Source: Norana najaformis
Taxonomy: Eukaryota > Annelida > Clitellata > Crassiclitellata > Hormogastridae
Reading direction: 5' to 3'
Length of the DNA stretch: 64,000 bases
NCBI GenBank assembly: GCA_964023275.1
Contig: OZ029915.1
Location: forward strand, 17,771,775 to 17,835,774
In this document: positions 1-64,000 of the stretch, one piece after another
Layout of the letters: each line of letters opens with the position of its first letter
How positions within the stretch are numbered: position 1 is the first letter of the stretch
Translations under genes and position numbers: made by a program
The notes under the pieces: generated by a model
What the model was told of the DNA's origin: nothing
The model's input: the letters and a program-made list of their open reading frames with translations, nothing else
Database searches by the model: none

Positions 1-223
1 ATTATAATTAGCCATAAATAAAGCTTATTATGACATTTTAGTTTTGCCAAAGACATCGTTTAAAGAGTGGACTGGGTTTTCTTTACAAAATCGACGATAT
101 CTCAGAAATTAGACCTGATGCACTCAATCCAATGACATTTTCTGAATCAGCGCCCAAAATTACCACAAGAACAGGTCTAAAACCGAAGGCAACAAGAAAA
201 AAAAATTTTTCTGTTGGCCAGTG
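1..223 (+). mobile_element. Element A: 3' end of a CACTGG-end ORF element, cut by the window edge
   Basis: Read on the minus strand from 223 leftward, this begins CACTGGCCAACAG, the same terminal motif as the element at 13540 (CACTGGACAACAA). It then matches, in inverted orientation, the downstream flank of element B at 228-340; shared blocks include GCTGATTC, CAGGTCTA and GAGATAT. It is therefore the downstream end of another copy, with its ORF expected to the left of base 1 on the plus strand. No coding sequence of it lies in the window. Confidence 0.7.
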
Positions 224-227
224 TAAT
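178..227. repeat. Left 50-bp direct repeat flanking element B
   Basis: Identical over 50 bp to 2413-2462. It consists of the last 46 bp of element A (ending GTTGGCCAGTG) plus four bases, TAAT. The flanking bases differ on both sides, so this fits a target-site duplication made when element B inserted at the tip of element A. Confidence 0.75.
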
Positions 228-552
228 TTGTTGCCTCAAATGTTAGAACTGTTTCTGGGTATATTTGACCTGCTGATTCCAGAAAAGGCACCAATTTTCT
301 CCCAGCAGGTCTAGTTTTCGAGATATAGAACATTATCCCATATACCAGTCCTTGCCTCTGCTCGCCCATAAAACATAAGGCTATAGCTATAATTATGTAG
401 TGCTCAATTTATTATGTGATACACTAAATAAACATAATAATACAAATACTTAAAAGAAAATGGTAGTACCTGAAACTGTACTTATATGATACCAAACAGA
501 ACAAGTTTGTTATAAAAATTTCAAGTCATTCGACACCGAAGAAGCTCCTTTT

Positions 553-2229
553 CTACGATTTCCGAGTGTGGCATCTGCCGGAACAATCGCGCATAATATT
601 CCAGCAATAGTCTGCCATCATGTGTGCATCCCATCTTCCTTGATATCGATTTTCCATTGTTTTGATGTCTTGGTGAAATCTTTCACCTTGCTCTTCGCTG
701 AAGTCACCAAGATTCTCTGGAAAGCGATCTAAGTGACTGTGGAGATAATGGACTTTAATGCTCATGTTGCAGCCAAGCTTGTTGAAATGAAGAAGCATAT
801 CCTCTACTAGTTGTGCATAATTGTCTGCCTTCTTGTTGCCAAGAAAATTTTTAGTTACAAGAACAAAGGAAGACCAGGCACAAGATTCGATTTCATTCAT
901 TGATGGTATGAAAAGTGGGTCATTCATAAGTTGCCTGATCTGTGGACCATCGAAGATTCCAGCCTTCAATTTTTCCATTGTAATTCCTGGTAACTTGTGT
1001 ACTATGTATTCGAAGCATGAACCTTCTTTATTCAAAGCCCTGACAAATTGTTTCATCAGGCCTAGCTTTATATGTAGTGGTGGCAGTATGATCCTATCTC
1101 GTGCCACCAAAGATTCCTTGATTACATTTTGAGCTCCAACCACCATGTCTTTCCTCGAAGGCCAATCTTTTCTTGTCCAATGTTCATGCTTGGCTCTACT
1201 GTCCCAAAGACACAAAAAGCAGGGATACTTTGTGTAGCCACTTTGTTGATCAAGGAGGAAATTTACCATCTTCAAGTCTACACAAATTACCCATTGATGT
1301 TCTTTGTATTTTATCTTTTCCAGTACTAAAGAGATGGCATTGTACTCTTCTTTCATCCTGGTGGAGTGACCGATTGGAATAGAACCAAATTTGTTGCCGT
1401 TATTTAAAAGCACACATTTCAGACTACGTTTTGAACTGTCGATAAAAAGACGCCACTCATCTGGGCTGTAATCCGACAGACCAATTTTCTTCAATAAGTT
1501 GCTGATGTCATTACAGAATACTAGGTTGTTGTCTTCGGTAAAGAATGGCAGCAAATCCTTTTCTCTGTTTCTATAAATTGTAATTTTTGTTCCAGGCTGA
1601 AGTGCATTCTTTTCCTTTAGTCTGGACGCAAGCAATTCAGAGGACTCTTTGGAAAGATTTAAGTCCCTGATCAGATCACTCAACTCTTTTTGGTCAAAAC
1701 GTTCACTGTGTGAAGTTGATTGGAAATCACTGTCACTGCCCCCACTTTCTTCACTTTCGTCATCTTGTCCGATATTGGACATGCAAGTCTCATCGTCTGA
1801 GAGCTGAGGTAGTTCGCGAAAAGGTGGAACTGGTACAATATCCGAATGCGGAACAGGTCTCCTGGCTGAAGGTATATCAGGGTAAGACAACTTGTGACGA
1901 TTATTTCGATTGATGCCTATGATATTAACCATACAAAAGTAACAGTCGTCGAAGTGGTTTATCTGTTCCCTCCAAACCATCGGTACACCAAATTTCAGGC
2001 AGCTTCTCTTTCCAATTGTCCAGTGGCGCAATTGTTCAATACAAGTTTTGCATACTGCATGAGGAGCCCATTGCTTATCTTGATCTCCAAGTTTGACACC
2101 AAAATAACCTACATATGCTCTTTTTACAAACTCAGAAATCGGTTTCCTGTTTGCTTTTAGTGTGTATTCCCCACAAATGTAGCAGAATATGTCTGGATGG
2201 TTAATGCAGCTCCGTCTGGAAGTAGCCAT
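553..2229 (-). CDS. ORF-element protein, copy 1 (558 aa, intact)
   Basis: A single uninterrupted 558-codon ORF, homologous over its whole length to the proteins at 13751-15442 and 58929-60613. Visible features: an N-terminal CYICGE Cys pair, WAPH followed by a CxxC pair, and a DDCYFC pair. After an acidic, Ser-rich linker come WRLFIDSS, VDLK, CFLCLWDSR, LPPLHIKLGL and EEQGERFHQD, ending with a YQGRW...ADYCW block. I recall many uncharacterised proteins of this type in invertebrate genomes, but no named family. The spacing of Asp (FIDSS), Asp (VDLK) and Glu (QGERF) suggests an RNase H-like fold, hence a possible nuclease or transposase; that role is inferred. The ATG is the first in frame and aligns with the starts of the other copies. 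The protein is clearly diverged from the 13.7-kb copy but has no stop, so it has been under selection until recently or is a different subfamily. Confidence 0.85.
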   Translation of the reverse strand: MATSRRSCINHPDIFCYICGEYTLKANRKPISEFVKRAYVGYFGVKLGDQDKQWAPHAVCKTCIEQLRHWTIGKRSCLKFGVPMVWREQINHFDDCYFCMVNIIGINRNNRHKLSYPDIPSARRPVPHSDIVPVPPFRELPQLSDDETCMSNIGQDDESEESGGSDSDFQSTSHSERFDQKELSDLIRDLNLSKESSELLASRLKEKNALQPGTKITIYRNREKDLLPFFTEDNNLVFCNDISNLLKKIGLSDYSPDEWRLFIDSSKRSLKCVLLNNGNKFGSIPIGHSTRMKEEYNAISLVLEKIKYKEHQWVICVDLKMVNFLLDQQSGYTKYPCFLCLWDSRAKHEHWTRKDWPSRKDMVVGAQNVIKESLVARDRIILPPLHIKLGLMKQFVRALNKEGSCFEYIVHKLPGITMEKLKAGIFDGPQIRQLMNDPLFIPSMNEIESCAWSSFVLVTKNFLGNKKADNYAQLVEDMLLHFNKLGCNMSIKVHYLHSHLDRFPENLGDFSEEQGERFHQDIKTMENRYQGRWDAHMMADYCWNIMRDCSGRCHTRKS

Positions 2230-2279
2230 AACCTTAAGGATGTTCGCATCTGAGGAATTAAATGACTAACCTAAAAAAT

Positions 2280-2385
<106 letters not shown>

Positions 2386-2412
2386 CTATACAACTGACTA
2401 TTATTTTTATGA

Positions 2413-2462
2413 TAAAACCGAAGGCAACAAGAAAAAAAAATTTTTCTGTTGGCCAGTGTAAT
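2413..2462. repeat. Right 50-bp direct repeat flanking element B
   Basis: Identical to 178-227. Beyond it lies unrelated DNA (ATTAGGCTC), the presumed original right flank of element A. Confidence 0.75.
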
Positions 2463-2587
2463 ATTAGGCTCGCATTGCGATTATTATTGTTATTATTACT
2501 ATTATTTTGTATTATAATGTAATAATAGCAAAATAACAATATCGTTATTTTATTATTGATTTTTTACATGTTTTCCCCGCCAACTTG

Positions 2588-2777
2588 CATGTTTCGTAGC
2601 ATAGCGTTAACTCGAGTTAAGACACAGTTTTTTACCTTTATATTAATGATTAATACGAATAGCTCAATCACAACAGTACTTGATTCGCCACAATTTCAAA
2701 CTCACAAACCTATCAGCAACACTTGTAACTTAAATTTCAGACTCAGCACACGACAGACTAGTGGTACAAATGTTTTG

Positions 2778-2825
<48 letters not shown>

Positions 2826-3150
2826 CAACAACGCATTTGCGTCCGCTTATATACCCCCATTCCCGCCAAGACGGCAGACCAGTAGAAACCGGTATAGACC
2901 GGCTCTTCCGTTATCGCGCAGTCTTGAGTTTTTTTCAAAAACCCGCTGACTCGTTACAACAAAGGCCTGAACGCCCACGTGATTAAATCGCGTCGGCAAT
3001 AATTACTGCTGATATCAGCCCGTCTGCCTCCCTCCCCGCAGGACGCCGCCATCCAATCACACCACCTCGCCACATTTTTTATGTGTGCCAGCCACTTGTA
3101 CAGACCAATAATCCGATGACTCATGGAAATTTCTTCTGCAAATATTCGCT
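2588..3150 (+). repeat. R1 repeat, copy 1
   Basis: Same order of blocks as copies at 5845, 18893 and 48695: GCGTTAACTCGAG, TCAATCACAACAGTACTTGA, ACGACAGACTAG, ACGCATTTGCG, TTCCCGCCAAGAC, CGCCCACGTGATTAA and CGATGACTCATGG. TATATA follows GTCCGCT at about 2849, so the repeat may carry a promoter. No protein is encoded. A (CT)n tract interrupts it. It could be an LTR or the 5' region of an unknown element. Confidence 0.7.
2778..2826. repeat. (CT)n microsatellite inside R1
   Basis: A 49-bp CT tract with a single CC interruption. It sits where other R1 copies read TTTCTCGCGCTGTC, so it probably expanded from that pyrimidine stretch. Confidence 0.95.
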
Positions 3151-3187
3151 TAAACTTGCTGACTAAAAGTCGAACATTACGTTCGCA

Positions 3188-3300
3188 GATGTGGAAGTGA
3201 CAATCATATGGCAGTGATGCAGAAGTGACAGTGATTTGGCTGTGATTTAGAAGTGACAGCCATCTGGCAGTGATGTAGAAGTGACAGTATGTAATACTAC
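3188..3300. repeat. Degenerate ~28-bp minisatellite
   Basis: About four units built on AGAAGTGACAGTGATTTGGC followed by AGTGATG. Units differ by substitutions and small indels. Confidence 0.8.
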
Positions 3301-4184
3301 TTCCTCCTCAGTGATCTTCGTCCCTTCATCTTCTGGTGCTCTTGGAACTTCTGTCGTTGTCAGTGGCTCTGCGAACCAAGCAATTTAGGTCGACAACGAC
3401 GACGGCAAGAGCCATTAGAGCAGGACATGAAAAGTAATGGAAAGACGTCATCGTTCCCACGAGGCCGATCCAGTCCAACGCCCGCCGCCGCCGCCGCCGA
3501 CAGACCCCGCTTCAGCCGACCGACCGACCGACCGAGCGATGGATAGTCGGTCCCTGCTTCTTCTTCTTCTTTCTCCTGCTCCTCCTCCTCCTGCGTCGTT
3601 TGCCGTAAACAGAAATAGGTTTGTCGGAAGGCGGTGATGTTGGAGGAAATGCCGTTAGCGGCGCTGTTTACGGTTCCATCTGGTTCCATCTCGTTCCGTG
3701 TTTCGTTCCATCTGACTTGTGGCGATTTAACGGCATCATAACTGAAATTTTATTGCTAACGAGTTGTTGATCAGTCGCCCGAGAGTCGTCTCCATCGGAC
3801 TGGGAGAAGAAGAAGAGGCAGCAGCAGCAGCAGTCGGTCGGTCCCTAGGGGGGTTGTCTACCCCCGGGAAGGATGCTACAAACAACAATAATTGCTGCAG
3901 GAGACAAACCCTGTCTTTGGCGATCGTCGATGGAGGACCCTGTATGTACAGCCCTAAAAGAGTGTTGCACGTCACCCGGCGACCAGTGACTTCTGTTGGC
4001 TGGAAGTCCGATGACAACAAGTAACGATCAGCTGATGACTGCAGTCGTCACTGCGCCTCAGCACCAACAGATCATTAGACGACGTCATTCGATGCACGAA
4101 AATGACAATCGCTAGAATTGACGCCTTTGGCAAAATCCGCTACAAATCATGACAACAATCCTTGGATCTGAAGCTAGCCGCCTT
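3301..4184. other. No gene seen; GC-rich stretch with triplet runs
   Basis: Contains short CCG, CTT and CAG runs and CGACCGAC-type tetranucleotides near 3480-3590 and 3810-3845. The open frames here are low-complexity on both strands and resemble no protein. I see no convincing promoter or splice structure. Confidence 0.5.
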
Positions 4185-4455
4185 TAAATGCAGTGTCATG
4201 ATATTTTAACGCAAACCGTGCACTGATATTTGAAGACATGGTATCGTGATATTTGAATGTATATCGTCATGATAGTTGAATGCAGAATATCGCAATGTGT
4301 GATTGAACAGTGTCGTGATAGTTGAATGCAGATTTCTGTGCAAATTGAATGGTGATGTCATGATATTTGAATGCAGTGTGATGATATTTAAATGCATATA
4401 GTATCACGATGTTTGAAGGCTCCATATCTTGATATTTGAATGCACAGTGTCATGG
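4185..4455. repeat. Degenerate minisatellite, TGATATTTGAATGCA core
   Basis: Roughly ten imperfect units of 27-35 bp, each containing a variant of TGATATTTGAATGCA followed by GTGTCATG. Strong divergence indicates an old array. Confidence 0.75.
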
Positions 4456-4639
4456 TGACTGAATGTGACTAGATTTATTGCAACTGAGTTATTCAGAAAC
4501 CACATTTGCCAGCAGTCATTGCGCATCAAAACCAATTTCTGATGCTGGAAAAGGCGTGTACAGCTCATCCACAACTGGGTCTGATTCTAAGTTTTCCTAT
4601 GAAGCACACATGGAAGGACAATCGAGCAGACGGCCTAAA

Positions 4640-5402
4640 GAACTGATGTATGAAGACACAGACGAACGGAGAGAAGAACAAACTACAGAAAGAAAGAAAG
4701 GATAGAAGAATGGAAAACCTGATGGACGAGGAGAGGGAAAAGGAGAGGGGTGGATCCAAGATTGAAGGATGGATAAACAAAAGACAAGACCGACAGACCA
4801 AAACACGTATAAAAACTGCTGGACTGAATGAAGACAAACGGATAGATGGACGAACGGCTGGAAACATAGATGGATGGACGGATGAAAACATGGATAGATA
4901 GACAAAAGGATGGAAATATGGATAGATGGACGGATGGGCCGACGGATGGTCGGGGGGATGGAAACAGGTATAGATGTATACGGAACGAATGGGAACGGGG
5001 ACAGATGGAGGAACAGTTTGACACACGGATAGAAAGATGGAAGGATGAAAAGAAACACTGATAGATGGACGGATGGATGGATGAAAATACGAACAAAAAT
5101 TCGATGGACGGAAGGAAAGACGGATAGATTGACTGAAGCACGGAAACGTTAATAGATGGATTGATGGAAGACAAACAGATAGATGGATGGAAGGAAGGAT
5201 ATAAAAACGGGTAGATGGAAGAGAAACTGATAGACGGACAGAAGGGTGAAAACATGGATGTTTGTAGGGATTGATAGACGATGAGACAGACGAACGGATT
5301 GAAAATAAAGCGAAATGATGGACAGATTGGTGGAGGAGCAAAGAAGCGAACAGATGGATGTATAAGGCGGGTGTCGATCGATCGATCGATCGATTGATTG
5401 AT
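4640..5402. repeat. GGATG/GACAGA-rich degenerate satellite with (ATCG)n end
   Basis: Purine-rich DNA dominated by GATGGA, GGACGGATG and GAAAGAC permutations over ~760 bp, ending in ATCGATCG repeats at 5374-5402. Because the units contain few stop codons, long open frames appear on both strands. Their Pro/Ser/His-rich products are repeat translations, not proteins. Confidence 0.85.
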
Positions 5403-5450
5403 GCTGCCGTTCTTCTAAATGTCCTGTGGTCGTCTTCTTGAAATCAACGC

Positions 5451-5511
5451 GCCGCCATTTTTGCCTAATAAAACCCGGATGTGGTTTCGTCGGGCGCCTT
5501 GAAATGGCGGC
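5451..5511. promoter_or_regulatory. Inverted pair of YY1-like GCCGCCATTTT motifs
   Basis: GCCGCCATTTTT at 5451-5462 and AAATGGCGGC at 5502-5511 face each other 39 bp apart, in a short GC-rich block. The AAnATGGCGGC core is the established YY1 site common at animal transcription starts. No ORF follows on either side, so this may be a decayed or distal promoter. Confidence 0.3.
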
Positions 5512-5844
5512 TGTCGGTCAGTTGTATGGGTGACGTAGTCGAGAATTAATAATTATTATCGACATTCGATTCTGAAGTTTGTTTTATGTATTATGTCGTC
5601 CGCGGGAAAATCTAATCTTTGGAAAGGGAATGGGAAAGGAAGGAGCGAGCGCGAAGACAAGCAGTGACATATACGCAGGAGAATAAGGTTACGCATAGAT
5701 CACCTCCAGCTGCCAGTCGGGTATACGAGATAGATAGAGCGTTATGGATGAGATGAAAGACGTCGAGATCAACGGACGGAAGTTGAATAGGAAGAGAATG
5801 GGAAGATGATATTGCGCTAGTTGCCACAGGATGAAGTTGTTGAC

Positions 5845-6500
5845 TGTCGACGACCTTGCGAAGATGTCAATCGATCTGGCTTCGAACCGTAAAGTCGCTC
5901 GATTTGTGGCGTAGTGTTAACTCGAGAAAGTACATGCAATCTTTGATTTTCTGAGGTATAATTAATTAAGAGAAGTTCAGCCACAATAGTACTTCAATCG
6001 TCGACGTAAGTTCTCTACAAGAATCAATCCATCAAAGACATTTATAGCTCAAAGTATCAACTGAGTACACAAGAGATTATTGCTATAAGATCTTTTTGTG
6101 CTGTCAACAAGGAATCTGCAACCGCTTTATACAGGCTTTTTTCGTCGCATTAGCAGACGATTCCACAGATGCCTATGGGTCCTCGCTGACGAGGTATTGC
6201 GCACGGACGCCCACGTGATAACTTGAGCGCCAACTCTCAGCAAACTGGCGATGCTTGACAGGTAGCCGCACCCAGTAACCGCATGGACGTGATCGATGCA
6301 TGTTCAAACAAGTCAACTACCCAATGACTCTATCATCGGAGTGATATAACAAAAATTTCCACCTTGCGGTGGTATGCCTGCCAGCCGATAAACAAACAAG
6401 TCATCAACCCGATGACTCATCGATGTGACGTCACAGGAAATAAACGCGCTTTTAAAGCTCGCTGAATTATTAACAGAAATCACGCTTCGTCGGCAATACG
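5845..6500 (+). repeat. R1 repeat, copy 2 (long form)
   Basis: Starts at the GTCGACGACCTT block and continues CGATCTGGCTTCGAACCGT, TGTTAACTCGAG, CTTTGATTTTCTG, ACGCCCACGTGAT and a CGATGTGACGTCAC site at the far end. Together with the copy at 18893 it shows the fullest form of the family. The GTCGAC head and a TGACGTCA (CRE) near the tail are shared landmarks. No coding capacity. Confidence 0.7.
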
Positions 6501-6529
6501 TGTAGCAGTGAAATATTGGAAACTAAAAG

Positions 6530-8115
6530 CCGAAAAATCGCGAAGGTCAAGCTACTTGTGCATGTGGTTGTGTGGCTGCACAAGCCTTGAGCTATTCTTA
6601 AGGATCATGTACTAGGAATTATAGCACGCTACTGTGATTATCAAACACATAATTAGTCACAACTTTCTCTCAAATGAAATTTAGCTTTTTTCTAGTTTCT
6701 TTTCTAAGCTTCATCGAAGCGCTGCCTGTGAAGCTTAGGCCTATGTTATATACGCGTAGTCCGGTACAAGTTGACTTCCAAGAAATCATTGGGCATGTTA
6801 TCCATTTGTTCTGGATAGGCTCTAAGCAGATTTACTCTTATTAGGTGCCATGTGTCAGAAAGACTATAAATGGACAAACGGAGGACAGGCGCCAATTCGT
6901 ACTTAACAGTTCGTAATCTGAACCAGGCTGTACTCGTTGCAGCCTGAATCACAAGCACGACAACAGACAACGAGAAAACCTTCTCATTTTCGTTATAATT
7001 TTATGAATTCATTTTTTATAAATGAACAGTTAATTTCACATGACACATCAGGATAAAAATATGTGACGCTAAAGTGAACGGCAAACAAATTAGCCATTAG
7101 CAATGTTCCATAGCACCAGCCACTGTAGATGGAATCTTCTCTCACATTTCGCCTTCGTTTTCTCAGCTCAAGAATCTAATCTAATCGAATATAATGGCTT
7201 CTAATGGCTCTTTTGGATGACTCCAAGCAGACTGACACTTTCCAGCTGCTCAATTCCGGGTAAGGGCAGATAAGGATCGAAGCTACGGTTCATACCAGGC
7301 CACATTAAATTACCTCTTTTGGTATTAAAGATATTAATGTTCTGCTTATGCGGAGTGGCCTGCAGCTTAATATCATGAAATTCTGCATTAAGCCCAATGC
7401 GGGCAGTTCAGGATTCAGTCGACTTATATCACTGGCATATTTGCAGAGGTAGTTATCTTCACATAAAGTACGGAGAGATACAATGATAATAATGACCATA
7501 GAACTGGTGTCAACACATATTCCTACGCAAAACTTTGAGTTATTGTCAACCAGTTTCATAGTTCCCATCTCATGCAGCAGCATGTGTGCAACTGCTAAGG
7601 AAGTTGGCTATCCAATTAGTTCAGGGGATATTGAGAGTCTTCAGTTTCTCGAGGAGAATGAGGTGAGAGTCGAATGCCTACAAAAATACTGTTTGGTCAG
7701 GAATCTTAGTTATTTTATGTAAGAGATAGACTAGAGCATATGTAGAGCTTTCAGTAGGGCAACATGCAAACTGGTCTGATAAGACATTACGTTACGTTGG
7801 GAATACCAAGAAGCAATGCACAACAGTTTTTCAACTATTCTAGAAAGGATCGCAGTTTCTTAAATGAGTCGTAAATTCATAAGGCCAGCAGTAGGGATCA
7901 GTAATTATAGTTGAAGTAAGCTCTTTTCTAGAATGTTGGAAGTTTCCCTTGGCTGAGAGAGATATATTATAAAGGTACAATAGATGTCAATTCATTATAA
8001 CAGTTACGAAAGACCCAGTAAGGAATATTCTCGTTTCCTCGTGTCGTTCGTTTAGTAGTGGATAAGGGTTTTTCTACTTCATGCAAACCTAAATGTAACT
8101 GAGAAAACTGTCTGT

Positions 8116-8116
<1 letters not shown>
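6530..8116. other. No gene recognised
   Basis: AT-rich single-copy-looking DNA. Near 7165-7205 there is AATCTAATCTAATCGAATAT followed by GGCTTCTAATGGC, a likely minus-strand LINE 3' terminus with a (TTAGA)n tail. Short frames at 6746-6970 and 7305-7583 (minus) and 7483-7722 (plus) show no motif I can name. Confidence 0.5.
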
Positions 8117-8156
<40 letters not shown>

Positions 8157-8183
8157 TATTATTATTATTATTATTATTATTAT

Positions 8184-8270
<87 letters not shown>

Positions 8271-8287
8271 GTAATAATAATAATAAT
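8117..8287. repeat. Compound (AAT)n / (ATT)n / (AAT)n microsatellite
   Basis: An AAT block, then its complement ATT (from about 8155), then a longer AAT block. The switch of strand inside the array makes a perfect inverted repeat able to fold into a hairpin or cruciform. Confidence 0.95.
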
Positions 8288-8519
8288 TCTTGTTTTGAGT
8301 TGGTAAGAATTTTGTCTTTCAATTCCCGCTATAGGTTTTGAGGTTTCTTTTTGCACAATTGCATAAAGTTATACTCACGCATGTTTTTCTACGCACGCGG
8401 TGACCTGCTCCGCCCCCTCGTTTACGTGTATTATACCATACCTTCTAGCCCTGTTAGTCGTGCTTTGTAGCCTGCTTTTTTGATCATGTCATGTCTTTAT
8501 CATAAGGTCAGTCTTGGCC

Positions 8520-11482
8520 ACTATCACAGACTTGCGAGAAGGCTAAGGGCATTTGTAGCTACTGCCATGCCACCGGGGCAATGGGTTGGTCCATAAGCAC
8601 GGCCCTCGTGATAGTCCATGCCCGGGATCTCATAAACCACTGCTGTCCGTTCTCCCTTCAGACATTTCAGGAGGGGATGACGGGCTTGTTGCCTCGGGTC
8701 AGTCTTTGAGTGCGCAGGGAGGAGGGGCCCTGCCGAATTCTTTGAGTCCTGTCCCAATCGGGAGCCCCCTCTCACCCTAACCCTGCATGCCGGCTGATAA
8801 AACACATTCCCAAGGCCGCTCGTTCCTCTTTGGGCCAACTAGTCTCTCAGATTATAAGTCGCATCCTGTCTGACCTGACTAACCCAGATACTTGGCATAC
8901 TCTTCTGCTTTCTAGCAGTTTCATCTTGGTTCCCCCAGCCACAATGCAACCTCTATTATCAAAAAACGAATCGCCATTTTAACTGCCGAGATGAACTCCA
9001 ATGCCCAATTTTCGGCACCGATTGCTTTTGTCAAGCGGAATGGGCGCCACAATGAGGGACCCCAGGGTCCAGAAGCTATAGCATCGGCTGTGTCCGCTAT
9101 AACTGGAAGATGGTAACATCAGAGCAGCGGTGCGGATTTTGTGCTCGGAGTAACAGCCAGTCCCAGGCAGACCCGACATCCTTTGCAGACCTTCAGGCCA
9201 AGCATCCTATTCCTTCTCGCACAGATGAGGACATACCACCTTCAAATCAAAACCTATCAGCTTTTCAGGTTACAGAACAGGATATTCTGCATGCGGTCCG
9301 TTCCTTTCCAGCTGGTTCCTCGGGTGGCCCTGATGGGTTGCGACCAAAACATATCTTGAACCTGATTAAATGTAACGAAACTGGCCCTGAGGTTCTTTCC
9401 TCTATTACCTCTCTTATTAATCTTCTGTTGGAAGGCTCCTGTCCAAGCACAGTCACTCCCATTCTTTGTGGCTGTACTTTAATGGCCTTAAGGAAGAAGT
9501 CAGATGGACTTAGCCCCATTGCCATAGGATATGTTTGGCGCCGCCTGGCCTCTAAATGTGCTAAGTCCTTTGCTTTGAACCACCTCTCCGGTTACTTCTC
9601 TCCTCTGCAACTCGGGGTTGGCACTCCTGGCGGCTGCGAAGCGGCGGTTCATGCCACCCGTCGATTTCTTGCTTGCTTGCCACAAGACTCGGTGTTAGTG
9701 AAGCTTGACTTTAGCAACGCATTTAACAGTCTTAATCATAGACCTATGCTGGAAGCGGTGGCAAATCTGGTCCCTGAACTCTATACCCGTACTGCCATCT
9801 TGCTTATGGAATACCTTCAGTTTTAAAATTTGGCGACATTTTCATCTTATCACAAACTGGCCCTCAGCAATTTGGGTCCACTCCTCTTTTGCCTGCCTCT
9901 GCAACCGCTGCTTTCACGTCTGTCCTCTTCTCTGGTGCTGGGTTATCTTATTAATGACCTAACTTTGGGCGGCAAGACCTCTGTTGTGGCGGGGGATGTC
10001 CGGGTTATCATGTCAGAAGCTGGTGCCATGGGTCTGACTTTGAACATCACAAAATGCGAGATCATTTCACAAGCTCAACACCCCATTCTTCCGGATCCAC
10101 TAAACCGCTTTTCAGCAACATTACCAGATGATGCCTGCCTCCTTGGAGCACCTTTATTTCTTGGGGGAGCCCTCAGGTCTGTTCTAGAGGCCAGAGTTTC
10201 AGAACTCAGGGTCGGTGTCACGCGCCTAGCATCTATTGGTAGGCATGACGCCCTCGTACTTCTTCGCTGCTCTCTTAGCTCACCTACTTTGCTTCACACC
10301 CTCAGATGCGCCTCTTGTATGGACCACCCGTGCTTGAGCGTTTTTCATCTTGTACTGCGAGAGGGCCTCTCGAGCACGTTGAACTTGGCTTTGTCGGACA
10401 TGCACTGTTCTTCAGGCCTCGCCCCTGGTTAAGGATGGTGGATTGGGTATTAGACGTGCAACCTCGCTGGCACTTCCAGCTTTTTTGGCCTCAGCCGCAG
10501 GTACCACGCCTCTCCAGGCATCCATCCTGGCCAGATCCGGTACTGACGCAGTGGGAGATGATGTTTTTCTTATGGCCAGGTCTCAGTGGAGTTTGGTATC
10601 AAATGTACCCTTTCCAGACGACCCAGTTGCACATAAACAATCAGCATGGGATCGTCCTTTAATTATGAAGAACATAGCCACCTTACAAGCATCTGCTGCA
10701 TCGGAATATCACAGGGCTCGGGTCATGGCGGTGGCTTAACCTCATTCTAGTGACTGGCTGTTTGCCCTTCCAATAAGTGCCTGTGGTCTAAGACTTGGAG
10801 ATGAGGCAGTACGAGTGGCCGTGGGTTTGCGCCTCGGTGTTGAGATCAGCACCACTCATAGGTGCCCTTGTGGTTCAATGGCCTTGACTGACGGTTCTCA
10901 TGGTTTGGCCTGTCGTCTTGGACCCGGCAGGATTGCCAGACACGCAGCTCTAAATGATCTGATCTGGCGAGCTTTGGTGAAAGCTGGTTTCCCTGCCTCT
11001 AAAGAACCAGTTGGACTTTCAAGATCCGATGGTAAACGCCCAGATGGCGCTACTCTCATTCCCTGGCAGGCGGGCAGGTCTGTGGTTTGGGATGTTACTG
11101 TTGTCGACACTTTGGCCGATTCTTACTTGCCTCACACAGCTACGAGTGCAGGTGTAGGGGCAAGAGTTGGCTGCTCAGAGGAAGATCACCAAATTTATCG
11201 GCTTCCTATCAGTTCATCCCTTTGGCCTTCGAGACCCTTGGCCCGATAAATTTACAGAACCTGGAGTTCTTAACTAATCTGGGTGGTCACTTGACCAGGG
11301 TTTCCGGAGACCCAATGGAAACCGCTTTCCTTTTCCAACGCGTTGCCTGCACAATTCAACGTTTTAATTTGATTGCCTTCCAGGGCACTTTTGAGGAGCC
11401 TGACATCAACGAAGATTAGCCATCTCAGAATGCAATTTTTCATCCGGATAATTTTTCAGCTTCCTGAGGGATCATAAATACC
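8520..11482 (+). mobile_element. Non-LTR retrotransposon with C-terminal restriction-like endonuclease (broken)
   Basis: Coding remains can be followed from a Cys-rich N-terminal piece (CSYCHATG, about 8550) through reverse transcriptase to an endonuclease domain and a short 3' UTR ending at the A-rich stretch 11488-11510. This domain order (RT, then Cys/His knuckle, then PD-(D/E)XK endonuclease) defines the R2/R4/NeSL-type assemblage. I cannot assign a clade. Upstream limits are vague because the N-terminal third is scrambled by stops. Confidence 0.8.
9110..11419 (+). pseudogene. RT-endonuclease polyprotein, disrupted
   Basis: Domains in order: pre-RT FPAGSSGGPDGLRPKH (about 9307); RT motif A KLDFSNAFNS (about 9700); GPLLFCLPLQPLL (about 9875); a motif C region reading GYLINDLTLGG (about 9940), where intact relatives have YLDD, so the catalytic pair is damaged; a CPCG...H...C...H knuckle (about 10863); and the nuclease signature KRPDG...WQAG...WDVTVVDT (about 11034-11110), matching PD...D.T of restriction-like endonucleases. 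Breaks: an in-frame stop at 9824, frame changes near 10400 and 11150, and a stop at 10737 with homology continuing in frame (PHSSDWLFALPISACGLRL). The frame ends with the stop at 11417. At least four lesions make it non-functional. Confidence 0.85.
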
Positions 11483-11511
11483 TCGGGGCAAAAAAATAAT
11501 AACAACAATAA

Positions 11512-11690
11512 ACGGAGACCCAAGGGAGACCGCTTTCCTTTCCAACTTGTTGCATTCACAATTCAGGGCTTTAATTCGATTGCCTTCCGGGACACTTTTG
11601 AGAAGCCAGACATCAGCGAAGACTAACCATCTCAGAAAACAATTCTTCATCCGGATAATTTTTTAACTTCCTGAGGAATCACGGTTTCCA
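11512..11690 (+). mobile_element. Second 3' end of the same retrotransposon
   Basis: Repeats 11309-11475 with scattered substitutions: GGAGACCCAA, CCGCTTTCCTTT, GATTGCCTTCC, CATCCGGATAATTTTT and CTTCCTGAGG. It encodes the end of the same protein and the same 3' UTR. The two 3' ends are joined by an A-rich tract (AAAAAAATAATAACAACAAT). This is either a heavily 5'-truncated copy inserted at the first tail or a tandem product. Confidence 0.8.
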
Positions 11691-13070
11691 TGCACGCACG
11701 CCCACATACACTTGTATGGTACACAGGAAGACAGTCGTCGGAGTAAAAGAGCTAAAGAAAACATCTGAGGACTTTTTGGTCGAAATCAGAAAACGAGAGC
11801 GTTCGATGGTAGATGCGGGGCAGGATGGGTGAATAGGTTGGTGGGTTGGTGGGTAGGCGAGTGGCGCATGATGGATGCAAACTGGCTACTATCATCATCC
11901 TCACCAGCAGCAGCAACAGCAGCAGCAGCGGTGGACATGGTCAGTGTGAACGATATGGCGACAGTCTGTCTTCATTTCATATTGCACGTCGTCGTCGTCG
12001 TCTGTGACTAGAAGCACGTCGGCGGTTTCGTCCCCACCGACCGCCCAGTTGGCCCTGACCTAGAAGAAGAAGTAGGAGGAGTTGGAGGAGGGGAAGAAGG
12101 AGGAGGAGGATAGGAAGAGAAGGAGGAGGAGGAGGGTAGGAAGAGAAGAAGGAGGAGGAAAAGGAGGAAGACGAAGGAGCAGAAGCTAAGCTATTACACT
12201 CGGTCCCGTCTCATGTAAATTAAATAGAAGATGAAAGAAAAGACAATAAAATTAGATTAGACAAGGCGAATATTTATCGCGTAGGCTCCGGCGCATAGGG
12301 TCCCGTGAGCCCCGGATCTGTTATCTATGGACACAAGGGAAGAGGAGGGAGGGAGGCGACCAGGTTAATTGCAGCCCTGCTTCAGATTGCCTCAGCAATT
12401 GCGTCGTCTACGGCATCACCAAAAGCAGTGCAACTGGTGAAATAGAGCTTCAGTAGCCACCACGAAGATGAGAGAGGAGGAGAAGGAGGAGGAGAAGAAG
12501 GAGGAGGAAGACGAGGAGGATATGACTATTTGAAGCGAGCGACTTTCCTTCAAAGCTTACCATATTAGGACGTAACGTGACCGAACTCCAAGACATGCCC
12601 TCGACTGACTTCACACAGTAGTTTGAATTGAAGAACGCTGCCAGACTGTCTTTCTGTCTGTGTCTGTCTGTCTGTCTCTCTGAAACACAAGTCAAACCCT
12701 ACAAATTTAACTTATAAATAGTCCAGCAGTGCCCTAATTCACTATGAATTTAATGAATTCTTCCGTGCTTCATTCCATAAGGTAACAGAATGTTGACGAG
12801 CGATGAAGACGTTTGTCAGAGGGATGATTCAGAAGGTCGTCACAAGAGACTGCTGCCTGTGGCATCTGGTCCAACACGGTCAGCTTCAGAATAGACCCAA
12901 CTCTTAAGACAGTTCGCGAAATATTTAACTAAAAAGATTCGCCTGCCAGTATCTGTAGCCTGTGAATGTTATGTTGGATTTTTTAATCATAAGGAAGCTT
13001 GAACCAAAATTCTCAGAGGCATAGATGATTTTCGAATCCATTAAATTAAACCTGAATTACATAATATCAT
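11691..13070. other. No gene seen; polypurine GGA tracts
   Basis: Holds (AGG/AGA)-rich polypurine runs at 12061-12186 and 12467-12524, and a short GTCT repeat at 12648-12682. The rest is unassigned. The short frames are low-complexity. Confidence 0.5.
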
Positions 13071-13074
13071 CATA

Positions 13075-13539
13075 ATGTCACGTAAGTTGACTGATACTGC
13101 TCGTGACTTGGGCGTTATTTTTGATTCTACCATGTCTCTCACAAACTATGTAAATGGTATTTGTAAATCATCATACATGTATATTCGTGACATACGCAGA
13201 ATTAGGCGTTATGTCCCCATGTCTTCTAGAATGTCATTGGCTAATGCATTGATCTCCAGTCGCCTTGACTATTGTAACTCCATTCTTGTTGGTATCACAG
13301 ACAAACATGCAGAAACTCCGATGAGTTCAGAACTCCATAACTAGAGACATAACAAATACATCAAAATATGAGCATATTACTCCTGTGGTTAAATCTTTAC
13401 ATTGGTTTCCCGTTCAGCAAAGGATTTGTTTCAAATTAGGACTTACAGTTTATAAAACATTGAACTACGGCCAACCACAATACTTAAAATCAGTCCGTAT
13501 TCCCAAGACTTATCATTATTCTGCAAGGTCGTCTGATTG
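13075..13539 (+). pseudogene. CR1-like LINE reverse transcriptase, C-terminal part, 5' half of a split copy
   Basis: Translations read ARDLGVIFDSTMSL, then RLDYCNSILVGI, then (after a frameshift near 13310) VKSLHWFPVQQRICFKLGL and YLKSVRIPKTYHYSARSSD. These are the thumb and C-terminal blocks typical of CR1/Jockey-type LINEs. The reading frame is cut at 13539 by the ORF element and resumes at 15631. The copy is 5'-truncated: no endonuclease or RT core is visible upstream. Confidence 0.85.
13477..13539. repeat. Left 63-bp target-site duplication of the 13.5-kb element
   Basis: Matches 15568-15630 with one mismatch (GTCCGTATT versus GTCCTTATT). It is 63 bp of LINE coding sequence, including KTYHYSARSSD, which an uninterrupted LINE has once. 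Confidence 0.9.
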
Positions 13540-13750
13540 CACTGGACAACAAATTTTTACAAAAGTCATGTTACTGAAATGAAATTAGTCAGTTCTTATC
13601 AATTTGTATGTGCTGAACACGAATATGACAGTGAAAATGCCGAATTGGCTCTAGTTTTTTTGTAATCTGAAATGAAGTAATTTTATATTGCACAATGCAT
13701 GCCAATAGTGATACACTTACAGTTAATATTTGTAAAAACCAGGTCATAGA

Positions 13751-15442
13751 CTAGTTCTTAGATTTTTTTGCCTGTCTCTTGTACAGCTGTTCGGGAGCAT
13801 CTCTGCGGAGTGTCCAGCAGTAGTCAGCCAACATTGTAGTGGACCATTTTCCCTGGTACCTTTGCTCCATTGTTGCGATATCTTGATGAAAACGTTCGCC
13901 ATGTTCGTCACTAACCATACCACAGTTGTCAGGGAAGAAATCCAGATGGGAATGAAGGAAATGCATCTTCAGAGACATATTGCAGCGAAATTTCTGATAC
14001 TGCTTGAGCATGTCTTCTACTAGTTCCTTGTAGTTTTCTGCCCTAACATTCCCCAGAAAGTCTGTAGACACTAGACGAAAAGCATTCCATGCTTGTTTCG
14101 CATCACCCTCCAGCAAGTTGTTGAAGCGGTCATCTTTGAAGAGTTCTCTAATCTGAGGACCCACAAAAACTCCCTCTTTAATCTTTGCTTCGCTGAGTCG
14201 AGAGAATTTTTCATGCAGGTATCGGAAAGCTGGCGAAGTGCGGTCCATGGCTTTCACGAAGTTCTTCACCAAACCTAGTTTGATGTGAAGGGGTGGTAGT
14301 AGGATTTTGTGAGCCTCGACCAGAGCTGGGTGCTGGATATTCTTCTGTCCAACTGCCATGTTTTGTCTGGGAGTCCATTCCTTCCGCACGTAGTGCAACT
14401 CTCTTGCTCGGCTATCCCACTCACACAAGAAACACATATATTTTGTATATCCTTGCTGCAGTCCCATTAAAATGGCAACTACCTTCAAATCACCACACAG
14501 GTGCCATTTGTACCTGTTATAGTCAATGGAATGCAGTAGCTGTTTTAGGTTATCGTATGTCTCTTTCGTGTGGACAGCATGCGCTAATGGAATAGATGGA
14601 AGACGGTTTCCATTGTGCAAAAGCACAGCCTTAAGACTCAGTGTTGAAGAGTCTACGAAGAGTCTCCATTCTTGTGGGTCATGAGTGATCTGTAAGGCAT
14701 TCATGAGGTCGTCAATATTGGAACAGAATACCAGATTACCTTCCTTCATAAAGAAAGGTTCCAACTGCTGATGGCGCTTTCTATATGAAGTAATTGTGAC
14801 ATCTTCTTCTAGAAGATTCCATTGTTGGAGTCTTGATCCTAGCAATTCTGCCTTGTTTTTGGATAAGTCCAAATCACGAACAAGGTCATTTAGTTCTTCC
14901 TGTGTTATTCTGTGTGGGGTTGATGATGCACCACAGTGAAAATCGGGATCACTGCACGCTGACGGACCAGGAGAAGAACATGTCGGCTCACCCTTGTCCT
15001 CGTCAGATGAATCAAGGAAAATATATTCTGCTGGAGGTTCTGGAATAGGAAGTCCATCACCATGTGGAACTGGTCTCAATGCTGACGGAATGTTTGGGTA
15101 GACTATTGTCGACTTCTTTTGCTTCGTTATTCCACCGGAAAGAGGAGGAACCAAGCAGAAGTAACAGTCATCTACGTGGTTGCTTTGCTCTCTCCACACC
15201 ATGGGAACTGCAAACGGCATTGATGGTCTTTTGCCATTCAACCACTGTGAAAGCTGTGTTGTACATGTAGCACAGCATATATGCGGGGCCCATGGCTTGT
15301 CTTGGTCACCAACCTTGCATTCGAAGTAAGCATGATATGCCTTCTTGACTTGACAAGTGATACTTTTCTTCTGGTTGGCAAATGTCACTTCCCCACAAAT
15401 GTAACAAAAGTTGTCCACAGTATTTACGCACTTCCGAGGCAT
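13751..15442 (-). CDS. ORF-element protein, copy 2 (563 aa, intact)
   Basis: Full-length 563-residue protein. Residues visible: C13/C16 (CYICGE); H54, C57/C60; H89; C93/C96 (DDCYFC), a likely N-terminal zinc-binding region recalling treble-clef domains; an acidic Ser-rich linker at about 140-180; D264 in WRLFVDSS followed by LSLKAVLLHNGN, the look of an RNase H first strand and hairpin; D318 in CGDLKVVAILMG; C337/C340 plus D343 in CFLCEWDSR; LPPLHIKLGL (383-391); HFLHSHLDFFP (494-504); and D512/E513/E516 in SDEHGERFHQ, the best candidate for the last acidic residue. A Lys/Arg-rich tail could serve nuclear import. A TATA box lies 115 bp upstream of the ATG. The nuclease/transposase role is inferred from layout and mobility, not from a family match. 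Confidence 0.88.
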   Translation of the reverse strand: MPRKCVNTVDNFCYICGEVTFANQKKSITCQVKKAYHAYFECKVGDQDKPWAPHICCATCTTQLSQWLNGKRPSMPFAVPMVWREQSNHVDDCYFCLVPPLSGGITKQKKSTIVYPNIPSALRPVPHGDGLPIPEPPAEYIFLDSSDEDKGEPTCSSPGPSACSDPDFHCGASSTPHRITQEELNDLVRDLDLSKNKAELLGSRLQQWNLLEEDVTITSYRKRHQQLEPFFMKEGNLVFCSNIDDLMNALQITHDPQEWRLFVDSSTLSLKAVLLHNGNRLPSIPLAHAVHTKETYDNLKQLLHSIDYNRYKWHLCGDLKVVAILMGLQQGYTKYMCFLCEWDSRARELHYVRKEWTPRQNMAVGQKNIQHPALVEAHKILLPPLHIKLGLVKNFVKAMDRTSPAFRYLHEKFSRLSEAKIKEGVFVGPQIRELFKDDRFNNLLEGDAKQAWNAFRLVSTDFLGNVRAENYKELVEDMLKQYQKFRCNMSLKMHFLHSHLDFFPDNCGMVSDEHGERFHQDIATMEQRYQGKWSTTMLADYCWTLRRDAPEQLYKRQAKKSKN

Positions 15443-15556
15443 TACTGTTCTGTATTGTATCTAAATGGATAAAGTAATAATAGTTTTATAAAACAGTAAC
15501 TTAAACTGTCTCGCACAAAGTCTGTAATATTGTAAATGCTCAACCGTTCCGACTCG

Positions 15557-15565
15557 CTTTATATA
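15557..15565 (-). promoter_or_regulatory. TATA box of copy 2
   Basis: TATATAAAG on the minus strand, 115 bp before the ORF start and two bases from the element edge at 15567. It is retained although upstream promoter DNA present in copy 3 is missing here. Confidence 0.6.
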
Positions 15566-15567
15566 GT

Positions 15568-15630
15568 ACAATACTTAAAATCAGTCCTTATTCCCAAGAC
15601 TTATCATTATTCTGCAAGGTCGTCTGATTG
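15568..15630. repeat. Right 63-bp target-site duplication of copy 2
   Basis: Second copy of 13477-13539. The LINE reading frame continues from it into SLVIHWALGRTVLGKLAFSV. Confidence 0.9.
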
Positions 15631-15922
15631 TCTTTCTCTGGTCATACATTGGGCATTGGGCCGAACTGTTCTGGGTAAACTGGCTTTTTCGGTTGCTGGA
15701 CCTAAATTTTGGGACTCCCTTCCTGTGTCTGTTCGTTCTGCTAAGTCGCTGTTGTCATTTCGTTCTCAAATTAAAACTTGCCTCTTTCTAATTTCTTATC
15801 CACCGTAGGTTGCCTCTGTCCTGTGGACTGACCTTCTGAATATTGACCTGATTGTGCCTTGGCTTTGGTGCGCCATCGGTTGATGTCTTGTGCATTAGAC
15901 ACTGGCACATCAGAAGTTGCTA

Positions 15923-15961
<39 letters not shown>
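15568..15961 (+). pseudogene. CR1-like LINE, 3' half of the split copy, with (ATT)n tail
   Basis: Continues the LINE at 13075-13539: GKLAFSVAGPKFWDSLPVSV, then SLLSFRSQIKTCLF, the standard C-terminal block of CR1-like LINEs. A 3' UTR ends in a (TTA)n tail at 15922-15961. The same 3' region occurs on the minus strand at 53757-54057. Confidence 0.85.
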
Positions 15962-15962
<1 letters not shown>

Positions 15963-16950
15963 TAATGTAAATATAAATCACATTTGGTGAGACAGATGTT
16001 CCAATATCATCCAAAACTGCACACTATCTGACACATTCGCCGAAATGTGACGCCAGATTCATGAACACAATGACCAAACACCACAAGAAATTGAGCGCCA
16101 AATTGCACGTGAGAAACTCCGACAGCCGCCGATGTATTCCTGATCTAGAAAATTCTGACTCAATGCAATTGCGGTCAAGCAAAAGATGTTTGGTACGCCT
16201 TCAGCCACCTGCAGGTTGCTGTGCAGGGAGTAATCGGGCGCTGAGCGCCTATGACCAAGGCCCAAAGAGGGAAAGTGCAAGTAAGACAAGTGGAGGATTA
16301 CCACAAGTTCGGACTTCGGGTGAAGGACAATGTTCCGTTTAAGCTGCGCTCTCACGACTTCTGAAGATAGCGCGCACAACCTTTTTGTTAGCGCACAAAT
16401 TTCATGAGCGTTCTAGTTATTTCAAAGTTAAAATTATCTCTTCGTCATAGCAACTGCTAGCAATTTTAGCCCACTATACATGTTTAGAAGGCAAAAACAA
16501 GGCTCAGGTTGCGAAATTATATGGCATGTCCTGCCAGGCAATCTGCACTCTGGCACACATATGCATTGGAGCAACAGCGGCCACCAGTTGCGACCCGTGG
16601 CAGCGTGCGCGCTCTTGTGATCCTAATGAACGCCGCTGTCTGGACTCTGAACTTCAGCGTCTGTATGATGGATGTTCCGTGTTAAAGAAAGCTAAGCCTG
16701 ATTGCTCTCTTTACTAAATGGTCGCAATTATATTGTGATTCGGTCAGCAGTGTAAGAAGTCTTTCATTTTCGTAATACAGTCACTGTTAGCCAGTATATT
16801 ACACTTCCCACCTGTATTACACTTACAGCCTATGGTGTAGGCTACTTGACTGGATAGCTCTACAAATTTTCACTCTTTATGTTCAACCTTTGGCAATTGT
16901 ATAAATGTCAAAACGAAAATTATCGGAAAAAAGTTTTTTGCTAGAAAAAG
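15962..16950. other. No gene recognised
   Basis: Unassigned DNA between a LINE tail and an RTE fragment. Frames at 16061-16342 (plus) and 16059-16379 (minus) overlap on opposite strands and show no domain I recognise. Confidence 0.5.
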
Positions 16951-16956
16951 AACTGA

Positions 16957-17590
16957 CTACGCGAATTCTTCTTCTTCTTCTTTTCGACCGTTCTCGGTAC
17001 GAGGGTTGGTCGCATTGTAGACGATTCTTTTCCATCCACTCTTATCCTCGGTTCTTCTCAGCAACTTCTCTGTGGCTATACCGGTCCATTCGCCGATGTT
17101 GTCCATCCACCTCTTCCTTGGTCTTCCTCTTGCTCTTGCTCCCGGAGTTGTTCCTTGCATGATCTCCTTCTCCAAACAATCACCCTGTTTCCTCATTATG
17201 TGTCCGAAGTACGACATCTTTCTTCTTTTGATTAATTAAAGTAAACTCCTTTCCACACCAGCCGTCTCTAGAACCCACTCATTTGTTCTTTTTTCTGTCC
17301 ATGATATTCTAAGTATTTTCCGAATGCACTTCATTTCGAATGCCATTATTCTATCCTCATCCCTCTTTTTGATTGTCCAGCTCTCACATCCGTACATCAT
17401 TACTGGCCAAATAAGCGTCTTCATTAATTTTAACTTTGTGGGTACTTTGATGTTATGGCACTTCCACAATTTCGCCAGATCTGCTCCTACTCCCTGCCCT
17501 CTTGCAATTCTTACTCTTATCTCCCTACTACACTCAGCATCTTCTGTCACGAGCGATCCCAAGTATGTCCACTTGTTCTATCCTGATGTC
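16957..17590 (-). pseudogene. RTE-like LINE C-terminus
   Basis: Minus-strand translation from about 17590: VDILGSLVTEDAEC, TKLKLMKTLIWPVMMYGCES, KCIRKILRISWTEKRTN, then after a break near 17220-17235 MSYFGHIMRKQGDCLEKEIM and GRPRKRWMDNIGEWTG. These are the conserved C-terminal blocks of RTE-type LINE reverse transcriptases. No RT core is present, so this is a 5'-truncated copy, as is usual for LINEs. Confidence 0.85.
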
Positions 17591-18078
17591 GAATATATAC
17601 TGTATATATAACTAGAGATGGGATTCAAAGCGTTAATAACGCGATTAATGAGTTAAAATTTTAATAGTGAAATCTGTCTCTAAATGAACGAAAACAAATA
17701 CGCTATAGAAATCGTCAATGGTTTTATCTTGTGCAAGTTTCCTTTGGCCTCAATCTGATAGTCAATGCTTCGTCCGTTTTCACGCGATTCAAGTAGTCTA
17801 AAGTGCAGAGTTTCGTTGTTAAATTAATTTTTAAAATATCTCACTTCATTACGTTGGCGCTCGCGCGGGAAATAGTCAAGCCTGCGTTTTAGCTGAGGCA
17901 TGTTTAGGCTTGTCCGTTGACTTGGCGGGAAACAGCCTATACAAAGCGATTATGGATGCATTGTTAGGGAAGCTTAGAAAGATTTGGTAGTGATAGTCTC
18001 TCGTGTATTCAGTTGTTAGTTTAAGTGACAAATGTGATTGATGGATTTGTATGTTTATATGGCCGTAGTATGGCCTGA

Positions 18079-18269
18079 GAGGGGACACCCTACAAAAAGA
18101 CATCATCGAGGGAAGAATGGAGGGAAAAAGAATACGTGGCAGACCAAGAGCAATGCTACTGGACTGGATGATGACAGAGGAGGGATACAGTGGACTGAAG
18201 AGAGAGGCACAGAACAGAGAAAGATGGCGTCATTGGACATACGAACCTGCCGAGGGGCAGAGAACATAA
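18079..18269 (+). pseudogene. RTE-like LINE extreme C-terminus
   Basis: The frame starting near 18079 reads [39 protein letters not shown] and RERWRHW, with a stop at 18267. GKR.RGRPR followed by an ERWR block marks the very end of RTE-type proteins. It is a different subfamily and on the opposite strand from 16957-17590. Confidence 0.7.
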
Positions 18270-18309
18270 AGAAGAAGATGGCCGTAGTACTGCTGGATTG
18301 AATTGTTCG

Positions 18310-18450
18310 TTGCATTAATTATATACATACAAACAATCGAAGACTGTGTGCCTTTTCTTGAGTGAAAGTTACGCTTCAATTCTGGCGAGTCGATGGTTTG
18401 AATCCGATCGATTGACAACTTTGAAAGGTCGTCGACAGCCTATATAAAGA
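18310..18450 (-). repeat. R1 repeat head, inverted
   Basis: Minus-strand reading gives GGCTGTCGACGACCTTTC, GTCAATCGATCGGATTC, AACCATCGACTCGCC and CTTCGATTG, aligning with the head of R1 at 5845. It faces the plus-strand copy at 18893, so the two form an inverted pair about 440 bp apart. Confidence 0.65.
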
Positions 18451-18892
18451 GGTATCGAATGCAGCATAGTGTTGGCATTGTTGAGCAGTGTTTGAACTCA
18501 GTTGACAGTACAATTTACACGTGCCACTTTATTACCGACGATTGCAATTTATAGAATCGTCAGTGTAGAATTTTACTGAGGACAACAAGAGTAATGTCAT
18601 GTTTGCGTTAATGCTGCGCTAAAATGCTGACGATTCTCCAATACGAAGCTCTGTCGATTAACAACTTCGGAAGGTCGCATACTTAAGCATGTCGAACATG
18701 TTACATTCAAACATTTCTTGATTCAGGAGGTACTGGAGAATTAGTAGACAGATATTAACCTCTTTGTTAATGCCTTCTTCGTTTTCTCGACCCACCGCTT
18801 CATTACTGGATTGAGATTTTCAATTGAAGTAACTCCAGATTTGGCAATCGCTCTGTTAGCGGGCGAGATGAGCACAAAATTTGTTTTGAAAC

Positions 18893-19640
18893 GGAATACC
18901 AAGGCTGTCGACGATCTTTCGAAGTTGCCAACGTTTGGGCTTCGAACCGTCGACTCGCCTGATTTGTAGCGTACATTTAACTCGATAAATGAGTCTTTTA
19001 TTTACGACGATATATTAATAAAATTAATGAAAAATCTTGAATCGTCTCAGTTTCTAATTGCACAAAACTTTCAACGACATTTCGACTTGCCTTATTTGTA
19101 GCTTACAATTAACTCGATAAAAGACACATATTCTTTGATTTTCCATGGTATAGTAATAAATTAATGGAGTTCAATCAGAACAATCTTGAATCGTCACCGT
19201 TTCTAAATGCACAGAACATTCAACGACATATGTAACTCGAATTACCACCAGAGAACTGCACGACAGACTAGTTGTACGATATTTTTTCTTCGCGCTCTAC
19301 CATCAAAGCATTAGCTTCCCCTTTTACAGTCTATTTACCCTCAAAAGTCAACGGCTACTGCTTACGTAAAGCACTGCGCGCGAACCCTGACCATTAAGAA
19401 GCATATATTTAAAATTTGCGCGCGAGCGCCCACCAATCAATAGTATATATTTAAAATGCTCGTAAACGCCAGCCAATCACAAATAAATTAACAACCAGGT
19501 AACGTGTTGACGTTACGCCCAAGAAATTTCGCGCTTAAACGCGGGAAACACACCAGCCAATTACAAACAAGGTAACATCCTGCTGACTCATCGATGTAAC
19601 GTCATAAAAATCTTTATATCAACGCGCGTTTGCAAAACAA
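18893..19640 (+). repeat. R1 repeat, copy 3, with internal head duplication
   Basis: Begins GGCTGTCGACGATCTTTCG and follows the family order. The segment from ATTTGTAGC to TTCAACGACAT occurs twice (18961-19080 and 19094-19229), a tandem duplication inside the repeat. It ends with TGACTCATCGATGTAACGTCA, as in the 5.8-kb copy. Confidence 0.7.
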
Positions 19641-19891
19641 TCGAAAATTGCACTCTCAAAGGCTTACTCAGAAGCACAGCAAAAACCAGAGATCAGTGGA
19701 TGGTCGCTGATCAGTGACATCACAGTCTTGACTCATCATCCGGTCGAAATTCGGAGGGTCCAAAGGGGACTGCGGCGAAAAACTGCGACAGTGTACGCTT
19801 TTGAGTCAACAGTAACAGCAATAAAAACCAATGACTATCCACCGACAACGCCTTGCTTTTAGTTCACGACTGCTTTGGTTTGTGTATTTCA

Positions 19892-19893
19892 AG

Positions 19894-19932
<39 letters not shown>

Positions 19933-19933
19933 C
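19892..19933. repeat. (TA)n microsatellite
   Basis: An AT dinucleotide run with one ATGT interruption. Confidence 0.95.
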
Positions 19934-20934
19934 CGATTAATTAGTAGATCAAGTGGAGCGTGTAATGTCAGCCAAGTATAGACCAGTAACATCGCTAGCT
20001 CAGAGAAGGGTCAGTCACTCTCATCAAGTGTTCAGAATTTTAAAGAAAACTAGGGTTAAACAAAATATTCAGAAACTTCGATTCGAAGTAAAGACGGTTG
20101 GGTAAGGAAGCGTAAAGCAGTCCTTGACGGCGGTCAGGGTGATAAGACGGTCAGTGTTTTGGGAAAAGGCTAATTCTCTTGGGAAGAGCAAGAGACTCAG
20201 AGGTAGAGAGATATAATTAGAACGACTCGGGTTGGAATATCTTTCGACTAATGTGCAAGTACTATGGCATCATTCAGCCATGTGGCAATATAGGCCTACT
20301 CTTACGCTTCATGGATCGATAATGAATTGTGAGTTTGACGTGACGCACCGGGAGTCGACCCCCCTGATGAAGAGGTGGAAAGCTCTCAAGTTAGCAATCA
20401 GTCAGCTTGTAGAAAGTAGGATCGATGAAGAGTTAAAAAGATCAAAATTTGCATGCGGAAGTTCAGAAAAATAGTGGTAAATTAGTTTTATCAAAATGAT
20501 AGATGCTCTGATAGAAATCGCGAGTGAAATGGAATTCTTGAATTGGACCAGGGTGTAGCGTCGAGTGTATCTGACCGTCGAAATGGACATGGAACAATAA
20601 TTCACTGCGTTTCGACGTCGAGTGATTTCATGCAGACGGATCAGTATTTTCTGCCAAATAGATTATCAAAGTGCGCATGCGCTGGACAATTATTTCGACG
20701 AACCTCGGTCTCGCTAACCGGAAGCACGAGTCAATAAATTTAAACCTTACGTGAGTGAGGCGAAGATTGCGCGAAAAACTGAGTAGTTGACATTTAACGC
20801 AGAGCCTCCTTTTGATATGCTAAGGATTTCCGGGTTGGCGGGAGCAAGTCAATCACGTGGGAGCAATTCTAATTTGTTCATCATGTCTCGGCATGAATTC
20901 GTCTGAATCATAGATCAATAAGTGCAGCGCCGGC
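19934..20934. other. No gene recognised
   Basis: Unassigned. The longest frame (20232-20474, plus) has no recognisable motif. CpG density rises toward the GC-rich block that follows. Confidence 0.45.
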
Positions 20935-21345
20935 CATCAGTCCGTCGGCTCGTGCGTGCGTGTGTGCGTGCGTGCGAGCAACCGTGCCTAGTCCCTCCTC
21001 TGTCAGTCAATCGCTGAATCTCGGCTGCTGCTGCTGCTGCTGCTGCTGCTGTAGGCCACGAGATAAACGACGGCGTTCGGCTGTTCTCGCAAGGCGGCGC
21101 TGTGCAAAGATGGTGATGAAGAAGGAAACGACGACGACGACGACGATGTGTGAGCGCTGAGCGAAAGGCTCTACCTATAACGATGAAAACGTCAATGCTT
21201 CTGTCTGCATCTGGACGGCGGCTGCTGCTGCTGCTGCTGCTGGGCGGCAGTGGTGGTTCTGGTGCTGTTGCGGAGGCTGACGACTGATTCCGATTTAGCA
21301 TCTGAAAGTAAAGCTCAGCTTCCGCGAGAATCGTGAACAATTCGC
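20935..21345. promoter_or_regulatory. GC-rich block, possible promoter and first exon
   Basis: CpG-rich DNA with (CTG)n runs at 21026-21051 and 21221-21242 and a CGA run near 21130. A good splice-donor match (CGCC|GTAAGTAG) lies at 21342-21349. Combined with the small signal-peptide-like ORF inside, this could be a 5' exon of a gene extending rightward, but I found no acceptor or coding continuation. Confidence 0.25.
21183..21287 (+). CDS. 34-codon signal-peptide-like mini-ORF
   Basis: ATG AAA ACG opens a 34-residue frame: a polar start, an RR pair, seven leucines encoded by (CTG)7, then GGSGGSGAVAEADD and a stop. It looks like a signal peptide with a small-residue cleavage zone (AVAEA). The leucine run may simply be the translated CTG microsatellite. 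No homology is claimed. Confidence 0.15.
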   Translation: MKTSMLLSASGRRLLLLLLLGGSGGSGAVAEADD

Positions 21346-23570
21346 CGTAAGTAGATGCTCTTCGCTATGAAATAATCTCTATTTCTGATCTATCTGAGGA
21401 AGCAATTCCTCGAATATTTCGACCGTAGTTACACATTTCGATAATCAAAGTCCTCTTTGCATTTCTCACTATACTTTGTCACAGCAGAGCTGCTAAGAAC
21501 TGAATTTTTCCATTGTTTTATTTCTTGCTTGCGTGCAAATGTTTTATTAATAAGAAGACAAATTAGAAACTATTGCGAATCTTACAAAGGTCGGTTAGTG
21601 CTACAGGCTTTGTTTAATTAGCGAAAATCCGGATATTGTTGAACAGATATTCATATCGCGGCAATCTGTAATTAACCTCATCAAAGTGGTTTTATTACTA
21701 ACGCATGCGCAGACGACATTTGACTTTTAAAGCGATATATAGACCTCTGCTGTGAGTTATGAAGAAAATGCCGCTCAAGATGGTAGGTAGGCTTAAGGTG
21801 TATCTTGCGTCTTAAATGCGGCTTTTGTGTAGCCCGCTGTTACTCAGGTGGGTAAAAACACCAACGGAAGTTATCAAACTCCTACTTCTGCCTTTTCTTT
21901 CATTGATCCCTCTGCGAATAAGAGAGGCATCTACTTAAAGCAAGTCACAAGTCTTAACTGTTACTTTCGGAAAGAAAGCAAATCATATTTTAGCGGTGAT
22001 ATAGGCAGTGTAAGGTAATGTACGGTGATGTGATTCAGAGACGTAGCCCTCTGCAACGAAAGGGACTCTAGATATGTTGTAGATCAGGGCGCTAATCTTG
22101 ATCTGAACATCGCGTTTATAAGCTACGGTTCTAGATGTAAGCAGTTAGTTTATTAAACTCACCGCTGAAATAAATAGAAACCACTAAGAAACCATTAAGT
22201 AAATCTGTCTTTTAATTGCATGTAAGGGAGATCGTGCAATCGAATGAGAATGACATATTAATGCGTCGTTTTGATGGCATGGCGGCCGATAACTAAAGCG
22301 TCACAATTACACCCCTGCCGTAGGAGTTCAAGTGCAGTGGCACTGCCTCCTCTTTTGACGCTCAGGGTTGTCCGATTGCCGACTTATATGTCTCAATCGT
22401 TAGACGCTTCAATCGAAGATCGATTAAGGCCTAGAATTCGTCTATTGCCACGCTTCTAAAGATCACTACTGAGCAGCGGACATCGTCTTGCTTACTTCAA
22501 CTCACTTGCGGTTAAATCGTGCGTTAGTAAGGTCAGATGAAGCGAGTTTAACTAGTAGCGTTTGCCTAAACGTCTCTATTAAAAACAGTCCTCAGTCGAT
22601 GAGCTCAACGTATTGGATTCTCTGTCATTCTGGAGTTCTAATAGCGATGGTGTTGCCAATCCTGTTGTATTCGATTTCTATCTGTAATTCAACCGAAATA
22701 TTGAATAGCGCGCGGCCTTTGAACTCTCTTCCGCCGAATGCATGCTGCTTCTAAACGAATGTCTTCACGTTTCCATTGCGGCCAGAATTCCGTTTCATAA
22801 AGTAGGCTATCCCGTTTCTTCTTCTTCTTCTCGACGTGATTAGTCTAGAATTTCGTTAATAAATCTCTATTTGTCCATATCGTATTTATAAACCCAACAT
22901 TACATGACTATGATACACGCATTTTGTACTCGAAGATTAAAAGCATCTGTTTGTTGTGCCTATATAAATTCATAAGTAGGCCTATACGTACCTCCACTAA
23001 TATGTAAAGGCCTATAAATTTATATAATGCTCATCCACTTTATCATAAGGCCTAAATAGGCCTACATATAAGCAAAAGCATATGGAGTAGGCTGTTCTTT
23101 ATGTTGTAGACATTTATTAATATAACGCATTTTGGCCTTAGGCCAAAAGGAAACAAGGCCTAACGTAATACGGAACTTAGGTTACGGAATGTCTTCCATG
23201 CTAATAGAAAATGTTCTAAACAGACTATAGGCCTAAATTGCTTTAAAAAATTGTGTTCGTCTATTACTCGGTAGGTTTAGCTGGCGTGTCTCTGAAGATA
23301 GCGAAACAGCGAGACCTTTTCATCGCTTAAAACAGCTGACATACGATCAGTCTGAAAGCACGCATGACATTGACGTCATTATGACGTCATCGACTTTTTT
23401 GGTTAAGCGCGAAGCTTTTTGGCGACCCAGATCTACTATGAAATAAGCTGACAAAAGCACTAGAAAGAAAATAAGACATTAAGGGCCATCGAAACTGACC
23501 GGAACTGCCACAGGAGGTTGTTGTTGCATTCAGAGTGACTCAGCCGCAGTCGGTTGACTAAGTCTTTTTC
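21346..23570. other. No gene recognised; AGGCCTA-rich patch at 22950-23240
   Basis: AT-rich single-copy-looking DNA. Between about 22950 and 23240 the motif TAGGCCTA and its relatives (AGGCCTAA, AAGGCCTA) recur roughly ten times without regular spacing. The remaining short frames look random. Confidence 0.5.
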
Positions 23571-23599
23571 TATTTGCATCCAACAAATGACGACCGCTC

Positions 23600-23660
23600 T
23601 CTCTGTCTCTGTCTCTCTGTCTCTGTCTCTCTGTCTTTCTGTCTTTCTCTCTCTCTCTCT
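23600..23660. repeat. (CTCTGT)n / (CT)n tract
   Basis: Hexanucleotide CTCTGT units grading into pure CT. Confidence 0.9.
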
Positions 23661-23967
23661 AGTTGTACACGCCTTGTCAGTTTCACCCGACGAGACTCTT
23701 CGATTGCATCACATTGACAACATCATTCCTTCCGGATATTTGCCATATTTAGTAATGGAGTCGGCTGGGAGGCAAACCAAACGTACAGGCAGGCAGATAT
23801 GCAGACAGGCAGGAAACAGACTTTCAGCCAGGCATCGTCAGCGGCCCAAGTGACACTCCAGATTTAGTCGTAATGGTAACGTCGCATGCAGAGCAGCGCT
23901 TAGCCCATGGGCAAACAAGACCCCCCCCATGCAGCACTACATCTGCGCCTTGTCGATCCCAAGCTCC

Positions 23968-23970
<3 letters not shown>

Positions 23971-24041
<71 letters not shown>
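23971..24041. repeat. (CT)n microsatellite
   Basis: About 35 uninterrupted CT units. Confidence 0.97.
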
Positions 24042-24042
<1 letters not shown>

Positions 24043-26099
24043 GATAGCCGCCAATATATCGCTGCCAAACATCGCAAATATGCGTCCATTTAATGCAACT
24101 GTTTTGTCATTTCATTTAAGGACCCTACACGTCGCGAGTCTACAGACAGTTCAGTCAGTTGCCAAATGTCCTTCTCTCCTGCTCTGCCCTGCAATACGCG
24201 CTGACCTCGATTCACAAATACACACAGAAATCGACCGTGAACTTTCTGCTAGAGGGGCGATTTTACCGTAAGCCGAATGTGGTCAAATATTAGACAGTAA
24301 ATGCATAATTATACATAAAAATTTTGAATAGCTTCGCGCATTTCAAATACGAAGATGCAATTCACAAGGAATGTGAAGAGTAACGCAACATTGGCAACTT
24401 ACATTAGGCCACGTATTAGACATTCCTTGATCACGAATCCATGTGACACTCTTGGCTTAGTGTTGTTAATACAACGCTCGTGGCATCAGTGGAGTTAGGC
24501 AGCTCAGGCCCGACAGTGCTTGGAAGGCGAGGACATTTGGTGTAATCTATGGTCAGGTAAGACGGCACAGAGTCTCATTGATTCCTGGCATAAGATTGCG
24601 ATCAGCCAGCCAGGCAGTTGCTAATGAGCGGTGAGATAATGATACTAAATTGACCTTCGCGAGGACAGGAAACCCACAGATCAGACGAGAGCCGATTGGC
24701 CGTAGAGAACCTCTCCGTTATTGACGCCCGACAACACACTCGAAAGACTCTCCTTGCAGTTCCTTCATCGAATCAACATTTTGTATGTGTGTTCAAGACC
24801 TTATATATGGAGGTCTGTAAGTCTGAACCTCGACTTTCCAAATGGGAACCTGATTACCCTCTGAATAGGTGGACTGATCTAATGGAGTTCTGGCTGCACT
24901 AAATGACTGATTGCATCCCGTCACTGCAGAAGCGAGTAAAGCCGACCTAGATGGCGTTGATTTAGTCAACCCTGCGAATGAATTAATACATCAGCACGTG
25001 GTTTATCAGCTTTGTCGTCTGAGAGTAATTAGAGTAATCAGAAATAGCAGAAAGGTTCTGCAGTATCAAATCATAAAGTCTAGCTTTCTACTGTGTCACT
25101 AAAATCCAGTATGCTATATAGCTGTCATATGCACAGATTTACGTAGCTATGCGAATTATATCTTCCGAAGCCCTAAGGAATCTGGAGAATAAGCGCTGCT
25201 GGGGGCCAATGGCGATGCGAAGTGGGCATCGCATGCTCTGGAAACAACATCAGCAACCATTGCGAACATTAAGGAAGCGGTGATCGCACTGAATTGGACC
25301 AATTTGCATTAGGGCTTCTCCTCACTCCTCAATTTATTGTCTACTAATGGCAGACACTAATGTGACCAAGCAGCATGAATTGCTTGGTAATGGAGCACAT
25401 TCAGTCAGGATTCAAATTCAGGATTTGCTTGATTACTAAACTGATCTCATTGTATAGCAGAGTTATTGCTTGCTGTTAGTAAGCTGCTTTTATTACAGAT
25501 CTTGTGGTCAGAATGTCTGCTTACATAGAGAACAGCGTGAAATGGCAATAGATCTCTCAACTTGCAAAAACATTAAGATTTTAACATTTACTCTAGCTTC
25601 TTGTTTATTCTTTACTCATGCACACTCACTTGATCTCGAATCTGACCCTCCACAAGTTTGGGATGAAATCGTTTTAGCAACCTACAAAATTCCGGTCACG
25701 TGTCGCTGCGTTGAAGTTTGTGTAGGCCTATAGCCCACGTGTTACTGGACATTCATTCTATAGCGCTAATGTTAGAGTTCGACTGATGTTGTTTAAGCTT
25801 ACATAGGCTATGTATACACATATAAGCGTATTTCACTGATTTAACTACGATGTACCAATGACACCACACATGAAGTACTACCAAACCAATTATAATTACA
25901 ACTACAGAGAAAACACGTGAATCGACGATTTCTATGGTAGGCCTACTGCTGTGCGTCCAACTATAATGTAGCTGTTACTAGATTTAATATGATCGCCTTA
26001 TTTGTTTATATTAAAGAATATTGTAGGAAGATAATTGCAAGCATCATTACTTTTAATGCGAATTATTGCGATGTGTTATTCTCATTATGATTAAATTTT
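24042..26099. other. No gene recognised
   Basis: Two kilobases of unassigned DNA. The frame at 25470-25733 contains a hydrophobic stretch (ILTFTLASCLFFTHA) but no supporting start context or homology. I see no repeat or RNA gene. Confidence 0.45.
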
Positions 26100-26175
26100 A
26101 TAATAATTCATTTTTTCATTCAGAGCACTGATATAGCGCCAATTCAAGATATCTACCCAGAGACGCATCAGTAAT
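26100..26175 (-). mobile_element. LINE 3' terminus with (AATG)-type tail, fragment
   Basis: On the minus strand: GGTAGATATCTTGAATTGGC, GCTATATCAGTGC and a tail resembling ATGAATG. The same terminus with a purer tail is at 29702-29780. Confidence 0.45.
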
Positions 26176-26504
26176 ATACACTATTATAGTAATGAATTAT
26201 TCTTCAGTTAGCGTTGAGTTCTATTTTGTTACAATCGTAGTGGTTGTTCAAAAGGAGCTATTTTAGAATGGATTTTTAAATAGCAGTAAATGTAGTAAAT
26301 GATTGTTGCTATGTAAAATATGTCTAACAAATTCTTTGTAGTACTGATGATATTTCATGGATTTCGCCATAGATCAAAACAAACAGACATGCATCAACAT
26401 TACATTAGATATGGGTTTAAGTTGCTATTGGTTTTCGGTTATTTCTTGTTTTTTTTTTCATAGTCTATTCAGTATCGTTATTTTGCATTCGCTTCAATCT
26501 GTTA

Positions 26505-26663
26505 CACTAGACAACAAATTTTGACAAAAGTTTTGCCTCCTGGCAAATTTTTGGTGATAATAATAGACCGCTTCAAGCTTAAAACAAATATAATTTCAGA
26601 TTGACAGTGTCATGTAGGAATTTGTCAGGAAGCAAAACTTTTGAAAAAATGTGTTGTCTAGCG
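26505..26663. mobile_element. 159-bp miniature inverted-repeat element with CACTAGACAAC ends
   Basis: Left end CACTAGACAACAAATTTTGA and the complement of the right end CGCTAGACAACACATTTTTT match inward for about 45 bp with a few mismatches (shared CAAAAGTTTTGC and TCCTG). Left-end bases 1-26 match the constant end of the ORF element at 13540 (CACTGGACAACAAATTTTTA). No ORF. I could not define a target duplication: the flanks are CTGTTA and TTCATA. Confidence 0.8.
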
Positions 26664-26745
26664 TTCATATGCGATTGAAAATCAAAGACTGTGGATCTTC
26701 TACGAGTTAACGCTACACTACAAATTAAGTACGTCACAACTTAAG
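26664..26745 (-). repeat. R1 repeat fragment, inverted
   Basis: Minus-strand reading: ATTTGTAGTGTAGCGTTAAC, TCGTAGAAG and CAGTCTTTGATTTTC, matching R1 at 19094-19143. It abuts the miniature element at 26505-26663, which may have inserted at its edge. Confidence 0.55.
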
Positions 26746-26789
26746 GCGGCTTATTTTGGGTGCAGCCTGTGTTCAGGAAAAGTGAATTG

Positions 26790-29280
26790 CAATAGTCTAA
26801 CTTAGATGGACTATGGTTGATGCATTTTTAAGGTCAAGCATAGGGCAGATTCTGCGAAGGTCAGGGATATGCATCAAACAAGAGCGGGCGAGATGAGTAA
26901 TGTGATCAGAGAAACTGAGGTTTTGGTCGATCGCACCTAAGTTGCGAACAGAATAGTTAGTGTAAAAGCTGTATATGTGGAGGCAGAGTCCAGGCTGAGA
27001 GAAGCAGATGGCTCTGAAATTTTCTTGAGCTGGTCGCGTAGGCCTATAAGTATGAATTCGGTTTTGGATGGGTTCAACCACAGGAGATTAGATGTCATCC
27101 AGGAGGAGATCTGGGTAACCGTACGAAGAAGATGATCTATGGAGTCGTTGAAACAGTTTGGAGAAAAAGAGATCAACAGTTGAGTGTCATCAGCATAGAG
27201 GTGATGATCGACATTGCTTGCTTTAATGAGTGAACTGAGTGGAGTAGTGTAGAGGATAAATAGAAGAGGTCCAAGAACGGAGCCTTGTGGAACTCCGCAA
27301 GTGAGAGGGCATGATTGGGATGAGGCTTTTGATATTTTGACGGAGAAAGAGCTGGAGGAGAGATAGGATTGTATCCAGAGGAAAGCAGTGTCAGTAACAC
27401 TGAACCAGGTTAAAAGTCTTTGGAGTAAGAATTGTGGTCAATGGTGTCAAAGGCTGCTGAAATATCAAGGAGACAGAGGCGAGAGACTTGTTGGTGAGAG
27501 ATGGCATAAACAAGCTTGTTGTAGAGAGAAGTGAGTAGGGTTTCAGTTGAGTGGCGTTCAGTAAACTCAGACTGGCATAAATTAGGAGTAAATTTAAAGC
27601 TAGATAGTCATTGATCCTGAAAAGGACATTTAATTTGGAGATGAATGGCAAGTTTGAAACAGGCCGGTAGTTTGAAAGGATTTCTTTGTCAAGTGATGAT
27701 TTCTTGAGACGAGGGTAACAAGAGAGTGTTTGAAAAGAAGAGGAAAATTACCAGTAGAGAGGGATTGGTTAACTATTTTGGTAATAATTGGAACAAGGAC
27801 AGATGCACAGTCTTTCAATAAGGAGGTAGGTATAGGATCAAGTTCACGCTGTTTGTTTGGGAGAGATTTTAGCAAATTTAGTATTTCGATCTCTGATGTG
27901 GGTTGAAAAGTAGATAATGAGGATCGAGGTGGGGAATCGGGGGTCATAAGTGTGAGAGGAAGCATCCGCAGCTGGATTGTTGGAGGTTTTGGAAAGGAGA
28001 TATTGAAGAGAAAGGCGGAGGGTACTTATTATGACTTATTATGTCAGAACAAAAGGAGTCGGATATCGAAGAAGATAGAAGAGAATTTAGAAGCGGGTTG
28101 GGGGAGTTCCGATGGAGGAGTTGATTAATGGTTTTCCAGAGAAGGCGAGGGCTAGAGGACCGGAGCGGACTAATGATGAGTAAAATGTATTTTTAGCTGT
28201 AACTAGAAGATGATGGTATTTATTTGTAGTAGATTTAAGGAAGCTGAGGATCACGGGTGCGTTGTAAGCACGCTCTAGGCGTCGCCGGAAAGATTTGAAC
28301 GCTTGGAGATAGAAATTGTACCAAAGATTGTTAGAGTGAGAGCTGGATTTGGTAATAATAGGTGCATGTTATGTCAAGAATCATGGAAAGAGTGGTGTTG
28401 TAGCAAGACATAAGTTGATCAAGGGAGGCAGTGGATTTAAAACAAGGTTTGAACAGGGTACATCTTGTGTGAAGGCTTCAATATTTATTAAACTAATGCG
28501 ACGAAAAGAATGAAAGACAGGATCAAGACGTGGAATAGGTTGAATGTTAAGGCGTGTAAAGATGGGGTAATAATCAGATGACGTGTCGAAAGAAAAAGAT
28601 ATTTCAGGTGATAAACTGGAGAATGATGTTGTGATAATGAAGTCAAGTGTGTGACGGTGAATGTGGGTGGGAAAATTGACATGCTGGACCAAGTTAGTTG
28701 ATGATATTAGAGTGAGGAATTCAGAAGCAAATGTGTCAGAGGGATTATCAACATGTATATTAAAGTCACCTGTAATCCGGAATTCATGAGGTGTAGTGGC
28801 TGCAAGAGAAAGACGGGTTGTAAATTCTTTCAGAAAGACCGATGGAGGACTTGAACCAAGTGAACCTAAGACTGTAGCAGGTTCTCGGATAAGAAAGGCA
28901 ATGCCCCACCAGTAATGTTGGAAGAGGTTTATTATTTAGCGGGCCGAGGTTTACTGCATAGACGGTAACCAGGAGGAATAGTCTTGATATTCAACGAGAG
29001 TTGTGTTTACATTGAGCCAGGTTTCAGATAAGGCAAATATGTCCGGCGGGTGAGAAGAGAGGCAACATCTTTGAGTTCTTTGGAGTGTAGAGGATGTAGA
29101 AGTAAACGTAGGTTAAGCGTGCAAAAAGGAAGCTGTTGTTGTTTGTATTTGGAGGATTGTCAGCGTTACTGGAGGTGAATTTAGAGAAAAAGGAGGATGA
29201 GGAGTCCTTTCGGGTGACTTTCGCAAATGCAGTTTTATCCAAATCTGTATTATACACTTTTAGAAGTAAAAATGATTTCA
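26790..29280 (-). pseudogene. CR1-like LINE, near full length but decayed
   Basis: Minus-strand blocks in order. Endonuclease: ITGDFNIHVDNPSDTF (about 28760), HVNFPTHIHRHTLDFIITT (about 28690-28630) and SSDYYPIFTRL. RT: LLKSLPNKQRELDPIPTSLL (about 27860), LDLSAAFDTIDH, then GVPQGSVLGPLLFILYTTPL-like DNA near 27260, HHLYADDTQLL (about 27200), MTSNLLWLNPSKTEFILIGL and a thumb block to about 26800. Motif C (YADD) is intact. Frameshifts separate the blocks at several points. The C-terminal tail seen in other copies is missing to the left. Confidence 0.85.
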
Positions 29281-29701
29281 CGTTTCATGTTCACCGTTAT
29301 TTCAAGTATCCGTCGAGGTCACTGGTGCGAACACCATAGGAGATCCAGGGAACATGGAGGGCGACGGATTCACATCGGTGTTAGCTGGAATTTTAGTGCA
29401 TTTCTTTTTGAAGCGAGTACTTGAGCAAACATTTACTGTAATCCTACGTCACATGACATCCACACATCTGAGCTTTCGATTTAGACCATTTATAAAATAG
29501 AAATAAAGCGTTTGCACGAATTATAAGTTAAAATATTTGCCTGAAGTTTTACAGGATCGCTCATGTATTGAAAAATCTACAGCTTTTAAGTCTGCGACTG
29601 CACATAATTCCTCATGAAAGGGTAAGAACAGTTGTTCTAAGCTGTTCATATTGGCTGGTTCATTAAATGCATCAAATAACTTATATAATTGCTCAGATTT
29701 G

Positions 29702-29780
29702 CTTCATTCATTCATTCATTCATTATAAACATTTGTATAGCATCCGTTCAAGATATCTCCTTAGAGACCCTCCCAACTCT
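29702..29780 (-). mobile_element. LINE 3' terminus with (AATG)n tail
   Basis: Minus strand: GGAGATATCTTGAACGGATG, CTATACAAATG, then (AATG)5. Related to 26100-26175. DNA to the right up to about 29830 may encode a LINE C-terminal remnant (FHQHLKTICF). Confidence 0.55.
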
Positions 29781-30426
29781 TCCTTGGCGAAACAAATAGT
29801 TTTCAAGTGTTGGTGAAAGGTGCCTGCAGCCAGCGTCTATGGCCCGAACAGCATGAAGATCCACAACCCTATTAATTTGTGAAAATCGCTGTCTGTCCTT
29901 TCAAGCTTTGAATCAGTCTCGCCTCAATGTTCTCGCACAACTTGCTGTTATTACGACTGGATGTTTTCAACGACACCAGCAATCCGACAGCAACTCGTAG
30001 CTGCTATGCAGAGATGATGGGCATCTAATGAAATCGCAGCGCATGTCCGCTGTGTAAGTAATTTGACACACCTCACCATCGGCCTTACTTGTATGTTAAA
30101 TTGGGAAAATGACAAAACTATGCTGCCAGTTACAGTAGGCAGACTTAATGTTATGTGTTTTATGAGCTCTTCAGGATCTGACTAAATATTGATTCACTTT
30201 GATGACGCAAGAAGAATCGTCTTTTTTCTTATCCAACTGCGCGTGTGATGTCAATCAGTTGTTTCCTCGCGATCAAAATAGTATCGCGAGGTAATATGCG
30301 ACTGAATGCGAAATAATAGAAGGGATACAGTATTTGTAGAAGTTTGCATATTTTTCTAGATCAGCTGGACACTTCCACTGTACAGCATATCCTACTTTGG
30401 GATGCAGCACCTAAACATTGAGATAC
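29781..30426. other. No gene recognised
   Basis: Apart from the possible LINE remnant at its left edge, nothing identifiable. Confidence 0.4.

Positions 30427-30494
<68 letters not shown>
30427..30494. repeat. (GA)n microsatellite
   Basis: GA run with one TAGA interruption at about 30461. Confidence 0.95.
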
Positions 30495-30495
<1 letters not shown>

Positions 30496-30773
30496 GAGAG
30501 CCGGAGAGAGAAAGAGAAAGAGAGGGAGGGAAGGAGATAAGAAGATGAGGTGGTCCTGGTGCGACTCTTTTTGCTTTAAACGCCGCGAGTGCTTCGTGCA
30601 TAGGTTAACTGCGTTTCGTGGCTTCGGCTGGTGCATGGTCGGATCCCCGGAACTCGGCTATTGGTGTTCTCTCCAGAGGCAGAGGCAGCGGCCGGGCCAG
30701 GTGGCGGCGTTTTAGCAGAACGCGACTTATGACAACCACTGCCAATGAATTAAATTATTAATACAGTCGCCTT

Positions 30774-30845
30774 GGTGGTGGTGGTGGTGATGGTGGCGGC
30801 GGCGGCGGTGGTGGTGGTGGTGGTGGTGGTGGCGGCGGCGGCGGC
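30774..30845. repeat. (GGT)n/(GGC)n microsatellite
   Basis: Alternating blocks of GGT and GGC triplets over ~70 bp. Confidence 0.95.
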
Positions 30846-30990
30846 TAAAACCTACTGGGCGTCGCAATGATGGACTTAAACGACGCTTTCGACTGGTTTT
30901 TAAAATAAGTCATCGATGAGTTGATGTTCTGTCTGTCTCTTCAACCGAGCGGTCGCCAATCCATCGCTGTCTGGGTCACTTCTGCCTCCT

Positions 30991-31070
30991 CTGCTCTGCT
31001 CTGCTCTGCTCTGCTCTGCTCTGCTCTGCTCTGCTCTGCTCTCCTCTCCTCTCCTCTCCTCTCTTCTCTT
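30991..31070. repeat. (CTCTG)n grading into (CTCTC)n
   Basis: About ten CTCTG pentamers followed by CTCTC and CTCCT pentamers. A one-base unit change spread along the second half. Confidence 0.95.
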
Positions 31071-31582
31071 CACACACATCATTCAAATAATCCCACCACT
31101 GTGTTTGTCACTCCGCTCTTCAGCTGTGAATGACACGTAAATTGTTAATGAATTTACAATTAAAATGATCAATCTCTTAATGTATCATTGAATAGCAATT
31201 AATATACTGTAAATATCAGCGAACTGCCATAAATCAATCAACAATCCATTTTAAGTTGGCTCTGCGGTTTTCATGAGAAGAATGGGCCTTAATTCTTACA
31301 GCTTATGACAGAATCGTAGAATTTGGCTTCAAAATGCGGTTTTGCTTAGAAGCGACCATCGACTGATGCCTTGGACATCATGATAACGATATTGTGGACG
31401 TTTCAAGACTACAGATTAGATTAGATGGAATCCATTGTCTACATTTACTAATAATTGAGCCTTATTTTACTTTACTGGAAGTTTGACTGGTTATCAAACG
31501 CTTTTTCTTAATCATCTATGCTACCTGGGACTATGCTTTATAGTGAAATTTAGCTAATTGCAATCTGTTGCGTAGCCTCTTT

Positions 31583-31805
31583 CTCTCACTGTGCAATTCT
31601 GAGCGACTGCCAGTCCTCCTGTATGTAGCAGAGACCTGGTCGCTTACCAAGGACCAGGAGACGAAGCTCGACGCCTTCCAGCGGTGGTGCCTCAGGAAGA
31701 TACTGCGCATTCCTTACACAGCACATTTCACCAATGCAGAGATATATCGCCGCACGAAGCATATCCCAGGAGGACTGACAGTCGCTCAGAACTGCACAGC
31801 GAGAG
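31583..31805 (+). mobile_element. RTE-like LINE fragment inside 38-bp inverted repeats
   Basis: Plus-strand translation LPVLLYVAETWSLTKDQETK and QRWCLRKILRIPYTAHFTNA is an RTE C-terminal block, near-identical to the minus-strand copy at 32978-33265. Its two edges (31583-31620 and 31768-31805) are inverted repeats of each other with three mismatches. In the 33-kb copy the right-hand arm is absent, so the arm is a snap-back copy of the left side. Confidence 0.75.
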
Positions 31806-31809
31806 GCAA

Positions 31810-32344
31810 TTAAGAAATAGCAGTAAGTGAGTGTTTGCATTTCTTACAGTGTAATTAGCTTAATGTGATGTAACTGATACTTGGAATTCTTTTGCGTTGT
31901 CTGTTTTGTTTGCGTCGATCAGCCATACAGTATTCAGTCTGTTGGAAGAATAGCTTTTCATTTTTTAGTCAATGAGAGAAATTCAACACGCTAAGATTTC
32001 AGCCATTGTCCAGAGCCATGAAATGCCTCCGCAATAGACGCTGTCGCTGTGATTGCAGTTTACAAAGCACTTACTTCTTCGGTTTAACGCATATTATACG
32101 CATATTATAACCCATATTATATGCGTACGAATCAAATGTCCAGTCAGCTGATGATATAGCGTACATGGTGCGCATTCGGCTATTTCATGGCCTTTGTGCT
32201 CAGACTGCAAGAGGCCGATCATTGTATTTCTCAACGCTTAATACGCGGATGAGTTTGAACAGTTAATAGCTTATTGGGAAAATCTTTTAATAGAAACCTA
32301 ATCCATTGGACTTTTGATGAGAATTCGCCTCTTTTTCTCTGCCA
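31810..32344. other. No gene recognised
   Basis: Unassigned AT-rich DNA. The only local structure is CGCATATTATACGCATATTA near 32088-32110. Confidence 0.4.
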
Positions 32345-32462
32345 ATAACCGAAGACGACTGACCAAAAAGACGAGACGACTGACCAAAAAGACGAGACGA
32401 CTGACCAAAGAGACGAGACGACTGACCAAAAAGACGAGACGACTGACCAAAGAGACGACTTG
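32345..32462. repeat. 21-bp minisatellite
   Basis: About five units of GACGAGACGACTGACCAAA plus AA, with an AAAAA/AAGAG alternation between units. The period is a multiple of three, so open frames run through it. Confidence 0.9.
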
Positions 32463-32717
32463 ACCACTGCTTATTGTACTGGTCCAGTCGTTTCGCATTT
32501 CTGCTGCTGCTTTTCTCTCATTTGAGTGCTTGCGCATGAGTGAGTGCATGGGTAGGTAGTGGATGGGTATTTAGGTGCATGGGTGGTTGGGTGAGTATTC
32601 TGTATGTACAGATTTTGTGTAGTCGATCAGGTACTGGTTGCTGCCTGTGCTGCTTTACGTATTGCCTGATTCCAAATGTCAACTGTAGGTCACTGTTTCC
32701 TTCTGCGGTGGTGTTGT

Positions 32718-32770
32718 ATCATCATCATCATCATCATTCTCGTCGTCGTCGTCATCATCATCATCATCAT
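32718..32770. repeat. (ATC)n/(GTC)n microsatellite
   Basis: ATC triplets, an internal CGT block, then ATC again. Confidence 0.95.
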
Positions 32771-32834
32771 CTGTGGCATGCACCTCTCTGTAGCGTTGCC
32801 GTTTCCATAACGTGTAGCCAGCCATCTCTATTCT

Positions 32835-33330
32835 GTGCTCGTCTCCAGGCATTATGTAACCCGAAGTTCAGTGGACGCAGGTCAGCTTCCCTGTTTTTGT
32901 CCTTGTATGGCGAGGGCATCCGACAGGTCTATTCCAAGCTCTCTGAGGGTCGGGAATCATCGCTGGCAAGGCCCTAGTCACCTTTGCAGCGTGTGGTGTG
33001 TCGAAACAACCGGAGCCTCCTTGTTTAAATCATCTCCGACACTGAGATGTGATCGTGCGGCGATATATCTCTGCATTGGTGAATGTGCTGTGTAAGGAAT
33101 GCGCAGTATCTTCCTGAGGCACCACCGCTGGAAGGCGTCGAGCTTCGTCTTCTGGTCCTTGGTAAGCGACCAGGTCTCTGCTACATACAGGAGGACTGGC
33201 AATAGATATGCCTTGAACCGAGGAGTTTCTTGTCCAACCGGATGTTCATTCTGTAGGCTGCCCATGTAATCTCGGGCGAGGGCTGTATACGCCCCCGAAC
33301 CTCAGGTCTGCTGGCACCATCAGCCTCGAC
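32835..33330 (-). pseudogene. RTE-like LINE C-terminal fragment
   Basis: Minus strand: GSLQNEHPVGQETPRFKAYL, LPVLLYVAETWSLTKDQKTK, RWCLRKILRIPYTAH, then after a frameshift VTRALPAMIPDPQRAW and RPVGCPRHTRTKTGKLT, the RTE C-terminal end. Same subfamily as 31583-31805 but longer. Confidence 0.85.
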
Positions 33331-33339
33331 GTGGGAACC

Positions 33340-34410
33340 GAGGTATGAAAACTATGAACCAATTCCACCTTTTGTATGCAAATCAATCATTTCCCAATCG
33401 CCTTAGTTTATTAGCAAAGGAACAGAAGCGAATAAAAGATTTTCCAGTCACGATAAGTCTGCGAGAGAACGAGCGGATCTGACACTTCGAAAATGTTTCT
33501 CAAACCTATCTATATAATTTATTGAAAATTTGAAGAGAAAGTATTTTACAAGGGAAGGCAAGATTCGTTAGTTTTCTGCGTTTACTATTCCCTTCCTTAG
33601 TTGCTTAATTTGCAGAACTTCATTCTTTAATAAAATATCTAATTCTATTTCTTTGTCAGTCCTTATAAGATAGCAACCGATGGCCGTCATGGCACCACGG
33701 GAGTTTAAGTAAAATTTGGTGAATCCAAAATAATTTCAAGTTCTGATGCCTGAATTGGAAAAAAAACAATAACAAGAGGAGTTGTAGGCAAAGAGAGAGG
33801 TAAGCAAACAGAGAAAGATCCAAGAAAGCAACTGGAAAGGAATGAAGAAGGGTTAGCAACAATCAGTATGAAAGCAGTGAACCGATAGGCTTAAATAGAA
33901 AGAGTGATAGGCCGGGAATATGAAGGAGCAAGTGGACATAGCAGAGATATTCCGGTGTCAAACGAATAAGTATGCATGGAGGTTGGAAAATAAAGAAGCA
34001 CACCCGGGGAGGGAGGGAGGAAGGGAGGGAGGCAACCAGAGAGAGAGAGAGGGCGAGGGAGGGAGGCGTGGGCGAAGACAGGGAAGCACGGGTAAGGGGA
34101 AATACAGATACCGTGGCGTTAGCGAAGACGGCATGAGGCATAGACTGGAGGAGAAAATGAAAGCCACGGCGTCTGCGTCGAGGTCAAGACCTGACTGCGA
34201 TCAGTTAGCGCGCCACTGGTAATAAAATCCATGGCTACGACTTGCGATAATTCTCGTCCGATTGTATAATTGGAAAAATTAGACGACAACTCTCTGCCGA
34301 TGCATGCGACGAGAGTTAAATATTGCCATGCAAGGAGTGACATGCTACGCAGACTGCCGTATTTATGACGACTTACTCGTATACATCGACAGGAAATTCC
34401 ACCGAGATAA
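33340..34410. other. No gene recognised; polypurine GGGA tract at 34005-34085
   Basis: Contains GGGAGGGAGG and GAGAGAGAGG runs around 34005-34085. Other frames lack motifs. Confidence 0.5.
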
Positions 34411-34413
34411 GAG

Positions 34414-34616
<203 letters not shown>

Positions 34617-34740
34617 ACGTGGTGTTATTATCTCGATGGATATATATAGCGTCTATATATAAAATATATGTGGAGGATGTGGACGTTGGTCTGCACTCGT
34701 TAAGTGCAATTTTTACCCCTATATATATATATATATATAT

Positions 34741-34973
34741 CTGAGGAGTACGCACTTATAGAGGCAACATATGCTGAAACCATACTCTAGTTTGGCCATA
34801 GCGATCATGCACATACAAGCTATTTCTGTTTTCTGGCAATAAGCCACCTTTGCTGTAACTTGCCAGACAAAGATATTTCGTTTCGCAATCGTTGCAAATG
34901 TCTGTCTGATTCTAGCCACACGGACTGTCTCCCGGTATACCAGACAATCTAAGCTCAAGCAGCATCACTGTTA

Positions 34974-35006
<33 letters not shown>

Positions 35007-35500
35007 GCGAAGATAGAGTGTGCAGTTGTGTGTATGTGTGGTGACTGTGGCGTAAGGTATGATTAAAAGGACCGACTGTCAAAGGCCATTTTCTGGAAGA
35101 CTGTGGGATATGCCACCAGCCAGAGAAGCAACTACCAGTCGCTTTCCTGTAATTAGATTGAGCCAACCAATTATGAGCCCACACTCGATCTCCTCGTTAA
35201 TACATGCACGCAGGCAAGCACACCCACGCACACATACACACACATAGAGATACATGAAAGAATACATGCATTCGTACGCACTCACATTCTCTCTCTCTCG
35301 CATGTGTATATCTAAGATGATGACTATTACACAAACATCGGCCACACGAATATATACATATGTAGCACAATGTCCGTGTTAATTTATAGGCGGTTGTGCA
35401 TTATACATACTGCGGTCTCTTTTCTTGTTCTATTCGGCATCTTTACATCAAATGGACGACAGCAACAGACCCTTACTTACCTCAGCGCCTCTTCCCTCCT
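34741..35500. other. No gene recognised
   Basis: Includes (GA)/(GACA) runs at 34974-35007 and an (AC)-rich stretch near 35217-35245. Nothing coding. Confidence 0.4.
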
Positions 35501-35750
35501 TTCTACTCCATTCTCACCCGTTCTAACCCTCCTCCTTCCTCCCTCCTACCTCCTTCATCTTCCCTCCTCCCTCCCTCTCTCTCTGTTTTGCAGCCTTCCT
35601 GTCTTCTGTCTCCATCCATCCATCCATCAATCCATCCATCTATTCATCCATCCATCCATCCATCCATCCATCAATCCATCCATCCATTCGTCCTTCCGTC
35701 CGTCCGTCGTCCATCCATCCGTCCATCCAGCCAGCCATCCGTTCATTCCC
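35500..35750. repeat. CCT-rich and (ATCC)n satellite
   Basis: CTCCTTCCTCC-type pyrimidine DNA passes into (ATCC)n at about 35610-35680 and then CCGT/CATC variants. The His/Pro/Ser frames are repeat translations. Confidence 0.92.
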
Positions 35751-36595
35751 TCTCCCTATTTGCTTATACATTGGTCCCAAAATCTCGGTCCTTGCTTTTA
35801 GAAAAGCCGATCTTCAGAATGGTGTTGAAGGGCTCCGGTCAGTCGGCCTCAGCTGCCACGGCCAGCTGACATGATGTACGTGTCTAATGAGCGAAAGGTT
35901 GAACGAAGGAATAAACGATTGCTCTGAAGGACGAGTGAAGCAAATAACGCAACAAAAAGCGAACATGAAATTGAGCTGACGATTGCAAAATGTAAGACTG
36001 AAACGAAAGAACGACTGAACGCATCAAATCACTAGATATGAAATAAATTTGGAGACAGAAGCAGGAAAATATGGCGGACGAATGAAATAGAAAAGCACGA
36101 ACGAAGACAACAGACGACGCGAACAGACGGAACCAGACGAACAAAGGCACTGACAAATGATGGCAAGAACAAACGTAAGAAGAAACGAACGAACGAACGA
36201 ACTGAAGTAGGAACGAGCGAGTGAGTAGAAGAAAGAATGACTGGGGAGTGGCCTGCTGAGCGAAGGCACTCGAAGCTTCGTCCTCGGCGGCCGCAGTGGC
36301 GGCGGAGGCGGCGTTCGAAATGACATTATTTACCCTGACTGGAGGTCGATGTGAGAAGGACGACCGAGCAAACAGAGGCAGAAGGATAGAAAGACAGCCA
36401 AGCACAGACACACTAAACAAGACGCAACAGAATCTATCTCCATCGAAGAACAGATGAAGCCATGCCGTTCCCATAATAGAATAAAGCAAGAATAATTATA
36501 TGGCGCCAAGTTCCATTTGACAGAGACGACGAGACGCAGCAGCCGACATGTTTCGCTGGCGAAGAGACGAGGAAATATTGGCTGTTAACCTAAGT
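35751..36595. other. No gene recognised; GAACGA-rich DNA
   Basis: Imperfect ACGAACGA-type repeats (for example 36183-36200). The long minus-strand frame at 35884-36489 is Ser/Phe-rich from this composition and matches no family I know. Confidence 0.5.
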
Positions 36596-37220
36596 TATCG
36601 CGGTCTAAGAGGACGAAGAGGAAGATGAGGAACCGGAGGAAGAGACAGAGGACGCGAAAGAGGAGGAGGAGGAGGAGGAATTAGAGAAAGTCATAGAATA
36701 TTAGACAAGAAGGAGGAGAAAAAACATCGGTTGAGAGAAAGTAAGGGGCAGAGAAAGAGGAAAACCTGTAAGAGATTGAAAAGAAAAGGAGGAAGAAGAC
36801 TGAATGGGGCAAAAGAGATTCGGAGGAGGAGGAGGAGGAGAAAGGAGAGCGCATGACTAGGAGAAGAGAGGATGAGATGAAGGAAGAAAGGGTGAAGAAA
36901 GAATAGAAGTAGGAAGATTATGAGGCGAAGCAGAGGAGAAAGAGGACGGAGACTGGATAAAAATTGGTAGAAGAATGTATAGGAAGAGGATGAGGAAAAG
37001 AAGGAGGAGGAGGAGGACAACGACGACGAAGGGGAGGATGGATAGAAGGAGGAGGAGAAGAAAGAAGATAAAGAAAAGGAAGAGGAAGAGGAGGAGGGGA
37101 GGAAGAAGAGGAAGAGGAGGAGAAGAAAGAAGAGGAGAAGGAGGACGAAGTGGAGAAGGAATAGGAGAGAGAGATAGAGACGAAGAGTACGATATGAAGG
37201 TGAAAGCAAGCAGATAACGA
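36596..37220. repeat. ~600-bp polypurine (GGA/GAA) tract
   Basis: Almost all purine on the plus strand, mainly AGGAGG, GAAGAG and GAGAAA permutations. Mirror-symmetric polypurine of this length is a candidate for triplex DNA. Confidence 0.9.
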
Positions 37221-37619
37221 AGGAGGGAAAGTGCAGAACGAACATTGACTTGAAGCTGAGTCAGTTGGAGACAGATGGGTGGAATGTAGCCTATGTGGAT
37301 GGTAGACGACTAATGAAATCGAGTTAAATTCCGTTTGGCAGAGACCGATCAGCATGAGTTTTGTTTAATACAGCTATGAATATTTTGTCCTCTGAGCAGA
37401 ACAATATCAAAACCATAGTTGATGATAGGGTCTCTCAGACTGGAGGCATAGATCAACGGCACTGTCAACGAAGGGAATGCAACCGTTGTCTTGACCCTGG
37501 CTCAGTAAGTCAGAGGCATTTTCATAGTGTTGTGTCTGTTCTCTGTCGAGTTTATGTCGATTGGTCGTAATTGCTTGGTCAACAGAGACTCACCGGACAG
37601 AGTGGAGCTGAGCTTTATT

Positions 37620-37735
37620 CGTCTCCCTCCCTTCCTCCCTCCCTACGTCTGTCCCTCCGTTTCTCCCTCCGTTTGTCCCTCCTTCCGTCTGTCCCTCCTT
37701 CCGTCAGTCCGTCCCTTCCTCCCTCCGTCCCTCAA
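37620..37735. repeat. (TCCC/GTCC)n tract
   Basis: CCCTCCTTCC and GTCTGTCCCTCC permutations. Confidence 0.9.
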
Positions 37736-38084
37736 TAGTACCGTTGTCCGCATAATCGATAACGCGCAGGTCTTGGGTGCGTTAGGCGGCCAGGGCCGAG
37801 ATGGGGCGAAGAGAGGAGCGGAAAAGGGTCATCGTCGGCTGCACCGCACGACTGCACGAATGCAAAGCTACTCTCCGTGCAATTAGTAAAGGATTGACGA
37901 GTAAACAGAGGGAAAACATTGGCCACTGAAGTCCAGCTGAGAACCAGACGAGCAGCAGAGATGGAGCAGACGGGAATCCAGCAATTCCTGTCTCCTACTC
38001 AGAACAAGCGAACAAAGCATAGAAAGGAAAGTAGGGAGGGACGAAAGTTGGAAGGAAGGACTGACTGATGGACGGAAGAAAGGA

Positions 38085-38165
38085 CAGAGCGGACGGACGG
38101 AGAGGCGGACGGACGGAGAGGCGGACGGACGGAGAGGCGGACGGACGGAGAGACGGACGGAAGCA
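38085..38165. repeat. 16-bp minisatellite GGACGGACGGAGAGGC
   Basis: Four near-perfect 16-bp units within a wider GGAC-rich stretch. Confidence 0.9.
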
Positions 38166-38466
38166 GACAGAAAAAAGCAGAGGAACGTGAAAGCGGCGGG
38201 AGCGATATAAGGCAGTTGGAGGCGAAGACAGTGAATAGAAAGGAAAAAGGGAAAGGCAGATGGATATTAAAAGGAGGAGATAAAAGCCGCGTGTGTCGTA
38301 TTTTCACTAAGTATTCGTACAAAGGAAATGTATGTCGTGGGCGATCGTAAGAGAACTTCGTTCGAGTCATCAGCGAAAGCTGTACTCTTCCTCCGACCCC
38401 CGACTCCTCGTCTTCCTTTGCTGTTTCGATTGTCATTATCAGTCAGTTCTTGTCTGCTTCTGCCTC

Positions 38467-38497
<31 letters not shown>

Positions 38498-38547
38498 CTT
38501 CTTCTTCTTCTTCTTCTTCTTCTTCTTCTTCTTCTTCTTCTTCTTCT
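38467..38547. repeat. (CTT)n microsatellite
   Basis: About 27 perfect CTT units. Confidence 0.98.
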
Positions 38548-38609
38548 CCCTGAGTCGTCACTTTCTCTCTGTCGGAGGACGTCAGGTGGAGAATGGAAAT
38601 GGAATAGGA

Positions 38610-38690
38610 AGATCTCCTCCTCCTCCTCCTCCTATTCCCCCTCCTCCTCTTCCTATTCCTCCTACTCCTCCTCTTCCTCCGTCAGCCTAA
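38610..38690. repeat. (CCT)n-rich tract
   Basis: CCT triplets with ATT and CTT interruptions. Confidence 0.9.
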
Positions 38691-39355
38691 AACACCATCT
38701 TCGATTATCGCCTGAATCTTGCATTTCTATATGTCCGTTGCTCTGTCCGGCCGGCCGTCACCCTCAGTCTGTCTCTGTCTCTGGCTTCCTCTCTCTTCCT
38801 CTCTCCTCTAACCATTCGGTCACTACATCCTTCCCTCAGTTTTTCGATCTGTATGTAGTCACTCTGTGTGCATGTCAATGTCTCTGTCTGTCTGTTTATT
38901 TGACCGTCTGTGTAATAGTTTGCTTGCCTGTCAAGAAATACTTCTTCATGTCTAATGGGAAGGTGGATGGACAAAATTTAGATTAGGTATCGAGTGGTCA
39001 TCGCTGACAGTTGCTTCTATTCTTTTATTTCTTCGGACTCCATCTATTCCTGCGTTGTTAAGGGAAGCATGTCTTTCCTTCGTTTCAGATCCTTCGTTCT
39101 AATTCGATCCTAAATCCTGTCTCTTCCTGTTGATTCAGAGTCGTCCTTCAATGCAGCTGCCGATGATTCTGTCCTTCTGCACCCGATACCAATAACTCGA
39201 TGATGACGACGACGACGACGATTATCATAAACAGGCGGCGTCCTCTAGACTGAGGCCCCGGCCGTAGGAGGACGGGAAAGGGTCTTATGAGGCGCCTCTG
39301 CTGCTGATTTAGTTGTCTCTAGGCAGATAGTCGCTCTTCTTCTGTTCGTTGGTCG
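38691..39355. other. No gene recognised
   Basis: CTGT-rich stretches near 38770-38900 and a short (GAC)n run at 39202-39220. Confidence 0.45.
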
Positions 39356-39359
39356 TCCG

Positions 39360-39780
39360 TCCACAGTCTATGTACGGTCTACAGTCTATGGTCCACACTC
39401 ATGGTTCACAGTACATAGTCCACAATCTATGGACCACAGTCCATAGTACGTGGTCCGCGGTTTCGCAATCCATGGTCTACAGTCCATGGTCCTAAATCCA
39501 TGGCTCACAGTCTACATTCTACAACATTTATGATCCACAGTGTATGATCCACAATCCATGTTCCACAGTTCATAGTGGACGATAGACTGTGGACCATGGG
39601 CCATAATTATCTACTGTCCGCAATTCATTGGCAGCAATTTATGGTCGACAATGCACGGTTCCTATTCTACAGTCCATGTAGTTGATGGTCTAGAATCCAA
39701 TGTCTACAGTCTTTGGTCTGCTGTCTTTGCTGCATTGTCTATAGTTTACCTTCCACTACCTGTAGCCTATGTTACCTGCT
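39360..39780. repeat. Degenerate self-complementary minisatellite (CCACAGTCCATGGT)
   Basis: Around 25 imperfect 13-16-bp units of the form TCCACAGTCTATGG. Units occur on both strands within the array (for example GACTGTGGACCATGG at 39580-39600), and CCATGG is itself palindromic. Confidence 0.8.
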
Positions 39781-39921
39781 ATTCTAGGAGATCCAATCGT
39801 TTGCATCATATAAGCTAGTTCCAGTTGCTAAGTTGCTTCCGATAAACGACTGACTGAATGGAGAATGAAAAGAGTCAACTCAGGCACGAACGTATCGACA
39901 AACAAACCAACCGACATACAA

Positions 39922-39922
<1 letters not shown>

Positions 39923-39959
<37 letters not shown>

Positions 39960-40033
39960 GGTCAGTCCATCCTTCTATGTCCAACGGACGGACGGACGGA
40001 CGGAAAGACAAACGGACGGACGGACGGAGGGAC
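39923..40033. repeat. (CTGT)n followed by (ACGG)n
   Basis: About nine CTGT units at 39923-39959, then ACGG units at 39984-40033. Confidence 0.95.
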
Positions 40034-40815
40034 AGGCGTTGAAATGATAAATTGCATTGGATTGAGCCTACGTGATTCCTTCAGAGGCCACATACGGTTC
40101 TGTGCTTTCGTCTTTCAGTCTCTGTCTGCCTTGTTTCTCCCCGACTTCATCTCTCTATGCCTTCTTCCCGTTTATCTGAATAGAATGCAGAATGGCCGCC
40201 TGCCTGTCTCTTCAGACTGTCTGTGCCTGGCGTTGGCTCCTGACTAATACGAGCAGCTGCAGATACGGCAAACACGTGAAAAGGGATGAACTTGCATCTT
40301 CCGTGATTGATCGCTGGGAACCGGACAGCACAGCGACTCTTTATGCCTCGGACGAAGCAGCACCCTGCTGTCTTTCAATGCGCTTTCTCATCTCTTTACC
40401 ACCCTATCTGCCCCTCTTCTCCCCTCTTCCCTCCTTCTATGTGTCTGTCTCTGTCTCTCTCCATCTCCCTCTACTTATCTATCTCACTCTCTTGTCGGAA
40501 GGGAGGCAAGACCCAGGTAGACGCAAAACGAAGGCAGACTCGAGGCCAAAGCAGAATCAAGACCAAATGAATCCCGGGTGGATTTGAAGCCAATGTAGAC
40601 TCAGGTAAACTATGACCACAATCTACAGGTCTACCAAGAGACGACAACCGACGATCGACTCAATGTCGGCTGCTGCAGCAGCGGCCCTCGACAGCATCAT
40701 AGGAACTGAAGAGATGCTTCGCTTTAATTGGACTATAAACTATGCATGTAGCTCGTATTTCTGCTAATTTTAGCCGTACAGATTGAGTTGGAATCAGACT
40801 CTCGATGTTTTAAAA
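40034..40815. other. No gene recognised
   Basis: Short CTGTCTCT runs near 40440. The overlapping frames at 40192-40587 show no domain. Confidence 0.4.
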
Positions 40816-40819
40816 ACAG

Positions 40820-40876
40820 ACGGACGGACGAACGGACGGACGAACGGACGGACGGACGGATGGACGGACGGACGGA
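40820..40876. repeat. (ACGG)n microsatellite
   Basis: ACGG units with occasional AACGG. Confidence 0.95.
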
Positions 40877-41079
40877 AACAGTTATTTATCGAATAAGTTT
40901 TGGTGGATTCAGTTTTGTGTATAGAAGCAGAGTTTAAGCAAAGATTACACTACAGGCCGAATTTTAACGTGATGGTTTGTGTGTGTTTCGTGCAAAAGAC
41001 AAAAGGAATGCATCTATGAAAATTACCTATGGTCACAGGTAAAGCCATGTATGCCATCGTAATCATAATAGGGCCACCA

Positions 41080-41290
41080 AGGTATATTCATCAGAGGCGC
41101 TCCCGCCCCGACGACCCAGAAAAACTGGGAAACAAGTAGGTCTTCAAGCGCTTGCGGAAGAGAGGGGGGAGAGGCTGAGAAGTTCATGCCGCAGGTCACC
41201 AGGCAGGCAGTTCCAAGATCTTGGGTTAGCCACAGGAAAACTTCTGCATTGAGCCGTGGCTGTTCAAGCCATGGGACAAGCCAGCAATGC
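41080..41290 (-). pseudogene. LINE C-terminal tail fragment
   Basis: Minus-strand translation gives MNFSASPPLFRKRLKTYLF-like sequence (from about 41190), the FRKRLKTYLF block that ends CR1-like proteins, next to a TCTTGG/TTCCA stretch typical of the preceding PxLWNSLP block. Confidence 0.55.
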
Positions 41291-41349
41291 TATATTTCCA
41301 TAGGTTTGCTTTAAGAATGTATTTGTGCATTTTCTAATATGGAAACTAA

Positions 41350-43421
41350 TTTAATGACGTCTATAGCGCCGCTATTATATTGCCCGAAGCATCAATCGAT
41401 GGTCGCTTTAAGTGAAATCGTAATCAAAATCATAATCCATTGGGGAAGCCAGGTCGAATTCCTATAGGTCCGAGAACCAGAAGTTAAGCTACGGTGAGTA
41501 AGGAAGTTCAAACAAATGAGTCTTAAGTTTAGACCTGAAAGACACTAGATAATAACTGACAAAGGAATAGAACAGGACGGCTAATTCAAAAGCCAAGAAC
41601 AAGTGACAAGTGACCGACGACGCCTGAGAACCCAACGTTGTTTTGGTTCGAGACACAACATGAGTGAAAGTGACGTTGATCGTCTGCAGTGTTTGTTGGC
41701 ATGAAGATTGATCATGGAACAGAGATACGTTGCTTGATCTAAAGTTAGTACTGTGTCAGCCAAAAGACAAATTTTAAACTGGATTCTTTCTTCGTTGGGC
41801 AACCAGTGTAGTGAATGCAGTATTAGCGCATATGCTGATATTTATGGGTCTTTGTTATGGTTCTGGCAAGAGGCATTGAATCATTTGAAGTTTGTGCAGA
41901 TCTCCCTTTGTGATGCCAATGAAAAGTGAGCTACATGAGTCAAGCCTGCTGGAAAACAGTGCATTACAGTTTGAGGCACATGTGATCTGATTCTACGAAT
42001 ATTCCGTATGTGAAATTGAGCTGATTACATATAGCCCGAACATTATTAGAAAGTGACATGGTGGAGTCAAGTATTATGCATAAACTGCGTGCGCTTTCAA
42101 TCTGGTTTGCAGGCAAGCCACTCAGCTGAACAGATGAAAGCAGATAAAATTTGCAGTTGTTGGTTTGTGCCCAGAAGAAATTCGGTCTTAGTGTCTGATT
42201 TGGAAGTTTTTTTACTATAAGCATTCGAGACCGAACATCATCAAAAGCAGAAGCATGCAGTTGAAGTGCAGGATTAGATGTGGAGCTGTCAACTAACAGG
42301 AATAGCTTGTCAATAGTTGGGTACAAGTGGTGGTCAAGAGAGCGATCAGTAAGTAGTGCCCCGAGTGGAGTAGTAGATACTGTGAACAGGAGCGGACCAA
42401 GTACAGAACCTCGTGGAGCGCTGCATTTAGAGACAGTGGGATCAGAAGTGTGTAGTGTGCTGGTTCATACAAACAGATTGAAGACGAGGGTTCAGGTCAG
42501 ATACGAACCAAAGGAGGGCGGGACCAGAAAACCTGTTTCTAAGCGGCGAAGGAGTAAGCCATATCAACAACAAGAATATAAGCAGTTACTTTTCCTTTGT
42601 CTATGGAATTGATTATGTAATTGCGAACGGTAAGTGTTGCAGTTTCAGGGGAATGGTACTTGGGTTAGGCAGATTGGAAGGGAAGTTGCAGCTTGTGGGA
42701 CGAAAGATGATTACTCAGACGACTGGCGACTACTTTTTCGAGAGTTTTGAAAACGAAATTGAGAATAAAGCTGGAGCAGTAGATTGATAGATCAGCAGGA
42801 GAAAGAGATGACTTTTTCGGAATAGGGTAAACCATGGCTTGATGAGAAAATGAGATTAAGAATCTCAGTCAGAGTTGTTGGTTGAAATATGTGCTGAGAA
42901 CCGGTGAAGGAGATTCAGGATATAAAAAGACATCGGCGGAAGGAACGTTGAAAAATTTGATTCGTATGGCTGAGTTCTTGTCAGAAAAGAAGCGTAAAAC
43001 CTTTCAACAAGGTCAGAAAGTGACAAGAGCTAGGTAGTGTAATGTATTTGTCGTGGTGTTAAGCAGCCTGTTCGTCGCCTGCCGTAATAACCTTTCAACA
43101 GAGGAGCCTTCAGGGACCAAAAGAGACAAGTAGGTGCATTTGGCCTAAAGAAACAAATCTACGGACAATGCGACACCGGAACCTGAAAACCAACAGGATT
43201 ATCCAGTTCGTGAGAGAGCGAGATTTATTCGAGATAGAATAGATAACAAGATGGCCGAAGTTACTGGTTTCAAGACGGTAAGGGTTAGGCTCAATGTCAC
43301 CAGAAAGGTGCAACAGAAGGTGAACTGGCAACAGAGTTATTCCAATGTGTTTTCGACTTCCGTGTAGATTCGTAGAACTCTGAAAGTACGGTGAACAAAA
43401 AGAAGGAGTGAGAAAAAACAA
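41350..43421 (-). pseudogene. CR1-like LINE, decayed, with 2A-like N-terminal motif
   Basis: Minus-strand blocks in order: LLLHLSGDIEPNPYRLET (about 43315-43260), the usual start of the endonuclease region; a damaged RT stretch with APRGSVLGPLLF (about 42415-42385) and HHLYPTIDKLFLLV, where a functional copy has YADD; FFWAQTNNCKFYLL, ARSLCIILDSTMSLSNNV (about 42075); LPNEERIQFKICLLADT; then the 3' UTR ending GCTATAGACGTCATTAAATT at about 41350. It is shorter than an intact LINE, so DNA has been lost internally. Confidence 0.75.
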
Positions 43422-43559
43422 GTACCTACATTAGAAATGGGCTGTTGGACGAGGTAAAAGAATGAAATTGAGAAACATGGTGAAATATAATTAAGGCATT
43501 AGTGCCAACAACGACGTTAGGAGACGACTGGGTGGACTTCATGAGCACTTTCTATATGT

Positions 43560-43857
43560 TGGGTTCTAGAGTCGCTCTCGGTTGCTGGTCCACGCCTTTG
43601 ATTCGCTGTCAAGTTCTATTCGTTCTGTCAGTTTTGTGATGTCATTCAGGTCTAAACTAAGGCGCATCTGTTTCAACTTGCTTATCCACCATAGCCTAAC
43701 TTTGGTATCTTTGAACTACAGAAATAAGACCTGACTTCTCCAATGGATTATAATTTTGAATACGATTTCACTTGTAGCCGCCATCGATTAAAATCTCGCG
43801 GGCATTAAGATAACAGCGCTATAGAAGTCAATAGATTGGATTAGATATGTGTGACTG
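43560..43857 (+). pseudogene. LINE 3' end with (TTAGAT) tail
   Basis: FDSLSSSIRSVSFVMSFRSK and LRRICFNLLIHHSLT, then a 3' UTR ending GCATTAAGATAACAGCGCTA and a short GATTGGATTAGAT tail. The hAT-type element follows eight bases later. Confidence 0.7.
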
Positions 43858-43865
43858 TGAACAGG

Positions 43866-44258
43866 CAGGGCCGTTTTAAGGTCGTCGTAGGCCGTAGACA
43901 CTCGCATTCGTAGGCCCCAACTGCCAACTCTGCATCATTCACATTATTTCTTGACGTCTGTCTTCCCTTGCACTACTTTCAATTGAAAACGACTTAATGC
44001 GGAAAATGACATTTGAGGACATTATATGTGATTTTGCAAATGCAAAGAGTCGGAAAGTTATTGTAACATAATGTAGCACAGCTTAAACTGTTTCAGTACA
44101 AACTTTAAGGTTATTAAATTTATATTTCCTTTTTCTATTTTCGGGTCAATAAATAAATTAAAAAATTTCAATATTTCATTTTGACTTTCGTAGGCCCCTA
44201 TAAAGTTCGTAGGCCCTAGGCACAGTAGGCACTGTGCCTAATGGATAAGAAGGTCCTG
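43866..44258. mobile_element. Non-autonomous hAT-type element (393 bp) with 8-bp duplication
   Basis: Starts CAGGGCCGTTTTAAGG and ends CTTCTTATCC-type complement ...GGTCCTG, so the terminal repeats are imperfect (CAGGGCC versus CAGGACC). TGAACAGG stands directly before (43858-43865) and after (44259-44266): an exact 8-bp target duplication, the hAT signature. The interior is AT-rich with no ORF, and GTAGGCCC motifs occur near both ends. Confidence 0.85.
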
Positions 44259-44266
44259 TGAACAGG

Positions 44267-45390
44267 AAAGAGGAAAAATAATAATGAGAATTGCAGTGAA
44301 TGATGATTTGTATAGCGTCATGTTATTTTAATCTGCAGGGACAATAACATGTAGAGAAACAGATCGCATGCTGAAATAAACTGGCTTATCCTAAAAGCGT
44401 ACAGCTAGTATAAAAGAGGGCGCCTGTTGTGTAAAGGAGAAAAGCCAAGAATCTTCAGATTGTGGGCAGACTCACAGGTTCGATATAATTTAAGGGTTTC
44501 TGGTCGATGTTAGTTGTGGACCTATGTTAGAATTTTGCTAAAGAAAACGAGGGGCTGACCGAACGCAGCGGAATTAATTAAGGAAAATAAACCAACGGGT
44601 GAACGATAATTATAATCGGGGAGAAAGGAAGCTTGCCAAATTTGTGGAATAAAACAGACCTAGATGAAAATATGATACTTTCTTCAAGAAACACTAGATT
44701 AATAACCAATATCTTTTGTTTATAAAATTGAAGCTAATTTTAAAATGTGCTTAATAACGTATTTTACTAGTAGAATATAAAATCGAAACAACATGTAGTC
44801 CAACTTCCAGTCAGAAATACATATTAAATACAGAAATACTTAGATATGCAGGTACGTCTACCTGCTGCAATCCCCTAAGCCTATTAGGCTTAATATGGCA
44901 TGTAATCTACTCATTTACTTGCCTCGTATTTTGAAGAATATAACTCCAGCATTTGAGACACACTGAGACAACAGACAAATTATTAATCTGCGGATTTGTC
45001 TGCTTTTAAATGAGCGCTCTTAAAACACTGAACACAAGATTATAAAAATAAGTTTCTGCTTCCTACGAATTAAGTCTCAGATATTAATATTGTTAATTTA
45101 AAATTGTCCTCATCAAAATTCGTCATCTTAAGACTACTATTGACGACGGCGTAAAGTAAATGACTGAATACGTCATCTGACGTCATTTGGTCGAGCGGTT
45201 GATTGGCCGATATCTAGCTGTCAATTAATTTTGTACAATTAAGTCTATAGATCACCCACTTTACCAATGAATTTTATTCCCTTTTATCAGCCTTTGCAGA
45301 CTAATAACACTCGTCCACGATAACGGTTTCTTCTGGATGGAAAACTATCAGTGGCTGACCAGGTGAATTCTCTTACAGGTTCTGTTTCTA
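44267..45390. other. No gene recognised
   Basis: AT-rich unassigned DNA. I see no repeat or coding signal. Confidence 0.45.
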
Positions 45391-45393
45391 CCA

Positions 45394-46020
45394 GTGGCGT
45401 CAGATGCAGGTCACTCGGCGCCATCTGTGGTTAGTGCTGCAGGAACTCTCATACATTCTTTTATTCTCATGCGCTTTGACTGTTGCAACTCCATCCTTGC
45501 AAGCCCCAAGAAGTTCAGAATCCATCTGCTTCAGTCCGTTCACAACTGTGCCGTCCGATCACTGGGCAATCTGCTGAAGGTATCTCATATATCGGATTCT
45601 ATTAGGGAAGCATTCCACTGGCTCCCATTGAGCAAAACGTTCAAGATTATCCGTGTGGGGCGGGCCTCGTTGGTCGGATTAGGCCGGGTATAGGCCTACA
45701 TAAGGCAGCTCTGGGTTCGAATCTCAAGTCAACCGGTTCAGCGATCATTGCACTCGCTGCTTGGGAAGAAATGCAGGTACCGTACCTGCGCACTTCATTT
45801 GGCCCATCGTGCCTTCTCCTGCTTTGGACCCTCTTCTTGAAACAGTTTTTCGCTGCACATGCGCACTCTTGCATTTGATTCTGCTCAGCAAGAGTTTTCA
45901 AAATGCTTTAAAAAGCATCTGCTTAGAACAGTTAGACTGTCATGCGTGCAGCTCTTCTGTGAGGTACCTAAAAGGCGCTATATTAAGTGTCTTGGCACAG
46001 AGATACATTCTTGATTACTA
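45394..46020 (+). pseudogene. CR1-like LINE C-terminal fragment, interrupted by a SINE
   Basis: Left part: LMRFDCCNSILASPKKFRIH, LLQSVHNCAVRSLGNLLKVS and REAFHWLPLSKTFKIIRV. Right part (from about 45800): AHRAFSCFGPSSWNSFSLHM, then QQEFSKCFKKHLLRTVR, the C-terminal end. About 60 residues expected between them (the CYK...PxYL region) are missing and a SINE sits there instead. Confidence 0.75.
45656..45795 (+). mobile_element. tRNA-derived SINE
   Basis: Pol III internal promoter elements are visible: A box TGGTCGGATTAGG (45671-45683) and B box GGTTCGAATCT (45714-45724), 30 bp apart as in tRNAs. The 3' part (CACTCGCTGCTTGGGAAG) does not fold as a tRNA, so this is a SINE and not a tRNA gene. It lies inside a LINE. 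Confidence 0.7.
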
Positions 46021-46793
46021 AACTACTCACCAATCAGTGCACTTCCTGTTTTCCCTGATCTCTTCGTTCTACCTTTCTTTATTTGTCCTCCGTGCTAGTC
46101 AATTCGTTCTCGAAGTTTCTAATGGTTGTTATAGCGCCTTTTAGAAACATTCCTGCCTAGTCTATATTGCAGGAGATTAAAACCCTCTGAAACCCTGAAC
46201 TGATCCGCATGACGGTTTTAATAGGCTTAGTTATTAGACGAAGAAGCATCTCTCAATCGACGATTTCGGTTCATTCGAAGCCATCCACTCAATGCAGCCA
46301 TTCTGGAGCGCGTAGGGATTTCTTTTCCCTGTCTTTTTATCTGCAAGGGTGTGTTTGTCTCGGTGTAAATGTGTCTGTGTGTTTGCATGGGTCTGTATGG
46401 CTGTGTGTGTATGTCTGTGTGCGTGCATTCCCGTGGCCTTTCACGGTCTACCCCTGAGCCGTATTTCATTAGCGTCTTCTTTCGCGTCGCGTGTCTCATC
46501 TCTGCCGCCGAATCTAGAATTATTGATATGCGATCATTTCTTTCTTCCGCCGCCGCCGCCGCCATCAGCAGCAGCAGCAGCCACAGAAAATGACTAAGAA
46601 GATGCGGCGGAAGCGGATGCGGATGCCGAAAACTGAGGCTTCTGCAGGAGCGACTGCGTACAAAGGATGGTTGGCATATACGGGTCGTCACGTCGGCTAT
46701 GCGTTGTTCTCAGATCGAATATGGATATGAATAGCAATCGTGTTCATATGTCTGTCTCGCTCTTAATCATCGCAATGTAAAGAGCATATGATC
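46021..46793. other. No gene recognised
   Basis: A LINE-like 3' terminus (GGTTGTTATAGCGCCTTTTA, about 46124) is followed by GTGT-rich and (CCG)n/(CAG)n stretches near 46548-46582. Opposing long frames at 46227-46691 (minus) and 46209-46597 (plus) are compositional. Confidence 0.45.
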
Positions 46794-46940
46794 TATTGGG
46801 TCCATTCTATTGGTCCGATTTATTGGGTCAGTTCTGCTGGGTCCGTTCTATGGGGTCCGTTCTACTGATGGGGCCGTTCCACTGGGTCAGTTCTGTTGGA
46901 TCCATTCTACTGGGTCGTTTCTATTGGGTTCGTCCGTGTG
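46794..46940. repeat. Degenerate 16-bp minisatellite (TGGGTCCGTTCTACTG)
   Basis: About nine units with substitutions. Unit length drifts where GATG is inserted near 46865. Confidence 0.85.
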
Positions 46941-47190
46941 ATGCAGGTCAGCCTGGCGAAGCGCAACAAGTGCCTGTGGATTCCATTGTCGTGTCATCGA
47001 AAACTTCCCAAATTAGCCAAGAACGTCACCGATCTGATTCATTTGACTGCCTACCGACTAATCACTTCCTCCTAAAGCCAAATATCCTACTTCCGACGGT
47101 AATAACTGCACAATGATTGAGAGCGTCGCTTGTTACACGGCATATTCAGGTTTCGTATTCAAACGCGACATTGGACTATGGCCTAGAATG

Positions 47191-47994
47191 TGCCATATAT
47201 TTCAGGTCTAATGAGAACGTGGTCTTACACTTATATTAGGAATCACAGAACAGAATCGGACAACTGAAAGATTAGGCCCAGAATATCACCTCTGTAAAGC
47301 GTTCTCTTGTGTCATATTTCCAGCAGCTTCAACCTAGCAACTTCGCTATTTTATTCTCTGCATGTGTAGGTGTTGGATTCTTTAATTATGTTGGTCTCTT
47401 CGAGACCATGCCACTCCTCTAGTCACGGCCACGTGGAAACCATTAAAATAGAATAGAATAGATGAGATCAGATTAGATTAGATCAAGTTGCAATAACTAA
47501 AAAATCTAATGGATGTTTAGCGATGGCCTTTGAAGTCAACAGCCTGTTTCCAATGCGCTAGAAACTGTGACGACGGCGGCCAGTGAGTGAATTGCCATAT
47601 ATTTCAGGTCTAATGAGAACGTGGTCTTACACTTATATTAGGAATCACAGAACAGAATCGGACAACTGAAAGATTAGGCCCAGAATATCACCTCTGTAAA
47701 GCGTTCTCTTGTGTCATATTTCCAGCAGCTTCAACCTAGCAACTTCGCTATTTTATTCTCTGCATGTGTAGGTGTTGGATTCTTTAATTATGTTGGTCTC
47801 TTCGAGACCATGCCACTCCTCTAGTCACGGCCACGTGGAAACCATTAAAATAGAATAGAATAGATGAGATCAGATTAGATTAGATCAAGTTGCAATAACT
47901 AAAAAATCTAATGGATGTTTAGCGATGGCCTTTGAAGTCAACAGCCTGTTTCCAATGCGCTAGAAACTGTGACGACGGCGGCCAGTGAGTGAAT
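47191..47994. repeat. Exact 402-bp tandem duplication
   Basis: 47191-47592 and 47593-47994 appear identical base for base, from TGCCATATATTTCAGG to GCCAGTGAGTGAAT. Each unit includes a GATTAGATTAGAT stretch and the last LINE-like tail. No ORF. No divergence means either very recent origin or an assembly artefact. Confidence 0.95.
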
Positions 47995-48144
47995 TCACTG
48001 ACGGGTGACTTGGGCTCGTGACATAAGGAGAGGCGCCATCCACTAAAAGAGATCGCAAGTGACTTGGTGTCCCAGGCCAACTAGCACCGAACAGAAACTA
48101 CTGTATCCAGGACTTTACCTTCGAAATGCAATCTCCTTCCCTTT

Positions 48145-48162
48145 TCCTCTCTCTCTCTCCCT

Positions 48163-48204
<42 letters not shown>

Positions 48205-48230
48205 CTCTCTCTTTATCTCTCTTTCTGTCG
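48145..48230. repeat. (CT)n/(CTCCCT)n microsatellite
   Basis: Mixed CT and CCCTCT units grading to pure CT, then CTTTCT. Confidence 0.95.
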
Positions 48231-48694
48231 CCCTCCGAAAATAGCATCCCTCTCTGCATATCTTTGAATTCAAACATAATATATTACCAGAATCTAATAA
48301 GCAAAGCAAAGCTTTTGTACGCTTTGTCCTTGGCCTCTAACCTGGCAACCTTCTAGTTGACTGAACATCGTCTCTGGGTTGGTGTTCATTACTCTAACAA
48401 CTAATAAACATGAGCAAGAATCTGTTTGTTGAATGGCGACTAACATTCACAAGAGACAATCGCATTGTCATTGTCACTAACATCATCGAGAAAGCCTCTG
48501 AAAATTTTGGATTCGATCGCTAGTTTAGCATGCAAAAAGTCCAAGACCTCGTCAAGCCACGAAAAGTTTGCCCTCTGTTTGATTGTGTCTGCCGTGTTAG
48601 CCCATTAAAAGACAGATCCTTGGGCCATGGATGGCTACAAAGGATATGCATTGTCTTATCTTTCAATTAAATAGAGATACAATAATAATTATGC

Positions 48695-49215
48695 AAGTTG
48701 TTGCCGATCATTTTAAGTGTCTTTGAAATGTCGACTCGTGCTTGAGTCATCGACATACAACTCTCTAAACGCACGAATCTATCAACGACATGTGTAACTC
48801 AAACTATCAACTAAGTATGCGACAGACTATCGCTACAAAAACTTTCTCGCGCTGTCCTCTACAATGCATTTGCGACTGCTCTTTTTAAACTTTCCCGCCA
48901 CGACATCAGACCAGTCCAAAGAGGTCGAGACCGTTCCACGACTCATCGCAATACAAGCTCAACGTTTAAATTGCGCCCCAGGAGACGTCACACTACCCCA
49001 GCATCTGATCAGTGCGTGGCAGTTAGACGCATCCAGTAACCACAAGCACATGATCAACGCGTGTAGAAATAAGTTAACGACCCGACGACTCATCGATGTG
49101 TCCATTGTGGAAAATTCCACGGCCCGCTCACCCATCAACCACAAACAAGTCAATAACCCAATGAATCATCGGTGTGAAGTGAAAATTTTCAGTGAAAACT
49201 CGATCACAAAACTGC
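48695..49215 (+). repeat. R1 repeat, copy 4
   Basis: Shares ATCAACGACATGTGTAACTC, GCGACAGACTA, TTTCTCGCGCTGTCC, AATGCATTTGCGAC, CCCGCCACGACATCAGACCA and CGACTCATCGATGTG with the other copies. The first ~150 bp of the long form are missing. Confidence 0.7.
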
Positions 49216-49289
49216 TGAGTGCTATTTAAAAATCTGAAAAATTACCTTCACATATGTATTATGTACAACAACAAAATATGATATGTACA

Positions 49290-49356
49290 GCATTTCATAT
49301 ATATATATATACATATATACATATACATATATATATAGAAAAATATATATATACGT
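49290..49356. repeat. (TA)n/(TACATA)n tract
   Basis: AT dinucleotides mixed with ATACAT units. Confidence 0.9.
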
Positions 49357-49359
49357 GAC

Positions 49360-50875
49360 AAGCCATTTCCCGTCATATAATGTGTAAGTCGCTTTATAAA
49401 TTTTTGGATGTATTTGAAGGCCATCATTGTCTAAACAGCTTTTGAACGATCTATAGGAGCCTATTATTATGTGCATTTAGATATGCAAAACCAATGCTTA
49501 AAGCCAATTTCTATGTCGAAATTAGTTTCAACCGACTGAATTTCTAGCGCAGTCTTTAGTCGAACATGATAGCTGATTTGCTGCGACAATGCTTTCTACG
49601 AGCACCGTTTGTCAAAGCAAGCTGTTCTGTTTCACTGAACTGGGTTGGGAGCTTTTCAGAGTAGACAATTTTAGAAGCGAAATGAATGAGTGATAGAATG
49701 GATGAACGAAAAAGAAACGAATGAACGACTGCTCTGTTATATTAAGAAAGTGGATAGCAGTTGACATTAGCACGAATCTAACGACAGAAGATAGTATCCT
49801 GCTGATGTCGACATGAAATGCATCATACAAGATGCTGCATGCCGCATGCTGAGTATATTATGTAACCTTGGCTACAGGACAACTGTAGAAGTTCGATCGA
49901 ATTTCTGCGCTACCAATATGAATTAGGCACCGGTGGCTTAGAAGTTATTAGATTGTATAAGAAACAATTGACTGACAATTGCATTTGGGCCTACGTGGTT
50001 ATTGAAGTATGTTTCATTTCGCGATATGTTTCATTCTTTAATTGTCGAGTCCAGTTTAAGACGGACTTTATAATTAAAGTCCCGTATCTATAAATATAGG
50101 CAGATCCCTTCCCGATCTGGCTTGCTACTCATCAGCGGTATAGAAATATCTTAATAGAAACGAATGTACGTAATCAAGGAAAACGACAATTTGCAATTAC
50201 GATCATTAGGACAGACAGACAGAAGTACAGAGACAAAACTGCGCTGCTACTTAAAACGAAGTATAGGTACAAGCGAAGCGGTACAGAATTATGATGCGCC
50301 GCTGATACTTAAGATAATCAAAGCGCTTCGCTTTGTCAATCACCAAAAGCTAAAGCAGACAAATGCATCTGAAGTGCCGCTGCGACAGTGCAGTGTCTTT
50401 CGTCTCCTGGTTGGCACAAGGTGGACACACAGAGTTCCAGACAGCCACTCTTCTGTGCGTTCTTGACCTCAGGATTCCAGATGAGATCCCAAAGGTTTAG
50501 GTTGAGAGGTCGTCGCTTGTATTAAGGCAGGCCAAGGCATATTCCGTGTTAGATGCGGCAGATTTCTTCTTAAATTCATTGGTTAAATGCAAGGGAAGAA
50601 CGTCGCACGAAGATTCCCTTAACACAAGTCGATGCATGAACTTCACACAAACATGTATGTTTTAACAATGCTTTAGCATCAGGACTATAAACGCGTGCAC
50701 ATGATAAGAGCGTGCACATGTCTGCAGAAGTGCATACAGGTACATGTATGCAAAATACACACGTGTATATGTATGTGTCTGAGATCTGTGATCGATGGAG
50801 GTCTGTTGCTACCTGTAGTTGTGATAGGATAGCATGAACGTAAATTGTAAATTGGAATCTGTACTGCAGCTTGTT
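49360..50875. other. No gene recognised
   Basis: Unassigned. The frame at 50164-50466 (plus) is Lys/Arg-rich without a motif. Confidence 0.45.
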
Positions 50876-50879
50876 ATGT

Positions 50880-50910
<31 letters not shown>

Positions 50911-50991
50911 AGAAGAAGCAGCAGCAGCAGAAGCAGTAGCAGCAGCGTATTATCTCGCTGGTAGTCTTACCTGTGTTGTTTGTTGTTGTTG

Positions 50992-51023
<32 letters not shown>

Positions 51024-51085
51024 GGTGGTGGTGGTGGTGGTTGGTGGTGGTGGTGGTGGTGGTGGTGGTGGTGGTGGTGGTGGTG
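50880..51085. repeat. Compound triplet array: (CAG)n, (AAG)n, (TTG)n, (GGT)n
   Basis: CAG and AAG blocks at 50880-50946, then TTG at 50979-51008 and GGT at 51009-51084. Poly-A/W/V/G frames are artefacts. A smaller (GGT)n is at 51185-51206. Confidence 0.97.
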
Positions 51086-51519
51086 AAGATTGCGTGACAG
51101 AGAGTCCTCATGCAAACGGTCAAGAAGACGCCACTAGAGCAGCAGAACTGAGGCTGCAGCAGCTGCCGGTGGTCTTAAGCTGGCGCTGGTGGTGGTGGTG
51201 GTGGTGCTACAGCGGCAGGTGACAGTTCCTTCCTCCTTCCATCCACCCATCTGCAGTGTAACTGTTAATAACGCTTATTCGGTTTGATCCGAGTTTACGT
51301 CGCCGAGTAAAGTTTTACGACTGGAATAAATCGGGCGACGAAACGCCACCTGGCAGCTGGTAAATCTGATAAGTTTCGGCTGCATTGGAATTCGTATAGG
51401 ATGCATTAGTTGTCACGAGGCTCTTTATCTCCATCACGCACATGCCTGGTCGCCTGTCGCTCAAGCCGCCCATATCGTCTTAGGCTGATGATGTCAGATT
51501 TAGGGGCATCTTTTTAAGG

Positions 51520-51640
51520 ATTCCCTCTCCTCCTCCTCCTCCTCCTTCCCTCGCTCCTCCTCCTCCACCACCACCTCCTTCTTCTGCTCCTCCTCCTCCT
51601 CTTCCTCCTCTTCCTTCCTTCGCTCCTCACGAAGACGACG
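51520..51640. repeat. (CCT)n-rich pyrimidine tract
   Basis: CCT, CTT and CCA triplets. Confidence 0.92.
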
Positions 51641-53020
51641 ACGTATGGTCAGATTTTTTATTGACTGTCGCAGGATTGAAGTGGAAATCTTGATTTACTT
51701 AGCAACAGTAATGGCTGCTAAGACGGGCCTAAGAACACAGGGATAGAGGGACATAGAGAGATAAAGGGAGAGAGGGAAGAAGGGACAGAGAAATGTAGGG
51801 AAAAGGGACAGACGGGGAATAGAACGATAGACAGACGGAGGGACGGTGGAAACCAGGGCGGATGGGGATATGGTGGGCTGGAGGTCACTAACGATGGTCC
51901 AATGGATTTTCAAGAATAGATGCTGACGAATTAATTTGAAGTATGATTTCTCGTAAGTGAATATTCGCCTGAATTGACTGCCTCTTCTAAGGCTATTGTT
52001 TGTTGCTCTCAAATCACTTCCCTGTCTCCTCTATTATTATGCAAATATAATATTATATGCCTTCACGTCTGCTTCGTACACGTCGGTGTATCTTGGGCAT
52101 GTTTCGTAATATTGGCCATCGGATTCGTATATTTCTACTTGGTCTCCATTTTATCTGAATTTCTGGATTTTCTCAGCTGCTCTTTCACTTTCAATCGCTC
52201 GCTATCTCTCTGGCTCTCCCCCATTTCTGTTTTTGTCTGTGTAATAATGTCGCAGCAAATGTGCTAGGCTGTCTATTGTACCGTGTGTATGTGTTGCATC
52301 TCGAAGTGTTGCTGCTCTGAAAGCGACGCAGTTGTATGTTTTGTCTATGTTTCCTTTGATTCAGTCATCGAGAGTGAGGTCAGTCATCCGGGACCATTTC
52401 CAGTTCAGCCGTCATCGTCGTTCGTTCCAAGCGAGAACAGCGAAGTCAGTTTGCGTACCTGATAAAGATTTGGGAACAAGTTACCGCAGAGAAAACGAGG
52501 ACGAGGAGGAGATGGAGATGGAGGAGGAAGTAGGAGAAGAAGGAGAAGGAGGAGCAAGGTAACAAGTATGCATTTATCTAGACACCTTAAATAGCACCTT
52601 TTAAGTACCTCACAACGGCGCAGCCTACTCTAGCCTAAGCCGTGTTAAAGTTGATTACGAACAAAGTCCATCAGTAAGCAACTCATGCTCAGATAACTGG
52701 AAAGACACCACTCGGAGATTGAAGAAGGCAGGATACTGATGATAATGATGACAGTCAAAGCCATGACGATGATGATGTTGTTGTTCCAGTTATTTTTTGT
52801 TTCTGTTCTTATTGTAGCTGCTTTCATTGATGGCGATGATGAATGTTGACTAAGAATACGAAGACGACGATGATGAAATAATTATACAATGGACAGTTAG
52901 GAAAAGAATTTGACGTTTGAAGTGATTCAAGGAGCAGAAGCAGGAGTGCAGAGAGTTTGACAAATGCAGCTGAATGACTGGGTGAAAACGACGGGAAGAT
53001 GAGGAAGTTTGCTGCCTTGG
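51641..53020. other. No gene recognised
   Basis: Has GAGAGA and GACGGAGG stretches (51740-51860) and a GGAGGAGAAG run at 52500-52555. Frames are compositional or short. Confidence 0.45.
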
Positions 53021-53092
53021 GCATTATGATAACGGAGCTGCAGAAGTCGTTAGATTAGATTAGATTGGATTAGATTGGATTAGATTAGAAGA
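53021..53092 (+). mobile_element. LINE 3' terminus with (GATTA)n tail
   Basis: GGCATTATGATAACGGAGCT, GCAGAAGTCGTTAGATTAGA, then TTGGATTAGATTAG. It shares GCATTATGATAAC.GCGCT with several other LINE ends in the window. Confidence 0.6.
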
Positions 53093-53599
53093 GGCAGAGG
53101 AAGATCAAGAGGAGAAGACAAAAAAGAAGTACTGTAGTAAAAGACGGAGGACGTATAGAGACGAAACAGTGAAGAGGAGAAGCACAAAAAGTTTTGAGGA
53201 GAACGACTGGAAAGAAAAGAAGTTGAACTATTAGGAGGAATCAATTAGGTGTGTAGGATGGAAGGAGCACTCAGTTGAGGAGTAAGAGAGGATTAAGAAA
53301 GCGCAAGGAGTGGCGCAGATGAAACTGGACTGTGGTAATTATAAACACAGCTCACGTACATAATTTAAAAAGCACGACCAGCGGCGAAACTGTTTCAAAC
53401 AAAATAGATCAGAATGTCTTTATGGAAAATGCCTAATTCAATACCCGTTTAGCTTGCACTCATTCACTGATTGATGGCTTGTGCATTATGATAACTGCAC
53501 TTTAGAATTGTTAGAGATTAGGTTATATCAGAATGTTAAGCTTCAGACACATCTTTCACATTTAACCGACTGATGATAAAATGTGCTATGTTGCCGTAT

Positions 53600-53720
53600 A
53601 CTGTAGGTCTGTTGTGTTATAAAGTTAAGCACGATGGACCCTGGTTATCACTTGCATGGGTGACTGTTCGTGAGATACCACCACGTTACCAGGTACTCAC
53701 CCAGCACTTCATCTTTTCGG
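53600..53720 (+). mobile_element. 5S rRNA-like segment (pseudogene or SINE3-type head)
   Basis: AAAGTTAAGCACGATGGACC, CTGGTTATCACTTGCATGGG and TGACTGTTCGTGAGATACCA line up in order and spacing with the animal 5S rRNA middle and 3' half: box A (AAGCTAAGCAGGGTCGG), then CTGGTTAGTACTTGGATGGG (box C). Too diverged for a working 5S gene. Confidence 0.7.
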
Positions 53721-53756
53721 GGTCGCTAAATATGAGTAACAACAAAACTATCAATT

Positions 53757-54057
53757 AATTAGTAACCTCTATAGTGCCGATGTCTGAGGTACAAGCCATC
53801 AACCTATGGCGCACCAAAACCAAACCGCAATCAGGTCAGTGTCCAGAAGGTCAGTCCACTGAGATAGAGAGAGCATACGGTGGATAAGCAGTCTTGAACG
53901 AAAGTTGAGAACGAAGCAATACAAGCGACTGTGTAGAACAAACAGTTACAGGGAAAGAATTCCAAAACTGAGGTCCAGCAACCGAAAAAGCTCGTTCACC
54001 GAGAACAGTTCTAGTCTAAGGTATGACCAGAGAAAGACAATCAAGTGACCTTGTTGG
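53757..54057 (-). pseudogene. CR1-like LINE 3' fragment (same family as the 13-15-kb host)
   Basis: The minus strand parallels 15614-15900: CAAGGT..CTTGATTGTCTT, TCTCTGGTCATACC, GTTGCTGGACCTCAGTTTTG, GGACTGACCTTCTGG and the GGTGCGCCATAGGTTGATG block. It is 5'-truncated at 54057. It preserves the DNA around the 13.5-kb insertion point without an insertion. Confidence 0.85.
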
Positions 54058-55965
54058 AAAGTAAAGACAGAGAATTAATGACTGATTTTAAATACTGTTT
54101 TCTGTTGTATCGCGTTGTGTTGTGTTGCAATGTTGCAATGAATTATTGGATCATATTGTATTCATTTTATTGTATTCATAAAACAAAATTATCTTTTCGA
54201 TATTCTGTTATGCATGGTATAAAGTTACCGTATGCAAAATAGTTAAAATTATAAGAATAGATATCACGATGACTTCAATTAATATTCCAGTGATTTTTGT
54301 AATATTGCAGCGCTACATATAAGAATAAACCAGAAAATAAGAAAAATAAATTGGTTGAGCGCCGCTGAGTAGTTTGTTTTGTAGGCGGCGCTAAATAAAA
54401 TTAAACATACAATACAATTAGCATTATCAATATTTAATCTAGCATTTAAGGATGAATTTTCTCAACTCTAAAGTTGTCTTATTCACAAGAAAAAATTACA
54501 AAAGCTGGACTGAAAAGAGTTTGGCTGTAATGCTTCATATGTAAAGGTTTTTGTTAGCAGCGATGCCGAATCAGTTGTAATTGAAATGAGACCACGGAAT
54601 GTGTAATTCTCTTGAATTACACGTTTTTGAAAAGTGACATTCGGAGTAATTCCCATAAGATAACTCTTCATGTACATCATATATGGCAAATGATTCAGAA
54701 TTTCTAGACGCAGACTGTTTGACCAAACTAGGGTCGTGTTAGCCCTATATGCTCAGCAGCTTATATGTATCGTTCGGTTGAGCCTATAGGCTAAATTTGG
54801 ATATCGATGTCACCGTCTTTGGCACGGAGAAGGCTTTTCCAGGGAATCGCAGTTACTGTAAAACTACTTACTACTCAAAACCGTGATTGCTCAGTTAGGT
54901 CTTATCGCAGGGATAGACAAGAATGAAAACTGTTATGAGCTTCTCACTGTGGCTGAGCCAAGTTTCTAAGGTGCTCTGCGCTATTCCATTCTCTCTGTCG
55001 AGTATACGCTGTTCTTCTAATGGGTCGATTGAAGACTTCTCTGATGCGCCATCGATCGATACCTGCGCATTATTACAGTATAGTACGATTGAAGTTCTGA
55101 AATTAGATTATATATTTTTTGACAAGTAAATGCTCTCCTTGAGTTTGCTGGACATTTTGTTTTTTTTATAGGAAGAGAACAATATAGGCGGACAGACTGT
55201 CCGACCGACAAGCAGACTGGCAGGTAACGAGACAAGATGGATGAGCTGACTCGCAGATATGTAAGGTCGCGAAGTACGTAGCCTCTATATATCGATCAAG
55301 GTAAGGAATAATTCTGACATAATATGTTTTACGGAATAAAAACTTAAATCGGAAGATATTTAGCCTGTAAAAGGATCGTGGTTGAGAAGGAGGAAGACAG
55401 GAGCCTGGAAGAGAAACACAATATAAGTCAAGGACTGTATAGTGGCGTTTTGAGTTTAGGATTATAATTAGAACAGCTGTGTGGGAAGCCAAGATCAGTC
55501 AAGAGAGACTCATTTGTTGCTGCGGCACATGATGCAACATTCAGAATACTCCGTCTAAGTAGCTTACACACTCTAACGACGCAAAGTGACAAAATCTGAA
55601 GAAGATAAACTTCTTTAGACTTCATCATAAAGTGCGGATAGAAGATTCCAGAAAAGCAGTTTTGCTATGTCGTGTGGTCACTGATGCGTTTAGTGAAATA
55701 GAAAACTTACATTCTTACTCTTCTACTGACGACTTCTGCATTTCCTCATTTCGTTACACACTCTGTTATTTCGTCTTTGTCTACACAGTTGAACAATTAT
55801 TTGATATTGTAAAGCACTGTGCATAGTTAATGGGCGTAGTAGCATAAACAAAGTGTTTAGCTATATTAGCAAAATTCTATATTAGAATCGTGTTTATCTT
55901 TGCTTAAATGTTAATTTACTTGCGTATCCTTCGCGTATCACAACTGCAACTGTACTCACTCCTGT
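54058..55965. other. No gene recognised
   Basis: AT-rich unassigned DNA. Short frames only. Confidence 0.45.
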
Positions 55966-55967
55966 AT

Positions 55968-56110
55968 TATGTATATATATATATATATATATAATAGGTG
56001 CATAGACCTTATATACTTACCTATCTACCTACCTACCTACCTACCTACAGACAGGCAGGCAGGTAGGCAGACAGATAGACAGACAGAGACAGACAGACAA
56101 CAGGCAGATA
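55968..56110. repeat. (TA)n, (ACCT)n and (GACA)n cluster
   Basis: TA run at 55970-55993, ACCT units at 56023-56047, then GGCA/GACA units to about 56100. Confidence 0.92.
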
Positions 56111-56439
56111 CACAGAGGAACAGAGAGCGGAGAGAGAGGATTAAACTGCCTTATGTTCGATTCAAAACACTTCCTCCCAAATCGACCGACAGGGAGCGCT
56201 GTATGCGCGGTGACGGGTCAAAGAATTTCATGCAGACATTGTCTGATGTAACTCATTCTAATCAATTAGCTGACTAGTTATAGCGTAAGTCTTTCGTCCT
56301 TCGCTTTCGTCTCGCCGCCTCACTTCTAAATGAATTGGCTAATCGTCTATACATATCGTGACGTGTGCTAATTCGTCAGTTAATACCTTAATGCGTCCCG
56401 TGTCTTTTGCCATCTTTAGGCTGCCTACGTATACTCCGG

Positions 56440-56524
56440 CCGCTAGGTGGTGTCGTCAATTTTCCGGTTGTTCTGCTGAACGATTTACGGGAGTGCGACC
56501 ATGTTTATTTGTCAAGATGGCGGC
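56440..56524. promoter_or_regulatory. CTCF-like and YY1-like sites
   Basis: CCGCTAGGTGGTG (56440-56452) differs from the CTCF core consensus at two positions. AAGATGGCGGC (56514-56524) is an exact YY1 consensus, and TTTCCGG lies between them. Such clusters mark animal promoters or boundaries, but no transcript is evident. Confidence 0.35.
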
Positions 56525-56686
56525 CGAACGTTGAGGCGAATTTACGCTTCGTGGGTTGAATGTTCGTCATCGTCGTCGTTTGGATCCGAACTCTCTAATC
56601 TTTTGATTGAATGGAAAAAATAATCGTATTTATGGCATGACGGAAAACTTGGAATCGATATTAATCGCCGACCTCCGAGGACCGAA

Positions 56687-56868
56687 CGGACGGACGGACG
56701 GACGGACGGACGGACGGACGGACGGACGGACGGACGGACGGACGGACGGACGGACGGACGGACGGACGGACGGACGGACGGACGGACGGACGGACGGACG
56801 GACGGACGGACGGACGGACGGACGGACGGACGGACGGACGGACGGACGGACGGACGGACGGACGGACG
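56687..56868. repeat. (ACGG)n microsatellite, 182 bp
   Basis: About 45 perfect ACGG units. Frames through it read RTDG or SVRP repeats and are not proteins. Confidence 0.98.
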
Positions 56869-58105
56869 GCTACCTGAACGCAATCTTTGACAAAACGACA
56901 AAATCACATTTATCTGTAACTACACACGCTGCCTCAGGCGGCAGGAGAAAACACGCAGGCGAAACGGCAGACAGACAAGTTGACCGGCGACCAGGCAGAT
57001 GAACAGAAAGCAACACTGGCAGACAGAGTGACAGAGAGAATTTGAGACGAGCACACAAGCAAACATATATATTAGCAGGTAGTTGGTTTCGGCTCTGATT
57101 TGGTCAAGATGAAATTTGATGGATGGTCGTTAAGATGTTCAGAAGGCTGCGTTGCTGGATTCATGGCAATATCTATAGATGACCCGACTGCACGCGTGAC
57201 TAGGTAATAGCTGGACAAATTATAAGGCTAATATGAAGAAAAAACGAATTGGCTAATGAATAGACACACGAATTTATTATAACTTATAAATGAATGGATG
57301 AATGAAATTATAAATAAATAAAGGAAGAAAATTAAAGGTGAATGAACCCCTACATAATAGTATGTGGATCGAAATGCTGAAACGGCCTTTAAGACAGCTG
57401 GCTTACGTTCTAACGTAAAATCACTGGTTGTATAAGACGTAAGCATAATATCGAATGCTCTGTAGAAGTAAAGTCTTCCTGAGGATTAGTCCGAACTCAT
57501 TAAAGTTTACATAACTCCGCATTACTGAGTAGGAAAGCTGGAATGTAATTTTTCTCGATCATCTCCAAAACCAGGGCAATCATGATAACCACTTGTACAG
57601 CCAAGCCCTGCACACTCGCATACACGCATCTTTTCAAAATTCCGTTACACAAAACAACGTACCAGTGTATAACTTAAGTGAGGTTATATCTAGCATTGGT
57701 CTGCAGAAGAGTCTTCTTCCATAGAAAATCCAAGAGAATCTGAGTGTAATCTACACACTGTATTCTAACTTGTACTTCTTACTAAACACACACACACACA
57801 TTAATATGTCCAAGTACGAACTAAGAAAGATAACGAATGACTGCAGGTATACTGCAGTTTAGAGAACGCATAAGCCAAAGTCTGATGTAAGTGAAACCTG
57901 AGAAGCCGGCCAGGCTTGTTAGTCAAAGTACTATTATTATAGGCTATGGGAGTTTAAGTTCCGATTCAGCGTGTCTGATTGTCTCCGCTGGCGATAGCTG
58001 TTCCAATATTTCGTAGCATCAGTCAAGGAAGAAAACGTTTGGCATTACATCTGGACACCAAGGTAATTAGGTGCTTGTCAAGAGCTCCTGATAGAGACGC
58101 TATAC
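56869..58105. other. No gene; possible LINE remnant near 57955-58050
   Basis: Minus-strand sequence at 58045-57955 reads ATKYWNS followed by a degenerate C-terminal-like stretch, a weak LINE signal. The rest is unassigned. Confidence 0.4.
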
Positions 58106-58255
58106 AAGCGTCATGATGGATGGGTGGATAGATGGATGGTCCAAGCAAACTGTGGATAAGTAAATGGAAAGGCGAATAGATCGATGGTCGTATGAACGAA
58201 CAGATTGATGCAGATAATATATAGGTGGATAGATAAAAAGATGGAGAGAAACATA
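58106..58255. repeat. Degenerate GATGGATAGATG tract
   Basis: Purine-rich GATG/GATA permutations similar to 4640-5350. Confidence 0.75.
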
Positions 58256-58449
58256 TGCATGAAATAGTGGATGGAATAATGAAGAAAATGCAGAAATAAA
58301 AGGGTCTGATGAATCGAGTTACTGACACCCGATGAATTAATTATCCAACTAATACTTACGTAGGTGCGAAAATTTATGTGTTCACTATCGTATCGTATCG
58401 TAATTCCGACATTTCTACAGCGCTCAATCAAGCCACTGTCATCTAATGG

Positions 58450-58717
58450 CTCAATAGTACGTTGAATAATTTGCTATCGACCACCTTATTACCAGCCTGA
58501 TGACTTGGAATACTTGTTAGAATTGCTGAAATGCATCTCTTCTCTCTTAGATGGACGGCATGATGTTGTGTTATTGGGAGATTTCAATTTACCACTAATA
58601 AATTGGAGCTACTACTCTGGCCCCTCTCATGACTTTTTTGATCATGTAAATGACAGTTGTTTTTTTTCAGTTTGTAGCGCTACTCAGTCACGACCCAAAC
58701 CAGGAAGCCAATAATTA
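58450..58717 (+). pseudogene. LINE endonuclease fragment, 5' side of the split copy
   Basis: IICYRPPYYQPDDLEYLLEL, then DVVLLGDFNLPLINWSYYSG and VCSATQSRPKPGSQ: the exonuclease-endonuclease-phosphatase fold of LINEs, with the catalytic GDFN motif. The DNA is cut at 58717 by the ORF element and continues at 60827. Confidence 0.8.
58669..58717. repeat. Left 49-bp target-site duplication of copy 3
   Basis: Identical to 60778-60826. It is LINE coding DNA (VCSATQSRPKPGSQ). Confidence 0.92.
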
Positions 58718-58928
58718 CACTGGACAACAAATTTTTACAAAAGTCATGTTACTGAAATGAAATTAGTCAGTTCTTATCAATTTGTATGTGCTGAACACGA
58801 ATATGACAGTGAAAATGCCGAATTGGCTCTAGTTTTTTTGTAATCTGAAATGAAGTAATTTTATATCGCACAATGCATGCCAATAGTGATACACTTACAG
58901 TTAATATTTGTAAAAACCAGGTCATAGA

Positions 58929-60613
58929 CTAGTTCTTAGATTTTTTTGCCTGTCTCTTGTACAGCTGTTCGGGAGCATCTCTGCGGAGTGTCCAGCAGTA
59001 GTCAGCCAACATTGTAGTGGACCATTTTCCCTGGTACCTTTGCTCCATTGTTGCGATACCTTGATGAAAACGTTCGCCATGTTCGTCACTAACCATACCA
59101 CAGTTGTCAGGGAAGAAATCCAGATGGGAATGAAGGAAATGCATCTTCAGAGACATATTGCAGCGAAATTTCTGGTACTGCTTGAGCATGTCTTCTACTA
59201 GTTCCTTGTAGTTTTCTGCCCTAACATTCCCCAGAAAGTCTGTAGACACTAGACGAAAAGCATTCCATGCTTGTTTCGTATCACCCTCCAGCAAGTTGTT
59301 GAAGCGGTCATCTTTGAAGAGTTCTCTAATCTGAGGACCCACAAAACCTCCCTCTTTGCTTCGCTGAGTCGAGGGAATTTTTCATGCAGGTATCGGAAAG
59401 CTGGCGAAGTGCGGTCCATGGCTTTCACGAAGTTCTTCACCAAACCTAGTTTGATGTGAAGGGGTGGTAGTAGGATTTTGTGAGCCTCGACCAGAGCTGG
59501 GTGCTGGATATTCTTCTGTCCAACTGCCATGTTTTGTCTGGGAGTCCATTCCTTCCGCACGTAGTGCAACTCTCTTGCTCGGCTATCCCACTCACACAAG
59601 AAACACATATATTTTGTATATCCTTGCTGCAGTCCCATTAAAATGGCAACTCCCTTCAAATCACCACACAGGTGCCATTTGTACCTGTTATAGTCAATGG
59701 AATGCAGTAGCTGTTTTAGGTTATCGTATGTCTCTTTCATGTGGACAGCATGCGATAATGGAATAGATGGAAGACGGTTTCCATTGTGCAAAAGCACAGC
59801 CTTAAGACTCAGTGTTGAAGAGTCTACAAAGAGTCTCCATTCTTGTGGGTCATGAGTGATCTGTAAGGCATTCATGAGGTCGTCAATATTGGAACAGAAT
59901 ACCAGATTACCTTCCTTCATAAAGAAAGGTTCCAACTGCTGATGGCGCTTTCTATATGAAGTAATTGTGACATCTTCTTCTAGAAGATTCCATTGTTGGA
60001 GTCTTGATCCTAGCAATTCTGCCTTGTTTCTGGATAAGTCCAAATCACGAACAAGGTCATTTAGTTCTTCCTGTGTTATTCTGTGTGGGGTTGATGATGC
60101 ACCACAGTGAAAATCGGGATCACTGCACGCTGACGGACCAGGAGAAGAACATGTCGGCTCACCCTTTTCCTCATCAGATGAATCAAGGAAAATATATTCT
60201 GCTGGAGGTTCTGGAATAGGAAGTCCATCACCATGTGGAACTGGTCTCAATGCTGACGGAATGGTTGGGTAGACTATTGTCGACTTCTTTTGCTTCGTTA
60301 TTCCACCGGAAAGAGGAGGAACCAAGCAGAAGTAACAGTCATCTACGTGGTTGCTTTGCTCTCTCCACACCATGGGAACTGCAAACGGCATTGATGGTCT
60401 TTTGCCATTCAACCACTGTGAAAGCTGTGTTGTACATGTAGCACAGCATATATGCGGGGCCCATGGCTTGTCTTGGTCACCAACCTTGCATTCGAAGTAA
60501 ACATGATATGCCTTCATGACTTGATAAGTGATACTTTTCTTCTGGTTGGCAAATGTCACTTCCCCACAAATGTAACAAAAGTTGTCCACAGTATATACGC
60601 ACTTCCGAGGCAT
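58929..60613 (-). pseudogene. ORF-element protein, copy 3, frameshifted
   Basis: Matches the copy 2 protein from its start to about residue 420. A 7-bp deletion near 59355 (the AATCTTT of copy 2 at 14180-14186) then shifts the frame, adding some 34 unrelated residues before a stop at 59249. The original frame resumes and runs to the same C-terminus at 58929. The lost part holds the SDEHGERFHQ block, so the product should be inactive. One lesion only: inactivation is recent, or happened at or after insertion. Confidence 0.92.
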
Positions 60614-60725
60614 TACTGTTCTGTATTGTATCTAAATGGATAAAGTAATAATAGTTTTATAAAACAGTAACTTAAACTGTCTCGCAAAGTCTGTAATATT
60701 GTAAATGCTCAACCGTTCCGACTCG

Positions 60726-60765
60726 CTTTATATAGTACACTGCTGACGTCATCTTACGTCAGCAG
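60726..60765 (-). promoter_or_regulatory. TATA box plus palindromic CRE pair of copy 3
   Basis: On the minus strand TTACGTCA-type and TGACGTCA sites (60744-60761 on plus coordinates) precede TATATAAAG (60726-60734) by about 10 bp. CTGCTGACGT and ACGTCAGCAG form a 10-bp stem with a six-base loop at 60740-60765. The layout is that of a CREB/ATF-responsive core promoter for the ORF starting at 60613. Confidence 0.55.
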
Positions 60766-60777
60766 CCGACTGGCTGT

Positions 60778-60826
60778 AGTTTGTAGCGCTACTCAGTCAC
60801 GACCCAAACCAGGAAGCCAATAATTA
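60778..60826. repeat. Right 49-bp target-site duplication of copy 3
   Basis: Exact second copy of 58669-58717. LINE DNA resumes directly after it. Confidence 0.92.
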
Positions 60827-62697
60827 TCCTTCCAACGACTTTGCCAGTTTCTATACTCCTAACGATGGTAAAGTCCCCTGGAGAATACCATAACCCCACC
60901 CAAGTCACCTGACATACATCATTTACATCTGTGCAGTGCAACAAGGTACTGGCAAAAGAGATAGGAAGGCTCCTTTTGTATATTTACTCTTCCAATACGC
61001 GGCTACTTGCACTAGTCAACCCAGAATTCAAACGAGGACAACGTGTTACCCCATCAACTATCGACCTATCTGTTCTGCCATTACCTTGCTGCAAAGTCGT
61101 GAAAAAAATCATCATTCACACTATTATGGATCATCTATATGAGCATTGGTTAATCACAAAACACAAGCTTGGGTTTCTGCGCAGGCACTCGACTTATCCT
61201 TATTTATTGGTCTTTTGCTCTTAACAGTGATAAAACTACTGATGCTGCATATGTGGACTTTCAAAGAGCTTTTGACTCTTTGTCACACCATAACCTTCTT
61301 TATGAAGTTGAGGCTTATGACATCAGTGGTGACCTTCTAGCTGGTATCTCCTCATTCTTGCAAGAACAAACTCAGTCTGTAAATATCTTAGGTTCTCTTT
61401 CACACACATCGAGTTACTGGTGGTGTCCCTCAAGGAAGTGTGCTATGTGCTACCTTTTTATATTCATTATTGATATATCCATCATCCTTAGGGCCTCGAT
61501 CTTAAACTGTAGTTATTTGCCGATGATGTTAAACTGTAGTTATTTGCCGATGATGTTAAACTGTAGTTATTTGCCGATGATGTTAAACTGTATAGTTCTT
61601 TCACATGCAATCACTCTATTGAAATTTCTTACAGTCTGGTAAATGTGCGGCAATTAACAGCTGTTGTTAACAAATGCTTCACCCTGAGAATTACAAATCG
61701 TCACTCGAGTCCCATGTTACTTCCAACCACACCTCGTCTACTGCTGAGCTGCCTTGTGGTTGCAGTCGCGAGAAAATTTGGCGTGTTTGTTGATTCTAAA
61801 CTGAATTTCAATAAGCACATTTCCCTAATAACCCACAAGCTCATGTCAGCGCCAATTTGATATTTTTTTCTAAGAACCCTGCAGTTCGAACTAACGCCTT
61901 CGTTACCTATTTTCGACCAATTTTGCAATATTGCACACTTGTCTGGTCACCACGCACTGCCACTAATATCCGGAAAGGTGACTCAGTTCAACGTCGCTTT
62001 ACTAATCCTATTCCTGGATTAACCGTCCAACGCTCGTTTCTTTCTTGGACTTGAGTTTGTGGAGGTAAGGCGCTTAAAACTTGACCTTAAAACTTGTTAC
62101 AAAATTATTCGAGGTGCTCTGGAGGTTGATAGCACCGAGATGCTCATGCACTCTCAAGTACCAAGGCACTCGTACCCATACCTTTAAATTCTGCCAACCT
62201 CAACTACATATTGATGCCCGTAAATTTTATTCTTTAGCCGTACTGTTAATACCTGGAATGAACTCCCTCCATCTGCAGCTGAAGCCTCATCACTTGGTGC
62301 ATTTCGAGACATAAATTAATGAACTGCGCTTTAACAGATAACTGCAGCTAAGCACCGACAGTTAACAGCCATCACTGTACACTTGAATTGTCACTCTTAC
62401 ATATTTGTCTTATAAGCGTAGACACCAAATGAACAAAATTGCATTTGGATATGCAATTCTTTGCCTCCCATTGGTTTTTAGTATTCCTATTGTGGGAGTA
62501 TTCACAATACTTTATTATCTTCATTGGTTTAGTATTTTTCACTGTATTTAGAATTTTCACTGTTAGTATCTTTCTTAGCTTTTTGAGGGCGTGGGTCAGG
62601 GTTCATCCTCCACGCCATTTGGAATGTACTAGTCACATGTACATTTTACTACTGCATGATTACATTGTGTATTATTCCAATAAAATCAATCAATAAG
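60827..62697 (+). pseudogene. CR1/Jockey-like LINE, RT to 3' end, decayed
   Basis: Blocks in order: LPCCKVVKKIIIHTIMDHLY and AYVDFQRAFDSLSHHNLLYE (RT motif A, about 61250), SGDLLAGISSFLQ, the LFADDVKL motif C in triplicate (61502-61592), FGVFVDSKLNFNKHIS (about 61780), RRLKLDLKTCYKIIRGAL (about 62070) and NTWNELPPSAAEASSLGAFR (about 62250). The 3' end has TCCAATAAAATCAATCAATA. Frameshifts and stops occur throughout, so it is inactive. Confidence 0.82.
61502..61592. repeat. 27-bp tandem triplication over the RT catalytic motif
   Basis: Three exact 27-bp units (61502-61528, 61529-61555, 61556-61582) plus a partial fourth. In the RT frame each unit encodes LFADDVKL followed by a TAG stop. Confidence 0.95.
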
Positions 62698-63014
62698 TAG
62701 ATGACTAAAATGATCAAGTGCAAGAATGGATGGGTGAATGAATTGACAGATGGAGAGAATGAATGGCTGGATGGATGAAGGCTCTACTACAGAGAAGCAG
62801 CAACTGGTTTACGTTTTTAAAAGAGTTCTTTAGCCGTTTCATGAATAAGATGGAGACATGAATGGATCGATGAATGCGTGGCTGAATGTGAATCGACAGC
62901 AGAATGGATGGACAGCTTGGTGAATTTTTTCATGCGACAGACAAGCAAATGATTGATGGATGCGTCCGAGAGAGAACGCTATGTGGATGCAGAGATGAAA
63001 TTGTTAGCATAATA
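62698..63014. repeat. Degenerate GAATGGATGG-rich DNA
   Basis: Imperfect ATGGATG/AATGAATGG units. No gene. Confidence 0.65.
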
Positions 63015-63215
63015 TTAATGTCTAATCTAATCAAATTTAATCGAACCCAACTCAATCTAATTTAACAACTTCTATAGCTCTGATATCATAATGCAAAGGC
63101 ATCGTCGAGGGTCGTTACAAGGGAAACCGTAGTCAAAAATCATAATCAGTTGGAGAAGATTCGAGTCGAAATCCGATAGAGGTATTTAGTTCGAATGTCC
63201 GAATGACAGGAAAAT
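63015..63215 (-). mobile_element. LINE 3' end fragment with (TTAGA)n tail
   Basis: Minus strand: GCATTATGATATCAGAGCTA, TAGAAGTTGTTAAATTAGA, then TTGAG/TTAGAT tail units at 63015-63060. Same terminus as 53021-53092 and 41350-41420. Confidence 0.6.
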
Positions 63216-64000
63216 GGTGGCTTTCGGTGAAGTGTATTGAAAGTGGAGTCGATGCAATGCCCGCCTGTCTTGGCTTCAGGAATCATGCGCATCACAATTC
63301 AAAATTACGAACCAAGCGACAGGCAATTGAAAGCCACTTGACAGTTTAAAAATGCATCCAATAATGCTTTGAATGCTGGCGCACTGAATTGAGAGCGCAC
63401 CTGCGTCGTGAGTTGGCGGCGCTGGCTCTCTTGTCTTCTGTGTCATCGTGTGTCGTCGTCCGGCATTCATCATTCGTCTCCTACTCTCCACATTGACGAC
63501 GACATAAATACGATGACGACGACGTCTGGTGATCGACGCCAAGCGCTGCGTTGCCCTCTGCTAAACGAATTTTAAGTAATTATTCAGATAATTTTTATTT
63601 ATTAGGCTGGATTTCAGCCTCTGCCCACAAAACGACAAACGTCGCACTTATAAACACACACTCACACCCGACCACACTTACGCTCACAGGCACACGCACA
63701 CACGCGTACGTTCATTTCTGAGCCTAAACTTACAAGTCACATTGTTCGTGTTTGCCTAAGTGATAGTATGTGAGCATGTACACAGCTGGCAGTGCGTGAG
63801 TCTAATTGTGTGTACCGTGCATTATCATTCAAATGCGCAGTTGCAGTGGCAATCAAAGACTTCTCTTCGAACGACCTCCTCCTCCTCCTCGTCTTCCTCC
63901 TCCTCCTCCTCCTCCTCTCCGTATTGACGACGAACACCTGCAACCATTATTGTCCGTCTAAAAGGCGTAGTTTCCGGAGAAACAGGTGACTGAAATACAC
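63216..64000. other. No gene recognised
   Basis: Contains (GAC)-rich DNA near 63490-63525, a CACA-rich stretch at 63655-63710 and a (CCT)n run at 63880-63918. Nothing coding. Confidence 0.45.

Follow-up and report, generated by a model that had tools for sequence, protein, structure and literature searches.

Locus and host sequence of copy A

The window, i.e., the whole 64,000-nucleotide stretch analysed here, contains an ORF-bearing element inserted into a LINE and flanked by a long direct repeat. This insertion, hereafter copy A, comprises the following features:

13477..13539, no strand: left copy of the 63-bp target duplication, in LINE coding sequence (from the repeat comparison and the joined reading frame)
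13540..15567, minus strand: copy A, a Chapaev3 element truncated at its 5' end, equivalent to reference bases 326-2353 of 2353
13540..13560, minus strand: intact 3' terminal inverted repeat of copy A, ending ...AAATTTGTTGTCCAGTG in gene sense, the plus strand beginning CACTGGACAACAAATTT
13751..15442, minus strand: transposase ORF of copy A, 563 aa, with a predicted RNase H-like fold (from the ORF and a structure model)
15558..15565, minus strand: TATATAAA, a putative TATA-like box, promoter-like by eye, directly inside the truncated 5' end of copy A
15568..15630, no strand: right copy of the 63-bp duplication, its first 3 bp being microhomology with the element

The two repeat copies (13477-13539 and 15568-15630; family D4) are identical at 62/63 positions, and the flanks of copy A joined through one repeat form an open LINE frame across the site (frame 1: ...YGQPQYLKSVRIPKTYHYSARSSDCLSL...), both as reported in the initial annotation. 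With this joined 550-bp sequence as a query, the best 40 of 6368 first-look genome candidates span 542-553 bp, so none of them has room for a second 63-bp copy; uninterrupted LINEs carrying the segment twice, which had been named beforehand as adverse to a target duplication, do not occur among these 40. In the four LINE matches aligned from this set, the segment is single, at 90-94% (4/4). Since LINE matches in the same genome carry it once, the 63-bp repeat of copy A arrived with the insertion. No A-tail was seen at the insert, and the earlier description of a mobile element in a LINE, with a genuine 63-bp target duplication and without an A-tail, is upheld in all these parts.

The 3' end of copy A sits exactly at the host junction, and the next triplet is CAA, not TWA. 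At the other junction, an internal break point of the element is joined to host DNA 63 bp away through 3 bp of microhomology, the ACA at 15568-15570 (plus strand), which is common to the repeat and the element and leaves the junction ambiguous by 3 bp.

Identity of the element and its transposase

Full copies of the element are 2353 bp long, with CACTGG...CCAGTG termini, and encode a 563-aa transposase of the RAG1/Transib fold. The structure model of this transposase has a predicted RNase H-like core (pLDDT 83) and matches RAG1 and Transib; RAG1 is the recombinase of antibody genes, i.e., of V(D)J recombination. In a 35-row alignment, D264, D318, E513 and E516 are invariant, E513 and E516 both being candidates for the catalytic E, and the protein is, as modelled, a DDE/RNase H-like transposase with an acidic triad.

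The transposase motifs given for Chapaev3 in the available part of the source, C(2)C, LH and H(4)H (PMC4079192), are found here as C337xxC340, L385-H386 and H494xxxxH499, all invariant in the same alignment. The termini of the full copies (CACTGGTCAACA...TTGTCCAGTG) have the 5'-CAC ... GTG-3' form of this group, and its 3-bp TWA duplication, with A before and T after, is also present, though not in every copy. Classified from sequence, by termini, TWA duplication and transposase motifs, the element is a new member of the known Chapaev3 group. It does not fall within Transib in the narrow sense, for which the available part of PMC4411706 gives a duplication length of 5 bp: the usual match is 3 bp, and exactly 5 bp was found in 0/55 copies. 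Searches of Pfam, PHROGs and PDB sequences with the transposase gave no significant match, and no relatives were found in viral contigs, prokaryote genomes, phages or plasmids at the sensitivity of those scans.

Copies with both ends

The matches listed included 77 ORF copies, and the flanks were read for 73 of them (57 whole loci and 16 end pieces), the other four being listed as full length. Both ends are present in 55 of the 73 copies and one end is lacking in 18. The flanks of the 55 both-ended copies match over 0-4 bp, plus one of 6 bp; this longest exact match (L016) lies within a short TTA repeat. The match is at least 3 bp in 33/55 and less than 3 bp in 22/55. Among the 44 both-ended copies tested first, 23 are flanked by identical triplets, mostly TAA and TTA, against 19% in mismatched pairs, and A is found at -4 in 31/44 and T at +4 in 29/44.

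An identical 3- or 4-bp duplication is absent in 19 of these 44 copies (L001-L057), and in several of the 19 the 3' end is separated from the matching triplet by 2-4 additional bases, frequently TTA or ATA. A reading in which full copies without a clean 3-bp duplication carry an offset or filler bases was considered and dropped, as 13/19 fit an offset of 1-4 bases against 45% of mismatched pairs.

Copies lacking one end

The truncated set (n = 19) is made up of the 18 ORF copies that lack one end and of a second truncated copy in the window, copy B, in which the frame is split. Sampling thus rested on the transposase frame, copy B apart, and break points within the frame are invisible. The features of copy B are:

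58669..58717, no strand: left copy of the perfect 49-bp target duplication that flanks copy B; by eye (frame 0), the sequence here resembles a LINE
58718..60777, minus strand: copy B, a second 5'-truncated copy, equivalent to reference 285-2353, its transposase frame split in two ORFs
60778..60826, no strand: right copy of the 49-bp duplication, its first 5 bp being microhomology with the element

Copy B is 98.6% identical to copy A over 2035 bp. It also contains, at 60740-60765 (reference 297-322), a perfect hairpin with 10-bp arms, CTGCTGACGT-CATCTT-ACGTCAGCAG, located just upstream of the TATA-like box and missing from copy A through truncation.

Duplications of 6-78 bp flank 17/19 truncated copies, with lengths of 6, 13, 13, 14, 16, 21, 24, 31, 32, 33, 36, 42, 48, 49, 52, 63 and 78 bp; a duplication of at least 6 bp is therefore seen in 17/19 truncated copies vs 1/55 both-ended ones (Fisher 1.3e-13). 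Thirteen of the 17 are 5'-truncated and four are 3'-truncated (L018, L025, L047 and L074), the duplication of the latter adjoining the exact 5' end. Two members of the 17 are weak: the duplication of L045 is just 6 bp long, and that of L036 (13 bp) falls within a TTATTGG repeat, its junction containing about 8 unmatched bases; without them, duplications remain in 15/19. No duplication was detected in the truncated L031 and L062. By eye, L062 adjoins a palindrome, which could hide one. The matches were scored without gaps, and those of L001, L018, L047, L074 and L080 include one or two mismatches; altogether, the duplicate copies differ at 7/571 bases, somewhat above the 0.2-0.3% of element copies against the column majority.

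Intact and broken junctions

The exact terminal base is retained at the intact end in 15 of the 17 duplicated truncated copies, L005 lacking the last 1 bp and L066 the last 7 bp of the 3' end. The triplet beside the exact end is TWA in 11/15, the others being TAG, TAG, CAA (copy A) and TAT, and this preference resembles that of the full copies. Since these termini are exact and mostly lie beside TWA, as in full copies, the intact end points to a join made by the transposase.

The broken end displays 1-7 bp of microhomology between host and element in all 17 duplicated truncated copies. Their sum is 44 (n = 17), compared with 11.6 (sd 4.0, maximum 33 in 100,000 draws) in a simulation with random break points within the same non-coding parts. 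In a strict set of 12, which leaves out L018, L036, L045, L074 and L086, the sum is 27 vs 7.4 (sd 3.1, maximum 24 in 100,000 draws), and 12 junctions treated with a wider break-point range gave 31 vs 7.9. The break points in the element vary between copies, with the exception of reference base 2169, shared by the 3'-truncated L018 and L047, the flanks of which differ. The use of pseudo-ends at the broken side was considered and rejected by inspection, since the break points vary and the duplications are long.

The new part of these results is that, across the family, loss of an end goes together with a long duplication and microhomology; by titles and abstract starts, no description of this link for such transposons was found in the open-licence literature.

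Copy C and other elements of the window

A second family related to Chapaev3 and three further repeats were found in the window:

178-227 and 2413-2462: 50-bp perfect direct repeats around copy C (from direct-repeat comparison)
228..2412, minus strand: copy C, a member of a second Chapaev3-like family (49% protein identity to the first family), truncated at both ends, its 558-aa frame being intact
26504..26664, no strand: diverged miniature element whose 46-bp inverted repeats resemble the 3' end of copy A (from sequence similarity)
47191-47490 and 47593-47892: 300-bp direct repeat, 100% identical, spaced 402 bp

For the family of copy C, 78 matches were scored as the best of 6391 candidates, and the 3' end is present in 9/10 copies read; copy C is without that end and without its 5' part. 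It was considered as a third one-ended copy of the same kind, which was rejected, as the 3' end of its family shows that both ends are missing. The 50-bp repeats combine an end from a different Chapaev-like element with TAAT, and the 5' side of copy C runs into an ATC microsatellite. Copy C, which has a duplication but no proper end, may have been captured as a fragment, and suggests that staggered breaks can take up fragments lacking proper ends. The inverted repeats of the miniature element are 87% complementary and start ACACTAGACAACAAATTTTG; from its sequence, it is probably an old non-autonomous relative.

Origin of the long duplications

Long duplications are confined to copies lacking an end, and therefore copy A looks like a host-repaired one-ended insertion by an ordinary DDE transposon. 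We give a probability of about 0.68 to the reading that copy A arose through the insertion of a Chapaev3 cut-and-paste transposon by one end only, with repair by the host. The transposase would have attached a single end of the element to a single strand of the target at a TWA-like site, while the other element end was missing or left unjoined. Synthesis from the open 3'-OH of the target, or fill-in of a staggered break, might then have run over tens of bases, after which microhomology-mediated end joining would have closed the broken end of the element onto the new host end, so that the copied host stretch would be the "target duplication." We infer these steps of transfer and repair from the junction sequences. 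One-ended transfer followed by fill-in and microhomology joining is the best reading, as it would account for the exact end, the duplication and its length, both polarities and the microhomology. Indeed, the pattern of copy A recurs in other copies, at other sites and in both polarities. The observations that stand against it are L031 and L062, the weak L045 and L036, copy C, which does not fit it, the 7/571 mismatches, and the CAA triplet of copy A.

A broader proposition is that a RAG1-fold transposase regularly performs true single-ended transposition in an animal germ line, where an unpartnered end would be joined, the free target 3'-OH would prime the synthesis of tens of bases and end joining would close the gap. 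We regard this as tentative, a possibility rather than a probability; the junction data fit a true single-ended event and a lariat that lost its second end alike.

The main rival to one-ended insertion is the interrupted repair of an inserted full copy, in which the transposase would cut one end, the element end would be resected, the host end would be extended on an empty homologue, with copying of the bases next to the site, and the two would be joined by microhomology. The product would be the same, with one exact end, a long duplication and microhomology, and differences between duplicates such as those counted here are what a homologue template could give. Nevertheless, this explanation requires an empty homologue every time, and it should often lead to target loss or to no duplication, whereas 17/19 copies are duplicated, all over at most 78 bp; it is therefore considered unlikely. 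Less probable still is an origin with no transposase step, in which pieces of the transposon would have been caught in unrelated staggered double-strand breaks and these closed by fill-in and end joining. The available part of PMC8355091 documents small duplications that arise when staggered breaks are filled in, copy C is truncated at both ends within a 50-bp repeat, and L066 has a 21-bp duplication although 7 bp are missing from its remaining end, but the exact terminus in 15/17 copies and the adjoining TWA in 11/15 would then be a coincidence.

LINE-mediated retroposition of transposon RNA, with its 5' truncation and variable duplications, would suit the 14/19 truncated copies (A, B and 12 more) that have the 3' end but no 5' end; even so, we give it very little credence. 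The constant 3' end with a tail and the exclusive 5' truncation expected of a LINE-mediated insertion are contradicted by the four duplicated 3'-truncated copies with exact 5' ends; a tail is absent, the 3' end is the very terminus of the transposon DNA, and several copies include DNA upstream of the TATA-like box. Finally, a transposase normally making staggered cuts of 50-60 bp, the earlier reading, would suit the 63 bp of copy A, the 49 bp of copy B and the 50-bp repeat around copy C in one window, but is ruled out as the normal mode by the 55 both-ended copies, with matches of at most 6 bp and of at least 3 bp in 33/55, and has almost no chance of being correct.

Accordingly, the initial annotation needs revision where it treated the long duplication as a property of the element: the maximum is 6 bp in the 55 both-ended copies, the long ones belong to end-lacking copies (17/19), and short duplications in most copies of the family, which it had named as adverse to its own reading, are what was found, with a longest exact flank match of 6 bp. 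From its alternative of widely staggered nicks or a new mechanism, breaks with a wide stagger still explain copy A best, but the element does not look like a new class.

Significance and comparison with known systems

Under the one-ended reading, this genome preserves a natural series of insertions that a relative of the V(D)J recombinase apparently left half-finished, their junctions being exact, and the series suggests how cells close a one-sided strand transfer. The signature of one exact end, a long duplication and microhomology can be tested for the same accident by RAG or by transposon vectors, and annotators are warned that a long "target-site duplication" can be the mark left by a repair rather than a family trait.

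For the Chapaev3 group of Chapaev transposons (Merrow, Garfield, Conan), the available part of PMC4079192 describes the same CAC...GTG termini, 3-bp TWA duplication between A and T, length of 2.3 kb and transposase of about 560 aa with C(2)C, LH and H(4)H; the difference lies in the one-ended copies with 6-78 bp duplications found here, whereas the duplication analysis there took full or nearly full copies. The RAG1, Transib and ProtoRAG transposases differ by their 5-bp duplication, instead of 3 bp here, and show 12-14% sequence identity to our transposase in these three rows. Single-ended, or "lariat," events of piggyBac (PMC3952818, which also cites single-ended Mos1 events) likewise have one inverted repeat integrated at a proper target and the other not, but come from cell assays and, in the part of that paper available, without reported long duplications, whereas the present cases are genomic with repaired second junctions. 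For the zebrafish Dada-tL_DR (PMC3706591), the authors also propose cleavage and rejoining of one end only; in contrast to our copies, the 12 copies there have both termini, with different tRNA genes flanking most, and the available part reports no long duplication. Similarly, the small tandem duplications from filled-in staggered breaks, as described in the available part of PMC8355091, are shorter than 100 bp and arise after fill-in and joining, although from nuclease-made breaks and with no transposon involved.
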